Positions 1-64,000 of a stretch of DNA of 64,000 nt are shown here, one piece after another. The stretch lies in assembly GCF_011064595.1 (NCBI RefSeq), contig NZ_JAALJI010000013.1, positions 124,001 to 188,000 of the forward strand, given 5' to 3'. The notes under the pieces were generated by a model. That model was given only the letters and a program-made list of their open reading frames with translations. It had not been told where the DNA came from and ran no database searches. Position numbers and translations under genes: made by a program. Position 1 is the stretch's first letter; each line of letters opens with the position of its first letter. The DNA comes from Paludisphaera soli. Lineage in GTDB: Bacteria > Planctomycetota > Planctomycetia > Isosphaerales > Isosphaeraceae.

Positions 1-80
1 CCCGCAGTCGATTGAGAACGTTCATGAAGCGTGGTCCGCGAGGAATACCAGTGCCATCAGCGAGTCGTGGGGCCGGCGGG

Positions 81-692
81 TCAGGCCGACGGTTCGTCGG
101 CCTCGGGCTCGTCGACTTCCTCCTCCTCATCAGCGTCATCGGGCGCGTGGTCGGCCGGCGTCGGCGAGGGGTCGGGGAGGCTCTCGATCGGTGCGGGGGG
201 GGCGTCGTCGCGCCAGGGGACCTGCGGCGCGTCGCCCCAGATCTCCTCGAGCGCGTAGTAGGTCCGGCCGTCGCCCGAGAACAGGTGGACGACGAAATCG
301 CCGTAGTCGATGAGGATCCAGCGGCCTTCCTCGGAGCCCTCCATGCCGAGCTTCAGCTCGCCAAGCTTCTTCATCTCGGCGTCGATCTCGATGGCGATGG
401 AGTTCGCCTGGCGGCGCGAGGTCGCCGTGGCGATCACGAAGTAGTCGAGCAGGGGGGTCGCCTTGCGGAGGTCCAGGATCTGGATGTCCTTGGCCCGGTT
501 GTCGTCGGCGATTCGCGCGGCGAGCCTGGCGTGGGCGAGGGCGCGGGCCAGCCGGTCCGGGTTCCGGCGCTCGACCGCCTCGGGGACGGTCGCGTCCTGG
601 GCCTCGCGGATGGAGCGCGTCTTGATCGCGCGGGTGCGGGCCGTCGGCGCCGAGGGCTCCGGGGTTTCCGACGCGGGGAGATTCTCAGACAT
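81..692 (-). CDS. rsfS: Ribosomal silencing factor RsfS (Iojap family)
   Basis: RsfS-family proteins bind ribosomal protein uL14 on the 50S subunit and block subunit joining when nutrients are short. The family core runs from about residue 55 to 165 and includes the typical stretches DYFVIATATSRRQANSIA and GRWILIDYGDFVVHLF. Both ends are extended: an Arg/Pro-rich N-terminus and a very acidic C-terminal tail ending in Asp/Glu runs, which makes the 203-residue product longer than the usual 105-140. The ATG at 692 (MSENLPAS) was chosen because AGGA lies upstream and residues before it are low-complexity; a longer reading to 794 is possible. No neighbour of related function is visible. Confidence 0.9.
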   Translation of the reverse strand: MSENLPASETPEPSAPTARTRAIKTRSIREAQDATVPEAVERRNPDRLARALAHARLAARIADDNRAKDIQILDLRKATPLLDYFVIATATSRRQANSIAIEIDAEMKKLGELKLGMEGSEEGRWILIDYGDFVVHLFSGDGRTYYALEEIWGDAPQVPWRDDAPPAPIESLPDPSPTPADHAPDDADEEEEVDEPEADEPSA

Positions 693-881
693 TCCGGCTT
701 CCTGAAGAGGTGCGGTCCGGGCCTCTCTCGGCGAACCGCTGGTTTCGTCGAACGCGCCGCTCGCGGCGGGGCCGCGGACCTGGTCGCTGGTCATGCGAGG
801 GCGAGGCCCGAGGCCGCGATCCTCGCGGGGCCGTCCATCCAGCTTAATCGAAGGGGACCCCGCCTGACCACCGGGACCGTC

Positions 882-2426
882 TCAACTTGCAGGTGACGGG
901 CCGTCTTGCAGGCGGTCGCTGCACTGCTGGAGGATCTGTCGGGCGACCTGGTTCGGGTTGTATCCCCCCGGCAGTCGGAGCAGCGGCTTGGCGTAGTCGT
1001 CGCAGAAGGTCTTCACCTCGCCGAAGGAGTGGCTGGACCAGCGGATCGCCAGGATCACCAGGGCCACGTCGGGACGGGCGACCGAGGGCTCGAATCGCTC
1101 GATCGACTCGTGCTCGCGGGTCTCGATCCAGATCAGGTCGGAGAGGCCCAGTGCGGACTTGAGCGCGGCGTGGGCCTCGGGCCTCCGAGCCCCGCCGATG
1201 ATCACCACGGCCTTGCCGGCGAGCAGTCGGGCCGCCTCGGCGACCTCGGCGGTCGGGGCCTCGGGCACCTCGGGAGCCGAGTCCGGCCGGCGGGCCGCCA
1301 GGTAGCGGTCGACCTCGCGAAGGACCATCCCCAGGCTTTTCGGCGGCTCGCCGAGATCGGGCATGCGGTCGAGGATCGGCAGCAGGGTCTCGCGGATCTC
1401 CACGCTGCTGGGAGGCTCGCCCGCGTCGATCAGGTCGACGATCGTCGCCAGGATCTTATTCCAGTCGTGGGCGTCGCCCTGGTCCGCGTCGATCCTCCGC
1501 GCGTGGTAACGAAGCCGGCTGATCAACGACTTGCGCTTCTTCCCCTGCCGGAGCACGTCTTGCATGCCGGCGTCCAGCTCCTCGATTCGGACCTGGACGC
1601 GAGGATGGGAGGACGGCGAGGCCGGGTCGTCGAGCCTCATGTAGCGACGGATGTAGATCTGCTCCCGCGCCGCCACTCCGCGGAGCCAGTCGTAGGCCGC
1701 GAACTGGTCGGGATCCTTGCGGCCGTCGATCCGCTCGATCGCGACACGGAGCGCGGACTGAGCCTCGGCCAGCAGGTCGAGCGCCGGCTCGAAAAACCTT
1801 CGGTTCGCTTCCACGTCGGGCAGCATCCCGCGCACCAGGGAGACCCCGTCCGCGACCGCGTCGAAGCAGCCGGCGGCGTCCTCGTGCAGCGTGGGGATGC
1901 GTGGGACGCTGAAGTCGGGCGTGTTCATCCAAAGAAAGCAATCGATGCCCCGGGCCCGGTCGAGGATCTCCCGGTCCCTGGGGGCGATCTCGAAGGTGAA
2001 ATCGGCCCCCTCCTCGATCCGTCGCCGGCGCATTGCCGCCCATCGCAGACCTTCGGCCTTCAGGCGGCAGCGGGCCTCGATCCCGGCGAGGTCCTCGTCC
2101 GAGGTCGTCGAAGGAGCGGAGGGGGCCGCGGCGACCTCCAGGCGGGGTTGTGGCGAGGGGGAGCGTCCCAGCGTCAATTCGGGGAGCGGGACATCGGGCG
2201 GTCGGACGGGTTCCGGCGGACACGACGGGCTCGCGACGACCGTCTCGGCCGCCTCGGGCTCGGGCGGTGCCTCGGCGACGGGGGCCTGGACCTCGGCCGT
2301 TTCCGTCGCCTCGAGGATCGCTCGGGCCAGAGTTCGAAGATCCTCCCGAAGGACCTCGTCCCGCCCCGCATCGGAAAGCAGGCGCTCGGCAAGGTGGGTG
2401 ATCGATCGTAACAAACTCTCATCCAC
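882..2426 (-). CDS. DUF2325 domain protein with long helical N-terminus
   Basis: The last about 100 of 514 residues form a DUF2325-like module: a Rossmann-like start (VVIIGGARR), then a segment with ALVILAIRWSSHSFGEVK and a final stretch on picking a partner residue pattern typical of that family. The preceding 400 residues are charged, mostly helical, and match nothing I recognise; residues 40-120 are Pro/Glu/Ala-rich linker. The start is a GTG at 2426 with a strong GGAGG six bases upstream. DUF2325 proteins are usually about 100 residues, so this is an unusually long host for the domain. Function unknown. Confidence 0.75.
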   Translation of the reverse strand: MDESLLRSITHLAERLLSDAGRDEVLREDLRTLARAILEATETAEVQAPVAEAPPEPEAAETVVASPSCPPEPVRPPDVPLPELTLGRSPSPQPRLEVAAAPSAPSTTSDEDLAGIEARCRLKAEGLRWAAMRRRRIEEGADFTFEIAPRDREILDRARGIDCFLWMNTPDFSVPRIPTLHEDAAGCFDAVADGVSLVRGMLPDVEANRRFFEPALDLLAEAQSALRVAIERIDGRKDPDQFAAYDWLRGVAAREQIYIRRYMRLDDPASPSSHPRVQVRIEELDAGMQDVLRQGKKRKSLISRLRYHARRIDADQGDAHDWNKILATIVDLIDAGEPPSSVEIRETLLPILDRMPDLGEPPKSLGMVLREVDRYLAARRPDSAPEVPEAPTAEVAEAARLLAGKAVVIIGGARRPEAHAALKSALGLSDLIWIETREHESIERFEPSVARPDVALVILAIRWSSHSFGEVKTFCDDYAKPLLRLPGGYNPNQVARQILQQCSDRLQDGPSPAS

Positions 2427-2593
2427 GACGGGCCTCCGGGCGCTGCTCCGGGCCGGCGCGGCTCGGCACCTCAGATGATCCGCGACCTCGCGGCGTCCCC
2501 GCGGGAATCATAGGGAGACCTAAGGAATGGGGCGAGGGGGCGAGTGAAATGGAAATGGCGGAGGGGAGGGCCAGGAAGCGGGCGAGGCGCATG

Positions 2594-2618
2594 AAAAAAC
2601 GACGCCCGGTTGGGCGTC
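2594..2618 (-). terminator. Intrinsic terminator after tRNA-Glu
   Basis: On the minus strand a 7-bp stem (GACGCCC/GGGCGTC) with a 4-base loop is followed within one base by six Ts. It lies 15 bases after the 3' end of the tRNA gene, so it most likely ends the tRNA transcript. Confidence 0.85.
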
Positions 2619-2633
2619 GCTTTCACTCGGCAG

Positions 2634-2706
2634 CACCCCCACGGGGACTCGAACCCCGGTCCCTTGGCTGAGAACCAAGTATCCTAGGCCGCTAGACGAT
2701 GGGGGC
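2634..2706 (-). tRNA. tRNA-Glu (anticodon CUC)
   Basis: The 73-base minus-strand sequence folds into a full cloverleaf. The 7-bp acceptor stem begins GCCCCCA and closes with TGGGGGT, the 5-bp anticodon stem is CTTGG/CCAAG with loop TTCTCAG (anticodon CTC), and the T arm contains GGTTCGAGTCC. CCA is not encoded. This identity is clear from the anticodon and the G-U closing pair does not disturb the fold. Confidence 0.95.
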
Positions 2707-2912
2707 GGCGATGACGTGATCAATCATAATCCAGGACGGGCCCGCGTCAAGGGTCCGGTGAAATTCGCGGTCGATCTCGGGCTGAATCTCAGCGAAGATC
2801 GCCCCGCCGCCTTCAATCGGAGGCCGGTTCGTTTTAGGCTAGGTGCGCCGGACGCGGGCGGGCCGCTCGCGGAATTTCTTTTCGAACGAACCAACCGCGC
2901 CGCGGACCGCCG

Positions 2913-3719
2913 ATGCCGACCATCTCGCTGAACGATCGCGATTTCTATTACGAGCAGGCGGGGGATGCCGACGAGGTCCTCGTGTTCTTGAGCGGGCTGG
3001 GGGGGGATCACCGCGCGTTCAGCCTGGCTCAGCGACACTTCGCCCGGTCCTGGCGGACCCTGGCCTTCGATTCCCGCGATGCGGGACGGAGTTGGCGGGC
3101 CGACACCCCGTACACCACGGCCGACATGGCCGACGACGTGGCCGAGTGGCTCGACGCATTGGGGATCGCTTCGGCGCACCTGGTCGGGCAATCCCTGGGC
3201 GGGCTGATCGCCCAGGAGGCCGCGATCCGGCGTCCCGACCTGGTGAGATCGCTGACCTTGGTCTCGACCCACGCCGGGGCGAACGCCTGGCGCCAGGCCG
3301 TGATCGAGTCCTGGATCCGACTCCGCGAGTCGTGCGGCCCCGACGTCGTCCGGTTCTCGCAGGGGACGCTCCCCTGGCTCGTGGCGCCGTCGTTCTACGA
3401 TCATCCCGAGCAGATCCAGGGGCTCGTCCGGTTCGCCGAGCGTAATGAATGGCCCCAGGACGTGGCCGCGTTCACCCGACAGGCCCGCGCGGCCGCCGGC
3501 CACGACGCGCGCGACCGGATCGGCCGGATCACGGCCCCTAGCCTGGTGCTGGTGGGGGAGTTCGACCTCGTCAACCCTCCCTCCGTGGCCCGGGAGCTTG
3601 CCGAGGGGATACCCGGGGCGCGGTTGCAAGTGCTTCCGGGCGTGGGGCATATGCCGCACATCGAGAACAAGGCCGATTTCCGAGATGAGCTGGAACGGTT
3701 CCTGCAGACGACTCGCTGA
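2913..3719 (+). CDS. Alpha/beta-fold hydrolase
   Basis: A 268-residue cytoplasmic alpha/beta hydrolase. The nucleophile elbow is GQSLGG (Ser94), the acid is in [12 protein letters not shown] (about Asp215), and the base is in [10 protein letters not shown] (about His244), giving a complete Ser-Asp-His triad in the right order. The oxyanion-hole segment is [12 protein letters not shown]. Substrate cannot be told; 3-oxoadipate enol-lactonase-like and esterase-like members share this layout. No clear ribosome binding site precedes the ATG. The next gene, malQ, follows in the same direction after 66 bases, but no functional link is evident. Confidence 0.88.
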
Positions 3720-3785
3720 TTCCCGGCCCAGGCCGGGGCGGACGCGAAGGCGGCGATCGAGTCGAGGATCTTCACGAGGTCGAGA

Positions 3786-5408
3786 ATGCGATATCCCAGG
3801 TCAAGCGGCATCCTCCTGCATCCGACCTCCTTGCCGGGCCGGTTCGGCGTCGGCGACATCGGGCCCGAGGCGCACAAATTCGTCGCCTTCCTCGCCGAGG
3901 CCGGCCAGCGCTGGTGGCAGACGCTCCCCCTCGGCCCGACCGGGGCCGGCAACTCGCCCTACCAGTCCCACTCGTCGTTCGCGGGCAACCCGCTGCTGAT
4001 CAGCCCCGAAGGCCTGGTCGCGAAGGGCTGGCTGGAGGAATCGGACCTCCCCCCGCCTGCCGAGCCCTTGGAGGAGGTGGATTTCCTGGAGGCCGTCGCG
4101 GTCAAGAACGGGCTGCTGGCGAAGGCGTTCGGCCGGTTCTCGGCGGGCGACGCGGACTTCCATCGCTTCCTAGTCGAGGAGAAGCACTGGCTCCAGGACT
4201 ACGCCCTGTTCATGGCGATCAAGGAGGCCCGCGGCGGCACCGCCTGGTTCTCGTGGGAGCCCGAGCTGGTCTCGCGGCGCCCCGAGGCTCTGGAGGCGTT
4301 CGAGCGCGAGGCCGCCGAGGCGATCCGGTTCCACGAGTTCGTCCAGTTCGTGTTCTACCAGCAGTGGAAGGCGCTTCGCGAGACCTGCCGCAAGAACGAC
4401 GTGAAGCTGATCGGCGACATCCCGATCTTCGTCGCCCACGACAGCGCCGACGTGTGGGCGCGTCCCGACCTGTTCTTCCTCGGGACCGACGGCCGACCGA
4501 CCTACGTCGCTGGCGTGCCCCCCGACTACTTCAGCGAGACCGGGCAGCTCTGGGGCAACCCGCTCTACAACTGGGACGCCCACGCGGCCGAAGGCTACGC
4601 CTGGTGGACCCGGCGCATCGGGGCGTTGCTGAAGCAGGTGGACCTGATCCGCATCGACCACTTCCGGGGCTTCGAAGCCTACTGGGAGGTGCCGGGCGGC
4701 GCCGAGACGGCCGAGAACGGCCGGTGGGTCCTCGGGCCCGGGCCGGCGCTCTTCCACGCCCTGCGGCAGGAGTTCCCCGAGCTGCCGTTCATCGCCGAGG
4801 ACCTGGGAGTCATCACCCCGCCGGTGGAGGCGCTCCGCGACGAATTCGACCTGCCGGGGATGCGCGTGCTCCAGTTCGGCTTCGCGGCCGATCCGGAGGC
4901 CGAGAAGCACCTGCCGTTCCGGCACGTCCCCAACTGCGTCGTCTACACGGGCACGCACGACAACGACACGAGCTACGGCTGGATCTCGAACCAGCACGTC
5001 GAGACCACGCAGTCGATCGAGGAGATCGAGGAGGAGCGGCTGTTCGCGCTGCGGTTCGTCGGCAGCGACGGCAAGGAGTTCGGCTGGGACCTGATCCGGC
5101 TGGCGATGAGTTCCGTGGGAGACATCGCCGTGGCGCCCATGCAGGACGTCCTCGGGCTCGACAGCCGGGCGCGCATGAACGTGCCCGGGCGCGGCGAGGG
5201 GAACTGGGGTTGGCGGATGCGTCCGGAACGGCCCACGCCGGCCGAGGTGGACCGCCTCGCCGACCTGACGGCCCTCTACGGGCGGTGGAACGGCGCGCTC
5301 CCCGAAGGCCACGACCTGCACCGGAAGTCGGCCGGCAAGCTGCCTCCCGAGCTGAAGCCCGAATCCGCGTCGGGAGACGTCCACGACGCGGACCCCGGCC
5401 GAGGTTGA
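3786..5408 (+). CDS. malQ: 4-alpha-glucanotransferase
   Basis: GH77 amylomaltase of 540 residues, the normal length. It transfers alpha-1,4-glucan segments between maltodextrins or glycogen. The N-terminus (SGILLHPTSLPGRFGVGDIG) is diagnostic, and the catalytic blocks are visible: the nucleophile Asp in LIRIDHFRGFEAYW, the acid/base Glu in PFIAEDLGVITP, and the stabiliser in YTGTHDNDTSYGW. The start has GAGGTCGAG just upstream. It converges on the CBS-protein gene, leaving 11 bases between the stops. No glycogen or maltose genes lie next to it. Confidence 0.96.
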   Translation: MRYPRSSGILLHPTSLPGRFGVGDIGPEAHKFVAFLAEAGQRWWQTLPLGPTGAGNSPYQSHSSFAGNPLLISPEGLVAKGWLEESDLPPPAEPLEEVDFLEAVAVKNGLLAKAFGRFSAGDADFHRFLVEEKHWLQDYALFMAIKEARGGTAWFSWEPELVSRRPEALEAFEREAAEAIRFHEFVQFVFYQQWKALRETCRKNDVKLIGDIPIFVAHDSADVWARPDLFFLGTDGRPTYVAGVPPDYFSETGQLWGNPLYNWDAHAAEGYAWWTRRIGALLKQVDLIRIDHFRGFEAYWEVPGGAETAENGRWVLGPGPALFHALRQEFPELPFIAEDLGVITPPVEALRDEFDLPGMRVLQFGFAADPEAEKHLPFRHVPNCVVYTGTHDNDTSYGWISNQHVETTQSIEEIEEERLFALRFVGSDGKEFGWDLIRLAMSSVGDIAVAPMQDVLGLDSRARMNVPGRGEGNWGWRMRPERPTPAEVDRLADLTALYGRWNGALPEGHDLHRKSAGKLPPELKPESASGDVHDADPGRG

Positions 5409-5419
5409 GGGCGACCTGT

Positions 5420-5854
5420 TTAAAGATCCCCGTGGATGTAGGACATCAGATGTCGGTTCTCCGAGGCGACCTTGTCGTACATGAGCTTGATGACGTCGCC
5501 GACCGAGACCACGCCGACGAGCGAGTCCTCCTCGACGACGGGGACCTTGGCGATGCGCCGCTCGCTCATCAGGCCCATGACCTCGTCGACCGAGTCGTCG
5601 ACGCGGCAGGTGACCGGGTTGCACGTCATCACGTCCGAGACCCGGAGACGACCGAACTCCTCGCCGCGGTGGTGCACCAGGCGGAGGACGTCGCGTTCCG
5701 AGAGGACGCCGATGAGACGGCCGTCGGCGTCGAGGACCGGGAGGGAGCCGACGTCGTTCTGGACCAGCTTCGCGGCGGCTTCCTTGACGGTCGCCTCGGA
5801 GTCGATCGTCACCACCCGACGGCCCTTCAGGTCGAGAATCTCGCTGACAAGCAT
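5420..5854 (-). CDS. CBS-domain pair protein
   Basis: A 144-residue protein made almost entirely of two CBS repeats (about residues 7-65 and 73-135). Typical repeat ends are GSLPVLDADGRLIGVLSERD and AKVPVVEEDSLVGVVSVGDV. Such stand-alone CBS pairs bind adenine nucleotides and often act as energy sensors or regulators; the partner here is unknown. The start at 5854 has an excellent CAGGAGGTC ribosome site; an upstream extension of the frame lacks any family similarity and was left out. Confidence 0.92.
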   Translation of the reverse strand: MLVSEILDLKGRRVVTIDSEATVKEAAAKLVQNDVGSLPVLDADGRLIGVLSERDVLRLVHHRGEEFGRLRVSDVMTCNPVTCRVDDSVDEVMGLMSERRIAKVPVVEEDSLVGVVSVGDVIKLMYDKVASENRHLMSYIHGDL

Positions 5855-6039
5855 GGCGACCTCCTGACGTGGTTTCGTGAGCCTGGCGCGGAGAGGTGAG
5901 GGGCCCGCGGCCTCGGCTGAGGATCGAGAAGGGATCGCCCGTATCGTGACGCGCGGATCCGGGCGACGCAACCGGATTTCGCCCGCTTTCGTCGAATGAG
6001 AGGCTTTTCACCGACCGGGAAGGCGAGGCGGCGAAGGAC

Positions 6040-7566
6040 ATGACGATTGATCCTGGCACGATACGAGAGTCGACTCCGCCGTCGACCCGGCGAGCCGAGG
6101 CGGCTCGGCTGGCGCTGGTCCTGCTCGCGGGGCTCGTGCTGCGCTCGCTCCATCCCGGGCAGCCGATCGTGGAGAACTACGTCGGCCGGCAGACGCCGAC
6201 GGCCATGGTAGCCCGAAACCTCGATCGCGGCTCGGGGTTCCTGCACCCCCAGCTCGACACGGGCCCGTTCCCCAACTACTTCCTCGTGGAGCCGCCGATC
6301 TATCAGGCGCTGACGGTCGGCGTCCGGGGGTTGACGGGGCTGCCTCTCGACGTTTGCGGCAGGCTGGCCTCGGCGGCGGCGGCGACCCTGGCGGCCTGGG
6401 GCGTCTACGCCCTGCTCCGTCGCCGTCACGGCGAGTCCGCGGCGCTGGCGGCGGCCGCGGCCTTCTCGATGCTGCCGATCACGATTCGCTATGGGAGAGC
6501 CTTCCAGCCCGACGCCCTGATGATCGGGGCGTGCACCGCCGGGCTGGCGTGCTGGGACCTCGCGGCGGGGCGTGGCGGCTGCCGCCGGCTGCTGGGGCTG
6601 GGATGGCTGCTGCTGGCCGCCGGCCTGGCTGCCAAGGTCACCGCGGCCTACATCCTGGTAGTCGCCTTCCTGGCAGTCGCGCCGAGGCGCGATTGGAGGA
6701 GCCTCGTCCTGTGCACCTCGACGCTCCTGCCGATCCTGGCCTGGTACGCCTGGGCGGGCCGGCTGGCGGCCACGGCGGGAGGATCGCGGGCCTCGGCCGA
6801 GAACCGAGACATCTGGCTCGGGCTGATCGGCCTCGGCGCGCTGGCATCGGTCGAGACCTGGCGATACATCCTGCGCTTTCTCGTCGTCCGGGCCTTCACC
6901 CCATTGGGCTTCATCGGCGCGATCTGGGGGCTGAAGACGGGCGGCGGCCAGGGTCGAGGTACGGCCCTCTGGTGGACCTGGGCCGGACTTGCGACGGCCA
7001 GCATGGCGCTGCTCGCGGGGAAGTTGCATCACGAGTATTACTGGCTCTGCCTCGCCCCGGCGACGGCGGCCGGGCTGGGGCTGGCCTGGCGTCGGCTCGA
7101 CGCGTGGCGTCCCGGGGCGGCCTTCGCAGCGGCGGCGGCGCTCGCCGGGCTCTCGCTCTACCTGTCGGAGACGACCTGGCGCGTCCCCGAGGAGTGGGAG
7201 ACGATCGAGGCGGCGGGCCGCGCGGTCGCCGAATCCACGACGCGGGACGGGCTGGTCGTCGCCCCGGAGGCCCTCCTGTATCGCGCCGACCGGCGGGGCT
7301 GCCGGATGGAGTACACCTTCGCCGCGGCCACCCGGGCGGCCTCGGAGTGGGGCGAGGAGGCGCGCGCGCTAACGCCGATCGAGCTCGTCGAATTCTATCG
7401 AACCAAGGGCGCCCGCTGGTTTGCGGACGTGGGAGCGGAGTCGGACGACCTCTCGCGACTGGACTTGCACCACGCGATCCGGCATCGTTACAAAGTCGTG
7501 ATCGACCGGCCCGAAGTCCTATTGGCCGAACTCGCCCCCGGAGAGCCTCCCGGCCATGCCGACTGA
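6040..7566 (+). CDS. GT-C/family 39-like glycosyltransferase, multi-pass membrane protein
   Basis: A 508-residue integral membrane protein with around ten to twelve hydrophobic segments. The first membrane segment (LALVLLAGLVLRSLHPGQ) is followed by an extracytoplasmic loop carrying acidic and aromatic residues and EPPIYQ, the arrangement seen in ArnT/PMT-like (GT39/PMT_2) transferases that use polyprenyl-phosphate sugars. The C-terminal 110 residues are soluble. The gene overlaps the start of panB by 11 bases, so the two are probably co-translated although no metabolic link is obvious. Exact donor and acceptor are unknown. Confidence 0.8.
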   Translation: MTIDPGTIRESTPPSTRRAEAARLALVLLAGLVLRSLHPGQPIVENYVGRQTPTAMVARNLDRGSGFLHPQLDTGPFPNYFLVEPPIYQALTVGVRGLTGLPLDVCGRLASAAAATLAAWGVYALLRRRHGESAALAAAAAFSMLPITIRYGRAFQPDALMIGACTAGLACWDLAAGRGGCRRLLGLGWLLLAAGLAAKVTAAYILVVAFLAVAPRRDWRSLVLCTSTLLPILAWYAWAGRLAATAGGSRASAENRDIWLGLIGLGALASVETWRYILRFLVVRAFTPLGFIGAIWGLKTGGGQGRGTALWWTWAGLATASMALLAGKLHHEYYWLCLAPATAAGLGLAWRRLDAWRPGAAFAAAAALAGLSLYLSETTWRVPEEWETIEAAGRAVAESTTRDGLVVAPEALLYRADRRGCRMEYTFAAATRAASEWGEEARALTPIELVEFYRTKGARWFADVGAESDDLSRLDLHHAIRHRYKVVIDRPEVLLAELAPGEPPGHAD

Positions 7567-8362
7567 CGACCGCGAGCGTCCCGTCACGATCCTCGATTTC
7601 GACGCCTGGAAGAAGCAAGGCCGGAAGATCTCGGTCCTCACCGCGTACGACCATCCCACGGCCCGCTGGTTCGACGCCGCCGGGGTCGACTGCCTGCTGG
7701 TAGGCGACTCCCTGGGCACGACGGTTCAGGGCCGGGAGACGACCCTGGGCGTGACGCTCGATCAGATCGTCTATCACGCCGAGATGGTCGCCCGCGCCGC
7801 GCGTCGGGCCTTCGTCGTGGCCGACCTGCCGTTCCTCTCCTATCAGGCCTCGCGAGCCCAGGCGATCCGGTCGGCCGGCCGCATCCTGAAGGAGACGCGC
7901 TGCCAGGCCGTGAAGCTGGAGGGGGGGCGGCGGACCGCCGCGACGATCCGCGCGGTCGTCGACGCCGAGATCCCGGTCATGGGCCACGTCGGGCTGACGC
8001 CTCAGTCGGTCCGGAAATTCGGCGGCTACAAGGTCCAGCGCGAGGCCGACGTGATCCGGGCCGACGCCCAGGCGGTCGTCGAGGCCGGCGCCTTCGCGAT
8101 GGTGCTGGAATGCGTGCCGGCGTCGCTCGCCGCCACGATCACGGCGGAGGTGCCGATCCCGACCATCGGCATCGGCGCGGGGGCGGATTGCGACGGCCAG
8201 GTCCTGGTCGTCCACGACATGCTCGGCCTGCTCGAAGGCTTCCGTCCCAAGTTCGCCCGACGCTACTCCGAGCTAGGCGATGCGATGAAGCAGGCCGCCG
8301 GACGCTACGTCGAGGACGTGCGATCGGGGGATTTCCCCGGCGAATCCGAGAGTTTTCGCTGA
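7556..8362 (+). CDS. panB: 3-methyl-2-oxobutanoate hydroxymethyltransferase
   Basis: First committed enzyme of pantothenate synthesis: it transfers a hydroxymethyl group from 5,10-methylene-tetrahydrofolate to alpha-ketoisovalerate, giving ketopantoate. At 268 residues it has the standard length and the family landmarks: KISVLTAYDHPTARWFDAAG at the start, DCLLVGDSLGTTVQGRETTL (metal-binding Asp), AVKLEGG, MGHVGLTPQSV and the GAFAMVLECVP segment with the catalytic Glu. Its ATG lies inside the end of the preceding membrane-protein gene. The other pan genes are not in the window. Confidence 0.96.
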   Translation: MPTDDRERPVTILDFDAWKKQGRKISVLTAYDHPTARWFDAAGVDCLLVGDSLGTTVQGRETTLGVTLDQIVYHAEMVARAARRAFVVADLPFLSYQASRAQAIRSAGRILKETRCQAVKLEGGRRTAATIRAVVDAEIPVMGHVGLTPQSVRKFGGYKVQREADVIRADAQAVVEAGAFAMVLECVPASLAATITAEVPIPTIGIGAGADCDGQVLVVHDMLGLLEGFRPKFARRYSELGDAMKQAAGRYVEDVRSGDFPGESESFR

Positions 8363-8435
8363 GTCGCTCGACGACCGGCGCGGGCTTCGCAAGCCCTGGA
8401 CCTTCGCCCGGAACCGTCCTCCCCGGAGAACGATC

Positions 8436-8801
8436 ATGAGCAGCCCCACGTCGACCGAACTCACCTCAAGGAAGTGCGTCCCCTGCGAAGGAGGCGTCCC
8501 GCCGCTGACGGCGGAGGAGTCCCAGGCCCTCTTGCGAGTCGTGCCAGGCTGGAATCTCGCCGGCGACGGCAAGCGGATCCGTCGGGAATGGAAGGTCCGA
8601 AGCTTCGTCGCCGGCCTCGCCTTCTTCGAGAAGGTGGGCGAGCTGGCCGAGGAAGAGGGCCACCACCCGGACCTCCACCTGGAAGGCTATCGCAACGTCG
8701 CGATCGAGATCACCACGCACGCGATCGGCGGCCTCACCGAGAACGACTTCATCCTCGCGGCCAAGATCGACGAGATTCCGATCGAACTGAAGCGGGCCTG
8801 A
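8436..8801 (+). CDS. phhB: Pterin-4a-carbinolamine dehydratase
   Basis: A 121-residue PCD/DCoH-family protein, which dehydrates 4a-hydroxy-tetrahydropterin in the recycling of the phenylalanine hydroxylase cofactor. The diagnostic motif is EEGHHPDLHLEGYRNVAIEI, with the catalytic His pair, followed by THAIGGLTENDFILAAKID. The start has GGAGAACGATC upstream of the ATG. A short Cys-containing N-terminal extension precedes the domain. No phenylalanine hydroxylase gene is visible nearby, so the protein may serve another pterin role. Confidence 0.93.
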   Translation: MSSPTSTELTSRKCVPCEGGVPPLTAEESQALLRVVPGWNLAGDGKRIRREWKVRSFVAGLAFFEKVGELAEEEGHHPDLHLEGYRNVAIEITTHAIGGLTENDFILAAKIDEIPIELKRA

Positions 8802-8812
8802 TGGAGTCCCGT

Positions 8813-9787
8813 TCAGAGCCCAAGGAAAACCCCGATCCGTCGGAACAGCCCCGCGCGACGCGGTTCGGCGATCGGCCGAGCCGCCTCGGCGGGGCGGTCT
8901 TGCATCCTGACCACCCGCTCGACGCTCCGGTCGACGTCCCTCGGCTTGCGTGCGACCACATCGGCGGGTTGCGCCCCGAGGTGCGTCAGCAGGGATGAGG
9001 CGTCCGTCCCTCGCGCCGCCAGGGTCTCGGCCAGCGACGCCGACCGGGGCCCGCCGGGGGCCTTGAGGTGGTCGACGAGGAGGGTGGTGCCGCGGCCGGG
9101 CTGGCTCAACAGGAGATCGACCCAGGCCCAGGATTCGCGATAGTCGCGCGGGTCCATCTGGTGCACCTCGTCCAGGGTCTCCAGCCGCCGAAGGTCCGGC
9201 CGCCAGCCTTCCTTGGCGTCGGCCGCGAGGCGTTCGAGGCGGCGTCGACGGTCGGCCAGGTCGTCCGGGCCGGCCTCGAAATACTCCGCGAGCCCCTCGT
9301 CGAGCCAGAGCGGGATGTCGCCGAAGCGGCCTCGCAGCAACGCGTGCGCGGCCTCGTGGCGAAGATCCTCCTCCAGCATCGGGCCCCGATAGGTGTAGAC
9401 GATCCGCTGCTCGTCCTGGGCCAGGAAGAAGGCGCGACGGGGTGGTAGCTCGGGGAAGTAGAAGCGGAGGAGGTGGAGGAAGGCATTGCGGTCGTCGAGG
9501 ACGTAGACCTCGATCGGGCCGGGGTCGGCCTCCTCGCCGCCGTTCAGGCGAACCGCCAGGTCGTTGCGGAGCCGGTCGAGCGCCAGCACGGGCGGGGCGT
9601 CGCTCGAGATCGGGTCGTTCGAGTACAGGACGAACGGGCCGGTCTTGAGCTGGTGGGAGGTGGGGAGCAGGGTCGGCCCCCGCTTGGCGACGGTCGAGCA
9701 GCCGGCCGAGGCGAGCCCGGCGAGGATCGCGATCCGCACGGCGAGCTGGAAATCGGTCGTTCGGGGTGTCTTGCGGGGCCTATCCAC
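8813..9787 (-). CDS. Putative exported lipoprotein with HEAAH metallopeptidase-like motif
   Basis: A 324-residue predicted lipoprotein. The GTG at 9787 has GGAGGGA six bases upstream, and the N-terminus gives a hydrophobic segment ending in the lipobox-like SAGC. About residue 160 comes RHEAAHALLRGRFGDIPLWLDEGLAEYFE, which has the HExxH zinc motif and a downstream Glu in the position of a third ligand (gluzincin, peptidase MA-like/DUF1570-type). Planctomycetes carry many such proteins. Proteolytic activity has not been shown for this group as far as I can say. It is followed on the same strand by nothing related; the upstream neighbour is the tandem kinase. Confidence 0.7.
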   Translation of the reverse strand: MDRPRKTPRTTDFQLAVRIAILAGLASAGCSTVAKRGPTLLPTSHQLKTGPFVLYSNDPISSDAPPVLALDRLRNDLAVRLNGGEEADPGPIEVYVLDDRNAFLHLLRFYFPELPPRRAFFLAQDEQRIVYTYRGPMLEEDLRHEAAHALLRGRFGDIPLWLDEGLAEYFEAGPDDLADRRRRLERLAADAKEGWRPDLRRLETLDEVHQMDPRDYRESWAWVDLLLSQPGRGTTLLVDHLKAPGGPRSASLAETLAARGTDASSLLTHLGAQPADVVARKPRDVDRSVERVVRMQDRPAEAARPIAEPRRAGLFRRIGVFLGL

Positions 9788-9810
9788 GTCGCGTCCCTCC
9801 AGGAAGCCGA

Positions 9811-11604
9811 TCAGGAAAGCGGGCGCCCCCGGCGCTCGTTCCGAGCCTGCTTGGTGCGGGTGGCGGCGTCGATGGCCCGCCAGAACGACTTCCACTCGCC
9901 CGAGCGCGCCAGCCGCTGGGGGAGGTAGGCGCGGAGGAAACGGAGCGAGGTGGTCCGCGTCCGCCCGGGGGCGTCGGCGAGGCTGACGCTGAGCCTCGCC
10001 AGATTCTGCACCCGACGGTGCATCGGCAGGGGGTTCTTGAGTCGCACGCCGACCAGGTCGATCAGCGTGAGCAATTCCTCGCCCGGGCCCGCGTCGGGTC
10101 GGATCAGGATGTTCGAGGCCTTGAGGTCGCGGTGCGACAGCGATCGTTCGTGGAGCAGCCGGACCAGCCCCGCCAGCGCCCCCGTGAGGCGGTGGACCTC
10201 GGCCTTCAGGCTCGCCTCGTCCAATTTGGGCAGGGACCGGAAGACGTGCTCAGACAACGTGGTGGCGTCGGGGTGCTTGACCGTGATCAGATAGGTCTCG
10301 TGAGGCAGGACCCCCTGGAAGGGCGAGAACCAGGGTTTGCGGCGACGGGCCACGAACGCCAGGTTTTTGGGCGTGGGGACGCCGCGGCTGGCCAGGTGCT
10401 GGCCTGCCTGCCACGACCGCCAGGCGCGCGAGGGGCGGAAGATCGCAAGGACCGGGTCGATCCACTTCTTGCGGTTGAACCGCTTGTAGACCACGGCGGT
10501 CGGCCGGCCCTCGACCATCATCGTCGTCTCGATCAGCCGGGTCGTCCGCGAGTCCTTCAGGACGCGGGCGTCCGGCGAGGCGAACGGGGCGTCGGGGTCG
10601 ACCAGCAGCGGGGCGACCTCGGACGGGTCGAGGTCGCGCGAGGCGATGCAGAGGGCGTTGCGCGATTTGTAGACCTGGAAATACTTGTTGGTCGACCGGC
10701 AACGCTTGCCCCAGCGTCGCCAGAGTCGCTCGGCCCACCGCCGCGTGGAATCCTCGACGCCTAGCGCGAACTCCCGCGGCGAATCCGGCGCGCCGTCGCG
10801 GGCTTCCAGATACGACTTGAGGAAGCGGCGGCGGTCGACCCGGCTGCTGCGGGTCCAGAAGTAGTGGTCGAGGAGTGCGAGGTTGAGGCGCGCCTTGGCC
10901 CATCCGAAGTTGCGGACCGTCCGGAGGGCGTCCAGATCGATCATCGTCAGGAAGGGCGTGTCGTCCTCGCCGAGGCGGACCAGGATGTTGCCCGGGTGGA
11001 AGTCGATATGCTGCATGCCCGCGTTGTGGAGGCGAGCGGTCAAAACGCCCAGGGCCGCGGCCAGGCTGCGCCGCAGGCGTGACCTCCGGGGCTCCTCGAT
11101 TTCGTGCAAGTCGCGCTCGACGAAGGCGTCGAGCGGGACGGCGTCGGGGACCTCGCGGGTGATCAGGAAATTGTCGAACAGGAACCCGCGACACCGCCGT
11201 TCGCCGAGCGCGATGGGGGTGATCGTCGGCACGCCGATCGACGCCAGGTCCTGCGAGCGCTTGCCCTCGTTCCGGCCCTTGCCCCGGCGGAACCATTGTC
11301 GGTACTTGGCCCGACGATCCGGCACCAGGAAGTGCTTGATATAGATCGCCGAGCCGGGGAGCTGCACCCGATAGACCACCCGATGGGGGCCCGACTTGAT
11401 CGTCTGGAGCCGGCCCTCGGCCTCCCATTCCTTCAATCGAAGGCCATCGGGGCCCAGAAGGAAGTCCCTCCAGCGCAGCGGGAGCCACCAGCCGACGTCC
11501 CCCGCCTGGACGAAGGTCCATTCGGGAGGCTTGAACATGCGGCCGGCCGGCGTCTCGGCCCGGATGCTGGAGGTCATTGCAGTCATGAGCCTATTCCGAT
11601 CCAT
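9811..11604 (-). CDS. Tandem WaaP/Kdo-kinase-like protein with two kinase domains
   Basis: A 597-residue protein with two lipopolysaccharide-kinase-like (WaaP/InaA) domains. Domain 1 has Lys90, the catalytic loop QHIDFHPGNILV (Asp201) and metal-binding IDLDAL. Domain 2 has Lys374, SHRDLKASNILI (Asp493) and LIDLVGV. Both sets of key residues are present, so both halves could be active. The start at 11604 overlaps the end of the upstream glycosyltransferase by 14 bases and has GGAG five bases before it; internal ATGs at 11586 and 11577 are alternatives. Coupling with a glycosyltransferase suggests phosphorylation of a surface glycan or lipid core sugar; this is inference. Confidence 0.78.
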   Translation of the reverse strand: MDRNRLMTAMTSSIRAETPAGRMFKPPEWTFVQAGDVGWWLPLRWRDFLLGPDGLRLKEWEAEGRLQTIKSGPHRVVYRVQLPGSAIYIKHFLVPDRRAKYRQWFRRGKGRNEGKRSQDLASIGVPTITPIALGERRCRGFLFDNFLITREVPDAVPLDAFVERDLHEIEEPRRSRLRRSLAAALGVLTARLHNAGMQHIDFHPGNILVRLGEDDTPFLTMIDLDALRTVRNFGWAKARLNLALLDHYFWTRSSRVDRRRFLKSYLEARDGAPDSPREFALGVEDSTRRWAERLWRRWGKRCRSTNKYFQVYKSRNALCIASRDLDPSEVAPLLVDPDAPFASPDARVLKDSRTTRLIETTMMVEGRPTAVVYKRFNRKKWIDPVLAIFRPSRAWRSWQAGQHLASRGVPTPKNLAFVARRRKPWFSPFQGVLPHETYLITVKHPDATTLSEHVFRSLPKLDEASLKAEVHRLTGALAGLVRLLHERSLSHRDLKASNILIRPDAGPGEELLTLIDLVGVRLKNPLPMHRRVQNLARLSVSLADAPGRTRTTSLRFLRAYLPQRLARSGEWKSFWRAIDAATRTKQARNERRGRPLS

Positions 11605-12742
11605 GTCGGCTCCGCCGCGTCATCCGCGGCGAGGCGGCCGTCGCGCGCGGACCGCCCACGGCCCGGGTCCTCTCCCTGGTGAAGTAGGGCGCGGGGGCGA
11701 TCCCGGCGTCCCCTCGGGCGGTCGTGCCGGCCGGCTCGCGGGACGGCCGGTCGGTCCCGGTCGCCGAGGCGGCGAACGCAGCTCCCCAGGCCGTCACCGA
11801 GTAGTTCGATTCGAGCCGCCGTCTCGCCTCGCGACCCATCCGGGCGCGGGCCCCGGCGTCGGCGCAGGCGCGGGCGGCGGCCAGCCATTCGTCGTCGGTC
11901 GTCGCCAGGAAGCCGGTCGCGCCGGGTTCCACCATCTCGACGTGGGACCCAACCGGGTTGGCGATCACGGCCAGCCCCGCCGCCTGGTACTGGAGGATCT
12001 TGAGGCCGCATTTGCCCCGGCTCCAGTCGTCGTCCGGCATGAGGCCCACGCCCACGTCGCCCCTGGCCAGATCCGCGGCCTCGGTGGCCTCGCTCCACGG
12101 CACGGGGACGACTTCGAGGTCGGCGAACTCCGGGAAGCGATCGCAGATGATCCGCAGCCGGAGCCCGGGGATCTCCCGTCCCAGCCGCTCCCAGAGGGGA
12201 CGTCGCGCCTCGATCCCTTTCAGCGTGCTCGACGACCCGATCCAGACGAGTTCGGGCGCGCCGCCGAGGGAGGTCGAGGCCTTCGGGGCGTACAGCCCGG
12301 GGTCGACGCAAGTGGGGATGGTCCGGACGCTCTCCGCCGAGGCCCCGGCGCGGAGGGCGCAGTCGGCGAGGAAGTCGTTGCCGGCGATGACGACGTCCGC
12401 CGCCTGGACCGTCCTGGCGAACCGGGCCGACCGACGCGGCGAGGAGGGGCCGCGGCGATCGTAGGAGTCGCGATAGAGGACCGCGTCGTCGAAATCGAAT
12501 GCCAGGTGCCGCGCGTTGCGGCGAAGCAGGGAGAGCTGCCAGGCCGGCAGCAGCTTGCGCTGGAGGATCACCGCGTCGAACGCGGCGGCGGCTTGGAGTT
12601 GCCGCATCCTCGGGAACAGCCCGCGCTCGAGCGGCTCGCACGTGAGCGAGCAGCCGATATCGCGGAGGGCCGGCTCGAACGCCCGGATCCGATATCGGCA
12701 ACAGACATGGTCCGGCGAATCGACCAGAGCGAGTAGTCTCAT
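11591..12742 (-). CDS. Glycosyltransferase, GT-B fold (family 4-like)
   Basis: A 383-residue cytoplasmic glycosyltransferase. The N-terminus (MRLLALVDSPDHVCCRYRI) and ELVWIGSSSTLKGIE in the middle, then GLKILQYQAAGLAVIANPVG and EMVEPGATGFLA, are the standard GT-B donor-site sequence features (the usual EX7E region is represented by KCGLKILQYQAAG). A GGAGGACGGG ribosome site precedes the ATG. It is followed, with a 14-base overlap, by the tandem kinase gene, forming a two-gene unit that probably decorates a surface polysaccharide or lipid. The sugar is unknown. Confidence 0.87.
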   Translation of the reverse strand: MRLLALVDSPDHVCCRYRIRAFEPALRDIGCSLTCEPLERGLFPRMRQLQAAAAFDAVILQRKLLPAWQLSLLRRNARHLAFDFDDAVLYRDSYDRRGPSSPRRSARFARTVQAADVVIAGNDFLADCALRAGASAESVRTIPTCVDPGLYAPKASTSLGGAPELVWIGSSSTLKGIEARRPLWERLGREIPGLRLRIICDRFPEFADLEVVPVPWSEATEAADLARGDVGVGLMPDDDWSRGKCGLKILQYQAAGLAVIANPVGSHVEMVEPGATGFLATTDDEWLAAARACADAGARARMGREARRRLESNYSVTAWGAAFAASATGTDRPSREPAGTTARGDAGIAPAPYFTRERTRAVGGPRATAASPRMTRRSRHGSE

Positions 12743-13067
12743 CCCGTCCTCCGTGACGGTTGAAGCGGCGAATCCTCGGGGCGTGGAGTCCGACTCTCGC
12801 GGCCGAGCAAGCGGATCTTAATCCGGATCCGGAAAGAATCCAAGCCCGAACCTGGCGCGTCGGGCGAGGCCGCGACGGCCTCCCTCGGCCCTCGCGTGAA
12901 TGCCACTGGACATCGCGTGGGCCGATTCGTAAGAATTATTCATGAACAGGCCCGAGGACGCGCCCTTCCCAGAGAAGTGCCGCCACGGCTCGCTCCCCGC
13001 CATGCCTCCCTGGGTCCGGCGGAGGCGTAGGTTTCCCCCTCATGCGGACGATGGCACCTCCGAATCG
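12743..13067. other. Intergenic region, no gene seen
   Basis: It separates the divergently read glycosyltransferase (-) and a small exported protein (+), so promoters for both are expected here. A slightly AT-richer patch lies near 12930 (GTAAGAATTATTCATG). I see no RNA gene or hairpin. Confidence 0.4.
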
Positions 13068-13418
13068 ATGAGAGAGACCTCGCTGGTCGCCTTCACAGTC
13101 CTGGCCCTGCTCTGGGCGACGACGCCGCTGACGGTGGATCGTCCCGAGTGCGGCTTGCGCTGCGGCCTGGCGATCTCCGGGGATCTCATCTGCTCCGCCC
13201 CCTCCCATCCCGACCCGGGCCCCTCGCTCCGCAGGGAGGTCGACGAGATCCTCGAGCGGGAGAAGAACGAGGACGATTCCGAGGATCCGTCGGAATACGG
13301 GATTGACCTGGATCGGCTCCACGGTGTGATCCCGGTCCCGCAGCCGAGTTCCCACGCCCCTCGGGATCATGCGTCGGCGATGAGCCGCGTCAAGTTCGCC
13401 TCGCCCTTGAGGTGTTGA
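13068..13418 (+). CDS. Hypothetical small exported protein
   Basis: A possible 116-residue protein starting MRETSLVAFTVLALLWATTP, which looks like a signal peptide. The mature part has two closely spaced cysteines (CGLRC) and a charged acidic segment (REVDEILEREKNEDDSEDPS). I do not recognise a family. The ribosome site is weak and an earlier ATG at 12942 is in frame, but its extension is basic and unlike a signal. It could be a spurious reading frame; codon third positions are GC-rich on this strand. Confidence 0.45.
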   Translation: MRETSLVAFTVLALLWATTPLTVDRPECGLRCGLAISGDLICSAPSHPDPGPSLRREVDEILEREKNEDDSEDPSEYGIDLDRLHGVIPVPQPSSHAPRDHASAMSRVKFASPLRC

Positions 13419-13701
13419 GCCGATCCCTTCGTCCAGGCGCCCCCGCCTGACCCGCTCCTCTCCCCTGTCCAATCCTTCGCCGGACCTCGCGGTCCGCCGG
13501 ACGCTCCGTTCGACGCGAGACGACGCCGCCGGGTGAACGTCTGAAGCCATGTCGAAGTCGGTCGTCTGAGCCTCGGTGCATCGCATCGGTCCGGCCGCCG
13601 GTCCGTCCCACCGTCCTCGTCCCCGCTTCCGCAGTGATCGACCGACCTTGCGCGGCGATCGCCCGGATTCTCCGGCCCGCAAGCTCGTAGGAGGCTTCCC
13701 T

Positions 13702-15243
13702 ATGTGTCGACCCTGCACCCCACGCGTCGCAACATTCGCCACCCTGTTCGTCGCGGCGTTCGCGATCGCCGCGGCGACGCGGGCCGATGACCTGAGCGGG
13801 CCTATCAGGTCCGTAGACGTCGACAACTCCCGGCTCGTCGTGCACGACGAGGCCAGTCAGCGTGACGTGGTGGTCTATTTCACGCGGGCGACCACCCTGA
13901 GGCAGGACGACGGCTCGGTCCAGCCCATCCGCAACCTGAAGGTCGGCACGACGATCACCGTGTCCGACGCCATCACGGCCTCGCGGATCACCGTCGCGTC
14001 CAGGCCGACTTCTCCGCCGGCCACGAACTTCTCCGGCATGCTCAAGGAATTCTGGCATAACTTCCGACACAACCTTTTCAAACCCCTGCTGCTGTTCTTC
14101 TACCTCGGCTTCCTGGTGCCGATCCTCCGCGTTCAGTTCGAGTTCCCTTACGTCATGTATCAGGCGTTGACGATCTATCTGCTGATCGCCATCGGCTGGC
14201 ACGGCGGAGAGGAACTGGCCCACCTCAACCCGGACTCGATCAAGTCGATCGTCGGCTTCATGGGGGTCGGATTCCTGGCCAACACGTTGATGGGGCTCCT
14301 CGCCTTCGGGCTGCTTCGGACGTTCACCCGGATGCGTCGGATCGACCAGGCGACCGTGGCGGGCTACTACGGCTCGGACTCGGCCGGCACCTTCGTGACC
14401 ACCCTGGGCGTGCTGGGAACCGCGCACGTCGCGTTCGACGCTTACATGCCGGTCATGCTGGCGATCATGGAAATCCCCGGCTGTCTCGTGGCCCTCTTCC
14501 TCGTCTCACGCTACCGAGCTCAAGGCATGGACGCGCTCGGGAACATGCCCGACGAACCCGGATACGACCCGGACGCCAGGCCCATCGCCCCGCCGGTCGA
14601 CGAGCACGGCCAGGTCGTGCACGCGTCCGCCGTTCAGGAAGAGACCGAACTGTCGCTGGAACGCATGGAGCACGGCGATGCGAACGGCGGGAACGGTCGG
14701 AAGAAGGGCTTCCTCGACGGCAAGCTGCTGCACGAGGTCTTCCTGAACACCGGGCTTTACCTCCTGTTCGGAGGTATCGTCATCGGGTTCATCAGCGGCC
14801 TCCAAGGCCCGGAAGTCACCCGCGCCGACGACAGCTTCTTCGTCAGCCTGTTCCAGGGCGTGCTCTGCCTCTTCCTGCTGGAGATGGGGATGACGGCGAG
14901 CCGGAAGCTGCGGGACCTGAAGACGGCCGGCTGGAACTTCGTGGCCTTCGGGCTCCTGGCCCCCAACCTCTTCGCGACGCTGGGCATCCTCATCGTCCAC
15001 ACCTACGCCTGGCTGACCGGGTCCGACTTTCAGCTCGGCACTTATGTGCTGTTCTCGGTCCTCTGCGGGTCGGCGTCCTACATCGCGGTCCCGGCCGTCC
15101 AACGGCTGGCGATCCCCGAAGCCAGCCCGACGCTCCCCCTCGCCGCGTCGCTCGGCCTGACCTTCTCCTACAACGTCACGATCGGCATCCCGATCTACAT
15201 GGAGATCGCCAAGGCCGTCATGCGCGACTTTCCGATCGGCTGA
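13702..15243 (+). CDS. sbtA: SbtA-family bicarbonate transporter with exported N-terminal beta domain
   Basis: A 513-residue protein. Residues about 120-513 match the sodium-dependent bicarbonate transporter family SbtA (PF05982): FLVPILRVQFEFPYVMYQAL, IGWHGGEELAHLN, GYYGSDSAGTFVT, FLLEMGMTASRKLRDLK and CGSASYIAVPAVQRLAIPEA, with about ten membrane spans and a polar central loop of about 70 residues. Unusually, residues 1-28 form a signal peptide and residues 30-100 a small all-beta domain resembling DUF5666-like OB folds (RSVDVDNSRLVVHD, LKVGTTITVSDAI). The ATG at 13702 has TAGGAGG upstream. No carboxysome or SbtB gene is nearby, so the role may be bicarbonate or another anion uptake. Confidence 0.85.
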   Translation: MCRPCTPRVATFATLFVAAFAIAAATRADDLSGPIRSVDVDNSRLVVHDEASQRDVVVYFTRATTLRQDDGSVQPIRNLKVGTTITVSDAITASRITVASRPTSPPATNFSGMLKEFWHNFRHNLFKPLLLFFYLGFLVPILRVQFEFPYVMYQALTIYLLIAIGWHGGEELAHLNPDSIKSIVGFMGVGFLANTLMGLLAFGLLRTFTRMRRIDQATVAGYYGSDSAGTFVTTLGVLGTAHVAFDAYMPVMLAIMEIPGCLVALFLVSRYRAQGMDALGNMPDEPGYDPDARPIAPPVDEHGQVVHASAVQEETELSLERMEHGDANGGNGRKKGFLDGKLLHEVFLNTGLYLLFGGIVIGFISGLQGPEVTRADDSFFVSLFQGVLCLFLLEMGMTASRKLRDLKTAGWNFVAFGLLAPNLFATLGILIVHTYAWLTGSDFQLGTYVLFSVLCGSASYIAVPAVQRLAIPEASPTLPLAASLGLTFSYNVTIGIPIYMEIAKAVMRDFPIG

Positions 15244-15844
15244 TCCGAGGTCGCCCGAGCCCGCCCGCTGACCCATCAGCCCGCGGGCCTCATCCCCTCC
15301 AGCTCCACCCGCTCCGCCTCCCCCCTCCGAGCCGTGAATTTCGATCGGTGCGATTTTCGTGCAAATTCCCAAGATCCGCGACCGAGAGGGGTTATCGGCG
15401 TCGTCCCTGTCGGCGCGTTCATTAGGTGGGCTTCATGCAGGCCCGATGCACGCTTGACAGGGGCCGTCGGTCTCGGCATTTTCAGACGCATCGAAGAGCC
15501 CGACCTGCTGCCAGGACCCGACGTGGGGGAGAGGGATTCCCTGCTCACCGTCGGGAGTGGTCCGCAAAGCCCACGCGGTCATCCTGGAAGGAACGGGCCT
15601 TCTCGCTGGTCGTCCCGAACACAAGTTGAGCGGGAGCCGGGCACCCGTTTTGCACTCCTGGGCTCGCGGCCTGGATGTCGAATACGATGCGCACCAGAGT
15701 ACGGCCCTCTCCTCCTGAATCGGGGGCGGCTTCGCTTTCAGGAGAGAGGATCGGCGAGACCTGTCCCGCCCTGGGTCCGCCGGTGGACGACATGGAGGTC
15801 GTCCCCGTCCTCGCCATCCGGTCCGTCCCCTCGGGTGCCCCACG
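15244..15844. other. Long intergenic region without recognisable gene
   Basis: Six hundred bases between sbtA and yjbQ. Reading frames of up to about 220 codons cross it on both strands but show no family sequence, ribosome site or conserved-looking start. The stretch 15340-15380 is locally AT-richer. A promoter for yjbQ is expected near its 3' end. No hairpin with a T-run was found after sbtA. Confidence 0.4.
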
Positions 15845-16267
15845 ATGAAATCGGTGACCGAGCACCTCACGTTCAACCTGCCCGTCCGCATGGGCTTCCT
15901 GAACATCACCGCGGAGGTCGAGGATCTCGTCCGCAGGAGCGGGGTGCTGGAGGGCCTCGTCCTGGTCAATGCGATGCACATCACGGCGAGCGTCTTCATC
16001 AACGACGATGAGCCCGGGCTGCACGAGGACTACAAGCAGTGGCTCGAAACCCTCGCGCCGTTCGACGCCTCACCCTCCCGCTACAAGCATAATCGGACTG
16101 GCGAGGACAACGCCGACGCGCACATGAAGCGTCAGGTCATGGGCCGAGAGGTCGTGGTGGCGATCACCAAGGGGAAGCTCGATTTCGGCCCCTGGGAACA
16201 GATCTTCTACGGCGAGTTCGACGGCCGTCGGGCGAAGCGGGTGCTGGTCAAGGTGATCGGGGAGTGA
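15845..16267 (+). CDS. yjbQ: YjbQ family (UPF0047) protein
   Basis: A 140-residue UPF0047 protein, the family also named secondary thiamine-phosphate synthase from a weak activity of one member; the physiological role is unsettled. Family landmarks are [23 protein letters not shown] (an His-containing site), [21 protein letters not shown] and LGTWQQIF-type ending here as [20 protein letters not shown]. The last 20 bases overlap the end of the SGNH hydrolase gene on the other strand. Confidence 0.93.
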
Positions 16268-17612
16268 GGTCGCCGCCGACCTTCGGGGGGCTACCCCTCG
16301 CCTGCCTCAACTCGAGGATCCGCATGAGCCGCCGCCCCACGGCGTCCGCCCAGACCTGGCAGCCGAGGGCCGAGAAGTGGCCGTCGCCGAGATGGCCGTT
16401 GAAGAGGTGGCTCGGCGTCGTCGGCTCGCCCTTCCCGAGCCTCGCCGACTTCTCCCGATCCTCGGCCTCGACGAACTTCTCGATCGGGTCGTAGTAGGTC
16501 ACGCCGTCGGGAAGGATGTCGGGAATCCGGCCGGGGTAGTGGGCCGTCTTGCGCGGGCCTTCGACGTGATTCACCCACGGCGCGGGAACGACCAGGCAAG
16601 GGATGGCTCGGGCGTTGCAGAAGGCGGCGATCTCTCCGATCCAGTAGCGGTTCTCTTCCCAGTCGGCCTCCCCGTCGAGGACCTCGAACAGGTCGCCGAA
16701 GTCGTTGGCGAACAGGCTCAGGACGACGAACTGGGGATCGAAGTGCTTGGCGTACTCCAGCAGGGTGTAGTACTCCTGTTCGGGCGAGTAGCCCAGGTGG
16801 CCGGTGTTGAGGATCTCCACCTCCGTCGCCATCCGCGAGGCCAGCACGCGCTTCAGGCACGCGGGGGGCGTCTGATCGTCGCCGACGAACAGGCCCTGCA
16901 TGTAGGAGTCGCCCAGGACTATCCCCCGGAGCGTCGCATCACGGTTCGGCTCGCCGCCGCGAAGGCCCCAGGAGTTCGTCGTCTGGACCGACTCGGCCAC
17001 GATCATCGCCCCGGCGGCCTGGGCCAGCGCGTGGAGGCTGGGCGTGTCCGGGATCGGGAAGTAGGCGAGGACGCCGCCGGTGCTCTTGAGGTTGCGCACC
17101 CAGATCGACCGGACGTCGGGCCGGAAGCGGTAGGAACGTCCCGAGTCGTCCGCCTCGAACACCGTCGACGGCAGCAGCAGCGCCTTGTCGAAGTTGCCCC
17201 AGCGCAGGAGCGCGTGATCGGGGTCGAGGCCCGCCGCGTCGAGCAGCTCTTTCACCTTCGGGTCGTAGGCGTCGTAGGCGGCTCGCAGCTTGCCTCGCGC
17301 CTGTTCCATATCGAAGAGGCGGCGGCGTCGCCAGTCGGCGTCGATCCAGGTGCGGGAGTCGGCCTCGCCGGTGAGCGTCGCGACGGCTCGGCGAGCCTGG
17401 CCGAAGGTCCACGACGCCGCGTAGCGTCCCGTCGCCGTCCCGATCAGGAGGCAGGCCGACAGGCACGCCGTGAGCCCCAGGATGACCTGCTTGAAGCGTC
17501 GGGCGAGCCGCTCCCCGCGCACGACGAAGCGGAACGAACGCTGGCGGAATCGGGGTCGGCGATGGAGCACGTGGGGGCCTTCTCGATCGGGGCGTCGTGG
17601 GGTTCCCTGCAT
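16248..17612 (-). CDS. Membrane-anchored SGNH/GDSL-like hydrolase
   Basis: A protein of about 454 residues with one N-terminal membrane anchor ([20 protein letters not shown]) and a large exported domain. The SGNH blocks are visible: block I LGDSYMQG (Ser236), an Asn in [10 protein letters not shown] (block III-like), and a late DGHFSALG (Asp/His of block V). The domain resembles the alginate-O-acetyltransferase-like/SGNH hydrolases of planctomycetes. The start is uncertain: a GTG at 17621 and an ATG at 17612 both lack a good ribosome site. It may act as a polysaccharide esterase or acetyltransferase. Confidence 0.78.
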
Positions 17613-17689
17613 CTTATCCACGAATTCGGGGCGAGGCAGTAGAATGGGAACTGATTCGCCAGGGCCGGGGATACGAGGAGAGCCGCACG

Positions 17690-19210
17690 ATGTTCGATGA
17701 CCTCCTGAAGCGATTGGGCCTGGGCCCCGTCGAGTCGGGCGCCTGCCATGAGCGCTGGATCGAAGACCCCGGCGGCGAGGAGATCGAGTCCTTCAACCCC
17801 GCCGACGGCAAGTCCCTGGGACGCGTCAAGCTCGCGAACGGCGCCGTGTACGACGAGGTGGTCGGGCGCGCGGTCGAGGCTTTCGCCGGCTGGCGCATGA
17901 CGCCCGGCCCGCACCGGGGCGAGGTCGTCCGCAAGATCGGCGAAGCCTTGCGCGAGCGCAAGGCCGACCTGGGGATGCTCATCACCCTGGAGACGGGCAA
18001 GATCCGCTCCGAGGGGGAGGGGGAGGTCCAGGAGATGATCGACATGGCCGACTTCTCGGTCGGCCTGTCGCGCCAACTCTACGGGCTGACGATCGCCAGC
18101 GAGCGGCCCCGGCACCGCATGATGGAGCAGTGGCACCCGCTGGGGCCGATCGGCGTCATCACCGCGTTCAACTTCCCGGCCGCCGTCTGGGCCTGGAACG
18201 CGATGGTCGCGGCGGTCTGCGGCGACACGGTCGTCTGGAAGCCTTCGCCACTCGCCCCGCTGACGGCGATCGCCGTCCAGAAGATCGTCGCGAAGGTCGC
18301 CGAGGAAGAAGGCTTCCCCGGGGTCTTCAACCTCTGCCTGGGCTCGATCGAGGACGTCGGCGAGCCGATGCTGAACGACAGGCGCCTGCCCCTGATCTCG
18401 GCGACCGGCAGTTGTCGACTGGGCTATCACGTCGCGGAGGTCGTCGGCCGCCGGCTGGGCCGGACGATCCTGGAACTCGGCGGCAACAACGCCGTGATCG
18501 TCGCCCCGAGCGCCGACCTGGACCTGGCGATCCGTGGCATCGCGTTCGCCGCCGTGGGGACGGCGGGCCAGCGCTGCACGACGGCCCGTCGCCTGATCGT
18601 GCATGAATCGCTTTATGAGGCGGTCGTCGATCGGCTCGCCAGGGCGTACAGGACCTTGCCGATCGGGAACCCCTGGGACGACGGCGTGCTGGTCGGCCCC
18701 CTGATCCACGAGCAGGCCGTAGAAGCCATGACGGACGCCCTCCGTCGCGCGACTGAGCAAGGGGGCGAGGTCGTCGTCGGCGGCAAGCGGCTGGACCGCC
18801 CCGGCTGCTTCGTCGAGCCGGCCCTGGTGCGGGCGAAGCCGGGCATGGCCATCGTCGGCGAGGAGACCTTCGCACCGATCCTCTACGCGATCCCGTACCG
18901 GACGCTCGACGAGGCGATCGCGATCCAGAACGAGGTCGAACAGGGCCTGACCTCGGCGATCTTCACCAGGGACCTGTTGGAGGCCGAGCGTTTCCTCTCG
19001 CCCGAAGGGTCCGACTGCGGCATCGCCAACGTCAACATCGGCACCTCGGGCGCCGAGATCGGCGGCGCCTTCGGCGGCGAGAAGGCCACTGGCGGCGGTC
19101 GCGAGGCCGGCTCGGACTCGTGGAAGGCCTACATGCGGCGGCAGACCTGCACGATCAATTACGGAAGGCAACTGCCGCTGGCCCAGGGGGTCCGCTTCGA
19201 CGTAGGATGA
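17690..19210 (+). CDS. ALDH7-type aldehyde dehydrogenase (alpha-aminoadipic semialdehyde dehydrogenase-like)
   Basis: A 506-residue NAD-dependent aldehyde dehydrogenase. Catalytic Cys is in AGQRCTTARRLIV, the general-base Glu in LELGGNNAVIV, and the nucleotide loop in ATGSCRLGYHVAE. The C-terminal GGEKATGGGREAGSDSWKAY and MRRQTCTINYG are characteristic of ALDH7A1/AmaB enzymes that oxidise aminoadipate semialdehyde in lysine breakdown. A GAGGAGAG site precedes the ATG at 17690. No other lysine-degradation gene is nearby, so substrate is by family only; betaine- or piperideine-linked aldehydes are possible. Confidence 0.92.
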   Translation: MFDDLLKRLGLGPVESGACHERWIEDPGGEEIESFNPADGKSLGRVKLANGAVYDEVVGRAVEAFAGWRMTPGPHRGEVVRKIGEALRERKADLGMLITLETGKIRSEGEGEVQEMIDMADFSVGLSRQLYGLTIASERPRHRMMEQWHPLGPIGVITAFNFPAAVWAWNAMVAAVCGDTVVWKPSPLAPLTAIAVQKIVAKVAEEEGFPGVFNLCLGSIEDVGEPMLNDRRLPLISATGSCRLGYHVAEVVGRRLGRTILELGGNNAVIVAPSADLDLAIRGIAFAAVGTAGQRCTTARRLIVHESLYEAVVDRLARAYRTLPIGNPWDDGVLVGPLIHEQAVEAMTDALRRATEQGGEVVVGGKRLDRPGCFVEPALVRAKPGMAIVGEETFAPILYAIPYRTLDEAIAIQNEVEQGLTSAIFTRDLLEAERFLSPEGSDCGIANVNIGTSGAEIGGAFGGEKATGGGREAGSDSWKAYMRRQTCTINYGRQLPLAQGVRFDVG

Positions 19211-19540
19211 GCCCGGCTGGGACCACGCACCCCAGGAACTGGCTTCGATTGGGTTCGTTCGCGCACGCCGGAATCGAGTTTTCTCGGCATAAGGCATTAT
19301 TGTCCAGTGGGTTATGGTCGTCGGGGAATTGGGTTCGTTCGGCGGCTCTCGGACGCCTTCTGCGACACGTCCGGAGGCGAGAGGTTGGGTTGGACGACCC
19401 TTGGCGTCCTGGAGGCGCATCCCACGGATCGCTCGAAGTGCGCGGCATCCCGTAAGGAGAGTATGGTCGGAAAACCCGGAAACCGCGGTCACGGGGATAA
19501 TCTCGGCGAGAGGCGGCGCGCGGGGTCGAGGTCGCGTCTC
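19211..19540. other. Intergenic region with paired short repeats
   Basis: Lies between the converging aldehyde dehydrogenase and mfnB genes. It holds two exact copies of ATTGGGTTCGTTCG and is slightly less GC-rich than its surroundings. Reading frames across it give low-complexity peptides and are not believed to be genes. Confidence 0.5.
19248..19341. repeat. Pair of exact 14-bp repeats, candidate dispersed element
   Basis: ATTGGGTTCGTTCG occurs at 19248-19261 and again at 19328-19341, 80 bases apart. On the minus strand the copies read CGAACGAACCCAAT. A related degenerate sequence (CGAACGAAGCCGATTTGG) is at about 25509-25526 beside the decayed transposase. Similar short runs recur in non-coding DNA of this bacterial group to my recollection, but I cannot verify that here. 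Confidence 0.5.
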
Positions 19541-20257
19541 TTACGGGCCGCCACCGGTCGAGTCCGAAGCGGCCATCGCCGCGAGGGCGTCGGCGAGCGT
19601 GCGGACTCGGTGCGTCTCGACGTCGCGCATCCGGTCTCCATCGCGGCAGGCGGCGCCGCGGACGGCGAGCACCTCCGGGCGCAGGAGCGACCCGACGTCG
19701 ACTGTGGCGGTCGTCATCCCCCCGGCGATCGCGACCATCAGGCCCCGCCGGCGCGCCGCCTCGGCGACCTCGACCGACTCGACCTCCCACCGCGCGGGGG
19801 CGGACTTGTCCCAGGTGTCGAACAGGAGGCCGACGCAATCGCTCAGGGCGGCGCGCAGCACGTCCGTAGGCCGGGGCGCGGCCGCCGCCCTCCAGTCGGT
19901 GTAGGCGACGGCGATCCAGCGGCTGGAGCCGGTGGGGAGTTCGGCCCGCAGCGCCTCCCAGTCGGCCGCCCAACCGGGCCCCGCGCCGGCGAGGCCCAGC
20001 TTGCAGTAGGCGAGGCCGGCAAAGGCGTCGCCGGGTACCTGCGGGCGGCGACCGTCGAGCCACTCGGGGAGTTCGCCCAGGGCCACGCTCGTCGGCACCC
20101 GGGCGTCGACGGCCCGAGCGACCTCGCGCCAGGCGTCGAACGAGGCGCGGCCGAGCGGGCCGTTCGCCGGCTCCTTCACGTCGATGATCGAGGCTCCGCC
20201 GGCCAGGGCGGCGCGGGCCTCGTCGGCCGATCTCACGCTCACGAGCAGTCGGGGCAC
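19541..20257 (-). CDS. mfnB: (5-formylfuran-3-yl)methyl phosphate synthase, MfnB/DUF556 family
   Basis: A 238-residue TIM-barrel protein of the DUF556 family. In methanogens MfnB condenses two glyceraldehyde-3-phosphate molecules into the furan precursor of methanofuran. The family N-terminus is clear (RSADEARAALAGGASIIDVK, then EPANGPLGRA), and the three lysines expected for the mechanism are found in IDVKEP, AYCKLG and DTWDKS. C1-transferring planctomycetes and methylotrophs carry methanofuran/tetrahydromethanopterin pathways, which fits. The start overlaps the end of the exonuclease-WYL gene by 19 bases, so they are one transcription unit. No other C1-pathway gene is in the window. Confidence 0.85.
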   Translation of the reverse strand: MPRLLVSVRSADEARAALAGGASIIDVKEPANGPLGRASFDAWREVARAVDARVPTSVALGELPEWLDGRRPQVPGDAFAGLAYCKLGLAGAGPGWAADWEALRAELPTGSSRWIAVAYTDWRAAAAPRPTDVLRAALSDCVGLLFDTWDKSAPARWEVESVEVAEAARRRGLMVAIAGGMTTATVDVGSLLRPEVLAVRGAACRDGDRMRDVETHRVRTLADALAAMAASDSTGGGP

Positions 20258-21084
20258 GGCGTCGAGGCCTCCGGGGGGCGGGGGTCGTCCAGGACTTCGT
20301 AGCTGCGGATGCGATCGAGTCGGAACGACTTGTCGACCGAATCGAGGTGGCAGGTCGCCACGAGATACGGCATCCCACCACGATGGGCGAATCGCCGCGG
20401 CGTGACCAGGCGAGGCGCCTCGCCTCGCGATCCCCCCGCGTAGGCGATCCGGACCGGACTCCCCCGACCGGCGGCCTCGTCGAGGCGGTCCCAGCCGAGC
20501 GGCGGCCGGACCGGCTGGGAGCCGTCGTAGATGGGGTACGAGGTCAGCGTCGTCGCATCCAGGCCCGGCCCGCCCAGGCGGAACCAGAGGTCCATCACGG
20601 CCGAGGCGTCCCCCAGGGCTCGATGCCTCACCCTTGCGGCGATCCCGAAGTGCTCGACGAGGCGGTCGAGCCGGTGGCTCCCGAGATTCGGGAGCGTGGT
20701 GCGGGCCAGGGCGAGCGTGTCCAGCACCGGCACGCCGGGGAACGTCAGCTCGGCGCGGGCCAACTCCATGCCGAGGAAGCCGGCGTCGAACGCGGAGTTG
20801 TGGGCGAGGAGAGGGGCGTCCGGCGCTCGTTCGAGGAAGGCCAGGAACTCCGGCAAGACGATGCTGGCGGCTGGGGCCCCGGCGAGGTCGGCGTCGACGA
20901 GGCCGCTGATAGCGATGGCGACCTCCCCCATCGGACGGCCGGGGTTGACCAGGCGTTCGAAGGTCTCGACGACGAGCCCGTGGGCGTCGAACGCCATCGC
21001 CCCGATCTCGACGACGCGATCGACGCCCGGATCGAGGCCGGTGGTCTCCAGGTCGAAGGCGATGAACAGCGGATCTCGCGGCAT
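20239..21084 (-). CDS. DnaQ-like 3'-5' exonuclease fused to a WYL domain
   Basis: A 281-residue protein with two domains. Residues 5-170 are a DEDDh exonuclease: Exo I FDLETTGL (Asp11, Glu13), Exo II HNSAFD (Asp100) and Exo III HRALGDA (His154, Asp159), all present. Residues 208-266 resemble a WYL domain (VRIAYAGG, TPRRFAHRGGMPYLVATCH, SFRLDRIRSYEVL), a ligand-binding SH3-like fold usually found in transcription regulators of defence and repair genes. The tail ends CPDC. The ATG at 21084 was preferred to an upstream TTG. It may be a DNA-repair nuclease controlled by nucleic acid or nucleotide binding; this is inference. Confidence 0.82.
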   Translation of the reverse strand: MPRDPLFIAFDLETTGLDPGVDRVVEIGAMAFDAHGLVVETFERLVNPGRPMGEVAIAISGLVDADLAGAPAASIVLPEFLAFLERAPDAPLLAHNSAFDAGFLGMELARAELTFPGVPVLDTLALARTTLPNLGSHRLDRLVEHFGIAARVRHRALGDASAVMDLWFRLGGPGLDATTLTSYPIYDGSQPVRPPLGWDRLDEAAGRGSPVRIAYAGGSRGEAPRLVTPRRFAHRGGMPYLVATCHLDSVDKSFRLDRIRSYEVLDDPRPPEASTPCPDCS

Positions 21085-21205
21085 GGTTCCGGCGGGCTCG
21101 CGATGGGAATGGGAGTCGGTCGATCGCCCATCAGGTATGATAGGCGCGGGGGGGGCGGTTCCCAACCGTCGTCACGCGTCGATCTCGGTCACGGATGGAA
21201 CCACC

Positions 21206-21760
21206 ATGATCTCAGTCAAGATCGGCGTGAAGCGTCCTCGCGGGGTGATCCTCGCGACCGTTGTATTCCTGTCCGGCTGCACGACCGTCGAGTTCTGGCC
21301 CCGGCCGCTGACGGTCCCCGATCAGGCGCGTCCCTGGCCGCAGCCCGACCAGCCGGGCGAGATGGACCTGAATGGCGTCCGCGAGTCGCTCCTGACATTT
21401 CACAACCGGGCCCGAGCCGAGAAGAAGCGGCCGAGCGTCGAGGTCGACGAGGCGTTGCAAGAGGCCGCCCAGCGACACGCGGAGGAGATGGCCGGACGTG
21501 AAAAGATGACGCATACGGGTGCCGACGGATCCTCGGTGGCGGATCGGGTGGAGGAGTTCGGCTACCGCTACCGGCGGTGCGGCGAGAACATCGCATACGG
21601 GCATTACTCACCCGAGTTGGTCATGAGGGGCTGGCTCACGAGCCCCCCGCACCGGAAGAACATCCTCGGAGGATTCAGCCAGATCGGGCTCGGTTACGCG
21701 ACCGCTAAAGACGGCACGCCGTACTGGTGCGTCACATTTGGACTCCCTGCGGGGCCCTGA
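21206..21760 (+). CDS. CAP/SCP-domain lipoprotein
   Basis: A 184-residue exported protein. The N-terminus has a hydrophobic stretch ending in the lipobox LSGC. The rest is a CAP (cysteine-rich secretory/PR-1) domain: LLTFHNRARAEKKRPSVEVD, QEAAQRHAEEMAGREKMTHT, GYRYRRCGENIAYGH, LVMRGWLTSPPHRKNIL and the final QIGLGYATAKDGTPYWCVTF. The conserved His and Glu pairs of the CAP site are present. The function of bacterial CAP proteins is generally unknown. Another small lipoprotein gene follows in the same direction. Confidence 0.9.
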   Translation: MISVKIGVKRPRGVILATVVFLSGCTTVEFWPRPLTVPDQARPWPQPDQPGEMDLNGVRESLLTFHNRARAEKKRPSVEVDEALQEAAQRHAEEMAGREKMTHTGADGSSVADRVEEFGYRYRRCGENIAYGHYSPELVMRGWLTSPPHRKNILGGFSQIGLGYATAKDGTPYWCVTFGLPAGP

Positions 21761-21864
21761 TCGCCGCCCCGCCTCGATTCCATCGGGTATCCTTGCGAGG
21801 ATCCGTGACGGAACACCGGATCGGAACGAACCCGAGCGTCGGACCGACGTGAGGATCGAGGACC

Positions 21865-22209
21865 ATGAGCAGACTGAAACTTACCGCGATTCTGATCCTG
21901 GCGGCGACGGTCCTCGCGACTTCCGGCTGCCACGGCTCCGGGAAACGACGGACCATCGCCGACGAGCCGACCCTGTCCGGCCTCGACGCCGACGACAAGG
22001 CCTATCTCGACGCCCCCGCGGCGGTGCCGATCTCGACCGTCGACCGGCACCCGATCCTTTACAAGCCGCGGGAATACTGGGAGAACTCCGGGGACAACCG
22101 GATCGTCAAGGCCGCCGCGGCGACCTTCGTCGGCGTGCCGGCGGGCGTCGTCGGGGAGGTCCGGCAGATCTTCGTCGGGGCTCCCCCGAGGACGACCACG
22201 CTCCCCTGA
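21865..22209 (+). CDS. Small lipoprotein, unknown function
   Basis: A 114-residue protein beginning MSRLKLTAILILAATVLATSGC, a lipoprotein signal with Cys22 as the lipidation site. The mature part is hydrophilic, with a motif HPILYKPREYWENSGDN followed by a short glycine/alanine-rich hydrophobic segment (AAAATFVGVPAGVVGEVRQI). A GAGG ribosome site precedes the ATG by seven bases. I do not recognise the family. It sits 105 bases after the CAP lipoprotein and may be co-transcribed with it. Confidence 0.75.
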   Translation: MSRLKLTAILILAATVLATSGCHGSGKRRTIADEPTLSGLDADDKAYLDAPAAVPISTVDRHPILYKPREYWENSGDNRIVKAAAATFVGVPAGVVGEVRQIFVGAPPRTTTLP

Positions 22210-22226
22210 GATGGCGAAGGCCGGAC

Positions 22227-22253
22227 GGCCGCCCCGATGCCTTCGGGGCGGCC
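22227..22253. terminator. Hairpin between converging genes, candidate terminator
   Basis: A perfect 10-bp stem (GGCCGCCCCG/CGGGGCGGCC) with a 7-base loop lies between the lipoprotein gene (+) and pgk (-). There is no T-run, so it could act on both strands but is not proven. Confidence 0.5.
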
Positions 22254-22276
22254 GATTCCCGGCCGGTCGGCTCGGA

Positions 22277-23467
22277 TCAACGGTCGGGGATGACCCGGAT
22301 CGAGTTGAACTGCTTGCCTTCGAGCGACTCCAGGAAGGCCCCGCCGCCGGTGGAGACGTGGCTCACCTTCTCGGCGTAGCCGAACTTCTCGACGGCCTCG
22401 GCCGATTCGCCGCCGCCGACCGCCGTCACGCCCGACGACTCGGCCATCGCCAGCGCCACGGCCTGGGTCCCCTTGGCGAAGGCCTCGACCTCGAACATGC
22501 CCATCGGGCCGTTCCAGACGACGGTGCCGGCCTCGCGGACGATCTTCGAGTACTCCTCGATCGTCTTGGGGCCGATGTCCATGCCGAACCAGCCCTCGGG
22601 AATCTCCTGGCCGTCGGTCGCCTTCGTCTCGGCGCCCGTCTCGGGCTTGTCGGCGATCAGGTGGTCGACCGGCAGGACGATCTTGTCGCCGGCCGCGTCG
22701 AGCAGCTTCTTCGCCATGTCGAGCTTGTCCAGCTCGACGCGGCTCTTGCCGATCTCGATCCCCTTGGCCTTCAGGAAGGTGTAGGTCATCGCGCCGCCGA
22801 CCAGCAGCTTGTCGACCTGGCCGAGCAGGCTCTCGATCACGAGGATCTTGTCGGACACCTTGGCCCCGCCCATCACCGCGACGTACGGGTGCTTGGGATT
22901 CTTGAGCAGGGTGTCCAGGATGTTCAGCTCCTTCTCGACCAGGAAGCCGATCGCGCGCTTCTCGGCGGGGAACTGCTCGGGGACGGCGACCATCGAGGCC
23001 TCGTCGCGGTGGCAGGTGCCGAAGGCGTCGTTGACGTAGGCGTCGCCCAGGCCGGCGAGCGCCTTGGCGAAGTCGGGGTCGCCTTTCTTCTCGCCCTTGT
23101 TGAACCGGACGTTCTCGAGCACGAGCACGCCGCCCGGCTTGAGGTCGGCGGCGAGCTTCTTCGCGCTCTCGCCCACGGTGTCGTCGGCCTTCTCGACGGG
23201 CTTGCCGAGCAGCTCCTGGAGCTTGGCGGCCACCTTGTCGAGCTTGAACGGGGCGTCGGTCGCCGGGTCGCCCTTGGGTCGGCCGAGGTGGGTGATGAGG
23301 ATGAGCGACCCGCCGCGGTCGAGGACGTCCTTGAGGGTCGGCAGGGCCGAGCGGATCCGGCGGTCGTCGGCGACCTCGCCGTCCTTGGTCTGGGGCACGT
23401 TGAAGTCGACCCGGACGAGGACTTTCTTCCCCTTCACGTCGAGGTCGCGGACGGTCTGCTTGGGCAT
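22277..23467 (-). CDS. pgk: Phosphoglycerate kinase
   Basis: Glycolytic enzyme of 396 residues, standard length, transferring phosphate between 1,3-bisphosphoglycerate and ADP. Recognised by KKVLVRVDFNVPQTKDG, LITHLGRPKG, AVMGGAKVSDKI, the nucleotide-binding WNGPMGMFE and the C-terminal GGGESAEAVEKFG and VSTGGGAFLESLEGK. AGGA precedes the ATG. It follows gap by 151 bases on the same strand, the usual gap-pgk order, and probably shares its transcript. Confidence 0.97.
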   Translation of the reverse strand: MPKQTVRDLDVKGKKVLVRVDFNVPQTKDGEVADDRRIRSALPTLKDVLDRGGSLILITHLGRPKGDPATDAPFKLDKVAAKLQELLGKPVEKADDTVGESAKKLAADLKPGGVLVLENVRFNKGEKKGDPDFAKALAGLGDAYVNDAFGTCHRDEASMVAVPEQFPAEKRAIGFLVEKELNILDTLLKNPKHPYVAVMGGAKVSDKILVIESLLGQVDKLLVGGAMTYTFLKAKGIEIGKSRVELDKLDMAKKLLDAAGDKIVLPVDHLIADKPETGAETKATDGQEIPEGWFGMDIGPKTIEEYSKIVREAGTVVWNGPMGMFEVEAFAKGTQAVALAMAESSGVTAVGGGESAEAVEKFGYAEKVSHVSTGGGAFLESLEGKQFNSIRVIPDR

Positions 23468-23618
23468 CGTGGGATCCTGGTGGATTGGGATGAAAGGGAA
23501 AAGGCCCGCTCCGTCACGGGCCCCGGGGGGCCGGGGACGGCGTCGAAGCGGGCCGATGATGGGGTCGCGAGGCGCGGCGGGCCGGACGGTCGATCCGTCC
23601 CGGCCCGGCTCGGCGATG

Positions 23619-24623
23619 TCAGAGGGCGCCCAGCTTGGCGATCAGCTCGACGGTGCGGTTGGAATAGCCCCACTCGTTGTCGTACCACGAGAGGACCTTG
23701 ACCATGGTCCCGTCCATGACGATCGTCTGGTCGGGGACGAAGATCGAGGAGTGGGGGTTGCCGATGATGTCGCTGGAGACGATCGGGTCCGGGTTGTACT
23801 CGAGGATCCCCTTCAGGGGGCCGTCGGCGGCCGCCTTGACGGCCGCGTTGACCTCCTCGACCGTGACCTTCTTCTTCATGATCGCGGTCAGGTCGACGAC
23901 CGAGCCGTCGGGCACGGGGACCCGCATGGCGAAGCCGGTGAGCTTGCCGTTCAGCTCGGGGATGACCTCGCCGACGGCCTTGGCGGCGCCCGTCTTGGTC
24001 GGGATCATGTTGATCGCCGCGGCGCGCGAGCGGTACATGTCGCTGTGGATCTGGTCGGCCACGCGCTGGTCGTTCGTGTAGGCGTGGATCGTCGTCATCA
24101 GGCCCTTCTCGATGCCGAAGGTGTCGTTGAGCACCTTGGCGAGCGGGGCGAGGCAGTTGGTGGTGCAGGAGGCGTTGGAGACGATCTTCAGGTCCTTGCT
24201 GATGACCGAGTCGTTCACGCCCAGGACGATGGTGGCGTCCAGCTTATCCTTGGCCGGGGCGCTCAGGATGACCCGCTCCGCGCCGGCGTCGATGTGCTTC
24301 TGGAGCTGCTCCTTGCTCGTGAAGAAGCCGGTCGACTCCAGGGCCACCTGGCAGCCCAGGGACTTCCACGGCAGGTTCGCCGGGTCCTTCTCGGACGTGA
24401 TGGCGATCTTTTTGCCGTTGACGATCAGGGCCTTGTCGGCGGCCTCGACGGTGCCGTTGAAGCGGCCGTGGACGCTGTCGTACTTCAGCAGGTTGGCCAG
24501 GTGCTTGGGATCGGCCAGGTCGTTGATCGCAACGACGTCGAACTGCTCAGGCTTCTGGGCGAGCACGCGGAAGACGAGGCGCCCGATGCGACCGAAACCA
24601 TTGATACCGACGCGAACAGACAT
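23619..24623 (-). CDS. gap: Type I glyceraldehyde-3-phosphate dehydrogenase
   Basis: A 334-residue GAPDH converting glyceraldehyde 3-phosphate to 1,3-bisphosphoglycerate. NAD-binding [10 protein letters not shown] opens the protein; the catalytic Cys is in [13 protein letters not shown], with [15 protein letters not shown] near the end. The ATG at 24623 (GGAG upstream) is preferred to the in-frame TTG just before it. First gene of the gap-pgk pair; its promoter should lie in the region upstream at 24624-24951. Confidence 0.97.
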
Positions 24624-24951
24624 CAAAGTTCTCCAGTGATACGCCCGGCGGCCGCTTCACACGAGGACGCAGCCCAGTTCGAGCATATTGCGGACATGCC
24701 GACAGCGCAGGGACGGAGTTCCGGTCGGCCGATCGGACGCTCTAGCGAAAAGGGCCGGGGCCCGGATCATCCCGAGACCCGCAGGACCGACTCGCCCTTC
24801 CCAGAACCCGGATCCATCCCCAAATCAGACCTCATTCTACCCCCAAAGGCAAGATGCTGGTGCCCGGTGGGCAGGGCCGTCCGGTCCTATTGACCGACCT
24901 GCTGCCTAGTGGTTGCGACTGGGGATGACCCTGCACCCAGGAGTTTCCCAC
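24624..24951. other. Intergenic region upstream of gap
   Basis: About 330 bases between gap (-) and the transposase remnant. It should carry the gap promoter; a minus-strand TAGAAT at about 24837 is a possible -10 element but no convincing -35 partner is seen. Otherwise nothing recognised. Confidence 0.4.
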
Positions 24952-25058
24952 ATGGACGCGACACTCAGCCTGGCCGACCTCCTCGAAGAAATCGCCGACC
25001 CGCGTCGCGGCGGGAGGAAGCGGCATCCGCTCCCGGCCTCGTTTCGCTGCTGGTCCTG
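24952..25058 (+). pseudogene. ISAs1-family transposase, N-terminal fragment
   Basis: The first reading (MDATLSLADLLEEIADPRRG, then RKRHPLPA) matches the N-terminus of ISAs1-type transposases. At about 25037-25039 one base appears to be missing, because the expected continuation LVSLLVL is found in the next frame. Similarity ends near 25058, where IS630-like sequence begins. A remnant only, without an end repeat that I can recognise. Confidence 0.65.
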
Positions 25059-25469
25059 GAGGAGATCGACGCCCGCGCGGCGAAGGGGCCAGATGTGGAG
25101 GTAGACCTGGTGCTGGACAACTACGCGACGCACAAGACGCCGGCGGTGAAGCATTGGTTCCTCCGCCACCCCGAGTACCACCCGCATTTCACGCCGAAGA
25201 GAAGCTCGCGGCTGAACCGGGTGGAGCGCCACTTCAGCGTGATCACCGAGAAACGGATCCGCCGCGGGGCCTTCCGCGGCGTGGCGGCGCTGGAGGCGGC
25301 GATCCGGGGGTACCTGGAGCACCATGACGCCTCGCCCAAGCCGTTCGTCTGGACCGCCGACGCCGACCTGATCCTTGGCCGCATCAAGTGGGTTGTCGAA
25401 CGCACTTCCGACTCGGGACAGTGGCGGATCAGACCCCTGGACGAACCGTCTCACCGCAATTCCGCTTGA
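25059..25469 (+). pseudogene. IS630-family transposase, C-terminal fragment
   Basis: About 130 residues of an IS630-type DDE transposase: LVLDNYATHKTPAVKHWF (second Asp of the DDE triad with DNYATH), then HFTPKRSSRLNRVERHFSVI (final Glu region, E of VERHF) and FVWTADADLILGRI. The N-terminal half, including the first catalytic Asp, is missing. The end reads through the position where the family normally stops and runs on for about 15 codons. It is non-functional; it sits directly against the ISAs1 remnant. Confidence 0.8.
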
Positions 25470-25566
25470 GCCTCGCTTGCGTCGACCGGCTTCGAGTTGG
25501 GTCGGGAGCGAACGAAGCCGATTTGGAGGTCCGAGGATCATCAGGCCCTTGAGAAGGGCTCGGCCT

Positions 25567-26790
25567 TCAGCGGCCGGTGCTTCTGGCCGTCCGCACCCAC
25601 TGAGTCGGCTTGTCCCCCAGGCGGATGGTCAGCTTCCAGGCTGCGTAGAACGGGATGTAAGCGAGCGTCGGCAGGTAGCTAAGGGGCACGTGGAAAACGA
25701 TAAAAGGCGTTAGGGCGTAGAGACTTACGGAACCGGCCATCAGCAGGCTCGACCCCAAGAGTCCCCACCCCGCCGGGCGAGCCAGCGGGTCGGCCAAGGC
25801 GAGGAACGCCGCGACGTTCAGCATTGCCAGGAGCAAGAGGAGGGCCAGCAGCTTCATCATCGGCGGCGTCTTCAACTCGACGGCCGATGCCAGCCGCTCG
25901 ATAAGGCCCATGCGACGTTCGCGAAGGACCTCTCTGAACAGCCTCTTCTTCAGCTCCCTGCGGCCGAATTCCCAGCGCCTACGTTGGCTCGCGGCGGCCT
26001 CGCCTCCGTGCTCCAGCATGGTCGCCCGGACCGAGGCGTCGGGGACGAACACGATCCGCTCGCCGGCCATCCGGACGATCCACGAGAATTCGTAATCCTC
26101 CACAAGCCCGTACGCCTTCCAGGGCACGCGCCGGAGGCCCCGGGTGGTGAAGGCCATGCCGTTGCCGTTGAACGGCGAACTCAGTCCCAGCCGGTCCATG
26201 CCGAACGGGGCGACGCCGTTGACCAGGCTGAAAGCATAGGTCATCAGCCGCGTCCGCCACGAGGCGTCGGCGTTGGCTACCGTGTAATAGCACTGGAGCC
26301 AGTCGGCCCCCTCGCGGATCCTGGCGTCGAACTTGCGCAGGAGGTCGGCCGAGGCCAGGGTGTCGGCGTCGATGATCACCAGGACGTCGAGCCCGTCGAA
26401 GCGGCGCGTCGACTGGAGCCTCTCGATCAGGTACTCCAGCGCGTACCCCTTGGTCCGCTTGTCAGGCGTGTTCCGGACGACGACTTCGGCACCCTCGGCC
26501 TCGGCGATCGCGGCGGTGTCGTCGGTGCAGTTGTCGGCGATCACCAGAACCTGGAAGAGTTCGGCGGGATACGCCTGCGCCCGGCAGCTTCGCACCGTCT
26601 CCGCGATCCCCACCCGCTCGTCGTGCGCTGGGATCACGATGAGGAACCGCGATTCAGGCGCGGTCGGCAGCGTCGTCCGCCTTGGGGAGAAGAGGGCTGC
26701 CAGAGCCGTGAGCAACAGCATCAGCAGGAACGGCAGAGCGACGAGGTTCAGGCTGACGACCAGGAGCGCAAACAGGCCGGCGAGCGACAT
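25567..26790 (-). CDS. Membrane glycosyltransferase, family 2
   Basis: A 407-residue GT2 enzyme with an N-terminal membrane segment (residues 4-34), a cytoplasmic catalytic domain and three to four C-terminal membrane segments, the plan of cellulose/hyaluronan-synthase-like enzymes. Catalytic motifs are all present: FLIVIPAHDER, IIDADT (Asp141-143), VEDYEF (Asp232) and QRRRW (269-273). Product is unknown, likely a cell-surface polysaccharide or glycolipid. The gene ends 97 bases from the decayed transposase and is the last of a run of minus-strand genes, though unrelated to the sulfur genes upstream. Confidence 0.88.
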   Translation of the reverse strand: MSLAGLFALLVVSLNLVALPFLLMLLLTALAALFSPRRTTLPTAPESRFLIVIPAHDERVGIAETVRSCRAQAYPAELFQVLVIADNCTDDTAAIAEAEGAEVVVRNTPDKRTKGYALEYLIERLQSTRRFDGLDVLVIIDADTLASADLLRKFDARIREGADWLQCYYTVANADASWRTRLMTYAFSLVNGVAPFGMDRLGLSSPFNGNGMAFTTRGLRRVPWKAYGLVEDYEFSWIVRMAGERIVFVPDASVRATMLEHGGEAAASQRRRWEFGRRELKKRLFREVLRERRMGLIERLASAVELKTPPMMKLLALLLLLAMLNVAAFLALADPLARPAGWGLLGSSLLMAGSVSLYALTPFIVFHVPLSYLPTLAYIPFYAAWKLTIRLGDKPTQWVRTARSTGR

Positions 26791-26918
26791 CAGTCGGTCT
26801 TCTCCCAGGTGATCGAGTCGGCGACGGCACGGGGCGCCGCGGAGGGATCGAGTCTAGCCCTTCGCCGCCCGGATCGGAAGCCAAGTGCGGTTCCACCAAG
26901 GGTGGTCGCGTCCGGGCG

Positions 26919-28073
26919 TCAGGCGACGCCTGCAGTGATCTCCGACAGCGCCTCCAGGAACTGGGATACATCGTCGTGCGTGGTGAACGGCGAGGGCGAG
27001 AGCCGCAACAGGCCCTCCGGGAACGAGCCCAGGTTGCGGTGGATGTAAGGCGCGCAGTGCAGCCCCGGGCGGACGGCGATGTCGAACGACACGTCCAGCA
27101 CGGCGGCCAGGTCTTGCGGAGAGAGGCCGTCCGGCGTGAACAGCGAAAGCGCGCCCGCGTGGGTCTCGGGCTCCCAGCGGCCGGCGACGCGCCAGGCGTC
27201 GTTCCGCTCGGCCCAGTCGACGACCTGCTGGAGCAGGCCGACCTCGTGCTTGCGGAGGGCGTCGGGCCCGCGTTCGGCGACCCAGGCGATCCCCGCGCCG
27301 AGGCCGGCGAAGCCCAGGACGTTCGGAGTGCCGGCTTCGAGAAAGTAGGGCCGGATCGTGGGCTGGGTCTCCGAGGACGAGTCGCCGCCTGTCCCCCCCT
27401 CGCGCCAGGGCCGGATGAGGCCGTCGGCCCGGGGGCCGGCGTAGAGCGCGCCGGTGCCGGTGGGGCCGTAGAGTCCCTTGTGGCCGGGGAGCGCCAGCAG
27501 GTCGATCGGGGTCGACTTCAAGTCGATCGGGACGATGCCGGCCGACTGGGCGGCGTCGACCAGGAGCAGCGCGTCCGTGGCGCGGACCGCCGTCGCAACG
27601 GCCTCGATGGGCTGGACGGTCCCCAGCACGTTGCTCGCCTGGGTGATCGCCACGAGGCTCGTCTTCGGCGTCAGGGCGGCCGCGACGTCCTCGGCCGTCA
27701 CGTATCCCTCTCGCGAGGCGACCCGCGTGGTCGTGATCACGCCGGCTTTCTCGAGGGCCCGGATCGGCCGGCTGATCGAGTTGTGTTCCAGGTCGGTCAG
27801 CACGACGTGGTCGCCGGGCTGGACGACGCCCTTGATCGCCATGTTCAGGGCGTCGGTGCAGTTCAGGGTGAGGATCCAGCGGTCGGGGCCCTCGCCGCGG
27901 AAGAACTGGTTGAGCGCGTGGCGGACGTCGTCCAGGGCCTTCTCGGCGGCCATCGCCATCCGGTGCCCGGCCCGGCCGGGGTTGGCCAGCGAGTTGCGAG
28001 CGAACCGATCCAGGGCCTGATAGACGGGCTCGGGCTTGGGGAAGCTGGTGGCGGCGTTGTCGAGATAGATCAT
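26919..28073 (-). CDS. Class V aminotransferase-fold cysteine desulfurase-like enzyme
   Basis: A 384-residue PLP enzyme of the cysteine desulfurase group: IYLDNAATSFPKPEPVYQ at the start, LTDLEHNSISRPI, the PLP-lysine in LALPGHKGLYGPTGTG, and a Cys in RPGLHCAPYIHRNLG at the position of the desulfurase active-site cysteine. Such enzymes take sulfur from cysteine to form a persulfide. It has a GGAG site before the ATG and follows a ThiF/MoeB-like E1 and a MoaD/ThiS-like carrier on the same strand, which supports a role as sulfur donor for thiocarboxylate formation. The acceptor pathway is not identified. Confidence 0.85.
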   Translation of the reverse strand: MIYLDNAATSFPKPEPVYQALDRFARNSLANPGRAGHRMAMAAEKALDDVRHALNQFFRGEGPDRWILTLNCTDALNMAIKGVVQPGDHVVLTDLEHNSISRPIRALEKAGVITTTRVASREGYVTAEDVAAALTPKTSLVAITQASNVLGTVQPIEAVATAVRATDALLLVDAAQSAGIVPIDLKSTPIDLLALPGHKGLYGPTGTGALYAGPRADGLIRPWREGGTGGDSSSETQPTIRPYFLEAGTPNVLGFAGLGAGIAWVAERGPDALRKHEVGLLQQVVDWAERNDAWRVAGRWEPETHAGALSLFTPDGLSPQDLAAVLDVSFDIAVRPGLHCAPYIHRNLGSFPEGLLRLSPSPFTTHDDVSQFLEALSEITAGVA

Positions 28074-28133
28074 GCGAGGCTCCTGGGAGGCCGGACGCGG
28101 CGGCCCTTTCGAGAAGGCGGTGTGCGAGGCGGA

Positions 28134-29183
28134 TCAGGCACCGACGAACTGGGAATACAGCGTCTTCGCTTTGGCGATGTCGTTGGTCCCCTTGATGATG
28201 GCCCGGCCGTCGGGGAAGACGGTGAACTCGTAGCCCTCGGTGGCGAACCGGAGCATGAAGGCGTTGTGGCGGACCTCGCCGACGCCCTTCAGCCGCTCGG
28301 CCATCTCGGGGAATTGGAGCGGCTCGGGGCGGCGGCTGGCGACCTGAACGGCGTTGCGGCCGCAGAGGGCCGTCGTGTGCGAGCCCATCTCGCCTTCCAG
28401 CCACTCGAACTTGCGATGCTTGCAGCAGGGGCAGTCGACCTTGCCGAACAGGCCGGAGATCTTGAGCTGGCGGAACGTCCAGTCCCAGATGTCGACCATG
28501 ATGAGGTCGCGGTTGAGCGCCTCCTTCTTGCCCGCGAGGACCTTGATCGCCTCGACGGCCTCGAATGAGGCGATGATGGCGACGGCCGGGCCGAGGACGC
28601 CGGCCGTCTCGCACGTCGGCGTCATGCCCGGCGGCGGGGCGGTCTCGATGACGCACCGCAGGCAGGGGGTCTCGCCCGGCAGGATCGTCATGGTCTGGCC
28701 TTCCGAGCCAATGACCCCGCCGAAGATCCAGGGCTTGCCCAGCTTCACCGCCGCGTCGTTGATGAGGTAGCGGGTCTCGAAGTTGTCGGTGCCGTCGAGG
28801 ATCAGGTCGGCGTCGCCCATCAGGGCGAGGGCGTTGGTGTGGTCGATGTCGGTGACGACCGGCTCGATCTCGATCGTGCTGTTGATGCGCCGGAGCTTCC
28901 GCGCAGCGGCCTCCGCCTTGGGGAGGTTGTCGGCCACGTCCTGCTCGTCGAACAGGATCTGGCGCTGGAGGTTGTGGGTCTCGATGAAGTCGCGGTCGAT
29001 GATCCGCAGGTGGCCGACCCCCGCGCGGGCCAGGTGGTTCGCCAGCACGGTCCCGAGCGCGCCGCAGCCGCAGAGCGTCACCCGGCTGTTCATCAAGGCG
29101 CGCTGGCCTTCCTCGCCGAGGGCGGGGAAGCGGACCTGTCGCGAGTAGCGGTCGAGCGGGTCGGGCGTGAGGGCGGCGGACAT
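28134..29183 (-). CDS. ThiF/MoeB/HesA-family adenylyltransferase (E1-like)
   Basis: A 349-residue E1-like enzyme that adenylates the C-terminal glycine of a ubiquitin-like sulfur carrier. Visible are DRYSRQVRFPALGEEGQ, the nucleotide-binding VTLCGCGALGTVLANHL, DLILDGTDNFETRYLIND and two zinc Cys pairs (CLRC, and CPCC near residue 255). The C-terminal about 85 residues (LCGRNAVQV to the end) form an extra domain common in this subgroup. GGAG precedes the ATG at 29183. Upstream is the carrier gene, 51 bases away, and downstream the desulfurase-like gene. Confidence 0.92.
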   Translation of the reverse strand: MSAALTPDPLDRYSRQVRFPALGEEGQRALMNSRVTLCGCGALGTVLANHLARAGVGHLRIIDRDFIETHNLQRQILFDEQDVADNLPKAEAAARKLRRINSTIEIEPVVTDIDHTNALALMGDADLILDGTDNFETRYLINDAAVKLGKPWIFGGVIGSEGQTMTILPGETPCLRCVIETAPPPGMTPTCETAGVLGPAVAIIASFEAVEAIKVLAGKKEALNRDLIMVDIWDWTFRQLKISGLFGKVDCPCCKHRKFEWLEGEMGSHTTALCGRNAVQVASRRPEPLQFPEMAERLKGVGEVRHNAFMLRFATEGYEFTVFPDGRAIIKGTNDIAKAKTLYSQFVGA

Positions 29184-29234
29184 GCGGATCTCCGGGGGCG
29201 TGCGTCGTTCGCGTTTCGGGGGGGGCCGGGGCGG

Positions 29235-29504
29235 TCAGCCGCCGGCGACGGCCGGGATGATGCTGACCTCGTCCTTCTCGGCGACCGGGGTCTCCAGGTC
29301 TTCGAGGTAACGAACGTCCTCGTTATTCACATAGATGTTGACGAACCGGCGGATCTCCGCGCCGTCGAACAGGCGCTCCTGGATCGCCGGGTGCTGGCGA
29401 CCGAGGTCGGCCAGGACCTCGCCGACCGTCGCGCCGGAGGCCTCGACCTTGTCTTGTCCGGCGGCTTGCGGGCGGAGCGGGGTGGGGATGCGGACGACTG
29501 GCAT
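29235..29504 (-). CDS. MoaD/ThiS-family ubiquitin-like sulfur carrier
   Basis: An 89-residue beta-grasp protein ending in the required diglycine (IIPAVAGG), which the E1 next door would adenylate and sulfur would convert to a thiocarboxylate. Features are RIPTPLRPQAAGQDKVEASG, GEVLADLGRQHP and IYVNNEDVRYLEDLETPV. AGGA is found upstream of the ATG at 29504. It begins a three-gene operon (carrier, E1, desulfurase-like). Whether it feeds molybdopterin, thiamine, cysteine or methionine synthesis cannot be told; no other genes of those pathways lie nearby except threonine synthase. Confidence 0.9.
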   Translation of the reverse strand: MPVVRIPTPLRPQAAGQDKVEASGATVGEVLADLGRQHPAIQERLFDGAEIRRFVNIYVNNEDVRYLEDLETPVAEKDEVSIIPAVAGG

Positions 29505-29641
29505 GATGCGAGTTCCTCTATGGCGGAGTCTAATAGGGGCGACGTGGACCTGGGCGTCCATCCGGGCATCCCCTGGCCGGTTGGGTTTGGTCGGAGCCTG
29601 CATCCGACGGAAGGTTCGCGACGGTGCGGCGAGGAACCAAC

Positions 29642-29995
29642 ATGACGATCCGTGAGCGGCTCAATCGCAACAAGCGTCGCCAGATCTGTTATTACGCGGC
29701 GGCCATCCTCGTCCTCTTCGCCGGGTTGTTCCTCGGACCTCTGCTGGGAGCGTTCGGCCCGTTCGCACCCCTGGCCGGGCTCGCCTTGGCCTTCGTAGGC
29801 CTGGTTTATGTGGACATGTCCTCGGCGTTTCGCTGCTCGCGGTGCGGAAAGTCGCTGGGACGGCTCGTCATGCAGAAGAATACGAACCTCTTCGTGATCA
29901 ACGAGCAGATGCGATACTGCCCATTCTGCGGGGTAGACTTCGATTCCGAGGAGACCCTCAAGCGCACGGCGAAGGAGGACGATCCTCTCGACTAG
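29642..29995 (+). CDS. Small membrane protein with zinc-ribbon-like tail
   Basis: A 117-residue protein with two membrane segments (YYAAAILVLFAGLFLGPLLG and FAPLAGLALAFVGLVYV) and a cytoplasmic or exported tail holding two Cys pairs, CSRCGKSL and YCPFCGVDF, 33 residues apart, likely a zinc ribbon. The ATG at 29642 follows GAGGAACC. It sits alone between minus-strand genes and splits the carrier operon from threonine synthase. I do not recognise a family. Confidence 0.72.
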   Translation: MTIRERLNRNKRRQICYYAAAILVLFAGLFLGPLLGAFGPFAPLAGLALAFVGLVYVDMSSAFRCSRCGKSLGRLVMQKNTNLFVINEQMRYCPFCGVDFDSEETLKRTAKEDDPLD

Positions 29996-30069
29996 CCTCG
30001 ACGCTCGAACCGGCCCCGGCGACTTCGGCCGCCGGCCTCGATCGCGGTCCGGAAAACGGGGGTCTGGCG

Positions 30070-31344
30070 TCACATCGAAGCGACCGCGAGCCCCGCCGAA
30101 AGCTCCGCGCCTTCGACCAGCGCTTCAAAGTCCTCGAGCGTCGGCTTGATGACGACCGGACGGGGCAGGTGGTCGACCAGGGCTTCCTGGGTCTTTAGGC
30201 CGTTGCCGGTGATGCAGAGGACGGTAGAGCCGTCGCGGTCGATCCGCCCTTCCTCGATCAGCTTGCGGGCGACGGCCAGGGTCACGCCGCCGGCGGTCTC
30301 GGCCCAGATGCCTTCCGTCTCGGCGAGCAGTCGCATGGCGTCGACGATGGCCTCGTCGCTCACGTCCTCGCTCCAGCCGCCGGTCTCGCGGATCATCTTC
30401 GAGGCGAACCAGCCGTCGGCCGGATCGCCGATGGCGAGGCTCTTGGCGATGGTGTCCGGGTTCCGCACCGGCTTGACCTTGCCCGCGCCCGTCTTCACGG
30501 TGCTGGCGATCGGGTTGCAGCCGGTGGCCTGGGCGCCGAACATCTTGGTGCGGGCGGGGCCGTTCAGCAGGCCGAGCGTCTCCAGCTCGCGGAACGACTT
30601 GTGGAGCTTGCCGATCAGGCTGCCGCCGGCCATCGGCGCGACGACGTGGTCGGGGGCCCGCCAGCCGAGGTCCTCGGCGATCTCGTAGCCCATCGTCTTC
30701 GACCCCTCGGCGTAGAACGGCCGGAGGTTGACGTTCACGAATCCCCAGCCGTAGCGGAAGGCGATCTGCGAGCAGAGCCGATTGACGTGATCATAATTAC
30801 CTTTGACGGCGACGACCTTCGCGCCGTAGATCGTGGCGCCCAGGATCTTCCCCTGTTCGAGGCCGTCGGGGATCAGGACATAGGCCTCGAGCCCGGCCGC
30901 CGCGGCGTTGGCCGCCACGCTACCCGCGAGGTTCCCCGTCGAGGCGCAGCCGACGGTCTCGAACCCCAGCTCGACCGCCTTCGAGAGGGCCACGGCGACG
31001 ACGCGGTCCTTGAACGAGAGGGTCGGGTAGTTCACCGCGTCGTTCTTGAGGTACAGCTCGGCGACCCCCAGTTCCTTCGCCAAGCGGTCGGCGCGGATCA
31101 GGGGGGTGCAGCCGACGTGGCGGCCGACGGTCGGCTCGCCGTCGACCGGCAGCAACTCGCGATAGCGCCACATGGTGCGGGGGCGGGCGGCGATCGCCTC
31201 GCGGGTGAGGGTGCGGGCGACCGCCTCGTAGTCGTAGGCCACTTCCAGCGGCCCGAAATCGTCGGTGCAGAAGTTGAGCGCTTCTTTGGGGTAGAGCTTG
31301 CCGCAGAGCCGACACTTCAGGCCCGTCACCAGTTCACCTGACAC
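30070..31344 (-). CDS. thrC: Threonine synthase
   Basis: A 424-residue PLP enzyme of the fold-II family converting O-phosphohomoserine to threonine. The PLP lysine is in NYPTLSFKDRVVAVAL, with the family's GCASTGNLAGSVAANAAAAG, PDGLEQGKI and GSLIGKLHKSFREL. The N-terminus begins with a short Cys-containing stretch (LKCRLCGKLYPKEALNFC), the pattern of the bacterial/archaeal long threonine synthases. A GTG at 31344 with GAGGGGG eight bases upstream is taken as the start, not the earlier GTG at 31377. Cysteine/cystathionine-synthase function is a less likely alternative. Confidence 0.9.
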   Translation of the reverse strand: MSGELVTGLKCRLCGKLYPKEALNFCTDDFGPLEVAYDYEAVARTLTREAIAARPRTMWRYRELLPVDGEPTVGRHVGCTPLIRADRLAKELGVAELYLKNDAVNYPTLSFKDRVVAVALSKAVELGFETVGCASTGNLAGSVAANAAAAGLEAYVLIPDGLEQGKILGATIYGAKVVAVKGNYDHVNRLCSQIAFRYGWGFVNVNLRPFYAEGSKTMGYEIAEDLGWRAPDHVVAPMAGGSLIGKLHKSFRELETLGLLNGPARTKMFGAQATGCNPIASTVKTGAGKVKPVRNPDTIAKSLAIGDPADGWFASKMIRETGGWSEDVSDEAIVDAMRLLAETEGIWAETAGGVTLAVARKLIEEGRIDRDGSTVLCITGNGLKTQEALVDHLPRPVVIKPTLEDFEALVEGAELSAGLAVASM

Positions 31345-31871
31345 CAGATTGACCCCCTCGTGCGAAAGACGCGACACGGGCCCGCTGACGCGCCGTTGGA
31401 ACGCGTCGGAGCCGGACGGACGAGCCGCTCGTCCGCGTCGGTGCGTCTCGAAGCCAGAGTGTCGACGGGGGGCGATCAGGTGGGTTCGGGAACGGTCGAT
31501 GCTGTAAGGACAGCGCCGCCGCCGAAGACCATCTTATCTGTCCGATACGCGTTCGACGATCCGGGGTTTTCCCGGACTCGCCCGAACGGGCGCTCGGCAG
31601 GAGTTAGCACCAGCATCCACCAAGACGGTGGACCGGTTGCTGTGGCGTCATAGGGCCCTTCCCTCAGCCACTCTGGATAAGATACGCGCCGAATTGTGAG
31701 TCTTGAATGTAGCCTGCGGCCGGCGATCGCGTCAAGGGGCGCTTCTCGGGCGTCTCGAGTTTGCCGGGGCCCCCGTCGCGGACTTGTCGCGGAGATCGGT
31801 CGTGTTACAGTTGTCATGGGGCTTCGCTCGGCACGGGTGCCGGAGCCCGCCCGCTGAGTGAAAGGGATGGC
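31345..31871. other. Divergent intergenic region
   Basis: About 530 bases between thrC (-) and the unknown membrane protein (+). It should hold promoters for both, but I find no clear -35/-10 pair, no hairpin and no riboswitch-like sequence. Short open frames across it look random. Confidence 0.4.
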
Positions 31872-33212
31872 ATGGGCGCGCCATGGCGGATCTTTTGGCT
31901 GCTCGTGCTGGGATTCCATGCGGTCGGGGCGGCGGGTTGGTGGTGGCTCGCGCCGGGGGGATTCCCGGTCGCGGACCCCTTGTCGTGGCGGAACCGGGTC
32001 GCGCCGCCCTTGGTGCTGGCGCTGGTAGTGTCGAGCGTGTTCTGGTCGCGTCGCCCCGATGGCGGGCCGAAGCTGGCCGCGGCGCTTGGGGCATTGCCGA
32101 TCGCCTGGCTCGCGGGGGCGATGGTCCTGCTCGTCGGCTTTCGGACCGGGCTTCGGGATCCGCTGTTCCTGGCGCCCGCGGCCTTCGCCGCCGTCCTGGC
32201 AGCCGCCCACCTCGGGACCTTTCGACGGCGAGCGTCGGGGGCGACGTCGGCCCGGTGGGCGGTCGGGCTTCGGCTCGGCGCGGTCGCCTTCGGACTCCTC
32301 ACGGCCGCCGCCAGCCTGCCGCGGCCGGCGGGCACGCGTCCGGCCTCCGAACCGCACTCCCTCGCGACGTTGCCACGCGAGGACGTCAACGCCCGGCTGG
32401 GGCCTGACGCCTTCGTCCAGCTGGGTGAAGGATCGACGAGCCTCAAGGCCGGGAGGCTGCGGCTGACGGTCCAGCCGCTCCTCCGCTTCCTGGAGCGTTC
32501 GCCCGACGGCCGGCCGACGGTGCTCGTCCCGAGGGCCGAGCGGGAAGGACGAGACTCGCGGCTGATCGGATCGGCCGCGACCGGGGGCGGGCTCGATCTG
32601 CGCTATCGCTCCGACTTCGACGCCTCGCTGCAGGTGGAGGCTCGGGACGACCGCACGATTTGGCTGGAGTCCCTGACGATCCTGCCGATCCCCGTGTGGT
32701 CGCACCTGAACTCATTCTGCGACGTCGACGTCACGGGGCATCGGCGCCTGTCGCTCTCGTTCTCGCCGTGCCCGGACGCCCGAATCGGAGTGGAGCCGAT
32801 GGATTACCCCTTCGGACGGCCGCTACGGTTCGCGTTCCTGGAGGCGTCGGGACGATTCCGCATCGTCGAGGCGACGAGTGGCGAGAAGGGGCCGTTCCGC
32901 GAACTGGCGTCCGGGCCTTTGGGTCGGGGAGAGCCGCTCGCGGTCACGTTCCACGACGAGGACCGGGCCGTAGCCCGGCTTACCCTGGACGATTGGTCGG
33001 CGCAGCTCGACGTGCAGCTCTCGCCCACGGCCGGGTGGCTTGCGCCGGTCAATGCGATCGAGTTCTGCCTCGCGGGCGACGAGCCGACGTCGACGGCCTC
33101 GATCTACATGACCCTCGCCGGCACGTCGGTCGGGCGCGGCTGGGACTGCGTCGGCCACCGCGCGGGGGCGTACCGCAATCGGATTCGCGTCGAGATCTTG
33201 GATCCGCCTTAG
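31872..33212 (+). CDS. Membrane protein with C-terminal soluble domain, unknown
   Basis: A 446-residue protein of no family I recognise. Four hydrophobic segments occupy about residues 5-150 (IFWLLVLGFHAVGAAGWWW and others), followed by a long soluble part rich in beta-like sequence (residues 170-446) with several Trp and two to three Cys. The ATG at 31872 has AAAGGGATG just upstream. It ends four bases into the adjacent minus-strand pseudogene, with converging stops. Confidence 0.6.
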   Translation: MGAPWRIFWLLVLGFHAVGAAGWWWLAPGGFPVADPLSWRNRVAPPLVLALVVSSVFWSRRPDGGPKLAAALGALPIAWLAGAMVLLVGFRTGLRDPLFLAPAAFAAVLAAAHLGTFRRRASGATSARWAVGLRLGAVAFGLLTAAASLPRPAGTRPASEPHSLATLPREDVNARLGPDAFVQLGEGSTSLKAGRLRLTVQPLLRFLERSPDGRPTVLVPRAEREGRDSRLIGSAATGGGLDLRYRSDFDASLQVEARDDRTIWLESLTILPIPVWSHLNSFCDVDVTGHRRLSLSFSPCPDARIGVEPMDYPFGRPLRFAFLEASGRFRIVEATSGEKGPFRELASGPLGRGEPLAVTFHDEDRAVARLTLDDWSAQLDVQLSPTAGWLAPVNAIEFCLAGDEPTSTASIYMTLAGTSVGRGWDCVGHRAGAYRNRIRVEILDPP

Positions 33213-34388
33213 CGTTCCCAGATCGCCCGAAACCCCAGCTCCGCGTGACGGCCTTCGATGTCGTCGCGCATGCCGACGCCGAACTGGAGGCGGATGTGCT
33301 CCGAGAGCTTCCAATGGACTTGTGGCATCACGAGGAGCACGGAGGGGCCGCGCAGCTGACGCGAGAGGTTCGTCTCCACGCCGAGCACGAGGTCGTCGGT
33401 CACGTCCGCGAAGAGCGTCAAGTTGGTGATGACATCGGTCCCGACCGTAGACGGCCCGTCGCTGAACGGGAAGATCTGCTCGCCGATGGTGCCGCCGACC
33501 ATCCCCAGCAGGCTCCAGGTCTTGTCGAACCGGATCCCGGCCAGGTACAGCGCCGTGGGGCTCCAGCGCCCGTTCGTCATGTCGTAGTAGAGGATGCCCT
33601 GCGCCCCGTGGATGAACGCGTCGTCCAGGGCGTTCCCGAAGGTGCACTGCACGGCTGCCTTGGCGGCCTGGATCCGGTGCCGAAGATCGGCAGTTCGAAT
33701 TCCATCGCCAGGCCGTCGCGGACCGCGTACTCGACCTCCGGCGCCCAGTCGAAGTGCGAACCCCGGCGGCCGAGCGGAGCCAGGCCGAGCACGTTGATCT
33801 CCAACTCCCCGCGACGCGCGCCCAGCCCGCGCACCAGGTCGAAGACCATCGGCTCAGGGATGTGGGGGCCGTCGCGGGCCTCGATGTCCTCGACCTGCGA
33901 GGGCGGGGGCCCGGAATAGGAGACCGGCGGGTCCTCGACGATCGACGGATCATCCCGATCTTCGATCGCCCCTAAGGGAGGGCCGGCTCATCGGGTGCCG
34001 CCGGCGCCTCCGGAGCCACCTGATACTGGGCGCGGGCGACCTCGTCGATCGCACGGGGCGAGGGGCGGGGTCCGGGCGCCATGCGACCCGGGACGATCGC
34101 GACCGCTCGCGGCTTCGGGGCGGCGCGTCGGGCCGGCGGGGCGAAGAATCGGCCCCGCGATTCGGGCCCGGAGTAGGTCGAGCGATCCGTCCGGAGGATG
34201 GACGGGGCTCGGAAGTCCTCCCGGCGAGCTTCGGTCTCGACGTCGACTTCGGCGATCGGCGTCCCGGGGGGCACGATCGCATCCGCCGCCCTCGACTGAG
34301 CGAGCCATGCGGCGGCCAGGGCCGTCGCGAGCAGGAGCGATCGCGGGCGTCGAGATCGCCGGAACTCCTGTCCGAAGTCGCTCGTCAC
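33209..34388 (-). pseudogene. Frameshifted outer-membrane-like protein gene
   Basis: Three consecutive reading frames look like one gene. Frame A (34388 to about 33972) has a signal peptide (RSLLLATALAAAWLAQSRAA) and a Pro/Ala-rich linker, and stops at 33972. Frame B (about 33975-33680) continues with PPVSYSGPPPSQVEDIEA and HFDWAPEVEYAVRDGLAMEF. Frame C (about 33690-33209) reads CTFGNALDDAFIHGAQGILY to the end, with alternating beta-strand-like sequence. Two shifts, near 33970 and 33680, are therefore likely. The complete product would resemble planctomycete outer-membrane/transporter-like beta-barrels. Sequencing error could also explain the breaks. Confidence 0.6.
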
Positions 34389-34638
34389 GGGCCGACCTGT
34401 TGAGTTGAGGGCGAAAGGGGGCGAGGCGGGATCCCGTGCTTAACCCATCGGGGCTTCTCTGTCGAGCCGGGATGCGGCCCTGAGACGGCCCCGCCGGAGG
34501 GCGGCTCGGGGCCGCGGTCGTGACCTTGCCACCCAAGTGGGCTCCGTCTAACATGGAGCGTTCGCGTTCCGAGGTCCCGGTCTCGCACTGCCGACGGCCT
34601 GCTCGTCCTGCTCACCCGATCGACCCGGCAAGGAGCCC

Positions 34639-36357
34639 ATGCAGTACAACCCGGCCAACCCGCTGATCGTCCAGGGGGACAAGACGATCCTCCTGGAAGT
34701 GGACAACCCGCTGCACGCCGAGGCCCGCGACGCGATCGCCCCGTTCGCGGAACTGGAGAAGAGCCCCGAGCACATCCACACCTACCGCCTGAGCCCGCTC
34801 TCGCTCTGGAACGCGGCCGCGGCCGGCCTGACCGCGGAGGAGATGGTCTCGCGCCTGGAGACCTTCTCAAAGTTCCCGCTGCCGACGAACCTGCCGGCCG
34901 ACCTCCGCGACATGGTGGGCCGCTACGGGCGGGTGAAGCTCCAGCGCGTCGAGGGTGAACTCCGGCTGATCGCCGCCGACCAGCCCCTGATCGAGGAGCT
35001 TGCGCGACAGAAAGGCGTCCGCGAATACCTGGGCCAGCGGATCGACCCGACGAGCTTCGCCGTCGACGACCTGGACCGAGGGGTGCTCAAGCAGGGCCTG
35101 ATCGCGGTCGGCTACCCGGCCGAGGACCTCGCGGGATACGCCCAGGGCGCCGCGATGGCCGTCGAGCTTCGCGAGGTGGCCAAGTCCGGCGCCCCGTTCA
35201 CGGTGCGGGACTATCAGCGCGGGGCGGTCGACACCTTTCACGCGGGCGGCGACGTGAAGGGGGGATCGGGCGTCATCGTCCTCCCCTGCGGCGCGGGCAA
35301 GACGATCGTGGGGATCGCCGCCCTGTGCGCCATCAAGACCGAGACCCTCGTCCTGACGACGAGCACCACGTCCGTGGAGCAGTGGCGGCGGGAGATCCTC
35401 GACAAGACGGACCTCGACGAGTCGCAGGTCGCCACCTACACCGGCGAATCCAAGGCGATCGCGCCGGTGACCCTGGCGACCTACCAGATCGTCACCTACC
35501 GCCCCAAGAAGGACGGCGACTTCCCCCACTTCGGCCTGTTCAACAGCCGCGACTGGGGCCTGATCATCTACGACGAGGTGCACCTCCTGCCGGCCCCGGT
35601 CTTCCGAATCACGGCCGACATCCAGGCCCGCCGACGCCTGGGCCTGACCGCGACCCTCGTCCGCGAGGACCACCGCGAGGAGGACGTCTTCAGCCTCATC
35701 GGCCCCAAGAAGTACGACGTCCCCTGGCGGGTCCTGGAGTCGAAGGGGTGGATCGCCGAGGCCCAGTGCCACGAGATCCGCCTGAGCTTGCCGCCGAACC
35801 TCCGCATGGAATACGCCATCGCCGAGTGGCGCGACAAGTTCCGGCTGGCGAGCGAGAACCCGGTCAAGGAGGACCTGATCGAGCAGCTGCTCACCCGCCA
35901 CGACCACCCCGAGGATCGGGTGCTCATCATCGGCCAGTACATCAAGCAGCTCCGACGGATCGCCGACCGTTTCGACATCCCGCTGATCACCGGCGCGACG
36001 ACCAACAACGAGCGCGAGGACCTCTACGCCCGGTTCCGCACCGGCGCGGTCCGCAAGCTGGTGCTCTCGAAGGTCGGCAACTTCGCGATCGACCTGCCGG
36101 ACGCGAACGTGATGATCCAGATCTCCGGGACCTTCGGCAGCCGCCAGGAGGAGGCCCAACGGCTGGGGCGGATCCTCCGTCCCAAGGAGGCGGAGCGGCC
36201 CGCCTGCTTCTACTCGCTGATCACCCGCGACACCCGCGAGATGGACTTCGCCCACCACCGCCAGCTTTTCCTGACGGAGCAGGGCTACAGCTACGAGATC
36301 CTCGACGAGTCCGAATTGAGCGCGCAGATCCTGCAGGAGTCGAAGGCCACGGGCTGA
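34639..36357 (+). CDS. XPB/Ssl2-like DNA repair helicase (SF2)
   Basis: A 572-residue superfamily-2 helicase of the bacterial XPB group. The N-terminal 190 residues form the XPB-type damage-recognition-like region. Motif I is LPCGAGKT (about 215-222), motif II DEVH (312-315), motif III GLTATLVRED (the RED motif of XPB, about residues 332-341), and motif VI is represented by EEAQRLGRILRPKE. It is the first of three same-strand genes with short spacings (58 and 16 bases), probably a repair operon. Eukaryotic XPB opens DNA in nucleotide excision repair; in bacteria its role is poorly defined. Confidence 0.93.
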   Translation: MQYNPANPLIVQGDKTILLEVDNPLHAEARDAIAPFAELEKSPEHIHTYRLSPLSLWNAAAAGLTAEEMVSRLETFSKFPLPTNLPADLRDMVGRYGRVKLQRVEGELRLIAADQPLIEELARQKGVREYLGQRIDPTSFAVDDLDRGVLKQGLIAVGYPAEDLAGYAQGAAMAVELREVAKSGAPFTVRDYQRGAVDTFHAGGDVKGGSGVIVLPCGAGKTIVGIAALCAIKTETLVLTTSTTSVEQWRREILDKTDLDESQVATYTGESKAIAPVTLATYQIVTYRPKKDGDFPHFGLFNSRDWGLIIYDEVHLLPAPVFRITADIQARRRLGLTATLVREDHREEDVFSLIGPKKYDVPWRVLESKGWIAEAQCHEIRLSLPPNLRMEYAIAEWRDKFRLASENPVKEDLIEQLLTRHDHPEDRVLIIGQYIKQLRRIADRFDIPLITGATTNNEREDLYARFRTGAVRKLVLSKVGNFAIDLPDANVMIQISGTFGSRQEEAQRLGRILRPKEAERPACFYSLITRDTREMDFAHHRQLFLTEQGYSYEILDESELSAQILQESKATG

Positions 36358-36415
36358 CGCCCGGCCCGGCCGCACGCCCCCTCGCCCCGAACCGACACCG
36401 ACCTGGACCCGCCCG

Positions 36416-36640
36416 ATGACGCGAGCCAACGCCCGGACCCCCGTCAAGCTCCACAAGAACGTGACCCTGATCCGCACCTCGGAGCCGGTGATCGCGGAGG
36501 AGCTGCTCGCGCGGAAGTCGCTCGGCCGCCTCATCCTCGCCCGGCTCTCGGAGACCGTCCTCCTGGTGAAGCCCGACGAGGCCGACGCCGCCGTCGACGA
36601 GCTGCGGAAGATGGGCCACACACCGCGGGTCGCACGCTGA
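36416..36640 (+). CDS. Small protein in the XPB operon, unknown
   Basis: A 74-residue basic N-terminus followed by an alpha/beta-looking stretch (NVTLIRTSEPVIAEELLARK, then RLILARLSETVLLVKPDE, then ADAAVDELRKMGHTPRV). It lies between the XPB-like helicase and the Helicase_C_3-like protein on the same strand, so a co-transcribed partner is likely. I do not recognise the family. The reading frame matches its neighbours in codon use, which supports a real gene. Confidence 0.7.
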   Translation: MTRANARTPVKLHKNVTLIRTSEPVIAEELLARKSLGRLILARLSETVLLVKPDEADAAVDELRKMGHTPRVAR

Positions 36641-36656
36641 GGCGAGGTAAAATCCG

Positions 36657-38960
36657 ATGGCCTCGATACCCAGCACGGGGACGCCCGCCGATCGGCCGGG
36701 ACGCCCCGCCAGCCCGTTCCCGGAGGACGCCGACCCCCGGTTCGTCTTCCGCACTTTACTCGGCCGCACGCCGCTGGCCTTCCTCCGCGGCATCGCAGCC
36801 GGGCGAGGCCACGAGTCCGAGGCCGTCCGCGCCCCGACGCTGGCCGGCGAGCTGACCGATCAGCTCGACGACATGCTCTCGCTGGCCGCCGTCCGCAAGG
36901 AACTCTCCGACGAGGACCGCCTGGCCCTGGGACTGTTCGGCCTGACCGAGTCCAGGAGCTGGCCCCTGGCCGGCCTCCGCCACACCCTGAAGGCCCTGGC
37001 GGTCGACGCCGACGCGGTGATCGCCGGGCTCGTCCGACGCGGGCTGCTCGCCGTCGACCTCCCCCCCGAGATCGAGGCGGCCGACCCGTCGCATGCGATC
37101 ACGGCCGAGGCTTCCGGAGACCTGGAGATCTGGGCCCACCCGTCGCTGACCTCGGGCGGGCGGCCCCGACTGCCGGCCGAACCCCCTGCCGCGACCGCCG
37201 GCTCGGTGGTCCAGGTCCGCGAATCCGACGGCCTGGAGCCGATCCTCCGCCTCGCCGCGCTCTGGCAACGGACCGGGGCCGGGCCGCTGCGACGCACTCA
37301 GCAGGGCGTCCTCTACAAGCGCGACCGCGAGCGGATCGAGGAGGACGGCGTCCTCTCGGCGGCCGTCGACGACGCGCTCGTGGAGCTGCCCGCCCTGCCG
37401 ACCCTCTGGATCGGCCTGGCCCGCCGCGTGGGGCTGATCCACGTCGATCCCGGCGACGAGTCGCTCCAGGCCGCGCCGGCCGAGTTCTGGACCGAGAACG
37501 CCGTGCATCTCCCCCAGATGATCGCCTCGGCCTGGCTGGGCATCCGATCCTGGAACGAATGGGCCGACCCGACGCCGACCGCCGACGGACCGGCCCCCGG
37601 CCCGCCGCTGGCCTTCCTCCGCCCGGCCGCCTTGCTCTGGCTGGCCACCCTGGAGCCCGACGCCTGGACGACGCTCGACGACCTGGCCGCGAGGCTGGAC
37701 GCCGTGGCCCCCGGCTGGGAGCGGATCACCTTCGAGGACCCCGCGAGCCCGGCCGCGACGAACCCCCGGCGCCTCAAGAACCCGAACCGGCGCGGCCCCG
37801 CGCTCACCCGCGAGGCCCAGGCGGCTCGGGTCCTGGAGCGAATCCTCCTGGGCGGGGCCTACGCCCTGGGGCTCGTCCGGGTCGGCGAGGAGAAGGAGAC
37901 GAACCGGCGCGCCGTCCAGCTCACGCCGCTGGGCCGCTACGTCCTGGCGGTCGGCCCCCCGCCGCCGCCCCGCCCCACGTTCGAGCACTTCCTGTTCGTC
38001 CAGCCGAACCTGGAGGTCATCGCCTATCGCCAGGGCCTGACCCCCCCGCTGGTCGGTCGGCTCAGCCGGTTCGCCTGGTGGTCCAAGATCGGCGCGGCGG
38101 TCGAATTGAGGCTGACGCAGGAGTCGATCGCCCTGGGCCTGGAGTGGGGGCTCACGGCCTCGCAGATCCTCGACGTCCTCTCGCAGCACAGCCAGCGTGC
38201 GTTGCCGGGGAGCGTGAAGGACGCCGTCGACCGCTGGGCCGATCGTCGCGAGCAGGTGACCTTCTACTCGGCCGCGACCCTGATCGAGTTCAACACCCGC
38301 GCCGAGCGCGACCAGGCGATGATCTCGTGGGAGGCCGAGGGCGCCCCCCGACGCCCGTTCGTCGCCGTGGGCGACCGCTTCCTGCTGGTCGAGAACGCGC
38401 AGGAGATCCCGACGGCCCGCATCAGCACGACCGCCTCGCGGGACTACAGACTCCCCCCCGAGCGCTGCGTGGCCGTCGAGGCCGACGGCGTGACCCTGAC
38501 GCTCGACCCCGCCCGATCCGACCTCCTCGTCGAGGCCGAGCTGGCGCGGTTCGCCGACGAAGGGCCGCCGCCGTCCTCCGCGCCGTCGCGGGCCGGGGGC
38601 GCCAGGCGGAAGTTCCTGGTGTCCGGCGCGTCGCTCGACCGCGCGGCCGACGCGGGCCTGACGCCCCCGATCCTCGCGGACTGGTTCCGCCGCCGCACTG
38701 GCGAGGGGCCCCCCCCCGCCGTCCGGCTGATGATGCGGCCCGCCCCGACGAGCGGCGGGGCGAAGCCCTGGCCCGCCCGCCGGCTGCTGATCCTGACCGC
38801 CCCGTCGGCCGACCTGCTCGACGGCGTGCTCCAGCATCCCGAGACCCGGCCCCTGCTGGGCGACCGCCTGGGCCCGGTCTCGGCCGTCGTCCCCGAGGAG
38901 TCGATCGACCGCCTGCGCATCGCCCTTCGGGCCTTCGGCCTGGAGTTCGAGCTGGGCTGA
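36657..38960 (+). CDS. Helicase-associated protein, Helicase_C_3-like (XPB N-terminal type)
   Basis: A 767-residue protein without helicase motifs. Residues about 430-600 match the helicase-associated module found beside bacterial XPB genes: FEHFLFVQPNLEVIAYRQGL, GRLSRFAWWSKIGAAVELRL, WGLTASQILDVLSQHSQRAL and ATLIEFNTRAERDQAM. The rest has a helical N-terminus and Pro/Ala-rich linkers (one at about 640-660). It follows the small gene after 16 bases. Members usually accompany XPB and may act as its DNA-binding or accessory partner; this is by context. Confidence 0.82.
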   Translation: MASIPSTGTPADRPGRPASPFPEDADPRFVFRTLLGRTPLAFLRGIAAGRGHESEAVRAPTLAGELTDQLDDMLSLAAVRKELSDEDRLALGLFGLTESRSWPLAGLRHTLKALAVDADAVIAGLVRRGLLAVDLPPEIEAADPSHAITAEASGDLEIWAHPSLTSGGRPRLPAEPPAATAGSVVQVRESDGLEPILRLAALWQRTGAGPLRRTQQGVLYKRDRERIEEDGVLSAAVDDALVELPALPTLWIGLARRVGLIHVDPGDESLQAAPAEFWTENAVHLPQMIASAWLGIRSWNEWADPTPTADGPAPGPPLAFLRPAALLWLATLEPDAWTTLDDLAARLDAVAPGWERITFEDPASPAATNPRRLKNPNRRGPALTREAQAARVLERILLGGAYALGLVRVGEEKETNRRAVQLTPLGRYVLAVGPPPPPRPTFEHFLFVQPNLEVIAYRQGLTPPLVGRLSRFAWWSKIGAAVELRLTQESIALGLEWGLTASQILDVLSQHSQRALPGSVKDAVDRWADRREQVTFYSAATLIEFNTRAERDQAMISWEAEGAPRRPFVAVGDRFLLVENAQEIPTARISTTASRDYRLPPERCVAVEADGVTLTLDPARSDLLVEAELARFADEGPPPSSAPSRAGGARRKFLVSGASLDRAADAGLTPPILADWFRRRTGEGPPPAVRLMMRPAPTSGGAKPWPARRLLILTAPSADLLDGVLQHPETRPLLGDRLGPVSAVVPEESIDRLRIALRAFGLEFELG

Positions 38961-38981
38961 AGTCGACCGGGCCTCGCGGCC

Positions 38982-39677
38982 TCAGAGCGCCTTCAGCTTG
39001 AGGTTGCGGAACTCCACCCGGCCGCCGTCGACCTCCAGGCCGATGTAGCCCCGGGGGACGCCGCAGCCCTTCCATTCGTTGGCGACCGCGCCGTTGACCC
39101 ATAGGGTCACCGATCGGCCCTTGCAGGTGAGTTCATACGTGTTCCATTCGCCGGCCGGCTTCACCCGGGCGTCCTTGACGCCGGGCTCGACCTCGAACGG
39201 CTTGACGACCTGGTTGGCGTAGGTCGCGCCGACCAGCGAGCCCACCCCGGACGCTCCGAGCCGGGCCTCGTGCCAGAGTCCGGCGTCGTTCGAGTTGCGC
39301 ACGTAGACGCCGCCGCTCGCGGGCGCGGACTTGGATTCCGCGTCGGGGACGATCCGCCATTCGACGTGGAGGGTGAAGTCGAGCAGCACCTGGTCCAGCC
39401 GGAGCCACTCGCGGACCGCTCCGGGCGACGTCCCGGCCAGCACGCCGGTCGCGGCGTCTAGCTTCCAGGGCGAGTCCTCGACGAGGTCGCCGCCGGCCGG
39501 CATGGGCTCTCGGGTCCAGGCGTCCAGCCCCGCCCCCGAGGGGGCGAGCAGGTCGCTCCAGCCGGCGGGGTCGGCCTCCAGGGCGCTCGGGACGTCGGCC
39601 GCTTCGTCGGCCCGCGCCAGCAGGGTCGTCAACAGGACAAGGAACGCCGGGACTCGACGGATGGACGACATCCTCAT
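38982..39677 (-). CDS. DUF1080 (3-keto-disaccharide hydrolase-like) exported protein
   Basis: A 231-residue exported protein. After a signal peptide (MRMSSIRRVPAFLVLLTTLL...) comes a jelly-roll DUF1080 domain: WSDLLAPSGAGLDAWTREPM, FTLHVEWRIVPDAESKSA, SGGVYVRNSNDAGLWHEARL, NTYELTCKGRSVTLWVNG and PRGYIGLEVDGGRVEFRNLKLK. These proteins are very numerous in planctomycetes and bind or cleave 3-keto-sugars. The ATG at 39677 has GGAGCC upstream. Ends are complete. Confidence 0.9.
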   Translation of the reverse strand: MRMSSIRRVPAFLVLLTTLLARADEAADVPSALEADPAGWSDLLAPSGAGLDAWTREPMPAGGDLVEDSPWKLDAATGVLAGTSPGAVREWLRLDQVLLDFTLHVEWRIVPDAESKSAPASGGVYVRNSNDAGLWHEARLGASGVGSLVGATYANQVVKPFEVEPGVKDARVKPAGEWNTYELTCKGRSVTLWVNGAVANEWKGCGVPRGYIGLEVDGGRVEFRNLKLKAL

Positions 39678-39819
39678 GATCAAGGCTCCTCGATCGGACC
39701 GCCGGGATCGGCCGCCGCGGCCTCGCGCCGGCCTCCAATGGAACCCCATTCTAGCATGACGTTCGCCCCGCCTCGCCCGCCCGGTCGGGGCCGATCCCCT
39801 CGATCTGCCGGGGACGAAG

Positions 39820-40449
39820 CTATGACGACTCTCCGAGTCGCCGGATGAGGAAATCGACGAGCGCGTCGATCGCCGCCGGCTCGTCGCCGACCTCGGGCAC
39901 CCCGATCAGCCGATGGTCGGACAAGGCGGACCACTCGCCCATCCCCACGTAGGCCGCCGCGACCCCGCCCCCGGCCTCGAGGATCTTGCCGAGCTTCGAC
40001 CGAAACGGCGGTTGCAAGAAATGGTTGACCAAGCCGCTTGAGGGGCTCATGAGAGACAGCTCCAGGTAATCGCGACCACGAGCGAGAGAGAGGTCCACCG
40101 GCAGCGAATCAACCACCTTGCCCCCCCTCCGAAATGCGACATCGGCGCTTAAGCCCGAGATCCGGGTCTCTTCGCTTAGTAAGAACACCGGCTCCTCGCC
40201 GATGACGTTGGGGAAGAGCGCGGAGATGGTCGGGACCTTGATCATCCTGGTCCCTCCCGGGCCCTCGACTTCGACCTGGCTGTCGCCGAGGCCGCTCTCC
40301 GTCGGGAGTCGTACGACGGCCCCATCCGGCACCTGGATCTGGATGCCCAGCCGATATCGCGGCCTCCGCAGCACCTGTCGGGTCGCCTCCAGGACCTGCG
40401 CCGCGTTGGACGTCGGGAAGTAAAGCTGGACGCTCAAATCGATGGACAA
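39820..40449 (-). CDS. Hypothetical protein
   Basis: A 209-residue soluble protein beginning LSIDLSVQLYFPTSNAAQV, with TTG at 40449 as the first available start because a TGA lies two codons upstream. The sequence alternates beta- and helix-like segments with a Gly-rich stretch (AGGGVAAAYVGMGEW) and a proposed C-terminal helix (AAIDALVDFLIRRL). No signal peptide, no cysteine. I do not recognise a family. Confidence 0.55.
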   Translation of the reverse strand: MSIDLSVQLYFPTSNAAQVLEATRQVLRRPRYRLGIQIQVPDGAVVRLPTESGLGDSQVEVEGPGGTRMIKVPTISALFPNVIGEEPVFLLSEETRISGLSADVAFRRGGKVVDSLPVDLSLARGRDYLELSLMSPSSGLVNHFLQPPFRSKLGKILEAGGGVAAAYVGMGEWSALSDHRLIGVPEVGDEPAAIDALVDFLIRRLGESS

Positions 40450-40823
40450 CGATCACCCATTCAAGGACGGCCTCGGCCGGATCGACGCTGACGCCCCGAC
40501 TCGATTCGCGACGCCTCGGGCTCGGCGACCGGGAAATCATAACGAGCCATGACCCCCCGTTCGATAGCTCCGTCGTCTCGACCCCACTTCTGACGACGTG
40601 TCCAAGACGTGCGACGTTGAGGATCGATGGCTCGTCCGGGGCGATGCCCGGAAGCTGGTGCAGGCGGGTCAGGACCCCGAGGACCGTCCCACCGGCGGGC
40701 TGCGGGAGGCGGGGAACTCTTGATTCGGGAACCCGAGTCTGATCGAATGTTTATGGCGATCGGGCCGGCCGGGGAGAGCCGGAGGGGACGGGACGAGGTC
40801 CCGACGCGGGGGGTGTCGAGCCG
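40450..40823. other. Intergenic region upstream of alanine dehydrogenase
   Basis: About 370 bases, with promoters for ald (+) and the hypothetical protein (-) expected. A less GC-rich patch is near 40739 (TGATCGAATGTTTATGG). No hairpin, RNA gene or clear promoter was found. Confidence 0.4.
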
Positions 40824-41948
40824 ATGATTGTTGGGGTTCCCAGGGAGATCAAGTCCGACGAATACCGCGTGGCCATGCTCCCCGTCGGCGTCGAGGAACT
40901 GACCCACGGCGGACATCGGGTGATCGTCGAGGCCGGGGCGGGGCAGGGGAGCGGCCTCGCGGACGCCCAGTACGAGGCCGCCGGCGCGACCATCGCGGCC
41001 GAAGCGGCCGAGATCTGGTCCCAGGCCGACCTGATCGTGAAGGTGAAGGAGCCGATGCCGTCGGAGTGGCCCCTGATCCGCTCCGGGCAGACCCTCTTCA
41101 CCTACTTCCACTTCGCCGCCGACGAGGCCCTGACGCGGGCCGTCATCGACAGCGGCGCGACGGCGATCGCCTACGAGACGCTACGCGACGCCAAGGGCGC
41201 CTTGCCGCTGCTGACGCCGATGAGCGAGGTGGCGGGCCGGATGAGCATCCAGCAAGGCGCCAAGTTCCTGGAGCGTCCCCAGGAAGGTCGGGGGATCCTC
41301 CTGGCGGGCGTGCCCGGCGTCGCGCCCGCCGAGGTCGCGGTGCTCGGCGGCGGCGTGGTCGGGTCGAACGCCGCGAAGGTCGCGGCGGGCATGGGGGCCA
41401 ACGTCAAGATCCTCGACGTCAACCTCGATCGGCTCCGCTACCTCGACGACATCATGCCGCCCAACGTCACGACCCTCTACTCGGACCGCCACACGATCCG
41501 CGAGGCCGTGGAGTCGGCCGACCTGGTGGTCGGGGCGGTCCTGGTCGTCGGCGCCCGGGCGCCCCGGCTGGTCCGTCGCGAAGACCTGTCGCGGATGAAG
41601 CCGGGGGCGGTGATCGTCGACGTCGCCATCGACCAGGGGGGCTGCATCGAGACCAGCCGCCCGACCACGCACCACGCACCCACTTACGTCGTCGACGGCG
41701 TCGTCCACTACTGCGTCACCAACATGCCTGGCGCGGTAGGACGGACCAGCACGTACGCCCTCTGCAACGTGACCCTCCCGTACGTCCTCCAGCTCGCGAG
41801 CCTGGGGTGGCGGACCGTCGCTCAGGGCGACCCGGGCGTGGCGGCGGGGGTCAACGTCCACGCCGGTCGCGTCACCAATCAGGCCGTCGCCAAGACCTTC
41901 GGCCTCCCCTTCGACGACTGGAAGGATGGCTCGCCCGTCCGGGGATGA
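40824..41948 (+). CDS. ald: Alanine dehydrogenase
   Basis: A 374-residue NAD-dependent enzyme that interconverts L-alanine with pyruvate and ammonium. The N-terminus MIVGVPREIKSDEYRVAMLP, the substrate-site lysine in VKVKEPMPSEWPLI, FTYFHFAADEALT with its His, the Rossmann glycines VAVLGGGVVGSNAAKVAAGM and the C-terminal ITNMPGAVGRTSTYAL-like segment (CVTNMPGAVGRTSTYALCN) are all present. The nearest gene is unrelated. Confidence 0.96.
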   Translation: MIVGVPREIKSDEYRVAMLPVGVEELTHGGHRVIVEAGAGQGSGLADAQYEAAGATIAAEAAEIWSQADLIVKVKEPMPSEWPLIRSGQTLFTYFHFAADEALTRAVIDSGATAIAYETLRDAKGALPLLTPMSEVAGRMSIQQGAKFLERPQEGRGILLAGVPGVAPAEVAVLGGGVVGSNAAKVAAGMGANVKILDVNLDRLRYLDDIMPPNVTTLYSDRHTIREAVESADLVVGAVLVVGARAPRLVRREDLSRMKPGAVIVDVAIDQGGCIETSRPTTHHAPTYVVDGVVHYCVTNMPGAVGRTSTYALCNVTLPYVLQLASLGWRTVAQGDPGVAAGVNVHAGRVTNQAVAKTFGLPFDDWKDGSPVRG

Positions 41949-42070
41949 GCCGCCCCGATCGCCCCCGACACCCAGTCACCCCGTCGCCCGTCGCCGCTCG
42001 ATCCCGGATCGACGGCGACGGGCCGTTATCCTTCCCCCGCAAGCCTTCCCCAAAGGGAGTCCAGACGACG

Positions 42071-42378
42071 ATGAGCCACGACGAGAACGAGATCAACCCC
42101 GACAACGAACCTGAGATGGACGTCGAGGAGGCGCTGGAGGAGGCCCTCGAACTCGACACCCAGAGCCAGATCTTCCTGGAGATGCGGCGGCAGAACCTCG
42201 AGCTGTTGAAGATCGCCTCCGAGGTCGCCGGCTACTCCGGCCCGCACGGCCCCCTGAAGCCCGGCGACGTCCGCAACGCCCTGCGGAACATCTGGGACGT
42301 CTTCGCGGAGTTCTACTCGTGGATCGACCCCGAGGAGACCCAGGAAGACGACGAAGAAGAGATGGACGAGGACGAGGA

Positions 42379-42382
<4 letters not shown>
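42071..42382 (+). CDS. Highly acidic small protein
   Basis: A 103-residue protein with an acidic N-terminus (NEPEMDVEEALEEALELD), a middle part with a helix and aromatic residues (FLEMRRQNLELLKIASEVAGYSG, NALRNIWDVFAEFYSWID) and a C-terminal tail of almost only Glu and Asp. Its stop overlaps the start of mtnA by four bases (ATGA), so translation is probably coupled. I do not recognise the family; the acidic tail suggests a protein-binding or solubility role. Confidence 0.6.
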
Positions 42383-43512
<1,130 letters not shown>

Positions 43513-43549
43513 CTTTCCACACTCCTTTTCCTCCCATCGGGGACGACTC

Positions 43550-43861
43550 ATGCTGGCCCACAGCGTCTTCTTCTCGCTCCACGACCCCTCGCCAGCCTCC
43601 GTCGACGCCCTGATCGAGGCCTGCAAAACCTACCTCGCCGACCACCCGGGTGTCGTCTTCTTCGGGGTCGGCACCCTGAACAAGGAGCTGACGCGCCCGG
43701 TCAACGACCAGGCGTTCGACGTGGCCCTCCACGTCGTCTTCGACTCGAAGGCGTCGCACGACGTCTATCAGGTGGCCCCCCGGCACATGAAGTTCATCGA
43801 GGAGAACAAGCCGACGTGGAAGCAGGTCCGCGTGTTCGACGCCGACCTCGCACCCGCCTGA
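43550..43861 (+). CDS. Dabb-family (stress-responsive alpha/beta barrel) protein
   Basis: A 103-residue dimeric alpha/beta-barrel protein of the Dabb (PF07876) group: MLAHSVFFSLHDPSPASVD at the start, DVALHVVFDSKASHDVYQVA in the middle and HMKFIEENKPTWKQVRVFDA at the end. Function within the family is mixed and generally unknown. It follows mtnA by 37 bases on the same strand and is followed by a perfect hairpin. Confidence 0.88.
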   Translation: MLAHSVFFSLHDPSPASVDALIEACKTYLADHPGVVFFGVGTLNKELTRPVNDQAFDVALHVVFDSKASHDVYQVAPRHMKFIEENKPTWKQVRVFDADLAPA

Positions 43862-43875
43862 GACGGCGTCCTCGC

Positions 43876-43910
43876 CTTCAAGCGTCGCGGGGAGCCCGCG
43901 ACGCTTGAAG
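43876..43910. terminator. Perfect 16-bp hairpin between converging genes
   Basis: The arms CTTCAAGCGTCGCGGG and CCCGCGACGCTTGAAG pair perfectly around a 3-base loop. It sits between the Dabb gene (+) and the sat-cysC gene (-), so a bidirectional terminator is likely although neither side has a long T-run. Confidence 0.65.
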
Positions 43911-43924
43911 ATTCCCTCGCGCGA

Positions 43925-45679
43925 TCAGGCGCCGATCCGTCGCTGGGGAAGGATGTAGCCCAGGGCCAGCAGCTTCTCCACGATCGCGTCGACGCACTCG
44001 GGGACGCCGAGCCGGGAGGTGTCGAGGGTCACCTCGGCGCCCTCCGGCGCCTCGTAAGGGGCGTCGACCCCGGTGAAGCTCATCCCCTTGCCGGCCCCGA
44101 CCGCGGCGCGGGCCTGGGCGTAGAGGCCCTTCACGTCGCGACGCTCGCAGACGTCGACGGGCGTCGAGCAATAGACCTCGACGAAGTTCCCTTTCGAGAG
44201 AGCCCTCGCCTCGTCGCGGACGGCCTTGTACGGGCTGATGACGGAGCAGAGCGTGGTCCCGCCGTGCTGGGCCACCAGCCCCGCCACGTAGCCGACGCGG
44301 CGGATGTTGGCGTCGCGATCTTCCTTGCTGAAGCCCAGGCCTTTCGACAGGTGGGTTCGGATCTCGTCGCCGTCGAGCAGCGAGCAGTTGCGGCCGTACT
44401 CGGCCAGCCGCTCGACCAGCGCGTGGGCGACGGTACTCTTGCCCGAACCGGAGAGGCCGGTGAACCAGATGGTCAGGCCCTGACGCGAGCGGGGGGGATT
44501 GGCCTCGTTGAGGATCTCGGCGACGGCCGGTCGGCTGAACCAGTCGGGGAGCAGCCGGCCCTTCGCGAGGTACTCGTCGCGGACCTGCGCGTCGGTGAGC
44601 GCGGCCGTCTCGACCCCCTCGGGCGCGGCGTCGACGTACTCGTACCGCCGCCGGCCAGGAAGGTAGACCATCGGTCGGGCGTCGACCAGGCCGACGCCCA
44701 ACTCGTCGGCGTACTCCGCCGTCGCCTCGCCGGGACTTGCGAGGTCGCGGCCGACGATCAGGTGCGAGCAGCCGAAGTTGCGACGGACGATCGCATGCAG
44801 GAGGGTCTCGCGGGGGCCGGCCACCCTCATCGAGAGCGGCAACAGGCTGAGGACCGGGCCCCCCGGCCCAGGGCCGTCGTCGAGCAGGGCGCGGTAGCAG
44901 CGGATGTGGGTGTAATGCTCCACGTCGCCCGGCCGGGCCACACCGACGACCGGATGGATCAGCAGCCCTCCGCCGATCTGTTCGGCGGCGCGCCGGGCCA
45001 TCTCCTCCTGGGCGCGATGCACCGGCTCGTCGGCATGGAGGGCGACGACCCGGGACCAGCCCAGGGACCGGAAGTGTTGGCGAAGCTTGGCGGGAGTGCG
45101 TCGCAGATCGACGAAGTCGTAGTGCGGCGGGGTGCGGACTACTTCGAGACGGCCGGCGGCGTAATGATTCGGGATCCGGCCGAGGTAGGCGACGGACGGG
45201 TGCTTCGCGTCGAGCGCGCCATAGACGTGCCGGGCCTCGGCTTCCTTGTCGGGCCGGAAGATCTCCTCGACGTGGAGGAACGCCAGCAGGTTGCCGTAAA
45301 CGTCGCGCAGCGCCAGGGTCCCGCCTTGGGCGACGCCCTCGCCCGGCGTGACCGGGAGGACCACCGGCAGCGGCCAGAAGGTGCCGTCCGCGAGACGTTG
45401 CTCCCGGACGACGCGTTCGTAGTCGGCCTTGCCGAGGAACCCCCGGAGCGGCGAGAAACCGCCGACCGCCAGAAGCTCCAGGTCGCAAACGCCGCGCTCG
45501 TCCAGGGTCACGCTGGGGTGATCCTTCGCTTCCGCCTTCATGGCGACGGCCCGGCCTTCCTCAACCACGAGGTCGACCAGGGCGCCTCCGTAAGGCGTGA
45601 TCAGGGCCCCATTCGACTCGTTCGCGGCGCTAATCGCGTGCCTCCCTTCGTCGGGCCGTTCCGGCGTCAGATCGTCCAT
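43925..45679 (-). CDS. Sat-CysC fusion: ATP-sulfurylase-like domain (motif degraded) plus APS kinase
   Basis: A 584-residue fusion. Residues about 20-390 are ATP-sulfurylase-like (ending around MVYLPGRRRYEYVDAAPEGV). The conserved nucleotide loop Q[T/S]RNPxHRAH is replaced by ALHADEPVHRAQ at 213-224, losing the Gln, Arg, Asn and last His; the GRDxAG block reads GRDLASPGE. Residues about 400-584 are an APS kinase with intact P-loop TGLSGSGKS (407-415) and the expected LLDGDEIRTHL. The start at 45679 overlaps rrf2 by 13 bases. A Ile (ATT) with GGGAGG six bases upstream at about 45634 is another possible start. The sulfurylase half may be inactive. Confidence 0.85.
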   Translation of the reverse strand: MDDLTPERPDEGRHAISAANESNGALITPYGGALVDLVVEEGRAVAMKAEAKDHPSVTLDERGVCDLELLAVGGFSPLRGFLGKADYERVVREQRLADGTFWPLPVVLPVTPGEGVAQGGTLALRDVYGNLLAFLHVEEIFRPDKEAEARHVYGALDAKHPSVAYLGRIPNHYAAGRLEVVRTPPHYDFVDLRRTPAKLRQHFRSLGWSRVVALHADEPVHRAQEEMARRAAEQIGGGLLIHPVVGVARPGDVEHYTHIRCYRALLDDGPGPGGPVLSLLPLSMRVAGPRETLLHAIVRRNFGCSHLIVGRDLASPGEATAEYADELGVGLVDARPMVYLPGRRRYEYVDAAPEGVETAALTDAQVRDEYLAKGRLLPDWFSRPAVAEILNEANPPRSRQGLTIWFTGLSGSGKSTVAHALVERLAEYGRNCSLLDGDEIRTHLSKGLGFSKEDRDANIRRVGYVAGLVAQHGGTTLCSVISPYKAVRDEARALSKGNFVEVYCSTPVDVCERRDVKGLYAQARAAVGAGKGMSFTGVDAPYEAPEGAEVTLDTSRLGVPECVDAIVEKLLALGYILPQRRIGA

Positions 45680-46086
45680 TCGTGCGGCGTGGCCTGGGCG
45701 ACCAGGGCGGCCACGGTGGTCCGGTCGAGGACCGCCCGCTCCGCCGCGCGGACCTGATCCCACAGGTGGTTCAAGATCTGGGCGGCGCGGCGGTTGGGGG
45801 CGGCGGTCTCGCGCGAGGCGTCGTCGGGGCCGTCGACGGCCGTCAGGACCTCGCGGATCGAGATGGCTTCGGGATGCCTCGCCAACTGGTATCCCCCGGC
45901 GGCCCCTCGCGTGCTGACGACCAGGCCCGCCCCCTTGAGGTGGAGCAGGATCTGGACCAGGTAGCGTTCCGGGATGCCGTGGGATTCCGAGATGTCGCGG
46001 ATCCGCAGCGGAGGCGCGTTGGGGCCCTGCTGGGCGAGGGCCAGAACGGCCAAACAGGCGTACTCGGCTTTGGCGGATACCTTCAT
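45667..46086 (-). CDS. Rrf2-family transcriptional regulator
   Basis: A 139-residue winged-helix regulator: KVSAKAEYACLAVLALAQQG, IRDISESHGIPERYLVQILL and KGAGLVVSTRGAAGGYQLAR are the family's recognition-helix region. Its one Cys is at residue 10 and the Fe-S cysteine triad of IscR/NsrR is absent, so it resembles the cluster-free CymR type that controls cysteine metabolism. It lies between cysH and sat-cysC in one minus-strand operon and overlaps the latter by 13 bases, which points to autoregulation of sulfate assimilation; that is inference. Confidence 0.9.
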   Translation of the reverse strand: MKVSAKAEYACLAVLALAQQGPNAPPLRIRDISESHGIPERYLVQILLHLKGAGLVVSTRGAAGGYQLARHPEAISIREVLTAVDGPDDASRETAAPNRRAAQILNHLWDQVRAAERAVLDRTTVAALVAQATPHEWTI

Positions 46087-46133
46087 CGGGCCCGGGACCT
46101 CGGTGCGGGGCGTCCGCCGCTCGACGCGACTCG

Positions 46134-46856
46134 TCAGAGCTGGCTGCTATCCAGCGAGTGCAGGCCGCACTCGGTTTTGGCCTGTCCGGCCCAACGACCG
46201 GCTCGCTCGTCTTCCCCCGCGCCCACGGCCTTCGTGCAGGGGAAGCAGCCGACCGAGGGATAGCCCTGGTCGTGCAGCGGGTTGTAGGGGATCTTGTTGG
46301 CCACGATGAACGCCCAGACGTCGCGGCGGGTCCACTTCAAGAGCGGGTTCACCTTCGCCAGGTCGAACTTGCCGTCCCAGCCGACGATCTTCGCCTGGGC
46401 TCGATGGGAAGACTGGTCGGCGCGAATGGCCGTGATCCAGGCCTCGTAGCCCTCCAGGGCGCGACGCAGCGGCACGATCTTGCGATCGTAGCAGCACTGG
46501 TCCGAGTTCCGGACGTACAACGGCCCGCCATGCTCTCGCTCGTACTCCGGGACCGACTTCTCGGCGCTCACCAGCTCGATTTCGATGCCGTACTTCTCCA
46601 TCAGCCGGTCCCGGACCGCCAGGGTCTCGGCGAACTGATAGCCCGTGTCGAGGTTGAAGATCCGGGTGGTGGCCCCGATCTGCGCGAGCATGTGGATCAG
46701 GATACACCCCTCCGGACCGAACGCCGTGGCCATCGTCAGCCGCGACCCGAAACGCTCGACCGCCCACCTCAGGATCTCCGTGGGGGAGGCCCCGGCAAGG
46801 GCGGCATTGGCTTCGGCAAGTTCTTCCGCAGAGAGCTTTTCCGTCACGGTGGCCAT
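46134..46856 (-). CDS. cysH: Phosphoadenylyl-sulfate/adenylyl-sulfate reductase, CysH
   Basis: A 240-residue reductase producing sulfite from activated sulfate with thioredoxin. The catalytic segment ECGLH is at 229-233. The cluster cysteines are paired CC at 121-122 (DQCCYDRK) plus C204/C207 (GCFPCTKA), the arrangement of the [4Fe-4S] APS-reductase type rather than the PAPS-specific, cluster-free enzymes. Other landmarks are TAFGPEGCILIHML and NLDTGYQFAET. It heads the operon cysH-rrf2-sat-cysC and has a recognisable promoter 40 bases upstream. Confidence 0.92.
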   Translation of the reverse strand: MATVTEKLSAEELAEANAALAGASPTEILRWAVERFGSRLTMATAFGPEGCILIHMLAQIGATTRIFNLDTGYQFAETLAVRDRLMEKYGIEIELVSAEKSVPEYEREHGGPLYVRNSDQCCYDRKIVPLRRALEGYEAWITAIRADQSSHRAQAKIVGWDGKFDLAKVNPLLKWTRRDVWAFIVANKIPYNPLHDQGYPSVGCFPCTKAVGAGEDERAGRWAGQAKTECGLHSLDSSQL

Positions 46857-46895
46857 GACTCGTCGGGACTCCGGGGGACCATGGGATCGCCCTCA

Positions 46896-46924
46896 ATGGT
46901 AAGTAACTTCGGTATCAAAGTCAA
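46896..46924 (-). promoter_or_regulatory. Sigma-70-type promoter of cysH
   Basis: On the minus strand a -35 element TTGACT (46919-46924) is separated by exactly 17 bases from a -10 element TACCAT (46896-46901). The spacer holds an AAGTTACTT palindrome (AAGT-T-ACTT read on this strand) that could be an Rrf2-family operator. About 35 bases of leader precede the cysH ATG. Confidence 0.7.
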
Positions 46925-47330
46925 CATTCGTCGCGAAGAGGCGGGCCGTCGCGACCGAACGGTGTGTCGTGGGGTGGATACTTGAAGGGCGGGAAGGGAC
47001 GATAGAATGATATGGTATCGCCGAGGCGATGTCTGCCTCCCCGCCCCGCGTTCGGGCCCTCCTCTCGCCCGAGCAAATTCTTTCTAACGAAGACGCGGAC
47101 CCGAAGGGTTGCCAGACCATCACGCCAGCCGGATCTTTCGGTTCTTCCTGGATAAATCGTCCTATCGGGGCTGTCGAAGTGTCGAGTCGGATAGATGGGG
47201 ATTGTGTCGAGGTCGGCATGAGGGCGGAGGGCCTGATGCTGGACCCGCGATCGGTTCGGAGTCGCGGACGCCGATGGCGGACGCCGACGCAGAACGGCGC
47301 AGCCTCCTTTTTTTCGAGAATGCCCGAGTC
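46925..47330. other. Region between cysH promoter and cydA
   Basis: About 400 bases upstream of cydA. A possible minor promoter for cydA is TTGAAG (46982) with TAGAAT (47003), but their spacing of 15 is short. A frame from 47029 to 47334 ends in an ATGA overlap with the cydA start; it has lower GC than its neighbours and no family match, so I do not call it a gene. Confidence 0.4.
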
Positions 47331-48665
47331 ATGACCAACCTGATGGCCGCTCGCCTCCAGATGGCGATGTCTCTCGGTTTCCACATCATCTTCGCCGCGA
47401 TCGGCATCGCGTTGCCGCTGATGATGGCGATCTCCGAGGCCTGCTGGCTCCGGACCGGCGATCCCGTCTACCGGGTCCTGGCTCAACGGTGGGCGAAGGG
47501 GGCGGCGATCCTCTTCGCCGTCGGCGCGGTCTCGGGGACCGTGCTCTCCTTCGAGCTGGGGCTGCTTTGGCCGGGCTTCATGAAGCTGGCCGGGCCGGTC
47601 GTCGGCGTCGGATTCGGGCTGGAGGGCTTCGCGTTCTTCACGGAGGCCATCTTCCTCGGGGTCTACCTGTACGGCTGGGATCGGATCCCGCCGCTGGCGC
47701 ACTGGCTCGCGGGGGCCGTCGTGGCGGCGAGCGGGGCTCTTTCGGGCGTGTTGGTCCTGACGGTCAACGCCTGGATGAATACGCCGGCCGGATTCCGGCT
47801 GGTCGACGGCCGGCCGGTCGACATCGATCCGTTCGCCGCCTTGACGAGCCCGGCCATGCTCGCCGAGGCGATCCACATGACCCTGGCGGCGTACGCGGCG
47901 ACGGGACTCCTCGTCGCGGGGGTGCACGCGATCCTCCTGATGAAGGATCGGGTGAACCCGTTCCATCGCCGGGCCCTCGGCATCGCCCTGATCGTCGGGG
48001 GGCTGGCCTCGTTGCTCCAGCCGTTGAGCGGCCATTACGCGGCGCACGTCGTCGCCGAGACCCAGCCGATCAAGCTCGCGGCGATGGAGGGCCAATTTAA
48101 GACGGAGCGCCGGGCCCCGCTGCGGATCGGCGGCCTCCCCGACCCCAGCACCGGCGAGACGCGCTTCGCCCTGGAGATCCCCGCCGGGCTCAGCATCCTG
48201 GCCTATAACGACCCGGACGCCGAGGTGAAGGGCCTTGAGGCGTTCCCGGCCCACGTCCGTCCGCCGGTCGTGGTGGTCCACATGGCCTTCCAGCTCATGG
48301 TGGCCTGCGGCATGGCGATGGCGGCCGTCTCGCTCTGGGCGGCCGTCTCGTGGTGGCTGACCCGACGACTGCCGACGGGGAGGGCCTTCCTCTGGGCCGC
48401 GGCCCTGGTCAGCCCGCTGGGGATGATCGCCATCGAGGCCGGCTGGACGGTGACGGAGGTCGGCCGTCAGCCGTGGATCATCCAGAACGTGATGCGGACG
48501 ACCGACGCCGTGACGTCCGTCCCTGGGCTCTGGATCTCGCTCTCCGCCTATACGGCCCTCTACGCCGGCCTCGGCGTCATCGTCGTCCTGCTGCTGCTGC
48601 ACCAGTTCCGCGTCAGCCCACGCGGCGACGAGCTGCAAGCGGCCTCGATCAAGGAAAACTCGTGA
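47331..48665 (+). CDS. cydA: Cytochrome bd-type quinol oxidase subunit I
   Basis: A 444-residue membrane subunit with about nine spans that carries hemes and oxidises quinol with oxygen as acceptor. Heme ligands match: His18 (LGFHIIF), His182 (EAIHMTLAAY) and Met323 (HMAFQLMVACG). GWTVTEVGRQPW near residue 390 is the family signature. The Q-loop is short, as in the cyanide-insensitive (CioA) type. The ATG at 47331 was chosen because upstream in-frame residues are not family-like. cydB follows with a one-base overlap. Confidence 0.94.
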   Translation: MTNLMAARLQMAMSLGFHIIFAAIGIALPLMMAISEACWLRTGDPVYRVLAQRWAKGAAILFAVGAVSGTVLSFELGLLWPGFMKLAGPVVGVGFGLEGFAFFTEAIFLGVYLYGWDRIPPLAHWLAGAVVAASGALSGVLVLTVNAWMNTPAGFRLVDGRPVDIDPFAALTSPAMLAEAIHMTLAAYAATGLLVAGVHAILLMKDRVNPFHRRALGIALIVGGLASLLQPLSGHYAAHVVAETQPIKLAAMEGQFKTERRAPLRIGGLPDPSTGETRFALEIPAGLSILAYNDPDAEVKGLEAFPAHVRPPVVVVHMAFQLMVACGMAMAAVSLWAAVSWWLTRRLPTGRAFLWAAALVSPLGMIAIEAGWTVTEVGRQPWIIQNVMRTTDAVTSVPGLWISLSAYTALYAGLGVIVVLLLLHQFRVSPRGDELQAASIKENS

Positions 48666-49729
48666 TGTCGCTCCTGACCTCGATGACCCCCGCCGAGGGG
48701 GTCGCCGCCGCGATGCTCGTCGCCCTGATCGCCTACGCCCTGCTGGGGGGCGCGGACTACGGGGCGGGAGTGTGGGACCTGCTCGCCCGCGGCCCACGTG
48801 CGGAGGCCCAGCGCGAACTCATCGCGCGGGCGATCGGTCCGGTCTGGGAGGCGAACCACGTGTGGCTGATCATCGTGATCGTGCTGCTGTTCACAGGCTT
48901 CCCGACGGCGTTCACGGCCGTGATGACCACGCTGCACGTCCCGCTCTCGCTCATGCTGATCGGCGTCGTGCTCCGGGGCTCGGCTTTCATCTTCCGGAGC
49001 TATGACGTCACCGAGGCGGCCAAGCGGCGCTGGAATCGATTCTTCTCGATCCCGAGCGTCGTGACCCCGGTGTTGCTGGGCGCGGTGATCGGCGCGATCG
49101 CCACGGGCGAGCCCGGCCGGGCGATGGAGGCGGGAGGGGCCGTCCCGCTGTTCGCGACGTGGCTGCGGCCGTTCCCGCTGGCGGTGGGGCTGTTCGCCCT
49201 CAACATCTTCGCCTACCTAGCCGCGGTCTACCTGACCCTGGAGACGTCGGACCACGACCTGCGGGAAGACTTCCGGAAGAAAGCCCTGGCCTCGGCGATC
49301 TTACTGGGGGGCGTGGCCTGGGTCGTCTACCTGCTGGCGAAGTCGGACGCGCCCCTGGTTTACGAGGGCCTGGGCCGTTCGTCGTGGGGCGCGCCGGTGC
49401 GTTACGCTACCGGTGCGTTTGCGATCCTGGCGATCGTAACGCTCTGGCGGCGTTGGTATGGGGCGGCCCGAATCGCGGCGATGCTGCAGACGGCCCTGAT
49501 CCTCTGGGGGGCGGCCACGAGCCAGTACCCGTACCTCGTCCCCCCCGGGATCGACCTGACGACCGGGGCCGCGCCGCCGATCGTCCACAAGCTGCTGCTG
49601 ATCGCGTTGGGATGCGGGTCGCTGATCCTCATCCCCTCGCTCGTCTATCTGTTCCGCGTCTTCAAGGGGCACACGTTCCGGGACGGTCGCGAGCCCCGAG
49701 AACAAACGGTCAGGCCGTCGTCGGCCTGA
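48665..49729 (+). CDS. cydB: Cytochrome bd-type quinol oxidase subunit II
   Basis: A 354-residue membrane subunit with about eight to nine spans. Family sequence includes YALLGGADYGAGVWDLLARG, AIGPVWEANHVWLIIVIVLL, FPTAFTAVMTTLHVPLSLML and GSAFIFRSYD. It starts with TGATG overlap directly at the cydA stop (ATG 48665; an in-frame GTG at 48662 is an alternative). The end overlaps the converging leuD gene by 20 bases. Confidence 0.94.
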   Translation: MSLLTSMTPAEGVAAAMLVALIAYALLGGADYGAGVWDLLARGPRAEAQRELIARAIGPVWEANHVWLIIVIVLLFTGFPTAFTAVMTTLHVPLSLMLIGVVLRGSAFIFRSYDVTEAAKRRWNRFFSIPSVVTPVLLGAVIGAIATGEPGRAMEAGGAVPLFATWLRPFPLAVGLFALNIFAYLAAVYLTLETSDHDLREDFRKKALASAILLGGVAWVVYLLAKSDAPLVYEGLGRSSWGAPVRYATGAFAILAIVTLWRRWYGAARIAAMLQTALILWGAATSQYPYLVPPGIDLTTGAAPPIVHKLLLIALGCGSLILIPSLVYLFRVFKGHTFRDGREPREQTVRPSSA

Positions 49730-50372
49730 TCCAGGCGGGGCTGGACTGCTCGTACCGGGCGATGTCGGTCTCGAGCAGGAGGGTCTCCGAGATCGAGTCG
49801 AGCCCCTGGAGCAGGCGCTCGCGGCGGGTCTCGGGGATGAAGAAGGGGACCTCGACGGTCGCCGCGCCGGCCGTGACGGTGATGGTCAGGGACCGGAGGT
49901 CGACGACGGCCTCGGCCCCGCCCGGACCGGCCAGCTCGACGATGCGATCCCAGTCGGCCTGGGGGACCTCGACGGCGAGCAGGCCGTTGTTGAGGGCGTT
50001 GCCTTCGAAGATGTCGGCGAAGCCCTCGTCCTTGCCGGGCGCGATGACGACGGCGTAGCCCGCCTGCGCGACCGCCCAGACGGCGTGCTCGCGGCTGGAG
50101 CCGCAGCCGAAGTTGCGGCCGACGACGAGGACCGAGGCCCCCTGGTTCTCGGGCCGGTTCAGCGGGAACGAGGGGTCGAGCGGGCCGTGCTTGTCGGGCT
50201 CGTCGATCGGCGGGGCACCGCCGGCGGCGTACCGCTTGTCGGCGAACAGCAGCTTGCCGTAGCCGACGCGCTCGATCCGCTTGAGGTAGCGGGCGGGGAT
50301 GATCAGGTCGGTGTTGACGTCGGTCCAGTCCAGGACGGCGACCTTGCCCCGATGGACGGTGAACGGGTTCAT
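49710..50372 (-). CDS. leuD: 3-isopropylmalate dehydratase small subunit
   Basis: A 220-residue swivel subunit working with LeuC in leucine synthesis to isomerise 2- and 3-isopropylmalate. Recognised by HRGKVAVLDWTDVNTDLIIP, LVVGRNFGCGSSREHAVWAV and FADIFEGNALNNGLLAVEVP. It lies downstream of leuC on the same strand, 61 bases away, so leuCD form an operon. Confidence 0.95.
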   Translation of the reverse strand: MNPFTVHRGKVAVLDWTDVNTDLIIPARYLKRIERVGYGKLLFADKRYAAGGAPPIDEPDKHGPLDPSFPLNRPENQGASVLVVGRNFGCGSSREHAVWAVAQAGYAVVIAPGKDEGFADIFEGNALNNGLLAVEVPQADWDRIVELAGPGGAEAVVDLRSLTITVTAGAATVEVPFFIPETRRERLLQGLDSISETLLLETDIARYEQSSPAWIRPTTA

Positions 50373-50433
50373 GGGATCTCGTCTCTCGTTCGTTCTTGCG
50401 TGGGTGTTTCGGGCCTGGCGAGGGGTCTTGGGC

Positions 50434-51840
50434 TCAGCGGTCGAGCAGCCGGCGGACGTCGGTGAAGCGGCCGGTGACGGCGGCGGCGGCGGCCATCGAC
50501 GGGCTGACGAGGTGCGTCCGCCCGCCGGGCCCCTGTCGACCCTCGAAGTTCCGGTTGCTGGTGCTGGCAGCCCGCTGGCCGGGCTGGAGCCGGTCCGGAT
50601 TCATCGCCAGGCACATGCTGCAGCCGGCCTGACGCCACTCGGCGCCGGCCTCCTCGAACACCCGGTCCAGCCCCTCGGCATGGGCCTGGCTGCGGACCTG
50701 CTCGCTCCCCGGCACGACCAGCGTGCGGACCCCCGGAGCGACCTTACGGCCCTTCATGACCTGCGCCGCGGCGCGGAGGTCCTCGATCCGACCGTTGGTG
50801 CACGAGCCGATGAAGACGACGTCGATCGGGATCTCCGACACCGGCGTGCCCGGGGTCAGCCCCATGTACTGGTAGGCCCTGCCGGCCTCCTCGCGGACCG
50901 AAGCCGGCAGCTCCTCCAGCGTCGGGATGCGGCCGTCGGCGTCGACGGTCATCGCCGGGTTCGTGCCCCAGGTGATCTGGGGGACGAGCTTCGAGGCGTC
51001 GATCGTGACGTGGGAGTCGAACTGAGCGTCGGGGTCGGTCGCCAGCGTCTTCCAGTCGGCGATGGCCGCGTCGAGCGCCGCGCCCTTGGGGGCGAAGGGG
51101 CGTTCGGTCTTCGTGAAGTACTCGAAGGTCACGTCGTCCGGGGCGATGAGGCCCGCGCGGGCGCCCCCCTCGATCGACATGTTGCAGACGGTCATCCGAC
51201 CCTCCATGGAGAGCGCGCGGATGGCCGGGCCGTAGTACTCGATCACGGTGCCGGTCCCGCCGGCGGTGCCGATCGCCCGGATGACTGCCAGGATGATGTC
51301 CTTCGGCTCCAGCCCGGGGGGGAGGACCCCGGTCACCTCGACACCCAGGGCGGCGGGCCGCTTGCCCTGCCAGAGGGTCTGGGTGGCGAGGACGTGCTCG
51401 ACCTCGCTGGTGCCGATGCCGAACGCCAGGGCGCCGAACGCGCCGTGGGTGCTGGTGTGGCTGTCGCCGCAGACGATCGTCGTGCCCGGCAGGGTGATGC
51501 CCAGTTCGGGGCCGATGACGTGGACGATCCCCTGCCGTCCGCTCTGGATGTCGTAGAAGTTGACGCCGGATTCGCGGGCGTTGGACCGCAGGGTCTCGAT
51601 CTGCCGCCGCGACAGCGGGTCGCCGATGTTGAGCTGGTCCTCGGTGGGGACGTTGTGGTCGATCGTGGCGAAGGTGAGGTCGGGACGGCGGACCTTCCGG
51701 CCGGCGAGGCGGAGGCCGTCGAAGGCCTGCGGGCTGGTCACTTCGTGGACCAGGTGGCGGTCGATGTAGAGGAGCGTCGCCTCGTTCGTGTTCGACAGGA
51801 CGTGGCGGTCCCAGACCTTCTGAAACAATGTCGCTGGCAT
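50434..51840 (-). CDS. leuC: 3-isopropylmalate dehydratase large subunit
   Basis: A 468-residue aconitase-family protein binding a [4Fe-4S] cluster. Family sequence includes [60 protein letters not shown] and [20 protein letters not shown], which hold the three cluster cysteines (C in GSCTN and CSMC). It is the first gene of leuCD. Confidence 0.95.
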
Positions 51841-51926
51841 GCCCGAACCACCTCGGTAGCTTTTCGGATGAAGGGGGAGGGAGACGGAACAGAGGGACGG
51901 AGCCGGCGCGCGGCTTGAGGGTTCGC

Positions 51927-52865
51927 TCAGGCGCGGGCCATCTCGTCGGCGTGGTAGCTGGAGCGGACGAACGGCCCGCTGGCCACCTCGCGGAAGCCCA
52001 TGAGCCGGGCCAGCCGGCCCAGCTCGTCGAACTCGGCGGGGGGGAGATAACGCTCGGGCGGCAGGTGTCGCGGCGAGGGCTGGAGATACTGGCCGAGCGT
52101 CAGCAGGTCCACCCCGATCGAACGCAGGTCGGCCAGGGTGTCCAGCAGCTCGCCGGTGGTCTCGCCCAGGCCGAGCATAAAGCCGCTCTTGGTGAGGGTC
52201 CCCGGGCTCAGCTTCTTGGCGATTTCCAGCACGCGGAGGCTGACCTCATATTGGCTCTTGCGTCGGACGTGCTGCTGGAGCCGCGCGACCGTCTCCATGT
52301 TGTGGTTGAAGACCTCCGGCCTGGCCTCCAGCACGGTGGCCACCTGGTCCTCGCGGCCGTTGAAGTCGGGCGTGAGGACCTCGATCGTGGCCCCGGTGCG
52401 CTCGCGGACGGCCAGTATGCAGCGGCGGAAGTGGTCCGCGCCGCCGTCGGGCAGGTCGTCTCGGGTGACCGACGTGATGACGACGTGGCGGAGCTTCAGC
52501 CGGGCGCAGGCCTCGGCCACGCGCTCGGGCTCGTCGGCCGAGACGGCCTCGGGCTTGCCCCGCCTCACGGCGCAGAAGCCGCAGGGGCGGGTGCAGGTCT
52601 CGCCCAGGATCATGAACGTGGCGGTGCGGCGGCTCCAGCACTCGGAGCGGTTCGGGCACTTGCCCGACTCGCAGATCGTCTCCAGGCCGAGCTCGCCGAT
52701 CAGCTCCTGGGCGAAGTACATGCCGCCCCCGGAGGGGATCGGCCGCTTCAACCATTCGGGGAGCCGGCGCGGCTTGCGGTCGATCTCGAGCACCGGGGCG
52801 CCCGAGCCGCACGAGTTCGAATCCCGATCGTCCGGACGTTCATCCAGGACTGGGAGCGTAAGCAT
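51927..52865 (-). CDS. lipA: Lipoyl synthase
   Basis: A 312-residue radical-SAM enzyme that inserts two sulfurs into protein-bound octanoate. Both cluster motifs are intact: C65-x4-C70-x5-C76 ([12 protein letters not shown]) for the auxiliary cluster and C91-x3-C95-x2-C98 (CTRPCGFC) for the SAM cluster. The C-terminal RSSYHADEM is also present. It overlaps lipB by 26 bases, so the two are translated together. Confidence 0.96.
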
Positions 52866-53574
52866 GGGTGAGGACCTTCCGCCTTAGTCGCGGATGATGC
52901 GTGTAGAGATGATGCCGGTCCAGCTCGAACACCCGTTCGGTCTGGCGGACCAGCGCCTCACGCACCTTGGACATCAGGGTTGGACGCTGGCGTCGCGATT
53001 CCATCGAAGTCTGACGCAGGCGGGAGCCGGAGAGGCCCGGCTCGACGAGCACGTCGAACAGGTCGAGATACGGACCGACGTTGAGCGTAAATCCATGGTA
53101 GGCGATCCCGCGGCTGATCGCCACCCCGATCGACGCGACCCTCGCCGCGCCCAGATAGACGCCGTGCGGGAGGTGCCGAACCTCCCCACGCAGCTCGAAC
53201 TCGTCGAGGACGGACAGTAGGACATCCTGGAGCCGCTCGACGTGGCGCATCGCCGGGACGGCCGCCGGGCCTAGGGGGGTGACGAAGTACCCGCAGAGTT
53301 GTCCCGGGAGGTGGAGCACGCAGCCGCCGCCCCGGTTGACCCAGTGGGTGCGGATCCCCATGCCCGCGAGCGCCGCGTCGTCGACCGCGACATGGGCGCG
53401 ACTCCCCAGGCGTCCCACGCTCAAGGTCGGCGGATGCTCGCAGAGCAGGAGGGTGGCCCCGCCGCGCTCGCCGTGCTCGTAGACGAGCCGACGCTGGAGC
53501 TGCTGGACCTCGCCGAAGTCGACCGCGCCGAGCAGGTAGATCTCCAATGGGGGCTTCGCTGGCGGTGTCGTCAT
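52840..53574 (-). CDS. LipB-family octanoyltransferase-like protein lacking catalytic Lys/Cys
   Basis: A 244-residue LipB homologue. The fold landmarks are present (NRGGGCVLHLPGQLCGYFV with His88, GVYLG, SRGIAYHGFTLNV). Compared with E. coli LipB, the acyl-acceptor Lys135 aligns with Arg145 (LGAARVASIG) and the nucleophile Cys169 aligns with Pro179 (LVEPGLSG). A C-terminal extension of about 50 residues is basic and His-rich (HHLYTHHPRLRRK). It precedes lipA with a 26-base overlap. Either the protein uses other residues, or it has another role; a true LipB elsewhere may do the reaction. Confidence 0.85.
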   Translation of the reverse strand: MTTPPAKPPLEIYLLGAVDFGEVQQLQRRLVYEHGERGGATLLLCEHPPTLSVGRLGSRAHVAVDDAALAGMGIRTHWVNRGGGCVLHLPGQLCGYFVTPLGPAAVPAMRHVERLQDVLLSVLDEFELRGEVRHLPHGVYLGAARVASIGVAISRGIAYHGFTLNVGPYLDLFDVLVEPGLSGSRLRQTSMESRRQRPTLMSKVREALVRQTERVFELDRHHLYTHHPRLRRKVLTHAYAPSPG

Positions 53575-53695
53575 CGAGTCGGCGTACCCCGGAGAAACGG
53601 CGGCGGCGCCCCGGCCGCGCCGGGAGCGGCGGCTCCACGGTCGCATTATAGGCGGTCGAGGGGTCCGCGAGAACCGGGACCGGTCGGGCCGATGT

Positions 53696-54730
53696 TCAGA
53701 AACTCGACGCGTCGACGAGCTCGCCGCCCGCGACGGTCCCCAGCGACCGCCAGACCGGCGCGGCGATCGTGTTGGCCATGAATCGGACGGAGCCGTCGCC
53801 CAGCAGGGCGTTGAGGCCGCCCGAGTGCTGGCTCCGAGCGATCACGGCCGCGAAGGTGGGCCCGCCCAGCCACTCGCGGGCACCCATCAGGTCGGTCTCG
53901 TTGTTACGGGAGAACACCGAGACCAGCCTCTCGTTGGGCGTTCGGGACGTCGTGAAACCGGTCTGGTCGACTCCGCCGGCCGTCCAAAGGATATGCCCCG
54001 ACCACCAGGGAGAGCAGGCGCTCTCGTCCTTGACGAACTGCCGGATGCCCAAGGGGATGTCGGTTCCTGGGACCTCGTCGTCGCTCACCTTCACGACCTG
54101 GACGCCGCATTCCGTGACCTGATGCTGACGGAGGCGGACCTCCGCCATCATCAGCGTGCCGCTGAGCCCGTCGGAGAATTCCGAGGCCCGGCGGCTCCGA
54201 TTCGGCGAGAAGGCGGACCGGCTGTTGTTCAGCCCGAAGCCCCCCCAGACGAACCAGTCGCCCGAGCAGACGGCGTAGTTGGTCCCCGCGGCCGACTCCA
54301 GGCTCGGGAATCCCTGGGGCCCTTGCTGGATCGCCCGGTTCCCCTCGCTCGGGCAGGTGAAGATCGCCACGGAGGTGGCGGTGACCGTCGTATTGTCCGG
54401 CGCGTCGAACGTGAATGAGAAGTTCACGGCGTTGAACAGGCTGGGCTGCTCGATGAACGGAAGCAGCCGCGTTTGGGCGCTCCAGCCCATGGAGACCGGT
54501 ACGTTCCGGACCCCCACCGAGAGGAGCACGGCCGGGGGGTAGACCCCCCAGGTGACCTCGTAATTGGTGAGCCCGAGGCCTAATTGCTTAAGATTGGAGG
54601 TGCAGTGGATCCGTCTGGCCGATTCTCGGGCCCCCTGGACGGCCGGCAGCAGCAGCGCGATCAAGATCGCGATCACGAAGATGACGACGAGCACCTCGAT
54701 GAGGGTGAACGCAGCTCGTCTCGATCTCAT
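53696..54730 (-). CDS. DUF1559-domain (pseudopilin-like) protein
   Basis: A 344-residue planctomycete-type protein. The N-terminus ([20 protein letters not shown]) is a type IV pilin-like prepilin/pseudopilin signal, followed by [20 protein letters not shown] and the DUF1559 body with its C-terminal [20 protein letters not shown] (the Asp-Gly pair that marks the family). Cell-surface or periplasmic location is likely after processing. GGAG lies upstream of the ATG at 54730. It has no pilus genes next to it; single copies spread over the genome are typical of this family. Confidence 0.93.
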
Positions 54731-55183
54731 CGCAGGCCGGCTCCTTGGCGGTTGGGAAGGATTAAGGTCCGCTTCGATCGCGTCTGCACCCAAAGGCGAG
54801 CCGGACAGAGATGGGGACGGCGACTGACCAGGCGTTCCGTCCGCGGGAAACAACGGCCGGTCGCGCCCCGTCTCGCTCGGGTGGGCGGCGGCTCGCTCAG
54901 GTGGCTTAATCAGCACTTCTATCTTCGACGGAATCGTCGCACGATCTATGAAATCTCCGAGGAATTCGCATCAAGACGCTCCATTCCCGCACCCATGATC
55001 GGACCTTCGCCCGAACCTCTGCCGACGCACGCCTAATCACACGCGATCGATTCGCCGTCCTCCACGAAGCATTAGTATACACAGGGCAAAGACGGTCGCG
55101 AGCGCGAAACCAGCCGAAGTCGCTTGAATGCGCGTGCCGGCGTGGATGCGATCGGGGGCGGGCGTCGCGGCGAGTGGGTGGGG
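54731..55183. other. Intergenic region
   Basis: About 450 bases between the DUF1559 gene and the DHH-phosphoesterase gene, both minus strand. The stretch 55040-55110 is less GC-rich (CATTAGTATACACAGGGC), a plausible promoter area, although no clear -35/-10 pair is seen. No gene recognised. Confidence 0.4.
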
Positions 55184-56272
55184 TCAGGGCGCTGGAATCC
55201 GCGAGAAGTCGTTCAGCAGCCGCCGTCCCTGGTGCTCATCGACTTCCAACTGGGCGAGAAGCCGCCGGCGCAGCTCGGTCAGGGTGCGGTCCACCGTCTG
55301 GGGGGTGGCGTCCGCGAGGGCGACGAGGCCCCCGGCACGCTTATCGTGGCCGCCGGCGTTGCCCATCCCCTCCACCACGTCTCGGAGCACCTCGCCGGCC
55401 TGGCGGCCCAGTTCGTTGGCGCGGAGCGAGAGCTTCAGTCCCCCCTCATACAGTCCGACCGAGAGGACCCAGTTCACCTGGTCGAAACGGATGAAGAAAT
55501 CGGCGACCTCCGCCACGATGTCGGGCTGAGAGACCTCCCCGCACCAGGAGACGATCAGGTCGCGATAGAGGAAGGCGTTGGCCAGGGCGCGCTGGAACGT
55601 CGCGAAGTGGCTCTGCGGAAGCTTCGGATTGCGGATCCGCGCCAGGAGTTCCTTGTCGGCCCTCGGGAAGAGCCAGACCAGGGCGCCGTCGTCGAGCGAG
55701 CTGGCCTCGCGCGGATAGCCGGTCGTCTCCGACTCGATCCCGTAGAGCAGGGCGGTCGCGAGTTGCGGCGAGACCACCACCTTCTGCTCCAGCAGATAGC
55801 CGGTGACGATGGTGCTGGAGGCCCCCATGTGGGTCCGGATGTCGTGGTAGAGGACGCCGTCGAGGTCGCCCCCGGTTTCGTGGTGGTCGATCACGATCGT
55901 CGGCGTCGCGCTCTCGCTGCTGCGCCGGCCGGTGTGGGGCTGGGTGTCGACCATGACCACGGCGGTGTCCCGGTCGATGGCGACCGACTTCACCGGGGTC
56001 AGCGGGATCGGGATCAGCTCGACCATCGCCCGGTTCTCGGCCCGGGCGATCATGCCGTCGACCGTCATGATGAACGGCTTGCCCGGCTGGCATTTGGCGA
56101 CCAGCTCGCGGACGCCGAGCATGCTCGCCAGCGAGTCCGGGTCGGGATTGACGTGCGAGACGGCCACGATCCGGGCGTAGGGCTCCAGGACCGACAGGAG
56201 CCGGTCCGATCGCACGCGGCGCCTGGAGTCGAATTCGCCGACGGGCTCTCGTTCGTCGCTGTCGCCGGTCAT
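55184..56272 (-). CDS. DHH-family phosphoesterase
   Basis: A 362-residue DHH/DHHA1 protein of the nanoRNase/pAp-phosphatase group that removes nucleotides from short RNA or pAp. Metal motifs are SHVNPDPDSLAS (His40, Asp44, Asp46), TAVVMVDTQPHTG, VIDHHET (about 128-133) and the late GGHDKRAGG glycine-rich motif. The ATG at 56272 (MTGDSDERE) is preferred to an earlier one at 56314. Substrate is not certain. No linked gene is obvious. Confidence 0.85.
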   Translation of the reverse strand: MTGDSDEREPVGEFDSRRRVRSDRLLSVLEPYARIVAVSHVNPDPDSLASMLGVRELVAKCQPGKPFIMTVDGMIARAENRAMVELIPIPLTPVKSVAIDRDTAVVMVDTQPHTGRRSSESATPTIVIDHHETGGDLDGVLYHDIRTHMGASSTIVTGYLLEQKVVVSPQLATALLYGIESETTGYPREASSLDDGALVWLFPRADKELLARIRNPKLPQSHFATFQRALANAFLYRDLIVSWCGEVSQPDIVAEVADFFIRFDQVNWVLSVGLYEGGLKLSLRANELGRQAGEVLRDVVEGMGNAGGHDKRAGGLVALADATPQTVDRTLTELRRRLLAQLEVDEHQGRRLLNDFSRIPAP

Positions 56273-56695
56273 GTGTCGAAACGCCCTCGGGACCGGGCGG
56301 CCGTCGCGATCCACGCGGGCGATGGGGCGTCCGCACCCCCGCGACGAGCCTCATTCCAGTCTCCTGCAGTCTAAGTCATGGCCTCACGCCCCCGCCAGAC
56401 GTCGTCCCCGGGGAAATGCGATCCAGAACCCGAGCCCGGTGGAACCCCGAGCGGCCGCGTTCACGTGGGAATCACGTTGCTCGCCGACGTGCATCGCCCC
56501 CATGGGACCCCCCGGATCGGCCTGCGATTCCGATGATTTCGACGATCTACGAAGGATTCCCGAGATTACGCCGGACTGGTGCTGGCGTTGGGCACGCTGC
56601 TTGCAGTATTCTTGCCCGACATCGGCGGCCGTCGTCTCGGCCTCAACAGAGGCCGCGGGTTGCTGTATCCCACGAGGTAGAGGGAAATCTCAGCC
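56273..56695. other. Intergenic region
   Basis: About 420 bases between divergently read genes, DHH phosphoesterase (-) and a small lipoprotein (+). Promoters for both are expected. A Cys-rich short reading frame across it looks random. Nothing else recognised. Confidence 0.4.
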
Positions 56696-56902
56696 ATGAA
56701 GAAGTCACTCACTTACCTGGCCTCCGCCGCCCTGCTGTCCGCCACCATGTTCACGGTCGGCTGCGGCGAGACCGAAGGTGTCAAGACCGAGACCGAGATC
56801 AAGGGCCCCGGCGGCTCGGCCACGATCACCGAAGAGAAGAAGGTCGAGACCTCGGGCGAAGCCCCGCCGGTGGTCCCGGTCGAGAAGCCGGCCACGCCTT
56901 GA
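56696..56902 (+). CDS. Small lipoprotein, unknown function
   Basis: A 68-residue protein beginning MKKSLTYLASAALLSATMFT and ending its signal in the lipobox TVGC. The short mature part is acidic and Pro/Val-rich (TETEIKGPGGSATITEEKK, then PVVPVEKPATP), without a recognisable fold. A purine-rich GAGG...GAGGG site precedes the ATG, and a strong terminator follows, so it appears to be a monocistronic gene. Similar small lipoproteins are common in this group. Confidence 0.8.
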   Translation: MKKSLTYLASAALLSATMFTVGCGETEGVKTETEIKGPGGSATITEEKKVETSGEAPPVVPVEKPATP

Positions 56903-56939
56903 TCGAGGCCCGACATCGACTCGGTCGATGAAGGTCATG

Positions 56940-56974
56940 AACCGCCGGGGGACTCCCCCGGCGGTTTCTTTTTT
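56940..56974 (+). terminator. Strong intrinsic terminator
   Basis: A 12-bp stem (AACCGCCGGGGG/CCCCCGGCGGTT) with a 3-base loop is directly followed by TTTCTTTTTT, a classic rho-independent terminator for the small lipoprotein gene. Confidence 0.92.
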
Positions 56975-57139
56975 GCGCCTCGGCGTGTCGGCCTTGCCGA
57001 AATCGCTGAGATCCGGGATGAAAGCGAGCCGTATGGGGTTCCGGGGGAAGCTCAAGGAATCGGCGAACCTGGCCGAAAATCCATCATTGGTGCCCCGTTG
57101 ACTCGTGCGCTCGGACGACGAACCAGGAAGTGTGACGGC

Positions 57140-58009
57140 ATGTCAAGGACGACCCAGGATCATCGCGGGCCGAGCGCCCAGCCGAAGCCCCGCCCCCGCT
57201 GGCTGCGGGCGCTCGGCCACGACGCCCCGCCCGAGCGGCTGCACGTGGGGGGCGTCGAGCATCGGCTCGTCGAGCTGTTCAAGCACGACTCCTGGGCGGC
57301 CACCGCCCTCTACGCCGACGCCGCCGGCGACCGGAAAGTCATCAAGCTCCATCGCAAGGCCCCGGCCTTCGGCGTCCCGCTTCGATTCATCGGCCTTATG
57401 ACGGCGCGTCGCGAATCGACGATGCTCCGCCGCCTGGGCGACCTGCCGGGCATCCCGAAGCTCGCCGGGCACGTCACGATCGACGGCGTCCACCAGCGGA
57501 ACGGCGTGGCCCGGGCGTTCCTCGAAGGCCATCCCCTCGGCGACCGCGAGCGGGTCGACGACGGCTTCTTCCCCGAGCTTCAGGCGCTCCTCCGCACGAT
57601 GCACGGGCGGCGGATCGTCTACGTCGACCTCCACAAGCGCGAGAACGTGCTGGTCGACGCCTCGGGCCGCCCCTGCCTGTTCGACTTCCAGATCAGCGCC
57701 TCTTGGCCGCGATGGTTGCCGCTCCGGCCGATCTTCCCGATCCTCTCCGGGAGCGACGAGTACCACCTCCGGAAGCACTGGTCGCGCTGCCGTCCGGATC
57801 AGTGCGGGATCGACGAGGCCCAGATGGCGGCGAGCCGCCCGTGGTGGATCCGCGCGCATCGCCTGGTCGCCCGGCCGATCCGCGAGATGCGGCGTCGGCT
57901 CCTGGTCCGCATCGGCGTCCGCACGGGCCGCGGGCGGGTGGAGTCCGAGCAGTTCGCCGAGCACGCGCTGAGGGCGGGCGAAGCGGTGCCGGATCAACGC
58001 GCGGCTTGA
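57140..58009 (+). CDS. RIO/WaaP-like protein kinase
   Basis: A 289-residue kinase-like protein. The phosphate-binding lysine region is DRKVIKLHRKAP, the catalytic loop reads IVYVDLHKRENVLVD (Asp and Asn in place) and the metal site is LFDFQIS. The arrangement is that of RIO/Kdo-kinase-like enzymes found in planctomycetes; the target is unknown. The ATG at 57140 has AGGAAG upstream. It precedes a membrane phosphatase gene by about 100 bases on the same strand. Confidence 0.82.
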   Translation: MSRTTQDHRGPSAQPKPRPRWLRALGHDAPPERLHVGGVEHRLVELFKHDSWAATALYADAAGDRKVIKLHRKAPAFGVPLRFIGLMTARRESTMLRRLGDLPGIPKLAGHVTIDGVHQRNGVARAFLEGHPLGDRERVDDGFFPELQALLRTMHGRRIVYVDLHKRENVLVDASGRPCLFDFQISASWPRWLPLRPIFPILSGSDEYHLRKHWSRCRPDQCGIDEAQMAASRPWWIRAHRLVARPIREMRRRLLVRIGVRTGRGRVESEQFAEHALRAGEAVPDQRAA

Positions 58010-58112
58010 CGAAATCGCCGGGATCGGGATCATCGCGTCTCGTCACCGAGGCGACGTTGCGCGTGGTCGCGTGCGGCCGCGGCGACGCCAGCCAGGGAAG
58101 GGGCGACGAGTC

Positions 58113-59471
58113 TTGACCGAGCAGCAATCGCATCGCGGGGGGCGGTGGCCCTGGATCGCCCTGGCGCTCGCCGCGGCCACGGCGGCCTGGTTCGTGCTGG
58201 ATTACGAGCACGAAGTCGACCCCGAATTCCCCCGGGTCGCCCGCCAGACGTACAACGCCTTCCCGCCGGCCGCCTACCGGCTCGCCGAGGCCGGCGACAC
58301 GATCGATTGCGTGGCCGTCTACGCCTCCTCCGCGGCCCTGGTGCTCGCCGCCTGGGGTTGCCTGCGCGACCCGCGCGGCCGCCTCCGTTACTCCGCGCTC
58401 GCCCTCTCGCTGGCGGCCTTCTGGCACGCGGCGACGCCCGGCCCGCTGCTCAACGGCTGGCACGGCCTGGGCTGGCGGACGATCTTCGAACCGGCCGCCC
58501 CCGTCGCCCAGCGCTCGACGCTCGCCGCGTTCGCGCTGACGCTCGCGGCGATCGTAATCGTCGCCGCGCGACCCTGGCGGCTCTGGGGGCTGATCCCGGA
58601 GGCGAAGCGTCGCGGGGTGCTCGGCCTGCTTTCCCTGGCGGCGGTCCTGGTCGTGGTCCGGCAGCTCCCCTGGATCGACCGCGAGCCCTTCGGCTACTGG
58701 CCGCGATGGGTGTTCGTCTGGGCGATGCTCGCCTGGGCTTTCGCAATGCTGCGGCTGGCGCCCCGGGCCGAGCCGGGGCGTCGAGGCGTCCTGATCGCCG
58801 TCCTGCTGATCGCGACCTCGCTGGGGCTCGACGTCGTCGGCCGGGGGATCTTCTGGTATCAGCGGCCCATCGCCCGCCTCCGCGAGATCATCCCGGGGCG
58901 GCTCTACCTCAGCGCGATGCCGACCTATCGGGGCCTGCAAATCGCGCAGGATCGCTATCACTTCAAGACGATCCTGAACCTGTTCCCGGAGTTCACCCCG
59001 GCGGCCAGCCCGCACTGGCCCGACGAGCAGCGGTTCGCGCGCGAGAATGGGATCCTCTGCTACAACCAACCTCCGGAGGATCCGACGGGCGTGAAGTGCA
59101 TCCCCGAGACCTTGGACCTCGCCGACGACCCGGCGAACTGGCCGGTCCTGGTCCACTGCCACGCCAGCATGGACCGCTCCCCGGCCTGGGTGGGCATGTA
59201 CCGATTCGCGAAGCAGGGCTGGCCCCTTGAGGATGTCATCCGGGAGATCGAGCAGCATCGCGGCTCGCGGCCGAAGTCCTCGGTGACCCTCCTGTACAAC
59301 CGGATGCTCCCCCGCCTGGCCCCCGATCGGGCCGCCGAGGATCCCACGGCCCAACTGCTCCGCAAGAACGCCGAGGGGACCGCCGACCCCCTGGAACAGA
59401 TGATCGCCCGCCAGGGCGAGGCGACCGCCAAGGCAGCCGCCGCGGCCGAGACCCCTATCGAGCGACGCTGA
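58113..59471 (+). CDS. Multi-pass membrane protein with dual-specificity phosphatase-like domain
   Basis: A 452-residue protein with about seven to eight membrane spans (residues 12-240) and a C-terminal cytoplasmic-looking domain. That domain contains HCHASMDRS, the CX5R phosphate loop with Cys349 and Arg355, and upstream FKTILNLFPEF, in the order of a protein tyrosine/dual-specificity phosphatase. The start is uncertain: a TTG at 58113 with GGGG upstream and a GTG at 58071 are both in frame. It follows the kinase gene, so the two may oppose each other. Confidence 0.75.
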   Translation: MTEQQSHRGGRWPWIALALAAATAAWFVLDYEHEVDPEFPRVARQTYNAFPPAAYRLAEAGDTIDCVAVYASSAALVLAAWGCLRDPRGRLRYSALALSLAAFWHAATPGPLLNGWHGLGWRTIFEPAAPVAQRSTLAAFALTLAAIVIVAARPWRLWGLIPEAKRRGVLGLLSLAAVLVVVRQLPWIDREPFGYWPRWVFVWAMLAWAFAMLRLAPRAEPGRRGVLIAVLLIATSLGLDVVGRGIFWYQRPIARLREIIPGRLYLSAMPTYRGLQIAQDRYHFKTILNLFPEFTPAASPHWPDEQRFARENGILCYNQPPEDPTGVKCIPETLDLADDPANWPVLVHCHASMDRSPAWVGMYRFAKQGWPLEDVIREIEQHRGSRPKSSVTLLYNRMLPRLAPDRAAEDPTAQLLRKNAEGTADPLEQMIARQGEATAKAAAAAETPIERR

Positions 59472-59482
59472 GCTGAAACGCG

Positions 59483-59523
59483 AAGCCCCCGCGACCCGGT
59501 ATAGCTCGGGGTCGCGGGGGCTT
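59483..59523. terminator. Hairpin at the end of the phosphatase gene
   Basis: A 15-bp stem (AAGCCCCCGCGACCC/GGGTCGCGGGGGCTT) with an 11-base loop, 12 bases past the stop. Converging with the minus-strand glycosyltransferase gene, it may end both transcripts. A weak T/C run follows on the plus strand. Confidence 0.75.
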
Positions 59524-59550
59524 CTCCTTGCGCGGAGGCGGACGCGAGGA

Positions 59551-60873
59551 TCAGCTTGCCTTCGCTTTCGTCGAGCTGGTCCGGGGGGAGAGCGGGGCGG
59601 CGACGGCCTCGGCCGCCGGATCAAGGCGGGTCTTCGCGCCCGAGTCGCGGGCCTCGCGGCGATCGGCGATCAGTTCCATGTAGCGGTGTACGTGCTCGGT
59701 CTCGGACCAGGGCCCGATCCGCTGGGCGAAGCCCTGGGCGGCCAACTCGGCGCGCAGGTCCTCGTCGTGGACCATCCGCCGCATCGCGGTCAGCAGCTCG
59801 GCGCCGGTCTTGTAGCCGAGCCCGCCGCCGCTCTCGACGCCCGTCTCGCTGATGGCGCCGCCCCCTTCGTGGACGATCACCGGCGTCCCAGTGGCGAAGG
59901 CTTCCAGCACGACGTATCCGAAAGTCTCGGGGAACAGCGAGGGGACGACGACGGCCCGGGAGCCGCGGAAGAGCCGGGCGAGGCCCTCGCCCCCCAGCAA
60001 TCCTTCGAAGTGCACGTTGGGCAGCCCCTCGGCGAGTCGCCGCAGTTCGGGCTCGTAGGGGCCCGTGCCGGCGATCCTCAGGTCGGCCTCGGGCAGGTTC
60101 TTCATCAGCGGGATGAGCCGCTGGAAGCCCTTCATCGCCACGAGTCGGCCGGCCGCCGCCAGGTAGGGGCGTTCGCTCGCAGGGGGGTCCTGGTCCTCGA
60201 TCCCGCCTGACCAGTCGTCGGGGAGGAAGTAGGGGACGTGGACGAGCGGGGCCCAGCGGTCGACGCCCCGGGCGCGATGCTCGTCCAGGGCGTGCTTGCT
60301 GGGGAAAACCAGGGCGTCCAGGTGGCGGAGAGCCTTCGGGATCGCGTTGGTGTAGCGCCAGGCCTGCGGGGGGCGGCCCCCTGCCACGGTGCACCGGATG
60401 CAGGTCGAGCCGTCGCAGGGCTTGCGGTCGTATTTCCAGAGCAGGTGCATCGGGCAGATCAGCCAGTGCTCGTGAGCCGTCATGATCCGCACGGCGCGCC
60501 GGTTGGCGCCGAGGCCGAGCACGCCCGGCCCGCCGACCAGCGAGATGTTGTGGAAGTGGACGACGTCCAGGTCGTCGGCGTCGAGGACTTCCCGGAGCGC
60601 CTCGGACTTGAAGTAGGGCTTCCCCGTCGCCTGCGTGGCCAGCGGCGAGAGCGTGCCGTAGCCGCTCTCCAGCGGGTGGAGGTGCAGGCCGGGAGTCGGC
60701 GTGTACGAGCGTAGGGGGTGGTCGCCCCGGACGGCGTTGAAGGCGTCCACGCAATAAAAGACGTGGACCTCGTGGCCCCTTCGGCAGAGCGCCTGGCAGA
60801 GCCGATCGACGTAGGCGGCGTCGCCGCCGAAGCTGTGGGGGCCGAAGAAGGTGGTGATCATGCAGAATTTCAA
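59551..60873 (-). CDS. Glycosyltransferase family 4
   Basis: A 440-residue GT-B glycosyltransferase. N-terminus MKFCMITTFFGPHSFGGDAA, then GLHLHPLESGYGT; the donor site reads YLAAAGRLVAMKGFQRLIPL and the EX7E motif is in SLFPETFGYVVLEAFATG. The start is a TTG at 60873 with AGGAGG six bases upstream. It sits downstream of a flippase-like gene on the same strand with 35 bases between, suggesting a surface polysaccharide function. Two Cys clusters (CDGSTCIRC) near residue 180 are unusual and may bind metal. Confidence 0.88.
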   Translation of the reverse strand: MKFCMITTFFGPHSFGGDAAYVDRLCQALCRRGHEVHVFYCVDAFNAVRGDHPLRSYTPTPGLHLHPLESGYGTLSPLATQATGKPYFKSEALREVLDADDLDVVHFHNISLVGGPGVLGLGANRRAVRIMTAHEHWLICPMHLLWKYDRKPCDGSTCIRCTVAGGRPPQAWRYTNAIPKALRHLDALVFPSKHALDEHRARGVDRWAPLVHVPYFLPDDWSGGIEDQDPPASERPYLAAAGRLVAMKGFQRLIPLMKNLPEADLRIAGTGPYEPELRRLAEGLPNVHFEGLLGGEGLARLFRGSRAVVVPSLFPETFGYVVLEAFATGTPVIVHEGGGAISETGVESGGGLGYKTGAELLTAMRRMVHDEDLRAELAAQGFAQRIGPWSETEHVHRYMELIADRREARDSGAKTRLDPAAEAVAAPLSPRTSSTKAKAS

Positions 60874-60908
60874 GGGCGACCTCCTGTCGCAATCGTCGTC
60901 GCGTCGTC

Positions 60909-62483
60909 TCAGGTGAGCGGTCCCGCCCCCTCCGCCGCGGCCAGGGCCGGCGTGGGAGCGTCGATCGGGTGGAAGGCGGCCCTCCAGTGCCGGGTGCGGT
61001 CCAGGCCGCCGGTCGCCAGCAGGACGAGCAGATAGGTCAGGGCCCCGCCGAGGACCGCCGGGACGACGTGCCAGCGGACGAGGAAGAGGCAGACCGGCGC
61101 CATGGCGAGCGACGCGATCAGGGGGCGCCCCAGGTGGTGGTGCCAGGCCGGCTGCCGCCCTTCGCGGGCCAGGCTGTGGAAGCCGGCCAGGACCAGCATC
61201 AGGCCGACGATCAGCACGGCCGCCGTCGCTCCCACCAGCCCGAACTGGGTCCGCATCAGGTAGACGAGCGGCCCGATGCCCAGCGCCGCCACGACCAACG
61301 AGCCCACGCCCACCGTCTCGCGATTCAGGGCGATCAGCGTCGTCTGGTAGCAGAAGGCCACGGTCAACACGGGGGCCCGCCAGATCCCCACCGCCAACAA
61401 CAGCCCCGCGCCGTCGTAATCCGACGACCCGAGGAGCCCGACCAGGGGCTCTGCCAGGAGCGTCACGCCCACGGCCAGCGGGATCATCAACGTCATCAGG
61501 GCCTCGACGAGCGAGTCCAGAGCGTCGCGGCCGGCGTCGGGGTGATGCCGCCAGAGCCGCGAGAGCGTCGGGAACGTCGCATGCTGGACGATCATGCCGA
61601 ACGTCAGGACGATCGTCACCAGCCGGTACTGGGCCCCGTAGCGGCCCACGTCGCCCCAGGTGCTCGCGCTCATCATGCCCACGACCAGGACGTCGGCCGC
61701 GATGATCAGGGCTTGCGACAGCTGGATCGCGCACACCGTCTTCCCGCGCTGGATCAGGATGCCCATGAAGCGGAAACTGAACCTCGGCCGAGGCATCCGG
61801 TAGGTCCGGAGGTAGCTCAGCCAGATCAGGCCGATGCCGCCCGCCTCGCCGACGGTCAGGAAGATCGGCACCCAGGCGATCCGCGAGGCGTCGCCCACGA
61901 AGGCCAGCACGCCCACCCCGTAGAAGATCGTCCGCAGGCAGAGGGAGACTGCCAGCAGCCCCATCCGCTCCGTCCCGCGATAGACGAAGTCCAGGCCGAT
62001 CGCCGTCGTGAACAGCATCAGGCCGTAGAGCGTCAGGATCGACCAGTCCGATCGATCCTTGAGCGTGAACCAGCCGACGAGCGTCAGCGCCGAGAACAGC
62101 GTGACCGCCATCACCGACTTGAACGCCAGGACCTGGTCCACGAGCGGCCGTATCAGGCGAGGGTGACGCGACAGCTCCCGCGCCACCATGACGTCGCTGC
62201 TGTCTCGGACCAACAGCACCAGCCAGAAGACGATGCTGAAGGCGAATTCCACGCGGCCGTAACCGCTCCCCCCCAGTCGCTTCATCAGGGCCAGCGTCAC
62301 GAACACGGAGCAGGCGCGGCAGAAGAGCTCGGCCAGGCTCAGGTACGCGACGTTCGAAGCGATCCGCCTCCCCCGGGCGCGGGGGCATGTCACGTCCGCC
62401 GGCAGGGGCGGACGCGGTCGCGTGGCGGGCTTCGACGGCGTCAAGGGACGTCGCCTTCGCTTGCTGAGGGTCGGGCTTGCCAT
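60909..62483 (-). CDS. Polysaccharide/lipid flippase-like (Wzx/MATE-type)
   Basis: A 524-residue protein with about 12 to 14 hydrophobic spans after a basic, disordered N-terminus of about 40 residues. The first span reads AYLSLAELFCRACSVFVTLA, followed by GSGYGRVEFAFSIVFWLV, the pattern of the oligosaccharide flippase (Wzx/RfbX) family that moves lipid-linked sugars across the membrane. The start used is the ATG at 62483 (MASPTLSK); the ribosome site is weak. Adjacent to a GT4 gene. Confidence 0.85.
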   Translation of the reverse strand: MASPTLSKRRRRPLTPSKPATRPRPPLPADVTCPRARGRRIASNVAYLSLAELFCRACSVFVTLALMKRLGGSGYGRVEFAFSIVFWLVLLVRDSSDVMVARELSRHPRLIRPLVDQVLAFKSVMAVTLFSALTLVGWFTLKDRSDWSILTLYGLMLFTTAIGLDFVYRGTERMGLLAVSLCLRTIFYGVGVLAFVGDASRIAWVPIFLTVGEAGGIGLIWLSYLRTYRMPRPRFSFRFMGILIQRGKTVCAIQLSQALIIAADVLVVGMMSASTWGDVGRYGAQYRLVTIVLTFGMIVQHATFPTLSRLWRHHPDAGRDALDSLVEALMTLMIPLAVGVTLLAEPLVGLLGSSDYDGAGLLLAVGIWRAPVLTVAFCYQTTLIALNRETVGVGSLVVAALGIGPLVYLMRTQFGLVGATAAVLIVGLMLVLAGFHSLAREGRQPAWHHHLGRPLIASLAMAPVCLFLVRWHVVPAVLGGALTYLLVLLATGGLDRTRHWRAAFHPIDAPTPALAAAEGAGPLT

Positions 62484-62835
62484 TCGAGAAGGCGCTTCCT
62501 TGTGGGCTCGAGCACAGCTCGCTTCCTTGCGAGCCTTGGCAGCTCGCTCGCAGATCGCCAAGACTTATCGGCTTTCGCTGCTTCTCCACCTTAACTGGAG
62601 TCGCCCGCCTTCCTGTTCCCCCTCGAATCCCCGGATTCGGTCGGGGGTCGCGAGGGTTGAGTGGGTCGGACGACTGGGAATCATCGAAAACCGGCCCCCT
62701 TCGGCGCATCGCGACCGCAATTTTTCCCCGCGGGACCGACCGGGAACCCAAGGCCCGGCATCGTATGAGTGGACCCTAAGGCTGTCAATTCGGCTTCGGA
62801 GTGTTCGTCGAATCGTCGGCCTGGACGTCCCGGCC
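62484..62835. other. Intergenic region between flippase and small membrane protein genes
   Basis: About 350 bases on the upstream side of the flippase gene. An earlier in-frame ATG of the flippase at 62561 lies here but its extension is unlike the family. No RNA or hairpin was seen. Confidence 0.4.
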
Positions 62836-63087
62836 TCAAGGCCGGGGCGGGGGCGCGACGGGGGCATGGGCGTGTCGCGGGCGGAAGCGGATGCAGTAGA
62901 ACACGCCGACGACCGTCATGAAGATGCCCCACCAGATGTCGGCGTGGAGGTCGAACAGGGCCACGCGCGCCTCGGGGGGGGGTGGGGAGGCCAGGGCGTA
63001 CAGTCCGGCTCCCAGGATCATGACGCCGTAGACGGTCAGGATCCCGCCGATGAACAGCCAGATGGGAATCTGATCCTCGTCGTGCAT
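62836..63087 (-). CDS. Small two-span membrane protein
   Basis: An 83-residue protein with two membrane segments (IWLFIGGILTVYGVMILGAG and IWWGIFMTVVGVFYCIRF) joined by an exported or cytoplasmic loop rich in Pro (PPPPEA). The C-terminus is His/Pro-rich. The ATG at 63087 has GAGGAGAGACC upstream, an excellent ribosome site. I do not recognise a family. Confidence 0.8.
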   Translation of the reverse strand: MHDEDQIPIWLFIGGILTVYGVMILGAGLYALASPPPPEARVALFDLHADIWWGIFMTVVGVFYCIRFRPRHAHAPVAPPPRP

Positions 63088-63413
63088 GGTCTCTCCTCGA
63101 TCTCCTCGCGGGACCCCGCGACGCGGTCCGGCGGCCCGGGGCGTCCGTCGCCGAGTCGTCACGAGTGTATCGGGAGGATGTGGCCCGTCCAACGTCCCTC
63201 CGGCCTCGACGAAAGGCCAGAACTTCGGGCTCGGTCCGGATCTAGGTTGCAGGCCTTGCCGTAAGTCGTTGATGCGGAATCGGAACCGAAGGTTGAGAAA
63301 GTTTGCGGCGGCCGGATCGACGATGGTATCGTGGAAGTTCGACGGGCCCGGCCGTGCGAGATTCGGCGCGAATCCGCCTCCGGGTCGGCGAGACCGACGC
63401 AAGGGGGATCATC
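63088..63413. other. Divergent intergenic region upstream of hisE
   Basis: About 330 bases between the small membrane protein (-) and hisE (+). A minor AT-richer patch occurs at about 63260-63310. No clear promoter elements or RNA gene. Confidence 0.4.
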
Positions 63414-63755
63414 GTGGCGGAAACATCGATCATGACGGCGCTCATGGGGGTGATCGCCGAGCGCAAGGCCCAGACGACGGGCAAGCCGTCCTACGTCGCC
63501 AACCTCATGAAGGGGGGGGGCGGGGCTATCGGAGCGAAGCTCATCGAGGAGGCCGCCGAGGTCGTCGAGGCCAGCGACGAGCCCGGCGACGCCGGCCGCG
63601 AGCACCTCGTCAAGGAGGTCGCGGACCTGATCTTCCACACCGCCGTCCTGCTCGGCTATCGCGACCTGTCCTGGGACGACGTCGAAGCCGAGCTGCAACG
63701 CCGGTTCGGCACCAGCGGCCTGACCGAGAAGGCCTCGCGCAAGCCGAAGACCTGA
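63414..63755 (+). CDS. hisE: Phosphoribosyl-ATP pyrophosphohydrolase
   Basis: A 113-residue all-helical MazG-like enzyme of histidine synthesis that removes pyrophosphate from PR-ATP. Landmarks are LMGVIAERKAQTTGKPSYVA, GAKLIEEAAEVVEASDEP (the metal-binding Glu residues) and HLVKEVADLIFHTAVLL with its Glu/Asp pair. The GTG at 63414 has AAGGGGG upstream; an internal ATG at 63432 is an alternative. Other his genes are not in the window. Confidence 0.93.
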   Translation: MAETSIMTALMGVIAERKAQTTGKPSYVANLMKGGGGAIGAKLIEEAAEVVEASDEPGDAGREHLVKEVADLIFHTAVLLGYRDLSWDDVEAELQRRFGTSGLTEKASRKPKT

Positions 63756-63820
63756 CCGGCCGTCCGGGAAGCCCCGACTTCGCATCCCTTCCACCCGAGA
63801 GCCCCGAGCTGGAGCACCGC

Positions 63821-64000
63821 ATGGTCCTGGACGAAGACCGCCGCCGGCCGGCCCCCCGCCGCGCCGGCCTCTCTCCCGCGTTCGCGATCGCCTGGCTCCT
63901 CGCCGCCGGCGTGGCGCTCGGGCAGGAAGCCGCCGCGCCGCACTGGATCTGGCGCTCCGGCATGGGGGACGGCCACGACGTGCCCGCCGAGACCTGCTAC
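63821..64000 (+). CDS. Secreted protein, partial (cut by window edge)
   Basis: Only the first 60 codons are in the window. After a hydrophobic signal (AFAIAWLLAAGVALGQEAAA) the mature part begins PHWIWRSGMGDGHDVPAETC, a start recalled from planctomycete proteins with a laminin-G/cytochrome-type or dehydrogenase domain that begin with an HWIW motif. The family cannot be fixed from so short a piece. The start ATG is at 63821, with GGAGC upstream. Confidence 0.6.
   Translation, partial: MVLDEDRRRPAPRRAGLSPAFAIAWLLAAGVALGQEAAAPHWIWRSGMGDGHDVPAETCY

Follow-up and report, generated by a model that had tools for sequence, protein, structure and literature searches.

The window analyzed here is a 64,000-nucleotide stretch of the Paludisphaera soli genome (contig NZ_JAALJI010000013.1, positions 124,001 to 188,000), and coordinates below refer to it unless another contig is named. 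Its minus strand carries, at 43925..45679, an intact open reading frame (ORF) that starts with an ATG at 45679 and encodes a Sat-CysC fusion protein of 584 residues. Pfam models PF14306, PF01747, and PF01583 delimit a PUA_2 domain (residues 27 to 182), an ATP-sulfurylase-like catalytic domain (residues 191 to 392), and an APS kinase domain (residues 400 to 576). The start of the gene overlaps an Rrf2-family regulator gene (45667..46086, minus strand; PF02082) by 13 bases. The first gene of this same-strand run is cysH (46134..46856, minus strand), which encodes a (phospho)adenylyl-sulfate reductase scoring 270 bits against NF002537, above the cut-off. The CysH sequence contains CC...CxxC cysteines, a pattern that is usual for [4Fe-4S] APS reductases. 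The cysH-rrf2-sat-cysC order was conserved in nearly all family members examined for synteny, whether their Sat-CysC was intact or altered. Genes for cytochrome bd oxidase subunits I and II (47109-49729, plus strand) adjoin the cysH operon on the opposite strand.

The sulfurylase domain of Sat-CysC is readily recognized (PF01747, 185.6 bits), and the protein falls below the cut-offs of the NCBIfam bifunctional and sulfurylase equivalog models (NF004040, 663.5 versus 669; TIGR00339, 318.9 versus 322.95). The RNP/HxxH loop (residues 213 to 224; 45008..45043, minus strand) reads ALHADEPVHRAQ, where the family consensus is AFQTRNPLHRAH. Within it, the QTRNPxHRAH segment has become HADEPVHRAQ, with Q-to-H, T-to-A, R-to-D, and N-to-E changes and a Gln in place of the second His, while the first His (H221) is kept. 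The first-pass annotation had reported the loss of the Gln, Arg, Asn, and last His from this loop, and both the translation and the family consensus agree. The losses go further than it described. The mobile loop is GVARPGD instead of GVTKPGD (residues 246 to 252; 44924..44944, minus strand), with the Lys of GxxKxxD replaced by Arg. The GRD loop is GRDLASPG instead of GRDHAGPG (residues 310 to 317; 44729..44752, minus strand), after which about 15 residues present in related proteins are missing, and the SGTxxR motif has become TDAQVR (residues 362 to 367; 44579..44596, minus strand). Of the 18 positions with a known catalytic or ligand role, 10 are changed in this half, which thus lacks the QTRN plus HxxH, GRDHA, GxxKxxD, and SGTxxR motifs of an active Sat.

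The lost residues are ligand binders, as had been stated at first, and contact APS, sulfate, or pyrophosphate in solved structures. In that of the A. vinosum enzyme, APS is held by four RNP-loop residues (Gln, Thr, Arg, and Asn) together with the GRD-loop His/Ala, and pyrophosphate by the Asn, both His, and the Arg of SGTxxR (PMC3779200). Replacing either His of HxxH in human PAPSS1 abolishes the sulfurylase (ATPS) and spares the kinase (APSK) (PMC11697783). Five congeneric species have altered sites as well, all unlike that of the window gene. Six congeners display six different loops in the alignment, a pattern more suggestive of decay than of a newly conserved site. Chance, a frameshift, or a sequencing error was rejected given the intact ORF, the altered, differently lettered sites of the congeners, and the 25 of 27 family genomes lacking CysD in which 0 of 18 positions are changed. 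As to the proposal that the sulfurylase half is inactive or works differently, the sequence argues for inactivity, and the second option is not favored since the loops differ among congeners. The His-to-Gln change at the second HxxH position recurs in separate lineages (window Sat-CysC [P0001], G419, G420, G421, L021, L221, L244, L258, and L260-L264) and is perhaps a favored decay step. In an AlphaFold2 model of Sat-CysC (mean pLDDT 85.5), the two-domain fold is retained, and confidence is low where the GRD loop has its deletion. The model is closest to 2GKS, 1I2D, and 3CR8, with TM scores of 0.85 to 1I2D and 0.87 (target-normalized) to 3CR8.

The kinase half is a different matter. As already noted from the sequence, its P-loop is intact (GLSGSGKS, residues 408 to 415; 44435..44458, minus strand), and so are the LDGD motif (residues 435 to 438; 44366..44377, minus strand), the lid motif KGLYAQAR with its Lys (residues 517 to 524; 44108..44131, minus strand), and FTGxDxPYE, present as FTGVDAPYE. 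The kinase model TIGR00455 scores 202 bits, above its cut-off of 138.7. These features suggest that the C-terminal half is active as an APS kinase.

An APS kinase of this kind needs APS from elsewhere, and CysND had been put forward as a possible supplier. A search of the whole genome (7.97 Mb, 99.97% complete) found no second PF01747 gene, and hence no second sat, and did find cysD (C120:71915-72802; 514 bits, above the NCBIfam cut-off) on another contig than Sat-CysC, directly followed by a cysN-cysC fusion (C120:72876-74732; L006:6808-8736). A whole-fusion query returned only two APS-kinase-like places in this genome, the window gene and CysN-CysC. The kinase half of the latter has LYGQ for LDGD, SGAYRLAD for KGLYAKAR, and MPGVTAAFE for FTGxDxPYE. 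In M. tuberculosis CysC, the Asp residues at these positions serve the Mg-bound water and the catalytic base, and the lid Lys stabilizes the transition state (PMC4373884). Since the CysN-CysC kinase half lacks these residues, the kinase of Sat-CysC is probably the only canonical one in the cell.

To examine the relation between the state of the sulfurylase site and the presence of CysD/CysN, we analyzed 45 genomes of the family (group f1, probably Isosphaeraceae). CysD and CysN co-occur in 15 of them, one of which (G397) has no Sat-CysC; G426, in which CysN-CysC runs off the end of a contig, was added to the CysD/CysN set. With the core site defined as Q, R, N, H, H, and the Arg of GRD (n = 42), genomes without CysD/CysN comprised 25 core-intact and 2 altered Sat-CysC proteins, compared to 1 intact and 14 altered in genomes with the pair (Fisher p = 3e-8). 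Under a threshold chosen after the data were seen, i.e., a change at any of the 18 positions, all 15 proteins from genomes with CysD/CysN were altered, and 25 of the 27 from genomes without the pair had 0 of 18 positions changed. The alterations are thus almost confined to genomes with another APS source, which speaks against the possibility, raised in the first-pass annotation, that active enzymes commonly carry this substitution.

The rpoB tree requires about eight changes of either trait, and a single ancient loss was rejected on this ground. Site state and CysD were concordant in 38 of 40 cases on this tree, compared to a maximum of 35 in simulations of irreversible losses independent of CysD (0 of 20,000 reached the observed concordance). 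Sister pairs also split as predicted (G400/G399, G401/G402, G403/G416, and G393+G394/G395). A strict independent-pairs sign test gave a median p of 0.0625, the pairs being too few for p < 0.05, and for the any-change trait it never pointed in the opposite direction; the kinase-half tree on which the joint independent-pairs test was run has few well-supported branches. Four genomes deserve separate mention. G423 (L176; 94% complete) and G433 (L108; 81% complete) carry an altered Sat-CysC, and neither CysD, CysN, nor a second sat was found in their assemblies, which would mean that the assemblies have gaps or that these organisms cannot activate sulfate. G428 has CysD yet a core-intact site. G395, which is without CysD, has two Sat-CysC copies, one intact (L046) and one altered copy at an early stage of site loss (L109; HRAP, SDTR), in line with redundancy.

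Constraint on the sulfurylase domain is relaxed, not gone. From branch lengths on the rpoB topology, this domain evolved at a median of 9.2 times the rpoB rate in altered tips versus 1.2 times in intact ones. Its pairwise dN/dS was mostly 0.26 to 0.59 in altered pairs and 0.02 to 0.15 in intact pairs, still below 1 in both, and was 0.09 in the barely altered G427/G428 pair. The kinase and PUA domains were also about threefold faster in altered lineages, and kinase dN/dS was 0.09 to 0.26 in altered pairs versus 0.02 to 0.21 in intact pairs.

The noncanonical kinase half of CysN-CysC is common to all 15 family members with both genes and is strongly conserved. It also extends beyond the family, as the CysN-CysC proteins of other planctomycete families (L298-L326) mostly have LDGQ or LYGQ and likewise miss the lid Lys. 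Every genome listed outside the family with such a CysN-CysC has at least one further APS-kinase homologue. Judging from these motifs, the pathway has a second candidate pseudo-enzyme, a pseudokinase, in the kinase half of planctomycete CysN-CysC, where LxGQ is conserved. Decay of the CysN-CysC kinase as a consequence of Sat-CysC was rejected because the LxGQ state spans several planctomycete families, which implies that the change in CysN-CysC probably came first. With the incoming pair, therefore, the cell probably gained a second source of APS but no canonical kinase, and duplication of APS synthesis only would explain why decay is limited to the sulfurylase half. G397 (L168; 99% complete) offers a single case of a canonical CysN-CysC kinase (LDGD, KGLYAKAR) in a genome with no Sat-CysC. 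However, the L239 and L242 genomes have a canonical CysN-CysC and yet keep a Sat-CysC with a changed sulfurylase half, so the argument for kinase retention is not universal. As for the origin of the pair, the CysN-CysC of P. soli shares 84 to 90% identity with its counterparts from families f2 and f6, and that of G425 clusters, with support of 98/97, with a genus belonging to another family (f2). Judging from the CysN-CysC proteins compared (G000, G425, G383, G339, G266, and G367), cysD-cysNC thus seems to be transferred horizontally from one planctomycete family to another.

A wider scan of species genomes (80 loci) revealed core-altered fusions in Thiobacillus/Hydrogenophilales (the 3CR8 clade), Desulfobacterota, Thiotrichaceae, Thiogranum, and others, with intact P-loop and DGD motifs. 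A second sat or cysD accompanied 19 of 20 core-altered fusions tested versus 7 of 33 core-intact ones, although the associated p value (9e-8) overstates the evidence since this sample was hand-chosen and its lineages are not independent. Seven genomes of the wider sample combine another APS source with a core-intact fusion, and L257, the one core-altered fusion without another source, comes from a 2.1-Mb, probably incomplete assembly. At L169 (G061 C282:3256-7627), a gene for a CysD-like protein neighbors those for a CysN-CysC whose kinase half is wrecked and a Sat-CysC whose sulfurylase half is altered; as read from their motifs, these would be reciprocal half-losses within a single cluster.

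Taken as a whole, these observations are best explained, and we believe with good confidence, by an APS kinase that bears a catalytically dead sulfurylase-like N-terminal half and depends on an acquired CysD-CysN for APS. CysD-CysN, encoded on the other contig, would make APS, which the CysC half of Sat-CysC would phosphorylate to PAPS. As the cysteine pattern of CysH is of the APS-reductase type, the APS made by CysDN probably goes straight into cysteine synthesis, and the PAPS from the Sat-CysC kinase may serve other sulfations. The direction of cause that we infer is that lineages of the family acquired cysD-cysN(C) more than once, apparently by horizontal transfer, and that the resident sulfurylase site would thereby have become redundant and have decayed in about eight lineages, independently each time. 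Purifying selection on the N-terminal half, although weaker, is still real, and this half would most likely persist because it serves the kinase as an oligomer scaffold or a regulatory platform, the role put forward in the case of T. denitrificans. We lean modestly toward a broader reading, in which a mobile cysD-cysN(C) whose own kinase half was already defective spread among planctomycetes and, where it sits beside Sat-CysC, only the sulfurylase half of the latter decays.

Conservation of the N-terminal half could also mean that it changed function and that its altered pocket binds another ligand (e.g., PAPS or APS) as an allosteric sensor for the kinase. This would mirror the fungal ATP sulfurylase, in which the allosteric PAPS site is the kinase-like half. 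The predicted retention of the fold and a dN/dS below 1, by which something is conserved, agree with such a role, as do the interdomain effects on activity reported for the Entamoeba APS kinase (PMC13213808). A new conserved site ought, however, to be common to the genus, and each species, congeners included, has an altered loop of its own, with length lost as well; we thus consider a sensor unlikely. The raised branch lengths of the kinase and PUA domains and the absence of Sat-CysC from the cysD-bearing G397 are what would be expected if the whole gene were a decaying pseudogene whose kinase motifs are intact only through lag. This is quite improbable given the low kinase dN/dS, the intact kinase motifs in every altered lineage checked, the intact ORFs, and the conserved gene order. 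Least credible is a slow or altered ATP sulfurylase, for although the protein retains H221 and the Arg of GRD and only just misses the equivalog cut-offs, the Q, R, N, and second His are all gone, a single His-to-Ala change at either HxxH position inactivates the human PAPSS1 sulfurylase (PMC11697783), and the T. denitrificans protein (3CR8), with its milder loop QARQPMHRAQ, has no sulfurylase activity going by the title of Gay 2009 (cited in PMC13213808).

An APS kinase with a sulfurylase-like half is a protein type already known, from Thiobacillus denitrificans Tbd_0210 (PDB 3CR8) and from Entamoeba, and is here reached by a separate loss. Tbd_0210 has the same domain order, altered QxRN/HxxH and GRD loops, and an intact kinase, and close relatives' genomes encode another sulfurylase (L260-L264). 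Sat-CysC shares with it an altered sulfurylase half fused to an intact kinase and another APS source, except that the source in the Thiobacillus group is a second Sat and not CysDN. The nearest relatives of Sat-CysC in its own family are intact, which indicates a loss separate from that of the Thiobacillus clade, i.e., a common type and not a common clade; it also aligns better to the active Aquifex enzyme than to 3CR8 (492 versus 375 bits). The Entamoeba histolytica APS kinase similarly combines an inactive N-terminal sulfurylase-like half with an active C-terminal kinase (PMC13213808, PMC6715247), but belongs to a eukaryote in which a separate sulfurylase supplies mitosomal APS. The bifunctional Sat-APS kinase of Aquifex aeolicus (2GKS) has the same architecture and fold and is the best sequence match among solved structures; unlike the window protein, it and the intact Sat-CysC proteins of the same family keep QTRN..HxxH, GRDHA, and SGTxxR. 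Penicillium ATP sulfurylase (1I2D) also has a two-domain layout with one noncatalytic half, but there it is the kinase-like half that is noncatalytic and allosteric. CysD with CysN-CysC, as in Mycobacterium tuberculosis, likewise provides a GTP-driven APS supply, the CysC part here differing from that of M. tuberculosis in having LYGQ/SGAY and not LDGD/KGLY. In the open-licence literature searched, we found no account of such decay recurring in association with an acquired cassette whose own enzyme is half-dead in the complementary way.

Annotation pipelines label such proteins bifunctional sulfate adenylyltransferase/kinase. Since a sizeable minority of the fusions examined are probably unable to make APS, pathway reconstruction from sat alone may mislead. 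Across this bacterial family, one half of a fused enzyme is repeatedly seen decaying while the other is kept, and the approximately eight parallel losses, together with intact sister species, provide natural mutants for addressing why a dead half is retained, a question left by the Thiobacillus and Entamoeba structures. If the proposed scenario is true, two half-dead bifunctional enzymes would complement each other in these organisms, and their repeated, directional loss would amount to a natural experiment on the pruning of fused enzymes and the retention of dead halves.
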